This document shows positions 1 through 20,611 of a stretch of 20,611 nt of DNA, one piece after another. Both the position numbers and the translations under genes were made by a program. The DNA is from a virus. A model generated the notes under the pieces. It was given only the letters and a program-made list of their open reading frames with translations, had not been told where the DNA came from and did no database searches. The DNA lies in the IMG/VR virus record IMGVR_UViG_3300006917_000196, positions 1 to 20,611 of that record; one strand, given 5' to 3'. Position 1 is the stretch's first letter; each line of letters opens with the position of its first letter.

Positions 1-318
1 GAAAATCCTTACCCAACCCCGTCTACCAGATATTGACATAGAATTACAGCCAATAGTTTTAGCATACGCTCTTACTGACTTCTCCATTTCGAGAAGCTCT
101 TCTAAGTCTCCACCAGCAAGGAATATGTGCATTACCTTAGTCTGGGGATATATCTGTATCTCAGTTATGATTGCCGACTTGTCACCGGGCCAAAACTGCA
201 AGTCACCCTGCACAATTCCATACCAAATATCGTCCAGCGTGTGCGTGCCTTTGGTATACTCTAATGCGTCTTCGATATACTTTCGACGAGCGTGAAACTG
301 TTCGTAAACTGGTATCAT
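1..318 (-). CDS. Conserved phage protein, N-terminal 106 residues (runs off the window)
   Basis: The frame is open from the ATG at 318 to the window edge. It begins MIPVYEQFHARRKYIEDALE, then YTKGTHTLDDIWYGIVQGDL, QFWPGDKSAIITEIQIYPQ, VMHIFLAGGDLEELLEMEK and GCNSMSISGRRGWVRIF. The order resembles an acetyltransferase-like (GNAT) fold, with the FLAGGDLEEL stretch and a C-terminal GRRGWVR, and I recall similar phage proteins of unknown function after tail genes. The ATG overlaps the preceding TGA (ATGA). The 3' end lies beyond base 1, so length and completeness are unknown. Confidence 0.83.
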   Translation of the reverse strand, partial: MIPVYEQFHARRKYIEDALEYTKGTHTLDDIWYGIVQGDLQFWPGDKSAIITEIQIYPQTKVMHIFLAGGDLEELLEMEKSVRAYAKTIGCNSMSISGRRGWVRIF

Positions 319-1427
319 TGCTGCACTTGCGTAATTGCTACATGAGCCGTGGGAGCGGCTGGCGAGAAAGCAGTTGATGCCACGTTTGTCGGCTGCAAGC
401 CAGTATCGTCTACAGCCCAGAACAACTCCACATAATCATTTGCGGCCAGTGACACGAAATCGTTGATGGCTAGAACCGTATAACCACCACTATCCTTTAG
501 TGAGCCGACAGCGGTGCTTGAGGCGATGTTTGTCGTCCCGTTCTTCTTCAGCCACATCCACGCAGACTTAGAGTTTGAGTTTGCAGATGAGAACTGGATA
601 CGCACCGCAAAGTTGTAGAGGCCGCTATGAGCCACTGTAAGGCGCGTTGTGGGGCTTCCAGTAAGCGATACGCCCTCGCTGATAACTGTAGCATCCCACG
701 CAAGCGCATAGGCCGTATTAGCGGCAGCAGGAGTGATCGTCGTGCTTTTGGTGAACTGGCCGAAATAGTATTGCTGCTCAATCGCTGGCCGGACGAATAT
801 CTCGCCGTCAGATGTCCCAACCTTCAGCACCGCAGCCACAGGAACCACGTTGTCAGGCGCAGTAGGCTTGACGTTGGTAAACGCACCAGCGGTAGTCGGT
901 GAGGCGTAGAGGATGTCACCAACGCTAAATGCGCTCGTATTAACGCCGCGAACGTGGCCGAATGTAGTGCAATAACCTACTTCGCCGCTGTCAGGCAGTT
1001 CGTGTGTAAGCACGCCAAGTATATACAATGTGGGCGTGGAGCCGTTAGCCAGATACTTTGACACCGACAGGACGTTGTTCGCACCTACCCCGGAGAAGCC
1101 AACGACAGTGCCGTTTGCCATCGTAGAGCCAGTCATATTCTCTACGCGGGCGTATGTCTCTTGGCCGACTTGTTGGATAACGCCATATTCCATGCCAAGG
1201 TCAAGCGTGCCGTCAACGGTATTCCACGACATCGTGCCTTCAGCGGGCGTGTGGCTATCAGTGGTAACGAACGAAGCGTCAGAGACAATCAGTTTTGCAG
1301 GCTGATAAATGCCTACATCCTGCCCTTTTTCGTAAAGGGTGTTGGAATAAAGCTCAATAAGGCGGTTGCGTTGCGCCTCATATGCAGGATTATACGCGCC
1401 AGGAGGCGGTGGTAGCTTCAGCGTCAC
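315..1427 (-). CDS. Fibre-like virion protein with C-terminal jelly-roll-like domain (GTG start)
   Basis: A 370-residue protein starting at GTG, which overlaps the preceding TGA; the next residues are TLKLPPPPGAYNPAYEAQRN. A short helix is followed by a beta region with GTMSWNTVDGTLDLGMEYGV, then a domain with ILGVLTHELPDSGEVGYC, FGHVRGVNTSAFSVGDILYA and VAAVLKVGTSDGEIFVRPAI, common in phage fibre or decoration proteins. From about 225 the C-terminus (TRLTVAHSGLYNFAVRIQFS, then AWMWLKKNGTTNIASS) looks like a C1q/TNF-type jelly roll. A trimeric receptor-binding or tail-decoration role is inferred. Confidence 0.8.
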   Translation of the reverse strand: MTLKLPPPPGAYNPAYEAQRNRLIELYSNTLYEKGQDVGIYQPAKLIVSDASFVTTDSHTPAEGTMSWNTVDGTLDLGMEYGVIQQVGQETYARVENMTGSTMANGTVVGFSGVGANNVLSVSKYLANGSTPTLYILGVLTHELPDSGEVGYCTTFGHVRGVNTSAFSVGDILYASPTTAGAFTNVKPTAPDNVVPVAAVLKVGTSDGEIFVRPAIEQQYYFGQFTKSTTITPAAANTAYALAWDATVISEGVSLTGSPTTRLTVAHSGLYNFAVRIQFSSANSNSKSAWMWLKKNGTTNIASSTAVGSLKDSGGYTVLAINDFVSLAANDYVELFWAVDDTGLQPTNVASTAFSPAAPTAHVAITQVQQ

Positions 1428-2908
1428 CTACGGCCCCCAGAAACTGCATTAAGGCGCTGTGTGCCAACCCTCCAGCTTGTTGCGGGCGTTGTGGTTGTAA
1501 CGCGCATCTTTACCTGACGGCCATTGAACCGCACAGACGTTGGGTTAGTCAGGCTGTAAGGGCCATAACTGGCTTCGTCACCATTTGGATAGTAACGGGT
1601 CTTGAATGTCGCCTGCACGCCGCCTTGGTTGCGCTCGTCAGGGATCATCTCGTTAATATACATGATGTTGTCGCCGTTACCGATCTGGACGGGACCGCTT
1701 TCAGCGTAAGGCGTTGCACTGTCGTAGTTCAGGCCAACTTCATGGTCGTAGATATAGCCGTTTGCGCCAACCATGATGGGGTTACGGAACACGCTGCGGT
1801 CCGTGCCAGCCGTGCGGGCAAGCGTGCCAATCGTCCAGTGGTTTTCGACGTAATCCCAAGCAACATAGCTGTCGTTCTCGTTCGAGTTGGCTGACGGATA
1901 GAACCACCACACCTCATTAAACTGAGCGTTGTTAACAGCGTAAACCTTGGAGATTTGGTTGATATTGATGTTGTTGAAGACGTAATCGTAAACGTCACAC
2001 GGCAGAGGCTTCACATAACCATCGAAAACGTGGAAGCCGCGTTGCCCCATCCAAACGCACAGATTGTCCAAAACAGCAGCGCAGTTGGCCGACACAGCGC
2101 CACAAGCGCGCCCTGCAATTTCAGCGGTATAAACGAACGGCTGCCCGACATACGTCAGCGTATGAGCGTCAATGTCAGTCAGGATAAGGTTCTGGCCGCG
2201 AACACGCTTTGCGGTGACAATCCGCCCTGGTGTCTGCAACTCTACACTGCCAGCAAGGTTCGTAGATGCCGGTGTCCAGATGGTGTTATCTTCAAGGTCC
2301 GACCAAGCCACCTTACGGCCATCACCAGACGCGCCCAGAGCAAACAGAGAGCGTTCAGCGGTAACAAGTAGACCAATGCAGTTTGTAGGCGCATTTGTGA
2401 TTACAGCGGCCTTGGTAGGCGTGGATGCGTCAAGCTGCCATTCGTATAGCTTGCCGTCAGATGTCGAGCAGCCGACAAGATATTCGCCCCACGTGTCCAG
2501 CGACCACGTTGTTGCAGGCGTTACAGAACCGCTATCAGGACGAGGTGTGCCGTAATAGCCAGCGCTATAATTCCCAATGCCAAAGCCAGCACCCGTTGAA
2601 GCATCATCGTTCCCCGCTGTGAAGCTAACAGGAGTAATGTCCACAAGACCGCTAGATTGCGTCATCACATAGAGCTTAGATGACGTTCCAAGCGCCGCAA
2701 AACGCACGTTGCTATTTGTTTTCCATGTAAGAAGGCCGCGACATTTACCTGTCAGCGTGCCATTACCACGGCGCTCCCAGCCACCCACAGGCTCCATTGA
2801 ACCCTCAGTCCAGCGGACAAGGTTCACATCATACCACCGTCCTGCGGACTGTAGTTCAGTGCCGCTACGATACACTCCGGGCGGTATAGAGAGTGGAATA
2901 AGGGCCAT
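1424..2908 (-). CDS. Tail nozzle/stabilisation-like structural protein
   Basis: A 494-residue beta-rich protein. The N-terminus, LSIPPGVYRSGTELQSAGRW then YDVNLVRWTEGSMEPVGGWE, is a signature of a conserved podovirus tail family. RGLLTWKTNSNVRFAALGTS then SKLYVM, and later ERSLFALGASGDGRKVAWSD and GRIVTAKRVRGQNLILTDID, look like successive blades of a beta-propeller. It may be the nozzle or tube protein below the adaptor, as in SU10-like phages, or a DNA-stabilisation protein like P22 gp10. This is from recollection of the family layout, so the exact role is uncertain. It ends SGGRR, with TGA overlapping the next gene's GTG start. Confidence 0.78.
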   Translation of the reverse strand: MALIPLSIPPGVYRSGTELQSAGRWYDVNLVRWTEGSMEPVGGWERRGNGTLTGKCRGLLTWKTNSNVRFAALGTSSKLYVMTQSSGLVDITPVSFTAGNDDASTGAGFGIGNYSAGYYGTPRPDSGSVTPATTWSLDTWGEYLVGCSTSDGKLYEWQLDASTPTKAAVITNAPTNCIGLLVTAERSLFALGASGDGRKVAWSDLEDNTIWTPASTNLAGSVELQTPGRIVTAKRVRGQNLILTDIDAHTLTYVGQPFVYTAEIAGRACGAVSANCAAVLDNLCVWMGQRGFHVFDGYVKPLPCDVYDYVFNNININQISKVYAVNNAQFNEVWWFYPSANSNENDSYVAWDYVENHWTIGTLARTAGTDRSVFRNPIMVGANGYIYDHEVGLNYDSATPYAESGPVQIGNGDNIMYINEMIPDERNQGGVQATFKTRYYPNGDEASYGPYSLTNPTSVRFNGRQVKMRVTTTTPATSWRVGTQRLNAVSGGRR

Positions 2909-2910
2909 AG

Positions 2911-3243
2911 CTACTCATCAAAATCGTCGGGAGAGAACGTAAACACAATCTCTATATCATCTTCTTCGTGGTTTTGCCATGCCTCCGCCATCAATGCAGC
3001 GTAAGCGATTGCGTCCTCTGAGCTATCCTGATGCCAGCCTGGCGATTGGTGCTGTCTGCTAATCTTCAGCAGCAGCATAAACAGCCATCCCTCTTGTTCG
3101 CTCAGTATATTTCCTGTCAGCACGTTAAACGCGGCAACAGTGGACTTCATGCTGCGCTCGCCGTCTGGGCTATCGTATTCAGCCCCACGTTCGAGCATCA
3201 AATCAGCGGCGCGTTCAAGAAACTCAATTGCTGAGATTGTCAT
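2911..3243 (-). CDS. DUF6378-like phage protein
   Basis: A 110-residue helical protein starting MTISAIEFLERAADLMLERG, then AEYDSPDGERSMKSTVAAFN, LLLKISRQHQSPGWHQDSSE and DAIAYAALMAEA. The YDSPDGERSM...LLKxxR...DSxxDAxAYAALMAEA pattern is what I know as DUF6378, a phage family of unknown function. I chose the ATG at 3243 because GGAGG stands eight bases upstream; the upstream ATG at 3294 would overlap the phosphoesterase by 71 bases. The C-terminus is acidic (HEEDDIEI, SPDDFDE). Confidence 0.83.
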   Translation of the reverse strand: MTISAIEFLERAADLMLERGAEYDSPDGERSMKSTVAAFNVLTGNILSEQEGWLFMLLLKISRQHQSPGWHQDSSEDAIAYAALMAEAWQNHEEDDIEIVFTFSPDDFDE

Positions 3244-4225
3244 CGCCACTTCCTCCGTCGAATACACATTGGCCTCGGAAATACGCTTTCCCATTTAGCA
3301 CCTCGCATAGCTCCGGCGGCAATAGGAACCCATCTTTAAACGTAAGCACCGCAAAGCCGGATGTGTGCGGTGATGGGTTGTTCTCAGCGTAATCAAACTG
3401 CGGACCATGCGGATCAGATAAGGTGCCTGTATCAACGCCCCAGCGGCGGCCATTGTAATCAGCCCAAGGTGTAACAGCCAAGCGGTGAAGATGGCCTGTA
3501 ACCATCGTCTTACCAGCCTTCAGGGCGTTGTTGTAGGCCGCATGAATGCCGTTGTGATAGCGATGCTTAATCATCACATTATCGTTAACCATCAGCGACC
3601 AGGCGAAGTCCCAGCGGTCAAACTTATTCTCTAACCGCTCCAAGATGCCTTCATATTCCGCCGCATTAGACACAAGCATACGGTCAAACCGCATATCGTG
3701 GTTGCCAACGTTCCAGAACTTAGCGCAGCCCTTTGGTAAGAGCATCTCAATGTCTGCCATATGCTCTTGGCAAATCTCAAGCTCTTCCTTGACTGTAGGA
3801 AGTTCAGACCATCCCATAGGAGCGTGGCGAGAAACTCGTGCGCCGTCAAAGATGTCCCCATTGGCTACGATGGCACGAGGCTTTAGGTCTTTAATTAGGA
3901 TGTGCATAGCCTCATGGGCCACAGTCTTCCAGTGGTTCGGCCACCAGTGAGCGTCAGAGAAGACAATAATAGTGCCTGTATCTACAAAAATCTCGTTCTG
4001 GTTCTTGTAGGCGCGGCCAATGTCATTAGACGACCAAGGGCCACGGCTTCCGCTGTTTCCGCGTGTTTTTGTCTGTAGAACGATGCCCTTGTCAGCCAGG
4101 GCTTTACGCTGCTTGTAGATGTTTCGCTCTGGAACACCGCTTATTTCAGCAACTTGGCGTGGGCTTCCATCAGCCCTTTGCCACAACTTAATAAACTCGT
4201 CGTCGGATAAAAGTTTAGCTACCAT
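3224..4225 (-). CDS. Calcineurin-like metallophosphoesterase with N-terminal helix-turn-helix
   Basis: A 333-residue protein. Residues 1-50 look like a DNA-binding helix-turn-helix (SPRQVAEISGVPERNIYKQR). The catalytic domain starts near 84 with the full two-metal signature: D91-x-H93 in FSDAHWW, G123-D124 in NGDIFDG, G174-N175-H176-D177, H221 or H224 in KHRYHNG, and G244-H245-L246-H247. It should be a metal-dependent phosphoesterase; whether it acts on nucleic acid, nucleotides or protein is unknown. AGGGGG lies six bases before the ATG. The 3' end overlaps the next gene by 20 bases. Its placement between lysis and tail genes gives no clear pathway. Confidence 0.9.
   Translation of the reverse strand: MVAKLLSDDEFIKLWQRADGSPRQVAEISGVPERNIYKQRKALADKGIVLQTKTRGNSGSRGPWSSNDIGRAYKNQNEIFVDTGTIIVFSDAHWWPNHWKTVAHEAMHILIKDLKPRAIVANGDIFDGARVSRHAPMGWSELPTVKEELEICQEHMADIEMLLPKGCAKFWNVGNHDMRFDRMLVSNAAEYEGILERLENKFDRWDFAWSLMVNDNVMIKHRYHNGIHAAYNNALKAGKTMVTGHLHRLAVTPWADYNGRRWGVDTGTLSDPHGPQFDYAENNPSPHTSGFAVLTFKDGFLLPPELCEVLNGKAYFRGQCVFDGGSGDDNLSN
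3252..3256 (-). promoter_or_regulatory. Strong Shine-Dalgarno deciding the DUF6378-like start
   Basis: GGAGG sits eight bases before the ATG at 3243, inside the phosphoesterase gene. It is the strongest ribosome site near this junction and fixes the start at 3243 rather than 3294. Confidence 0.75.
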
Positions 4226-4241
4226 AGCAAACCCCCTCTAT

Positions 4242-4589
4242 TCACTTTTGACGGATAGCCTCTCTCCAAGCATCAACCGTCATGCGGTGACGTAGCGCAC
4301 AATCACCATATTTGGCAATTATTTCAATTTCCCAGATGGCGCGGTCTGGGTCTGTCATGTTTTTAGGCGGAACTGGAAGCGGAGAACAGTTACTCGCCAA
4401 GTTTGCCGGTGGCGCGGGAATTGGCGTCACTGACACTGCTTTCGAGCATCCCGAGAACACGAGCATCAACAGCACAATCGACAGGAACAGCAGGGAGCGT
4501 TTTGTAAATCTCTCGCACCGTGCTTGTTTTTCCGGCGACCACCACATCGGCTTTATCGCGCTCGATTTGGTAAACAGTCGAAATATCAT
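4242..4589 (-). CDS. Outer-membrane spanin lipoprotein (Rz1-like), partly embedded in Rz
   Basis: A lipoprotein in the +1 frame relative to Rz, as in the lambda Rz/Rz1 pair. It begins inside Rz and runs 148 bases past its end. FTKRSLLFLSIVLLMLVFSG then C48 gives a signal peptide with the lipobox VFSGC. The mature part is Pro-rich (VTPIPAPP, SPLPVPPK) and ends in a helical segment with YGDCALRHRMTVDAW. From 4589 the product has 115 residues, and AGGGG lies seven bases upstream. Starting at 4547 would give a more usual signal length but has no good ribosome site. Confidence 0.86.
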   Translation of the reverse strand: MIFRLFTKSSAIKPMWWSPEKQARCERFTKRSLLFLSIVLLMLVFSGCSKAVSVTPIPAPPANLASNCSPLPVPPKNMTDPDRAIWEIEIIAKYGDCALRHRMTVDAWREAIRQK

Positions 4590-4749
4590 CTATCTTCCCC
4601 TGAAGCTCTTTGCGTTGCTTTTCAGCCTTTTCCAGAGCTTTCGCATAGGCAGCATCACACTGCCAGTCTTTAACTTTCCAACCGGCGGCGATGCCAATAA
4701 CAAGAGCGCCTGCCGCCACATAGCCCATGAACGGATTAATCGGCCCCAT
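4390..4749 (-). CDS. Inner-membrane spanin (Rz-like)
   Basis: A 119-residue type II membrane protein. Its transmembrane helix is at about 6-24 (PFMGYVAAGALVIGIAAGW), followed by a periplasmic coiled coil (AAYAKALEKAEKQRKELQGK, then DDISTVYQIERDKADVV), the usual Rz architecture. It would pair with the lipoprotein encoded in the overlapping frame to fuse inner and outer membranes at the end of lysis. I chose the ATG at 4749 over 4797 because it puts the membrane helix at the N-terminus and gives the normal short overlap with the holin gene. Confidence 0.87.
   Translation of the reverse strand: MGPINPFMGYVAAGALVIGIAAGWKVKDWQCDAAYAKALEKAEKQRKELQGKIDDISTVYQIERDKADVVVAGKTSTVREIYKTLPAVPVDCAVDARVLGMLESSVSDANSRATGKLGE
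4597..4601 (-). promoter_or_regulatory. Ribosome binding site favouring the long Rz1 start
   Basis: AGGGG is seven bases upstream of the ATG at 4589, inside the Rz coding sequence. No comparable site precedes the ATG at 4547, so the longer start is favoured despite its unusually long signal-peptide n-region. Confidence 0.45.
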
Positions 4750-4957
4750 TGATTTTGCCCCATTCGCGCACTCCGAAGATAGTAGCGCAAGCCGCAATGG
4801 TTGCCGCCAGGTCTGTCAACGAAATAGGCTCCTTACGGATAATCGGAAGAATAACAGCATTTACGAAAACAGCTACTGCAATCCCAATACAGGTTACGGG
4901 CCGCCACCAAACGCGGACGCGCTCTAGAATAGACTTCTCTAATTCAGCAAGTGTCAT
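4736..4957 (-). CDS. Holin-like membrane protein
   Basis: A 73-residue protein with a charged, amphipathic N-terminus (LAELEKSILERVRVWWRP), a first membrane helix at about 21-40 (VTCIGIAVAVFVNAVILPII) and a second at about 48-62 (TDLAATIAACATIFGV), ending in the polar REWGKINGAD. Two transmembrane segments, small size and position between endolysin and spanins make it the best holin candidate. It would open the inner membrane at lysis time. The fold is not diagnostic by itself. Its last 14 bases overlap the inner-membrane spanin gene. Confidence 0.85.
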   Translation of the reverse strand: MTLAELEKSILERVRVWWRPVTCIGIAVAVFVNAVILPIIRKEPISLTDLAATIAACATIFGVREWGKINGAD

Positions 4958-5382
4958 GGATAAAATACCGCTGGCAGTTCGTAATGCGGCCCATCTGGAA
5001 ACTTCTTATGCAATGACGAAACATCAATTGTAGGCATTTCGGAAAGCAACTTCCACGAGCCGCCCCAGCGGACGCGCACGTTCTCTTGCTTAGCTGCTTC
5101 CTTCATCGCCTCAGCAATGGGAATGAACAACGGCCAGTCCCAGCGCACTTTGCCGCCAACATAAGGCGCAATATCAATTGCGTGTCCTGTTATATGGCGC
5201 GAATTCATAGTTTTCGATGCGCCACTAGCTACTAATTGCTTTTGACGAGCAGTTGTTCGCAAGCCTTCGATGACGGTGAAGTCAATCTTGGAGATGCTGA
5301 TTGCACGCTTAACGACGCGCACCAGATCAGGATGCACGCCGCGAAGGTTTAGGAGAGAACGTGGGCCTAGCTTAAAAGCCAT
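4954..5382 (-). CDS. Endolysin, M15-family peptidase
   Basis: A 142-residue peptidoglycan peptidase for host lysis. SRHITGHAIDIAP at 61-73 supplies zinc ligands H63 and D70. DGPHYELP at 130-137 supplies the likely catalytic D130 and third ligand H133. The arrangement and length closely match the T5-type L-alanyl-D-glutamate peptidases (M15C), although D,D-carboxypeptidase activity cannot be excluded. LRTTARQKQLVASGASKT at 41-58 is the usual helix and substrate loop. There is no signal peptide, so export should depend on the holin encoded next. The stop and the holin ATG overlap (ATGA). Confidence 0.92.
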   Translation of the reverse strand: MAFKLGPRSLLNLRGVHPDLVRVVKRAISISKIDFTVIEGLRTTARQKQLVASGASKTMNSRHITGHAIDIAPYVGGKVRWDWPLFIPIAEAMKEAAKQENVRVRWGGSWKLLSEMPTIDVSSLHKKFPDGPHYELPAVFYP

Positions 5383-5600
5383 TACCGATCCGCCTTGTTG
5401 TCCAGCTTATCTTCAATCCGGCGTAAGTGCGTCATGACTTCATCAAACTTCTTGTCGATGGCGCTGAACTTCTCATCGCCGTATTCCAGCTTGGTTTCGA
5501 GGATAGCCAATCGGTTACTCAGTTGGTTCCAAACGCCAATGATGGCGAACAGGACAGCGATGACAGTGAGAAGCGTATCAATACCGAATGACATATCCAT
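5382..5600 (-). CDS. Small membrane protein with coiled coil, lysis-cassette associated
   Basis: A product of about 72 residues beginning MDMSFGIDTLLTVIAVLFAI. One membrane segment spans roughly 7-24, followed by a charged heptad coiled coil (ILETKLEYGDEKFSAIDKKF, then THLRRIEDKLDNKADR). The ATG at 5600 lies two bases after the chaperone stop; another ATG at 5594 is possible. A longer frame to 5639 would overlap the upstream gene and add a Cys/Arg-rich start, so I reject it. The gene precedes the endolysin. It may be a holin-like or XhlA-like lysis helper, but the topology (membrane segment first) is not diagnostic. The stop shares a base with the endolysin ATG. Confidence 0.75.
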   Translation of the reverse strand: MDMSFGIDTLLTVIAVLFAIIGVWNQLSNRLAILETKLEYGDEKFSAIDKKFDEVMTHLRRIEDKLDNKADR

Positions 5601-5602
5601 TG

Positions 5603-6052
5603 TTATGCAACCCATTCTTCTGCAGGAGCGTCCGGCCATACGGGGTTAAGCATATCAGCGTCACGCAGGGCTTGACGGTATGCAGTGAAGTTAGCCTTGC
5701 ATTCTTCTGTCAGGAGAACGTCACCAAGCTGCGTCCAATCACAGTCGGCCAGCTTCTTGTTGCGGACAGACTTGTTAGCTGCAATCGTAGACGCATCCTT
5801 AGCGGCCAGTTCGTCAGCAGACAGGCTTTCCACGTTCACGGCGTAGACAGCGCCATCTTCCAGATAGGCTTCGCAAGAAACCAGCTTCTGTGTGGCTGCG
5901 TCATAAGCCTTGAAGTAGGTCACGGGAACAAGGTTGTTCTCCGTCATCCATTCGTCGGACGGACCGGAAGCAGGGAAAGAGACATTCGGAAACAGAACGG
6001 AGAGTTCACCCGTCTGTTCAATGCTTCCGTTGTTAACAATAGCGACAATCAT
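5603..6052 (-). CDS. Phage tail assembly chaperone-like protein
   Basis: A 149-residue protein whose C-terminal part carries RNKKLADCDWTQLGDVLLTE, then YRQALRDADMLNPVWP. The RN/D-x-x-L-A-x-x-D-W-T-Q-L plus YRQALRD signature is that of phage tail assembly chaperone-like proteins (the APC family) often encoded after tail fibre genes. The N-terminus (MIVAIVNNGSIEQTGELSVL) is a small beta domain that may contact the fibre. It probably assists folding or attachment of the LamG or fibre protein encoded just upstream. GGAGG lies six bases before the ATG. Confidence 0.83.
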   Translation of the reverse strand: MIVAIVNNGSIEQTGELSVLFPNVSFPASGPSDEWMTENNLVPVTYFKAYDAATQKLVSCEAYLEDGAVYAVNVESLSADELAAKDASTIAANKSVRNKKLADCDWTQLGDVLLTEECKANFTAYRQALRDADMLNPVWPDAPAEEWVA

Positions 6053-6064
6053 TTTTGCCTCCGA

Positions 6065-8101
6065 TTACTTATTCGGGAATGGTGCTGTTGGAGCGGTGAA
6101 ATTGGCGGTGTAGCGGGCTACGCCTTTGGTAATGCGAAGGTCGTCGATGTATCCCGCGTAATAGTCTGGAGAGTTATAACCTACTTGCAACTGCAAGGTA
6201 GTTGAACCACCATCCATCGAAGCTGATGAACTACCAGTTCCATCAGCCACCCCATTTATATAAATCGTAATGCTAGAGCCATTACGAACAACCGCAACAT
6301 GCGTCCATGTTGACGCCGAAATTGTTCCTGTGCTGACAGCTACGACAGCGCCACTATTAAGGTTATATGACCATAGCTGTATACGATTAACATACGATGG
6401 GCTGGTGTTGTTTAGTTGAATTGCCCACACATTAGTCGTAAAGCCATTACCAAAACTTACAATTGGTGTTCTGGTCGATGGTTGTGATGAATTTGGATTG
6501 ATCCAAAATTCGATAGTAAATGATCCTGCTCCAAGCAAAACACTATCGCTATTTGGCGGCAGCGTCAGATAGTCACCATTCCCATCAAAATACATCGACC
6601 CCGTGCCAAACTTCTTGACCGAGGTGCTGATCTGAGCGTTGCCGACAGTCTCAAGGTCGTTCTTCATTGAGTTGTCGAAGATGGCGGCGTTGGTGGCGTT
6701 TAGGAGAAATTGAGTATTTGTGACAGCAGTAAGCGGCGCGGTTGGCGGAGTAAATGATCCGCTGTAAAGCCCGGTTCCTTTTAAAATCCTGAAATTAGAA
6801 ATATATCCTTGGAACCAACCAGAACCCGCACCATCATTGAATTGTCCGATCCAAGGATTTGTGGTCGCGTATGTGGTTCCGTCAGAGTAGGTTCCTCCAC
6901 TCTGCACGCCGTTAATGAATAATCTAGTGTTGCCGCTTACACGGCTAACTGCCAAATGCGTCCATGCGTTGTTCGGAATTGGTCCACCAGTTATTTGGAC
7001 AGCTGTGTTGGCATACCAGTTTACGCCAGAACCATTATTTACGATGTAAAGAGTTCCATAAGCGCCATTGCTTCCGGGTCTAAAGTCTATAATGCAATCG
7101 TTATTGCTTGATCCATGCCCACCTTGAACGGATGGATTAACCCAACATTCAACTGTAAAATCGCCAGAGCCAAGACCAAATGCCGCATTAGACGGCATAG
7201 CGAGATAATCCCCACTACCATCAAAATACGCAGAGCCACCATTAGTCGTCGTGCTGTATTCAACAGACGGCGCAAATGGCGCAAAGTTAGTTACCTTTAC
7301 GTCACCATTGCGGGTGATGGTAAAGTTGTTTGTGCTGCCGTCACGGAAGCGGTTGTATGCGCAAGTCAGCAGCGATGTGTTGGTGATTGCGGTGAGCGGT
7401 GTTGTGCTGGGCGTGAAGGCAGACGTATATACGGCTGTGCCTTTAACAGCACGGAAATTTGAAATATAGCCAGAAAAATAAAACCCGGCCCCATCCCACA
7501 AAACACCAATTCTTTGCCCGGATGCGTTTGCATCAACGGATGTAGACATACTGGACCAAGAAGTGTCCAGAACGCCATTTACAAAAATGCGAAGTGTTCC
7601 GCTGGAACGCGTAACAGCTATGTGGGTCCATGTGTTTAGGCTAACTGTTGTGCTGCCGGTATATTGGGTTCCGGTATAAAGCTCTACCTTGTAAACGCCG
7701 CCAGATACACGAAGGCCAAACGCATAAGTCTGAGCGGATGAACTAGCGCGCGCCTCAAGAACTGGAGAAAATCCAGAGTTAATTGACGTTGGGAAAACCC
7801 AAGCCTCTAGAGTGAAGTCTCCAGTTCCGTAGGAAAGAGCAGTTTGCGCGTTAAGTGTTAAATAGCCAGTGCTGCCATCAAAATAATTCGACCAGTTGCT
7901 CCCATAAGGTGAGAACGAACCCTGTGTCGTGTTTCCGTTACGGGTGATGGTGAAGTTATTCGTGCTGCTGTCGATGAACGTGTTGTTCTGTGCGCCATTG
8001 CTGCCGTCACCATGCAGCAAAAGCGTGACGTTCTTAAAGTTAGGATCAGCTAGATCACCCCCACCAGCAGCGCCAGCAAGAGCCTTAAAGTTCGACGGCA
8101 T
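6065..8101 (-). CDS. Adhesin with three LamG-like domains (tail spike/fibre)
   Basis: A 678-residue protein built from three concanavalin/laminin-G-like jelly rolls at about 73-226, 292-448 and 503-668. Each has YFDGxxxYL, GxGxFTxExW, WTHxAVxR, FxNGVxDG-type and GYIxxxRxxKG motifs. Between domains lie the linkers SSTNNFTITRNG (45-56) and GSTNNFTITRNG (255-266). Such domains often bind carbohydrate, so a receptor-binding tail protein is the likely role, which is inferred. It has no signal peptide, no TRASH-type motifs and no catalytic site that I can see. It overlaps the fibre gene stop by one base and is followed by a chaperone-like gene. Confidence 0.88.
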   Translation of the reverse strand: MPSNFKALAGAAGGGDLADPNFKNVTLLLHGDGSNGAQNNTFIDSSTNNFTITRNGNTTQGSFSPYGSNWSNYFDGSTGYLTLNAQTALSYGTGDFTLEAWVFPTSINSGFSPVLEARASSSAQTYAFGLRVSGGVYKVELYTGTQYTGSTTVSLNTWTHIAVTRSSGTLRIFVNGVLDTSWSSMSTSVDANASGQRIGVLWDGAGFYFSGYISNFRAVKGTAVYTSAFTPSTTPLTAITNTSLLTCAYNRFRDGSTNNFTITRNGDVKVTNFAPFAPSVEYSTTTNGGSAYFDGSGDYLAMPSNAAFGLGSGDFTVECWVNPSVQGGHGSSNNDCIIDFRPGSNGAYGTLYIVNNGSGVNWYANTAVQITGGPIPNNAWTHLAVSRVSGNTRLFINGVQSGGTYSDGTTYATTNPWIGQFNDGAGSGWFQGYISNFRILKGTGLYSGSFTPPTAPLTAVTNTQFLLNATNAAIFDNSMKNDLETVGNAQISTSVKKFGTGSMYFDGNGDYLTLPPNSDSVLLGAGSFTIEFWINPNSSQPSTRTPIVSFGNGFTTNVWAIQLNNTSPSYVNRIQLWSYNLNSGAVVAVSTGTISASTWTHVAVVRNGSSITIYINGVADGTGSSSASMDGGSTTLQLQVGYNSPDYYAGYIDDLRITKGVARYTANFTAPTAPFPNK
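7305..7342. repeat. Imperfect direct repeat, copy 2 (LamG gene linker)
   Basis: The second copy of the segment at 7935-7972, in the same orientation and frame. It differs at scattered, mostly synonymous positions, which points to an old duplication under protein-level selection. Confidence 0.6.
7935..7972. repeat. Imperfect direct repeat, copy 1 (LamG gene linker)
   Basis: About 38 bases encoding the STNNFTITRNG linker. The matching copy is at 7305-7342, offset 630 bases. Identical core blocks include CGGGTGATGGT and GTGCTGC. It reflects duplication of a domain unit. Confidence 0.6.
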
Positions 8102-8730
8102 TAGACACCGCTCCCCACATAAGCGCCGTAAAGGGTCGAGCCTTCCTTCCAGAAGACAAGAACGTCAGAGGCCGTCAGGGTCGGAGCAGCAGAGCCGCCA
8201 ACCTTGATCCACGTTACTGTCGGCCAAGTGATTGTGTAGCTGGACGCAGAAGCAAGGCGCAGGATAACGCTCTCGCCAGTTGCAAGGCTATCCGTGAAGG
8301 TCGTGTTCCCACCGATGGTCTTATACTGGATGTTGCCGTTAGATGCGTCGATGGCTGTGCCGGAAAGGTTGTAGACAGTCTCAACCACGTTGGCGAATGT
8401 CGCGTCACCCGTGAATGTCGGAGAAGCTGTTCCAGCCTTGGCGTTAAGCTGCGTCTGGATGTTAGACGACACCGTGTCGAGATAGCTAAGTTCGGTTGCG
8501 CTCAATGTCGCACCATTGGCCGTCATCGTGCCAGTCAGGGCCAACGTGCCAGCAACAGCAATCGTCTTGCCAGCACCTACGTTTAGACCAACGCTCGTCC
8601 CCGTGCCTGCCGCGTTAAACAGCGCATCAACAAGGTCAAGGTCAGTGTTTAGCTTGGTCCCCCAAGTATCAGCAGAAGCGCCGACTTCGGGCTTGGTTAG
8701 ACCAAGGTTTGTGGTGGTTGTATCAGCCAT
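8101..8730 (-). CDS. Tail fibre protein
   Basis: A 209-residue protein whose first part, [20 protein letters not shown] then [20 protein letters not shown], is a common phage tail-fibre signature. It is followed by the Gly/Thr-rich segment [17 protein letters not shown], then [20 protein letters not shown], a trimeric fibre-shaft pattern. The C-terminus from about 120 is a small beta domain ending [17 protein letters not shown]. It probably forms part of the trimeric host-binding apparatus, perhaps with the LamG protein encoded next. GAGGT, five bases before the ATG, overlaps the preceding TGA. Confidence 0.85.
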
Positions 8731-8738
8731 CTTTTACC

Positions 8739-9614
8739 TCATGCAGCTTCCTGCCATATTTCTGCTGTATCAGAAATTGCAGTCCATGTCTTGTTAGTAA
8801 TTGCAGATTGTGTCCAAGTCTCAGAGACAACTGCAACGGGTGTCCAAGTCTCGCTTGTATCAGCTTGTGGTGTCCACGTTTCCGGCGTTACTGGAACAGG
8901 CTCCCACTTCTTAACAGCGTTACAAGTTAGCGTTGATGTCGCATTTACCGCTGCGCTGTCCGTAAATCTAATGCCAGCAGCGATGGCAACAGCCGAAGTC
9001 GCAGTCAGAAGCGCGCCAGCGGAGTTTACCATCACCCCAGAGGCCGTCAGATCGCTCGTAGAGGCAATCTCAATGGTTGTCTGGGCATAACGCACACCAA
9101 CAGCCGTAACGGCGCTGAGAGCGTTTATTTCAGCCGCTGCAAAGACGATGCGATTAGCGTTAGCTGTGAACGTCGAGACAGCGTTAATCTCAGCAGCCGC
9201 GAATGTCGTGCGGGTTGCCGTAGCTGTAACGTCACTGGTTGCGTCAATAACAGCAGCGCCAGGGATGGTCTTCTGGCCTACAGCCGTGACTGTAGACGTT
9301 GCATCAATAGCAGACGCGCCAAATACCACACGGACAGCAGATGCCGTTACATCGCTGGTTGCCACAATTGTGGTAGCACCGTTAGCGTAACGAATGGCAG
9401 AGGCGGTTACGTCACTTGTTGCCGCAATCGCAGCAGCAGCATCGAAAATCCTGTCAGCCGTTGCAGATACGGCAGAGGACGCGGTTATTACACCAGCGCC
9501 CTCGATTGCGTCTTCGCCGTAGCTTCCATAGCCATAGAGGCCGCTACCGTAGCCGGACGGAGCGCCTGCGGGGTAAGCCCCTGCCCCGTAATTTCCGCTA
9601 CCGTAAAAGCTCAT
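8739..9614 (-). CDS. Repeat-built virion protein (20-residue repeats plus Trp-periodic tail)
   Basis: A 291-residue protein of three parts. Residues 1-38 are Gly/Tyr/Ser-rich (YGSGNYGAGAYPAG). About 39-235 hold roughly ten copies of a 20-residue repeat with consensus like AAxIDATSDVTATAxRxxFG, suggesting a regular beta-rich rod. The last 55 residues hold a ten-residue repeat with Trp at each step (KKWEPVPVTP, ETWTPQADTS, ETWTPVAVVS, ETWTQSAITN, KTWTAISDTA, EIWQ). The protein has very few charged residues in the repeats. It lies among tail genes, so a fibre or surface role is likely but inferred. I know no defined function for the family. It begins three bases after the upstream stop. Confidence 0.82.
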   Translation of the reverse strand: MSFYGSGNYGAGAYPAGAPSGYGSGLYGYGSYGEDAIEGAGVITASSAVSATADRIFDAAAAIAATSDVTASAIRYANGATTIVATSDVTASAVRVVFGASAIDATSTVTAVGQKTIPGAAVIDATSDVTATATRTTFAAAEINAVSTFTANANRIVFAAAEINALSAVTAVGVRYAQTTIEIASTSDLTASGVMVNSAGALLTATSAVAIAAGIRFTDSAAVNATSTLTCNAVKKWEPVPVTPETWTPQADTSETWTPVAVVSETWTQSAITNKTWTAISDTAEIWQEAA

Positions 9615-9617
9615 CTA

Positions 9618-9998
9618 TTAGTCCAGTGTGATGTCGAGATCGCCTGCCGGAATACGGAACACATCGCCGCTACTGATCGTCTTAGAAGTCGTCAGAGCGC
9701 CAGAAGCCAGCAAGTTGCCACCAGATACCGCATCGCTGATGCCAACATAGGTCACAGTTCCCCACGAGCCAGAGGCAGTCGGAAACTCGATAGCGGCCGT
9801 ATTAGCAGCAGCGTTGCCTGTAATCGTGAAAGCAGCCGATTGACGAGCATATGAGCCGCCAGAGACTTCCGTTCCCGTGTTTCCTTCGCCGGGATCAGAC
9901 GTATAGAGGCCAACATACAGCGTAGCTGGTGCGGTGTAAGATGTGCCGCCGAAAACGTGCAGCATCACCTTGTTTTCGAGGTAATTGGAGAACGACAT
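9618..9998 (-). CDS. Small structural protein, Gp80-like phage tail fibre family
   Basis: A 126-residue beta-rich protein. NYLENKVMLHVFGGTSYTAP, then LYVGLYTSDPGEGNTGTEVS, GGSYARQSAAF and WGTVTYVGISDAVSGGNLL match the small phage family often annotated tail fibre or Gp80-like. It probably assembles in the virion, but its exact place is not established by sequence. GGAG lies seven bases before the ATG. No signal peptide is present. Confidence 0.82.
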   Translation of the reverse strand: MSFSNYLENKVMLHVFGGTSYTAPATLYVGLYTSDPGEGNTGTEVSGGSYARQSAAFTITGNAAANTAAIEFPTASGSWGTVTYVGISDAVSGGNLLASGALTTSKTISSGDVFRIPAGDLDITLD

Positions 9999-10008
9999 TT
10001 ATAGCTCC

Positions 10009-10629
10009 TTAGCCAAAAGACCGAATACGCGGTGTTAATTTGCTGCTGCCCACTCTAGCACGTTCGTCAGCAACTTTCATGTCATTAACAAGCGTCTGAT
10101 AAAGGCCAGCCCATACGCCAGTGCGCTCATCTTCCTTCAGATAAGGCGCTGATTGCACCAATGTAGCGTAAAGATATACGTCTGGAGCCTCTGTAAGCAG
10201 CCAATTGGTAGGTGCAGCGTCACTCAGGGCAGGGATTTTGGCGTAATACGTCAATTCGCCCGTGTAAGAGCCATCAGGAGACGGCAAAACCTGAAATTGC
10301 TGCCCAACCATCGTGTAAAACATGGGCTGGCCGGACGTAATGTAGGTCTGGCTGTCTTCGATAAGCTGTTCTGGCGTTACATAGACCAGCGGCGTGATGG
10401 GATTGGTGTTCAACTGGAAGCGAATGTTCTCCAGCCAATCGCTTGGAACAGCAAAATACGGCGTATCCAGAGTTGCATCAGCCCTTGTCACCATCTTGCG
10501 GTGGCGAATTTGGCGGTTCATCTGCGCCTCAGCGAGTGCGATGAAATTAGGGATGGCAGAAGTAAGGTCGGAACGGTTCAACCAGTCCGCTACCGCTGTC
10601 TTCAACTCTGAATAGGTCGTAATAGCCAT
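10009..10629 (-). CDS. Head-tail adaptor protein, SU10-like
   Basis: A 206-residue connector expected to bind beneath the portal and join it to the tail nozzle. The N-terminus YSELKTAVADWLNRSDLTSA, then IPNFIALAEAQMNRQIRHR, is the recognisable adaptor helix pair. FAVPSDWLENIRF, YVTPEQLIEDSQTY and FQVLPSPDGSYTGELTYYAK follow in the order seen in this family. The helical C-terminus contains LVQSAPYLKEDERTGVWAGL. Length is normal. The start overlaps the preceding stop, and the gene lies in the usual place between coat and tail genes. Confidence 0.9.
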   Translation of the reverse strand: MAITTYSELKTAVADWLNRSDLTSAIPNFIALAEAQMNRQIRHRKMVTRADATLDTPYFAVPSDWLENIRFQLNTNPITPLVYVTPEQLIEDSQTYITSGQPMFYTMVGQQFQVLPSPDGSYTGELTYYAKIPALSDAAPTNWLLTEAPDVYLYATLVQSAPYLKEDERTGVWAGLYQTLVNDMKVADERARVGSSKLTPRIRSFG

Positions 10630-10937
10630 TAAATCGTTCCCGGCCTTGTGCGGAATGCTCTGTTGTCAGGGTCATTCAGCCATTTAGCGAGTGCCTTCTG
10701 GTCATGCAGGATGCCTTGGCGCTCAAGCTCGTAATACACTGAAATGGGAATAGAGCCAACCTTCGTCCACTCACCCCAGCGTTCGGGGGCTTCGTTAAAT
10801 TCCGCTTTGTTGGCTTCAATGATAGCCGTTACATCCTGTTCCTTCTGAATGATCGCTTCATCTTTGTCAGCGTCATAGTGGAACGAGGTTACGATGCCTG
10901 TTGTGGCGCTATCATCTTCGATAATTCGTTTGGTCAT
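10629..10937 (-). CDS. Conserved phage protein (102 aa), unknown
   Basis: Begins MTKRIIEDDSATTGIVTSFH, followed by YDADKDEAIIQKEQDV, AIIEANKAEFNE and KVGSIPISVYYELERQGI, and ends WLNDPDNRAFRTRPGTI. The layout (short beta start, D-V-x-x-I-I-E-A-N-K, then a C-terminal helix with LNDPDNRAFRTRPG) recurs in tailed phages between coat and adaptor genes. I recall no assigned function. The start lies inside the HNH gene, with GGAG in TTGGAGCC about nine bases upstream. Its TAA shares a base with the next ATG. A minor head or head-completion role is possible from position only. Confidence 0.85.
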   Translation of the reverse strand: MTKRIIEDDSATTGIVTSFHYDADKDEAIIQKEQDVTAIIEANKAEFNEAPERWGEWTKVGSIPISVYYELERQGILHDQKALAKWLNDPDNRAFRTRPGTI

Positions 10938-11508
10938 TAACGTGGCTCCAAGTCCTGCCAGATAACACGCCGCGAATGCAATTTTCGCTAAGTCCTAACT
11001 CCCTTGCAATACTGGCGGCCTTTTTATCGCTTTGTCTTATATACCTAACAAGGTCATCATTCAACTTAGCCTTTCCATTGCCGGTTCCTTTTGGGGCAAC
11101 GGTGCGCTTTCGGCCTTTTGCAATCATGTCGTGCGTGTTTTGTTTGTAGGTTCCAACTGAGAGATGGTCAGGATTTACGCAAGAAGGATTGTCGCATGAA
11201 TGCATGACAACCATTCCATCAGGTATCTCCCCTTTGTGTATTTCGTATGAAAGGCGATGCGCCGAGAGCGTTCGGCTCCCCCTTCCTCCTTGCTGAATTG
11301 CTCCGTATCCGTTTGAGCGCTTATTACCAGCCCACATCCAGCAATCATCTAACTTAATAACTTTAGAAAAAAAGCGATCCTCTAATGACCCATGAGGTCT
11401 AATTGCAGAGAAGCCTTGATCCGCCCTTCGTGCTTCCATGTAATGTGCGCCGCAAAATCCTCGCGCAACAAATGGTTTATCACAATTCTCAATAGAACAT
11501 TTTCGCAT
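10912..11508 (-). CDS. Free-standing HNH homing endonuclease
   Basis: A 198-residue DNA endonuclease of the kind that spreads between phages. Residues 4-22 form a small zinc-finger-like motif (C4, C9, C19, H22). The HNH core at about 83-118 reads SAHRLSYEIHKGEIPDG, then MHSCDNPSCVNPDHL. H103, N112 and H115 are likely active-site or metal residues, with C105 and C110 as likely zinc ligands. Residues 145-190 (GNGKAKLNDDLVRYIRQS, then SIARELGLSENCIRGVLSG) form a helix-turn-helix-like DNA-binding tail. It sits between coat and the next structural gene. Its ATG directly follows a terminator T-tract, and its 3' end overlaps the next gene by 26 bases. Its A+T-richer codons differ from the coat gene, consistent with recent arrival. 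Confidence 0.93.
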   Translation of the reverse strand: MRKCSIENCDKPFVARGFCGAHYMEARRADQGFSAIRPHGSLEDRFFSKVIKLDDCWMWAGNKRSNGYGAIQQGGRGSRTLSAHRLSYEIHKGEIPDGMVVMHSCDNPSCVNPDHLSVGTYKQNTHDMIAKGRKRTVAPKGTGNGKAKLNDDLVRYIRQSDKKAASIARELGLSENCIRGVLSGRTWSHVNDQTNYRR

Positions 11509-11514
11509 AAAAAA

Positions 11515-11519
11515 CTCCC
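11515..11519 (-). promoter_or_regulatory. Shine-Dalgarno of the HNH gene inside the terminator stem
   Basis: GGGAG lies six bases upstream of the ATG at 11508, an optimal spacing. The same bases form the end of the right arm of the terminator hairpin, so translation should be blocked when the hairpin folds. Confidence 0.6.
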
Positions 11520-11549
11520 GGTGCAGGAGCTTCCTCCATACACCGAGAG
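11515..11549 (-). terminator. Rho-independent terminator after the capsid gene
   Basis: On the minus strand CTCTCGGTG pairs with CACCGGGAG (nine pairs including one U-G). Inside lies a smaller GGAG/CTCC hairpin with a four-base loop. Six Ts follow (11509-11514). The stem begins about 21 bases past the coat stop codon. The 3' arm contains GGGAG, six bases before the ATG of the downstream HNH gene, so the hairpin would also hide that gene's ribosome binding site. Confidence 0.85.
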
Positions 11550-11570
11550 CCTTTTAATGTAAAGTCTAGA

Positions 11571-12533
11571 TTAGGCCGTGGTCAGATCGGCCACAATCCC
11601 ATGAGCAGCCTGGTTCGAAACCTTCAGGCCGTATTCGACGAGCATCAGGCGCTTCTCAGCGTCACCCGTCTTCGCCAGTTCCATCTGCTGGATCGGACGC
11701 AGGATGGCAAGCGAAGCATACTCAGGATCGACCACGAAAGCGTCACGAGCGCGCTGGAAGCGGTTCGGAACGATGTTCACAGTGCCGAAGTCCGACACAT
11801 AAACGTCAGCCGCGCCGATGATCTGAGCCTGCTGGCCTGCCGGAACGTCACGGAACTTCGTGGCGATGCCAGAGAATGCCGAAGCAGCCTGCTTGTTGAA
11901 CGCGCCAACCATGAGCATCTTCGGAGTGCCGCCTGAGGTCCAGACTTCAGCGATGACGTTCTTCAGCAACGTTTCGGTGAAGGCACGCTGAGTGCCGTCC
12001 GTGCGGGCAGCAGTCGGGGTCGAGCCAACAGTCGGGTCAGCACCACCCGTGCCGAAGTCGGTGTTCGAGGTCAACCAAGCGGGCAGACCAGCCGTGCGAC
12101 GAGCAGTCGTGGTGTTACCAGCAACAGCAGCCTGGTTAGCAAGCAGCGAGCTTTCCATGTCACGCTTCAGAGCAGCGCCCATCTTGGCAAGCTGATAGGT
12201 CAGTTCCGAACGACGACCAGCCTTGTCAACGCTTTCGAGCGTGCCGGAGATGATGACATCCTTGCGGCTGATCTGCGTGTAGTTACCAACACGAGCGGTC
12301 GGCGTAACAGCGGAGAACGACGAGATGTCGTCACCTTCCAGAGCGGCGTTCGAAGAAGAAGCAGCGTCCAGAGCGTCCGTCTGCCATTCGAAGTAGGTGT
12401 TCTTCACGTTCTCACGGGAAACGTTCGAGATGAACGGAGTTTCTTCCGGCGAGATGTTGTAAATGACGTTCGACAGGTCTTCACGGATACCGATAGCCGA
12501 GTAACGGGTGAAGGTATTAGTAACAATAGCCAT
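11571..12533 (-). CDS. Major capsid protein, SU10-like
   Basis: A 320-residue coat protein expected to form the icosahedral shell. The N-terminus (FTRYSAIGIREDLSNVIYNI, then SPEETPFISNV) and the segments FEWQTDALDAAS, GNYTQISRKDVIISGT and LAKMGAALKRDMESSLL match the SU10/DUF5309 coat family with the HK97 fold. The C-terminal FVVDPEYASLAILRPIQ and LVEYGLKVSNQAAHG are also typical. Codons are dominated by C- and G-ending choices, consistent with a highly expressed gene. AAGGA lies about nine bases upstream of the ATG. A strong terminator follows the stop by about 21 bases, which probably isolates coat expression from the genes beyond it. Confidence 0.95.
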   Translation of the reverse strand: MAIVTNTFTRYSAIGIREDLSNVIYNISPEETPFISNVSRENVKNTYFEWQTDALDAASSSNAALEGDDISSFSAVTPTARVGNYTQISRKDVIISGTLESVDKAGRRSELTYQLAKMGAALKRDMESSLLANQAAVAGNTTTARRTAGLPAWLTSNTDFGTGGADPTVGSTPTAARTDGTQRAFTETLLKNVIAEVWTSGGTPKMLMVGAFNKQAASAFSGIATKFRDVPAGQQAQIIGAADVYVSDFGTVNIVPNRFQRARDAFVVDPEYASLAILRPIQQMELAKTGDAEKRLMLVEYGLKVSNQAAHGIVADLTTA

Positions 12534-12548
12534 AACTAAGTCCTTAGG

Positions 12549-13574
12549 TTAAATGAGTTGTTCCAAAAGAGCAGCCGCATCTGTGATACGACCACTACGC
12601 ACAAGGCGCTGAGAAGCCCTCTTTACCTCGGTTGAACGACCATTGACCTGTGAACCACTGCTGCCGGGCTTAATCGTCTTAGCAGCCTTTTTAGGGGCTA
12701 CCTTGGACTGTTGGACTTTAGTCCTGCCCTTATCATACAGCATGGCTTTGCGGAGGAGTGCAACGTGACTTGCTTGGCGTAGACCTTCAACGTCTTGCTC
12801 GGTCAGCCCTTGGGCTAATGCCCACTCACGAAGTTCCTTTGCTTCTCGAACCATCGTTTCCTGATTGCTCCACTCTGGGATAACTTCAGGCAACTTGGCA
12901 CGTTCAGCTTCCACAAAAGCCTGAATGGCTCGTGCTTGGTCTGTAGCGGCCTCCTGTGCGAGACGTTGCTGTTCGGCCTGAATGGCCTGCAAGCGATACG
13001 TTTGCTCTTCACGGGATTTACGCCACTGCCGTTCTAACCGCGCCGCCTCAATGGGGTCTTCGTTATAAAGAGTGTCCCAGTCAGGCTCTGCACTGGCCGC
13101 CTGCATCAGTTGCTGCTGGAGCAAAGGCAGAAGTTCAGCGTATTGAGCGCGTTCTTGACGGATGGTTTCCGCTTCCGACTGAAACGCTTTACGTTCTTCA
13201 GCGAGAGCTTGCGCCTTCCGTGTGTAATCTGAAGTCCGACTATAACCATTCCGAAGCTCTGCCAGGGTGACTTCCACTTCTTGACCATCAACTTTTACCT
13301 TGACAGTCACATCATCAGGAAGTTCCTGCGAGGTAGCTTCTTCCTCGCCATCTTCTTCATCCAGTTCGGCTTCTTCGTCATACTCGCCTTCGCCATCTTC
13401 CTCTTCTGAGGTTTCAGGTTCGTCTTCGTATTCCGCTTCCGCCTCACCCATTTCTGGGTCTAGCGCCTCAGCTTCGCCTTGGTTGTCCTCTTCAGGGCCT
13501 AGCAGTTTGCTGATGGCTAAGGTTGCTTCGTGGAGGCCGATCCCGAGATCGGGGTTGCCGACTTGTTCCGTCAT
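12549..13574 (-). CDS. Capsid scaffolding protein
   Basis: A 341-residue protein with the classic scaffold layout directly before the coat gene. Residues 27-88 are extremely acidic (Glu/Asp runs). Residues 90-112 form a small beta segment followed by RNGYSRTSDYTRKAQ, a motif often seen in podovirus scaffold-type proteins. Residues 113-225 form a long Gln/Glu/Arg coiled coil. The C-terminus (about 275-325) is basic, with KVAPKKAAKTIKPG, suited to binding the acidic face of the coat protein. It would direct prohead assembly and then leave. GGTG four to five bases before the ATG supports the start. Confidence 0.88.
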   Translation of the reverse strand: MTEQVGNPDLGIGLHEATLAISKLLGPEEDNQGEAEALDPEMGEAEAEYEDEPETSEEEDGEGEYDEEAELDEEDGEEEATSQELPDDVTVKVKVDGQEVEVTLAELRNGYSRTSDYTRKAQALAEERKAFQSEAETIRQERAQYAELLPLLQQQLMQAASAEPDWDTLYNEDPIEAARLERQWRKSREEQTYRLQAIQAEQQRLAQEAATDQARAIQAFVEAERAKLPEVIPEWSNQETMVREAKELREWALAQGLTEQDVEGLRQASHVALLRKAMLYDKGRTKVQQSKVAPKKAAKTIKPGSSGSQVNGRSTEVKRASQRLVRSGRITDAAALLEQLI

Positions 13575-13596
13575 ATATCACCTTTTTTCATAAATG

Positions 13597-13833
13597 TTAA
13601 TTCCTTGAGGCAAGCACTCCTGCATCAAGGGTTGCCTGTAGGCGTGCTTTCAAACGCTCAAGTCCTTTAAGCGTGTGAAACAGGTCCGAGCGGTGCTGGT
13701 CGTCACCAATAGCGGTGGTGCGCCACTCGTTGTAAATGTCAGCCTCTACTTGTGCAAAAGCCTCCAGAAGAATGTGGTCTTCTAAGAGGCGCTTTGCGTG
13801 AGCCGCATCATCAATGATTTTTTGAGTGTCCAT
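13597..13833 (-). CDS. Small helical phage protein (78 aa), unknown
   Basis: A compact charged protein, predicted almost wholly helical: MDTQKIIDDAAHAKRLLEDH, then LLEAFAQVEADIYNEWRTT, then HTLKGLERLKARLQATLD. The pattern of a helix ending NEWRTT followed by HxLKxxERLKxxL resembles small conserved phage proteins encoded near portals and scaffolds, for which I know no function. Its ATG overlaps the stop of the preceding gene, and the scaffold gene follows after 22 bases. It could be a small head or packaging cofactor, but nothing in the sequence decides this. Confidence 0.8.
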   Translation of the reverse strand: MDTQKIIDDAAHAKRLLEDHILLEAFAQVEADIYNEWRTTAIGDDQHRSDLFHTLKGLERLKARLQATLDAGVLASRN

Positions 13834-16175
13834 TAGATGAGAGGCCGATATTGCTGAATTGCAGTGTTGTAAATGTTCTGCATTTGCTGAATGTCAGGCG
13901 TTTGCGACAAAAGGCTTTGACGAAGCTGGCTTTGGATGTTGCGTGCTTGGTCAACATTTAAAAGCCCCTGAGAGACTTGAGCGCCCAACTGCTTGTATAA
14001 ATCATTAACGAAGGCGCTTGGATTTGTAATCGGCTGTGCAGGAGGCGTGTATGTTATTGGCTGCATAGGCGCAGGCGCTGGGGCCACAGGGCGCTGCGTG
14101 CCAGTTGGCTTCAAGAAGTCAGAGATTTGCGGCATTGGAACCGCTGCCTGAAGTGATGCCAGTGTCGCGCCAGGTGCAGATGCAGCAGCCTCTAATCGCC
14201 CTTGAATTTCCTTACCCTGCTCAGGTGTAATGTATCCCTTTGCAGCGTAGTTACCAAGAACGTCATTGACGGACTTGAAGTAATTGAAAAACTCGCCTGA
14301 ACGCATATTCTCAAAGCGGTCCTGAAGCTGGTCAAGGCGCTCCTGCGTCATTCCTGTGTTTTCAGGCGTTGAGAGAACGCCGCCACCTACTTGCGATGTT
14401 GGGAATGGACCAACACCCATTGCGGGCTGCGTTGTTGTCGGAGTTGCGCTAATTGGCTGCAAAGCTCCAGATGTTGCTGGAGTGGCCCCAGCGCCTGCCG
14501 CTGCATTCAATACACCCTGTGCAGATGTGGGTGCAGGAGTTGTAGCTGCTGGCGGAGTGTAAGTGTTAATCGCCTGCCCACCAGAAAAGAACAAAGCTTC
14601 TGGGCCAAAGCCATAACGCTCATAATCCGTGATATTAGGATTAACCAACGTGCGTGGTGCAAAGTTAGGCATAGCGCCTAGAGCGGAAACATATGGAGTT
14701 CCCGCACCAGCACCACCACCAGAACCTCCTCCGAATAGACTTCCAAGAGCAGATGCACCAAGTCCACCGAGCGCTGCAAGCTGGCTTAAGCTAAGACCTG
14801 TTCCCAAAACGCCACCCGTAACGGCAGCCCCAGCGCCTGGTGCAACAAACGCACCAGCACCCATACCGTTATATCCTGCAGCCGCCAAATCATTTGCAGC
14901 GCCAGTTTGGGCATTCGTAGTTGCAGTATCTAATGCGTTTTGCACATTCTCGCTAATTGTAGCGTCAGTCGCACCGCCACCTGTCGCCAGTGCAGCGCCA
15001 CCGCCAAGTGCGGCAGTCCCCCCAAGGATACCAGTAGTGCCTCCCGCTCCACCGCCACCAGTTGCAATAATAGTTCCCGTTTCGTCTACTACGTTACCGA
15101 ATTGGTCTGTAGATAAGTTTTCACCAGTCTGACTAGTTGCCTGATTTGCGGTTGAGGCAGATGAAGCGCCACCACCGCCAGTTAGCGCCGCGGCGCCACC
15201 AAGCGCAGTTGCACCAGCAGCAGCCGGAAGCAGAGACGTTCCAGCCCCACCTCCTGCAGAGGCTACAATAGCACCAGTCTCGTCAATAACGTTACCAAAT
15301 GCATCTGTAACTAATCCTCCAGTAACTCCACCGCCAAGGCCAGCACTAGATAATGCAGATTGCGCAGCAGCGTCAATTGCGGCCAAATTGCTTGGCAATG
15401 ATGAAAGAGCGCTACCAGCAAGAGAGCCAGCACCTCCAGCTAAACCGCCAGCAGCAGAGCCGTAAATTCCACCAAGTGCAGATGCTGCACCAGATTGGGC
15501 GGCTTGATATGCAGCGTTAATAGCGTTGTTTACGTTTGCAGAGATGGCTGCATCCGTTGCACCAGCAGGAGCGCCCTGAAATAGCTGCCCACCAAGATAT
15601 GAGCCAACACCAGAGATCAATGCACCCTTTGCAATATCGCCGATACTACGCCCCTGTGCGGCTCCAGACGCGGCGGAGCCTGCGGCAGCACCAAGCGGAC
15701 CAGCCAAAACAGAGCCGAGGATGGGAAGGCCAATATCAGCTACAATACCAAGGCCGCTTACGTCAGGACGATCTGTAGAAACGCTCTGGAAGCCCTGCAT
15801 AGTTGGGCCTGCAACCTGAATGTCCCAGTTGGCCTTTTTGCCAGCAGACGATGACAGCGCGTTTGCTGCGTCAATCGCCCCTTGAGCGCCTTCGTAGCCA
15901 ATACCAGAGTAAACTACTTCGCCAGTTGCATTGTTGACAAGGCGGACGGGCGTATCAGGAGCAACAACAAGATTGTTTCCTGTGCCATAGGATGCAGTTG
16001 TGCGACCTTGGTTAGACAGTGGAGCCGTGAAATACTGATAATCAGGCGCGTTCTGGACGATGTCTCCATACACGCTCTGGATATTAGGGATGTAGTCCTC
16101 ACGCGGCGTCAGTAGACCGCCAATGTTGCCTAACTGCTCAAGGTCTTGTAAATTGCGGCGGATAGGTGAGGCCAT
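13833..16175 (-). CDS. Large Gly/Ala-rich putative internal virion/ejection protein
   Basis: A 780-residue protein placed between portal and scaffold. It has a globular N-terminus (1-140), then a long Gly/Ala-rich middle (about 145-490) with glycine-zipper-like stretches such as GLPILGSVLAGPLGAAAGSA, able to insert into or line membranes. It contains an internal duplication: ATDAAISANVNNAINAAYQ (from 206) resembles ATDATISENVQNALDTATT (from 402), and FGNVIDETGAIVAS (from 293) resembles FGNVVDETGTIIAT (from 359). The C-terminal 180 residues are Pro-rich with two helical repeats (about 638-664 and 725-752). I do not recognise a named family. Position and composition suggest a minor head or DNA-ejection protein, which is inferred. 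The ATG shares a base with the portal stop. Confidence 0.75.
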   Translation of the reverse strand: MASPIRRNLQDLEQLGNIGGLLTPREDYIPNIQSVYGDIVQNAPDYQYFTAPLSNQGRTTASYGTGNNLVVAPDTPVRLVNNATGEVVYSGIGYEGAQGAIDAANALSSSAGKKANWDIQVAGPTMQGFQSVSTDRPDVSGLGIVADIGLPILGSVLAGPLGAAAGSAASGAAQGRSIGDIAKGALISGVGSYLGGQLFQGAPAGATDAAISANVNNAINAAYQAAQSGAASALGGIYGSAAGGLAGGAGSLAGSALSSLPSNLAAIDAAAQSALSSAGLGGGVTGGLVTDAFGNVIDETGAIVASAGGGAGTSLLPAAAGATALGGAAALTGGGGASSASTANQATSQTGENLSTDQFGNVVDETGTIIATGGGGAGGTTGILGGTAALGGGAALATGGGATDATISENVQNALDTATTNAQTGAANDLAAAGYNGMGAGAFVAPGAGAAVTGGVLGTGLSLSQLAALGGLGASALGSLFGGGSGGGAGAGTPYVSALGAMPNFAPRTLVNPNITDYERYGFGPEALFFSGGQAINTYTPPAATTPAPTSAQGVLNAAAGAGATPATSGALQPISATPTTTQPAMGVGPFPTSQVGGGVLSTPENTGMTQERLDQLQDRFENMRSGEFFNYFKSVNDVLGNYAAKGYITPEQGKEIQGRLEAAASAPGATLASLQAAVPMPQISDFLKPTGTQRPVAPAPAPMQPITYTPPAQPITNPSAFVNDLYKQLGAQVSQGLLNVDQARNIQSQLRQSLLSQTPDIQQMQNIYNTAIQQYRPLI

Positions 16176-18451
16176 TACATCATCCCCTGTTCTTGGGCTG
16201 CAATCTGAGCCATCTGCTCTTGTGCTAACTGGTCAACAAGCTGCTGTTCCTGTGCGGCTTGGGCTTGCTGCTGTGCGGCAACCATAGCTTTCTGGACATT
16301 GCCTTGCTGACGGAGAAGTTCGCGGTCACGCTGCATCAGGGCTTCGATGTTAGCCGTGTTTACAGCCGTGCCATACTTAGCCTCAATCTCAGCAGCCTTA
16401 ATCATGACATCTGCGTCAATCTTGTCGCGCTCCCGGTCATCCTTCAGCAGCATCTCTTCACGCTGAAGCTCAAGCTCTGCGGCCTTCTTCTGGATGTCAG
16501 CCTGGATGCTCTGCGCCTGAACCTGTGCCAAGATTTGCTCTGGGCTGGGCGGAGGCGGTGTCGGAGCGGGCGGCTGGAAGTTCTGCGGGTCGGTGAAGAA
16601 CTGCGTAACGTCTTTGAAGCCTGCAACAGATAGCATCTGCTCAAGCGTGTTGTAGTAGCCGTTCAGAGACACCAGCGGGTTGTTCATTGGGCCAAGTTGC
16701 TGCAACAGCATCTCTTGCTTCTGAGCGATGACGTTCAGGAAGGCCATCTTCTGCTGGTCGGAGCCAGTGCCAAGCGCCACATTCACCACAACGTCCATGT
16801 TTGCGTCCCAGACACGCGGGTCAATGGGAACGAACTGGTTGCGCAGACGAACGATACGGGGCTTGTCTTGGTTCTTTACCAACAACTTAAGAGCCTTAGC
16901 CATCAGCGTCTTAAAGCCAGTCTCGGCAAAGATGCGGCAGATAAGCTCGATGTGCTGCTGAGAGGCCGTTACAGCGGCGTTTACAGCCGTTGCAGTGCCA
17001 GAAGCCAGTGCAGACGGGTCAAGGCCAGCAGATGCCTTGGTGATGCCTGTGCGGCTCTCCTTAACCTCATCCATGTATTGCAGCATGGGGAAAGCTGCCT
17101 GAGACACGTTCGGCGTTACGAACGGCTGCACAGCGCCTTGCTGCTTCATGCGGATGATGCCGCCAACTTCGGTGTTCAGAACGTCTTCAATCGAAGCCTG
17201 GCCTTCAACCACACCCATACGGGGATAGATGGACTGAGCCAAGCTATCCAGCGTGTTGCGCATGATTGACGACTTGATGCGCTGAATGTCCATCACAACG
17301 TCTGCAACAGACATACCGAAGAACGTGTGAGGCTCTGGGTCTGGGCAGAAATCAAAGAACGGATGGTCGTCTACAGCTTCTTGGTGCAGAACCTTATAAG
17401 CAGAACCACCAACGCAGACCTTACGAAGCTCCGCAATGCCGTCTCCGTCCATGTCAACGTAGAGATAGCCTTCAATGTAGAGAACCTTCTTAGCTGATAC
17501 GTCAGTCCGGCCAGCGCCAAGGATGGTTGCCTGCGGGTTGCGGTCAAAAGTCTCTTGGTTGCCTTCGAAGTCGTCCTGCGTCTCGTAGCCAAGGTTTTCA
17601 ACTTCGTCCTGCTCATAGCCCATAGCCACAAGCTCAGAGACAGTCATGTAACGACGATGTCCGATAAACTCAAAGTCGTTGATGGACTTAGCGCGGCGGT
17701 CAATCAGAAGCTCTTCAGGAGGCAGCGCAGCAACGTTAAGGCGGCCTTCTTTCTCCTTGCGAACAACTGTTGCGCTGTAGGTCGGCATCTGGACAACTGT
17801 AGCGATGCCTTCAGGGGTCATCATCTCAGTTTCAGAGTATTCGACTTCAACCTCACGAAGCTCAACTTCTGGGTCGGACATGAGAACCATGTAAGCGTTC
17901 TCGTCGATGCCCTCAATCTCGTAGGTCTTTACGTCTTCCTTCTCGTCCCACCAGACCTTGCCGAAGCCGTTCTTGCGGATGAGAGCATCCTTAAACATTG
18001 CATAGCTATGGATGAAAAGGTTGTTGTCGCGTGTCAAACAGTAGTTGACATAGTCAGTGGCTTGCTCGGCAACCTGAATGTCTTCAGCGCGGTTCGGAGC
18101 ATATTCAACTACGTTTGAAGAGCCAAAGAACACCCGCATAATGCTCGGCATGATAGCCTGCACCGTATCACGGACATCCATCGACACGACTTGAGAGCGG
18201 CCTTCCTCTTCGTTTCCGAAAGGCTCACCCTTGTAATACTGCCCAGCTTCAGCGCGCTCTGGAGAGATAACGTCATCAATATAGGCTTGAGCGTCATCAA
18301 TCTCGCCAGCGACGATGTTCTGAAGCTCTTCGTCGGTCATAGCTTCGCCTTCGTCAGTCGCAGCCTCAACGTCGATCTCCATGCCGTCATCAAGCGGCAT
18401 TGCGTCCATAACTTCCTCGTTGGAAGGCTTTGCGTTCTTACGATAGGCCAT
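16175..18451 (-). CDS. Portal protein
   Basis: This 758-residue protein would form the dodecameric ring at the head vertex through which DNA is packaged and ejected. Residues 1-55 are acidic. The core shows portal-family features: ERAEAGQYYKGEPFG near residue 65, RSQVVSMDVRDTVQAIMPS near 85-103, a segment ending KNGFGKVWWDE around 165, HPFFDFCPDPEPHTFFG mid-protein, and SSIMRNTLDSLAQSIYPRMG followed by GGIIRMKQQG. The last 120 residues form a Gln/Ala-rich helix like the long C-terminal barrel of P22-type portals. Length fits podovirus portals of about 700-770 residues. The start is supported by AAGGCGG five bases upstream. The TAA overlaps the next ATG. Confidence 0.93.
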   Translation of the reverse strand: MAYRKNAKPSNEEVMDAMPLDDGMEIDVEAATDEGEAMTDEELQNIVAGEIDDAQAYIDDVISPERAEAGQYYKGEPFGNEEEGRSQVVSMDVRDTVQAIMPSIMRVFFGSSNVVEYAPNRAEDIQVAEQATDYVNYCLTRDNNLFIHSYAMFKDALIRKNGFGKVWWDEKEDVKTYEIEGIDENAYMVLMSDPEVELREVEVEYSETEMMTPEGIATVVQMPTYSATVVRKEKEGRLNVAALPPEELLIDRRAKSINDFEFIGHRRYMTVSELVAMGYEQDEVENLGYETQDDFEGNQETFDRNPQATILGAGRTDVSAKKVLYIEGYLYVDMDGDGIAELRKVCVGGSAYKVLHQEAVDDHPFFDFCPDPEPHTFFGMSVADVVMDIQRIKSSIMRNTLDSLAQSIYPRMGVVEGQASIEDVLNTEVGGIIRMKQQGAVQPFVTPNVSQAAFPMLQYMDEVKESRTGITKASAGLDPSALASGTATAVNAAVTASQQHIELICRIFAETGFKTLMAKALKLLVKNQDKPRIVRLRNQFVPIDPRVWDANMDVVVNVALGTGSDQQKMAFLNVIAQKQEMLLQQLGPMNNPLVSLNGYYNTLEQMLSVAGFKDVTQFFTDPQNFQPPAPTPPPPSPEQILAQVQAQSIQADIQKKAAELELQREEMLLKDDRERDKIDADVMIKAAEIEAKYGTAVNTANIEALMQRDRELLRQQGNVQKAMVAAQQQAQAAQEQQLVDQLAQEQMAQIAAQEQGMM

Positions 18452-18460
18452 AGTTCCGCC

Positions 18461-18637
18461 TTACTTCTTTTTCGATTTACCGGCTTCAGACAGCGCAATA
18501 GCGATAGCTTGCTTGCGTGACTTAGCCATCGGAGCCTTCTTTGGCCCCTTGGGGTTGATGCCAGCGTGAAGCTCTCCGCGCTTGTATTCACCGAGGACCT
18601 TAGCAATCTTCTTTGCAGCAGCGTCGAGCTTCTTCAT
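18461..18637 (-). CDS. DUF6496-like small basic protein (58 aa)
   Basis: A 58-codon gene starting MKKLDAAAKKIAKVLGEYKR and containing GELHAGINPKGPKKAPM and SRKQAIAIALSEAGKS, ending KKK. The combination of a helical start, HAG, a run of prolines and lysines, and the KQAIAIALSEAG signature is what I recognise as the DUF6496 family, common in phages and of unknown function. It begins in an ATGA overlap with the preceding gene and ends nine bases before the portal ATG. Like its three predecessors it has a polylysine C-terminus. Confidence 0.83.
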   Translation of the reverse strand: MKKLDAAAKKIAKVLGEYKRGELHAGINPKGPKKAPMAKSRKQAIAIALSEAGKSKKK

Positions 18638-18783
18638 TTCTTTTTACCCTTGATGTCTTTGAAGTGCATGAGTTTCTTAGAAGTCTTACCATGCTCTTTG
18701 CCAGTGAACAGAGATGTCCCCATTTTATGCGTGGGGCCTTTCCACTCGGTGCCGTTAGGCAGGTAGTGCTTTACGCCCTTCAC
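18634..18783 (-). CDS. Very small basic protein (49 aa), unknown, GTG start
   Basis: This gene starts with GTG, whose last two bases are the first two of the preceding TGA. The product begins MKGVKHYLPNGTEWKGPTHK, contains FTGKEHGKTSKKLMHF and ends IKGKKK. The YLPNGTEWKG...HK and LMHF pattern is, to my recollection, conserved in many tailed phages beside the terminase/portal block, with no assigned function. The stop overlaps the next ATG (ATGA). No other start in this frame keeps the conserved N-terminus, which supports the GTG. Confidence 0.78.
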   Translation of the reverse strand: MKGVKHYLPNGTEWKGPTHKMGTSLFTGKEHGKTSKKLMHFKDIKGKKK

Positions 18784-18932
18784 TTCTTTTTGCCCTTAGC
18801 AGTCTTGGCGGCAGCCTTAAATGCAGCGGCAGTAGGCGCACCTTTTGTTCCCGGCTTGCGCATCTTTTCGCCAGAGCCAGCCTTGATCCGTGCCTTCTTG
18901 GCAGCAATATTCGCATACAAACCCATCTTCAT
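18780..18932 (-). CDS. Very small basic protein (50 aa), unknown
   Basis: A 50-codon gene starting MKMGLYANIAAKKARIKAG, continuing through SGEKMRKPGTKGAPT and ending AKTAKGKKK. Its ATG overlaps the stop of the upstream gene in an ATGA arrangement, and its TGA overlaps the GTG start of the next gene. The GSGEKMRKPG segment resembles small conserved phage proteins found near portal genes; I know no function. It has 14 lysines in 50 residues and is probably disordered or nucleic-acid binding. Support comes from exact start/stop chaining with both neighbours and from composition. Confidence 0.8.
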   Translation of the reverse strand: MKMGLYANIAAKKARIKAGSGEKMRKPGTKGAPTAAAFKAAAKTAKGKKK

Positions 18933-19231
18933 TTGGACTTTCCTTTGTTTCTAGCGGAAATGGCTTTGGCTTTGGATTTCGCGTCTGCTTTTGATGACGC
19001 ACCCCACGCTTGCAGCGATAAGAGGAGGCGGGTTGGTCTTCCCTTCTCATCGCGTTCTGGACCAGGCATATTGCCCATGCGTGCTAAGAATGATGCCCTC
19101 CGTGGATTATCGCCGGATTTAACAGGCGCTTTCAGGTTCATTCCCTGCGCTTTGGCAGACGCACGACCTTTGGCGTTTAGCCCACCAGAAGGCGATTTTC
19201 CCTCTTTGCGTTGCCAAGCAGGAGACTTCAT
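18929..19231 (-). CDS. Small basic phage protein, DUF6321-like
   Basis: A 100-residue, Lys/Arg-rich protein beginning MKSPAWQRKEGKSPSGGLN and containing PVKSGDNPRRASFLARMGNM and PTRLLLSLQAWG. I recognise this pattern as a conserved phage family of unknown function that I believe is DUF6321, usually encoded beside terminase and portal. It has no signal peptide or membrane segment. The last third is Lys/Ala/Ser-rich and ends NKGKSK. The ATG shares its A with the terminase TAA, suggesting translational coupling. Its strong positive charge and place in the packaging block would fit DNA binding or a minor head role, but that is inference. Confidence 0.85.
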   Translation of the reverse strand: MKSPAWQRKEGKSPSGGLNAKGRASAKAQGMNLKAPVKSGDNPRRASFLARMGNMPGPERDEKGRPTRLLLSLQAWGASSKADAKSKAKAISARNKGKSK

Positions 19232-20611
19232 TAGACAATTCCACGGATATTGCGCTTTATAGGCGTATAACCCATTTGTTCGCGATGCGCTATGGCAAAG
19301 TATCTTGCAGCGTCTGCGTAGTGTGAGCAGTTATGGACAACTGCCCCATTGCTGAGAGAAAACTCCTCAACCCCGGGAACAGTTATGCACCAAACGTCCT
19401 CAGTCGCCTCTAAGCGTCTTACGCTGGCGATAGTGAGAGGCCTTGCAGTTCGCATGGCAGAATTTTTGCTGCTGCTTACCATTTTCTCGAATAAGCGCTT
19501 GAAACTCTTGGCCACAATGCTGACAATTTCTTGGCTCACGCCGCCACTTTTTCCAACTCTGACTGCGTTCAGCATGGCGCTTGTGCCACAACCTCCCCTC
19601 TTCTGAGCGATGCCAGTTTGCAGCGGCTTGTCTTGCGCTGTCAGAGAAGTGCTTTCCTCCGCGCTTTTCCAGTCCATCTGAACGTGGGATTTTGAGATGC
19701 TCGTCTGCGTCAATGCACTCAAGGTTCTCAAGTGCGTTGTTCGCAGGATTTGCGTCCCTGTGGTGGATATGACAGCCATGCGGGATTGGACCAAAGGCAT
19801 CTTGCCAAACAGCCCTGTGAAGGCGCTTGCCCCCTTTAGCAAAATACCTGTCGCTTGGGTATAAGCGGTAGAGACTGCCATCGAAATACTGCGTGAGAGC
19901 GTCAAGGACGACTGGATTTTGGAACCCATCTCTAGGTGTTCTGCGTATTTCCACCCGTTTTCCGTCATGAACATATGATCCGGCGTGCATCTCACCGAAA
20001 GGCCGTCTGTGAACAGCACCTCCACAAGATTTGCATTGCGCCTCGTCACCCTCGGGTTTTCGTATCGCTTCCAGCCGCATCGCGTAAGAACCTCACCTGT
20101 TTCTGGTAGGTTGCTTATCTGATACATTCCGTTACGCGTCAAGACTTGAGTGTCTCCAGTAAAACACCAGTCGTGATACGGGTGAGACTGAAACTCTTGG
20201 CGCTTATCGTCGTAGATGCGTCGATACATTCTCAGCGCCTCAATGCCAGTCTTGCAGTTGTCTTTGTCGAACCAAGAGCGCGGCAGAAGCATCCTGAGAG
20301 CCTGAATGCCATCGATGACATCCATGCGTGGTGCAATCTCAATGTTACGCAGGCCAAGCTCCTGTAGAACCTCTAAGCGGCTCTTGCCTGTTCCAAGCTC
20401 ACGGACACGAACGTCATGCGGGAGATAGTGGTTGCCCCAGACGTAAGGCTTGTCCTGTAGCTGCTTCACATACCAGTCTAAGCCAACACCTTCACCCTTG
20501 AGACAATCAATCCAGCGGGTTTCTCCGCCATGCGCTTGGACGAACCAGATGACGGTGCTGTCGGACATACCCAAGTCCCAAGCAGTGTGGACTGGTAGAG
20601 ATGGGTCATAA
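19231..20611 (-). CDS. terL: Terminase large subunit, C-terminal part with intein (5' end outside window)
   Basis: This is the nuclease half of the DNA-packaging motor, which cuts and translocates phage DNA into the prohead. The frame is open to the window edge, so the gene starts beyond base 20611. The first visible residues include HTAWDLGMSDST, the RNase H-like motif whose Asp (codon 20575-20577) is expected to bind the catalytic metal. A TTG at 20574 is not the start, because it would remove that Asp. The C-terminal nuclease motif is split: HPYHDW before an intein (19330-20166) and CSHYADAARY after it. Joining them gives HDWCSHYADAARY, with the third expected acidic residue (D of YAD) six residues after the junction. 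The protein ends RNIRGIV. Its TAA shares a base with the ATG of the next gene. Family assignment rests on these motifs and on the portal, scaffold and coat genes downstream. Confidence 0.93.
   Translation of the reverse strand, partial: YDPSLPVHTAWDLGMSDSTVIWFVQAHGGETRWIDCLKGEGVGLDWYVKQLQDKPYVWGNHYLPHDVRVRELGTGKSRLEVLQELGLRNIEIAPRMDVIDGIQALRMLLPRSWFDKDNCKTGIEALRMYRRIYDDKRQEFQSHPYHDWCFTGDTQVLTRNGMYQISNLPETGEVLTRCGWKRYENPRVTRRNANLVEVLFTDGLSVRCTPDHMFMTENGWKYAEHLEMGSKIQSSLTLSRSISMAVSTAYTQATGILLKGASAFTGLFGKMPLVQSRMAVISTTGTQILRTTHLRTLSALTQTSISKSHVQMDWKSAEESTSLTAQDKPLQTGIAQKRGGCGTSAMLNAVRVGKSGGVSQEIVSIVAKSFKRLFEKMVSSSKNSAMRTARPLTIASVRRLEATEDVWCITVPGVEEFSLSNGAVVHNCSHYADAARYFAIAHREQMGYTPIKRNIRGIV
19400..20080 (-). 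CDS. HNH homing endonuclease nested out of frame in the terminase intein
   Basis: This 226-codon gene lies wholly inside the intein, in the -1 frame relative to terminase. Residues 88-130 form a typical HNH nuclease core: LHRAVW, then IPHGCHIHHRD, then NN and NLEC, then DEHLK. The putative metal and catalytic residues are H106/H107, N115 and H128. A C-terminal zinc-ribbon-like motif has C186-x2-C189 and C208-x3-C212. C16-x2-C19 occurs in the N-terminal part. The ATG at 20080 is preceded by an in-frame TGA four codons upstream, which argues for separate initiation, and by AGGTGAGG 10 bases upstream. The stop TGA at 19400 falls just before intein block F. The product probably cuts intein-free terminase genes so that the intein spreads. 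Residues 1-45 overlap splicing block B, so its very N-terminus could partly be coincidental. Confidence 0.88.
   Translation of the reverse strand: MRLEAIRKPEGDEAQCKSCGGAVHRRPFGEMHAGSYVHDGKRVEIRRTPRDGFQNPVVLDALTQYFDGSLYRLYPSDRYFAKGGKRLHRAVWQDAFGPIPHGCHIHHRDANPANNALENLECIDADEHLKIPRSDGLEKRGGKHFSDSARQAAANWHRSEEGRLWHKRHAERSQSWKKWRREPRNCQHCGQEFQALIRENGKQQQKFCHANCKASHYRQRKTLRGD
20091..20098 (-). promoter_or_regulatory. Candidate ribosome binding site of the nested HNH gene
   Basis: AGGTGAGG lies 10 bases upstream of the ATG at 20080 and matches part of the anti-Shine-Dalgarno complement, with spacing slightly longer than optimal. It sits inside terminase/intein codons, so it is also constrained by protein coding. 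It supports internal initiation of the endonuclease but does not prove it. Confidence 0.45.

Follow-up and report, generated by a model that had tools for sequence, protein, structure and literature searches.

A predicted terminator and start-hiding hairpin carried with an HNH endonuclease gene behind a phage major capsid gene

The homing endonuclease genes I-TevI, I-TevII, I-TevIII and segB of phage T4 and mobE of phage Aeh1 are transcribed from upstream into RNAs that fold and hide the ribosome site, and transcripts from a nearby promoter escape this hiding (PMC2988022). Seven free-standing endonucleases of T4 are promoter-less, and mobE and segF have their terminators within their own coding regions, not at the start hairpin (PMC2988022). 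In Bacillus subtilis, a conserved hairpin in the 5' leader of sigG is reported to occlude the ribosome site and lower expression (PMC5942855). The sigG gene resembles the present locus in the occlusion of a ribosome site by a conserved 5' leader hairpin, and differs in being a chromosomal sigma-factor gene whose hairpin lies in its own leader and is not a terminator. Phage T7 has a (partial) terminator directly downstream of its major capsid gene 10, a position like that of the hairpin described here, but it is not joined to an endonuclease start.

Here we report the analysis of a stretch of viral DNA of 20,611 nucleotides (IMG/VR record IMGVR_UViG_3300006917_000196, positions 1 to 20,611), referred to as the window. 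An original prediction made from its sequence had placed one hairpin with two tasks between the coat gene and an HNH gene, namely ending the coat-gene transcript and hiding the HNH start. Like I-TevI, segB and mobE, this is a (putative) homing endonuclease gene whose ribosome site would be hidden in transcripts from upstream, with a candidate promoter placed so that its transcripts would miss the closing arm. Unlike the T4-like systems, which use T4 late or middle promoters, the loci considered here are podovirus-type coat loci with sigma70-like promoters; the endonucleases are of the zinc-finger HNH_3 family and lie behind major capsid genes, and in the clade of the window the hairpin is fused to a run of six Ts. 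By analogy, the element would work like the I-TevI, segB and mobE switch. It is not classed as a member of that group, because the T4 late promoter (TATAAATA) is absent between the capsid stop and the HNH ATG and the window's own candidate promoter is weak. No paper on such a lock outside T4-like phages, or on one fused with a terminator, was found among open-licence publications.

The intergenic region and its predicted fold

The genes at the hairpin locus are all on the minus strand. Between the stop codon of the major capsid protein (MCP) gene (11573-11571) and the ATG of the HNH gene (11508-11506) there are 62 nt, and on the minus strand the gap and start codon read TCTAGAC TTTACA TTAAAAGG CTCTCGGTG TATGGAGGAAGCTCCTG CACCGGGAG TTTTTT ATG (Table 1). 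The HNH reading frame scores 48.2 bits against HNH_3 (PF13392) over residues 83-125, above the curated cut-off of 24.8, and is thus a member of that family.

Table 1. Positions of the features at the coat-HNH locus of the window
Feature	Position	Strand	Basis
Major capsid protein gene (SU10_MCP), source of upstream transcripts	11571..12533	-	Pfam PF17236, E=1e-100; phrog_1328
Candidate -35 element TTTACA	11558..11563	-	GACTT[GT]AC invariant in the 9 closest aligned HNH alleles
Hairpin left arm CTCTCGGTG, complementary to the HNH Shine-Dalgarno	11541..11549	-	Folds and covariation
Candidate -10 element TATGGA, weak, in the loop, 17 nt from the -35	11535..11540	-	Inferred for the window itself
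Hairpin right arm CACCGGGAG, containing the Shine-Dalgarno GGGAG (11519-11515)	11515..11523	-	Sequence
T6 tract, putative terminator U-tract and Shine-Dalgarno/ATG spacer	11509..11514	-	Sequence; ranks first in the scan for terminator-like sites
HNH endonuclease gene with N-terminal zinc finger, 198 aa	10912..11508	-	Pfam PF13392, E=8e-13; phrog_3593, E=1.5e-35
Stretch unlike the HNH-less allele (intergenic hairpin and HNH), replacing a spacer of ~50 nt	10939..11577	-	blastn against L001, L002, L004 and L007
Next gene (phrog_3982)	10629..10937	-	Adjoins the coat gene in HNH-less relatives

Close relatives of the HNH gene begin at the same place, just 5' of the invariant zinc-finger cysteines. 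A start further downstream was considered and rejected, since the relatives share the ATG and the zinc finger begins at residue 4; nor was a promoter or start site found inside the HNH gene. At its other end the HNH frame overruns the start of the next gene by 26 nt (10912-10937), and the protein carries an extra C-terminal tail from this overrun that its relatives are without. Elsewhere in the window, a protein of 780 aa encoded beside the portal gene (13833-16175) had no Pfam or PHROG match at E 0.001.

As the original prediction had described, a stem runs into six Ts that are directly followed by the HNH ATG, and the GGGAG ribosome site is part of the right arm. The stem has 9 bp, and GGGAG, at the end of the right arm and 6 nt from the ATG, is the only good Shine-Dalgarno of the gene. 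In the full transcript its predicted pairing probability is 1.0, so that the endonuclease ribosome site would be buried in upstream transcripts in the manner of the T4-type genes, as judged from fold prediction and covariation. For the whole region the predicted fold has -32.8 kcal/mol, where shuffles average -15.5 (z = -6.4), a stability equalled by none of 200 shuffles, and another shuffle comparison of the hairpin fold gave z = -4.8. When both strands of the whole window were scanned for hairpins followed by a T-tract, this one was the strongest at -24.3 kcal/mol, the runner-up reaching -14.7. A standard terminator scan omitted it because only loops of 3-8 nt were allowed, and the loop here is 17 nt long and branched. 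Searching the window against Rfam matched no known element. With a G+C-rich stem of 9 bp directly 5' of a U-tract of six, the hairpin has the form of an intrinsic (Rho-independent) terminator, and we infer that it would terminate coat-gene transcripts. It would also be expected, from the modelled fold, to block HNH translation in upstream transcripts. Together with its terminator-like T run it probably keeps the strong coat-gene transcripts from yielding a DNA-cutting enzyme; all functional statements on the hairpin are predictions from sequence.

What the original prediction overlooked is a likely promoter within the hairpin, whose local transcripts would evade both blocks. In the window this candidate, TTTACA-17-TATGGA, scores 6.2, between the 75th (5.9) and 90th (7.3) percentiles of the best hits in shuffled sequence; the score is low because the -10 element is poor, and a stricter promoter scan returned no promoter. 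Most relatives have TTGACA or TTGACT as their -35 where the window has TTTACA, and the -10 of the window occupies the position of TAGAAC or TAGAAT in three alleles (L084, L086, L087). These sister alleles score higher, with TTGACT-17-TAGAAC at 9.4 in L084 and TTGACT-17-TAGAAT at 12.9 in L086. An RNA of the window starting near 11531 is predicted to keep a residual fold (GCUCCUG/CGGGAGU, -8.6 kcal/mol), and the equivalent RNA of L086 without the left arm is predicted to be open (-1.0 kcal/mol). The case for an own promoter is therefore clear in L084 and L086, and in the window it consists of a weak site with a remaining fold. From this weak -10 and residual fold it follows that, in the clade of the window, either a weak promoter would give partial release or HNH would be made at a very low level by another route; the choice between these two is our main doubt.

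Arrival with the HNH gene and maintenance of the stem

A scan of viral contigs with the window MCP gave 80 relatives, five of which carry an HNH gene behind the MCP gene (L017, L039, L048, L061, L073), each time preceded by a stem of this kind, then a T-tract and the ATG. The other relatives lack an HNH gene there and have another hairpin (GGGGAGGGG-TTTCGG-CCTCTCCCC is one example) that is not followed by a T-tract; 3' of it the next gene has a GGAGGG ribosome site of its own. Alignment by blastn to four of these HNH-less phages (L001, L002, L004, L007) ends at 11578 and restarts at 10938, with flanks 84-98% identical, so that the site is occupied in the window and empty in near-identical phages, as is typical of a free-standing homing endonuclease. 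The position of this break and the different, T-less hairpin in the HNH-less phages indicate that the hairpin came with the HNH gene, and that the two replaced the original spacer as one cassette. The idea that the hairpin is older than the HNH insertion, a point that the original prediction had left to comparison with HNH-less relatives, is rejected on the same grounds. When 2.9 million viral contigs were scanned by pattern, hairpins of the window type turned up at HNH loci only, apart from two unrelated chance matches with a single sequence between them.

The hairpin of the HNH-less phages is a feature in itself. It lies directly 3' of the MCP stop in L001-L016 and others (L002, 4962-5010, for example) as a perfect G+C-rich hairpin with no T-tract; stem and position are kept and the sequence is clade-specific (GGGGAGGGG..CCTCTCCCC, GGGTGAGGGGGC..GCCCCCTCAT).

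Among nine related HNH alleles the 9-bp stem is paired in 81 of 81 cells (100%), and compensatory changes on both sides occur in five of the nine stem pairs (U-A to C-G, C-G to U-A, G-C to A-U and others); the nine sequences are related, and these counts are not of independent events. The observed score was not matched in any of 500 shuffles, and pairing fell to 35-57% when the partners were shifted by 1-3 columns. The arms vary widely in sequence between HNH alleles with their pairing kept, and the stem is clearly maintained as a stem.

Predicted start hiding and candidate promoters among zinc-finger HNH genes

The survey comprised 73 non-redundant HNH genes with an N-terminal zinc finger, pooled from several HNH-based scans. 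A predicted Shine-Dalgarno pairing above 0.8 was obtained for 66% of them, against 13% of 162 neighbouring genes on the same contigs and 21% of shuffles that preserved the Shine-Dalgarno region. The mean promoter score was 7.3, compared with 3.3 for the neighbour genes and 4.3 for shuffles, and the best -10 hits concentrate at about -42 to -27, where the neighbour genes have almost none. For the 39 genes with both a paired Shine-Dalgarno and a promoter, the predicted +1 falls 3' of the left arm and ahead of the Shine-Dalgarno in 79%, as against 43% (maximum 69%, 1000 draws) when promoter positions were drawn from shuffles. RNAs begun at such promoters would as a rule be missing the left arm or most of it.

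An upstream reading frame could be called for 70 of the HNH genes, and in 45 cases it is a major coat gene immediately before the HNH gene (SU10 type in 29, P22 type in 16), separated from it by 44 to 101 nt; coat genes were called by local homology searches, with four examples checked against Pfam. Of the 46 coat-adjacent genes, 39 have a ribosome site predicted to be hidden, 33 have a sigma70-like promoter (score at least 6, -10 at -46 to -24 from the ATG), and 28 have both lock and promoter. Grouped into 23 clusters at 60% identity, the coat-adjacent genes differ from neighbour genes in both signals at p about 1e-9. With 24 clusters at 50% identity, weighted equally and including HNH genes that are not coat-adjacent, the signal is weak (p = 0.07 and 0.18), and the claim is therefore restricted to coat-adjacent HNH genes. 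Within these, the pairing of a predicted lock with a sigma70-like promoter is family-wide. In four alleles (L190, L195, L196, L200) TATAAT stands immediately 5' of the anti-Shine-Dalgarno arm, and in L318 (record MW202691, P22-type coat) it lies within a nearly perfect long stem that buries GGAG.

At least five Ts in the six bases before the ATG were found in only 12 of the 73 HNH genes, most of them of the window's clade, and hiding the start is therefore the general function and termination an optional addition. The proposal that one hairpin does both jobs fits the sequence of the window on both counts, start hiding being the part that carries over to the wider set. That read-through transcripts would carry a sequestered start gains support from the covariation and from this family comparison.

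Cultured T7-like phages have HNH genes that are packed differently, with no such Shine-Dalgarno-hiding hairpin (L321, L323, L325, L327, L329), so the lock is not universal for HNH genes. Good promoters without a hairpin were also seen in L132, L147 and L161. These three belong with L167 and L227 to a separate group that has TATAAT or TATACT ~27 nt before the ATG, an AGGAGG-like site and no start-hiding hairpin of the coat-adjacent type, and that may serve as a natural contrast group. One phage contig (L207) carries two different zinc-finger HNH genes ~1 kb apart (1492 and 2503), the first directly behind the MCP gene, with the ribosome site predicted to be paired in both. In the cultured Vibrio phage 1.232.O (MG592596.1, L330), TATTAT and then a GCCTC..GAGGGGC hairpin directly precede the ATG of an HNH gene downstream of the major capsid gene, which makes it a candidate for RNA mapping.

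Proposed mechanism, rival explanations and meaning

We give a probability of roughly 0.6 to the reading that the hairpin is an expression lock of a free-standing HNH cassette inserted behind the major capsid gene, with the HNH protein expressed from short internal transcripts. In transcripts arriving through the capsid gene the complete hairpin would form, and the stem and its U6 would be expected to halt the majority; any read-through RNA would have its Shine-Dalgarno buried in the stem and its HNH gene left untranslated. Expression would come from short transcripts begun inside the hairpin at a sigma70-like promoter with its -10 at the loop, which, being without the left arm, would neither terminate nor hide the start. 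In this putative transcript-origin switch the own promoter is the weakest step for the window itself. A bolder version, to which we would give somewhat less than even odds, is a three-in-one mobile element of ~55 bp that travels with the HNH gene and combines a terminator of coat transcripts, a lock on the endonuclease start and an escaping promoter, with T-less versions serving coat-gene HNH endonucleases in SU10-type and P22-type phages alike.

The clade of the window may instead have lock and terminator with no promoter of its own, the HNH protein arising at low level from leaky read-through or after an RNase has cut within the hairpin and so freed the start. The poor -10 of the window and the mini-hairpin that persists after truncation would fit this, and transcripts of T4 segB and segG and of Aeh1 mobE undergo processing by RNase E or at sites like those of RNase E (PMC2988022). 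We nevertheless consider it unlikely, as GACTT[GT]AC is invariant at the -35 distance in nine alleles and clear promoters occupy the same place in the sisters L084 and L086 and in most coat-adjacent relatives. It is also improbable that the hairpin is an ordinary coat-gene terminator that overlaps the HNH ribosome site simply through compact packing, with no regulatory role. Six Ts behind a stem of -24.3 kcal/mol are typical of a terminator and the T7 capsid gene offers a parallel, but HNH-less relatives have no T-tract after the stem at this site, and most HNH relatives keep the Shine-Dalgarno-hiding stem without one, from which start hiding emerges as the conserved part.

A role of the hairpin as a DNA or RNA site for the HNH protein, either operator or homing target, in place of an expression lock has a precedent in I-TevI, which represses itself at an operator resembling its homing site (PMC2988022). 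Such a role seems very improbable here, given that the arms diverge widely between alleles with pairing preserved and that the coat-gene 3' end and the HNH promoter region have a mean best 10-mer match of 7.04, against 6.84 in shuffles. The promoter region as an operator copied from the homing site was accordingly rejected, no shared motif being found above shuffles.

On the preferred reading of an expression lock, what is new here would be a mobile HNH cassette in which one hairpin is both terminator and start lock, set within a wider group of coat-adjacent HNH genes with a candidate promoter in the hairpin. If the hairpin terminates, the genes downstream of HNH (phrog_3982, the adaptor and others) would depend on read-through or on the HNH promoter, and their dose would fall relative to the coat protein, which may be tolerable for low-copy virion proteins. 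The element is under 70 bp and is a practical aid for annotating true HNH starts. Within the open literature searched, descriptions of transcript-origin control of homing endonucleases cover a handful of genes in T4-like phages. The same logic appears here in two further capsid lineages, as a widespread, covarying sequence feature of the HNH endonucleases behind coat genes that goes with sigma70-like promoters. This suggests a general solution to a general problem, in which a selfish DNA-cutting gene that sits behind the most strongly expressed gene of a phage would need shielding from the transcription of that gene.
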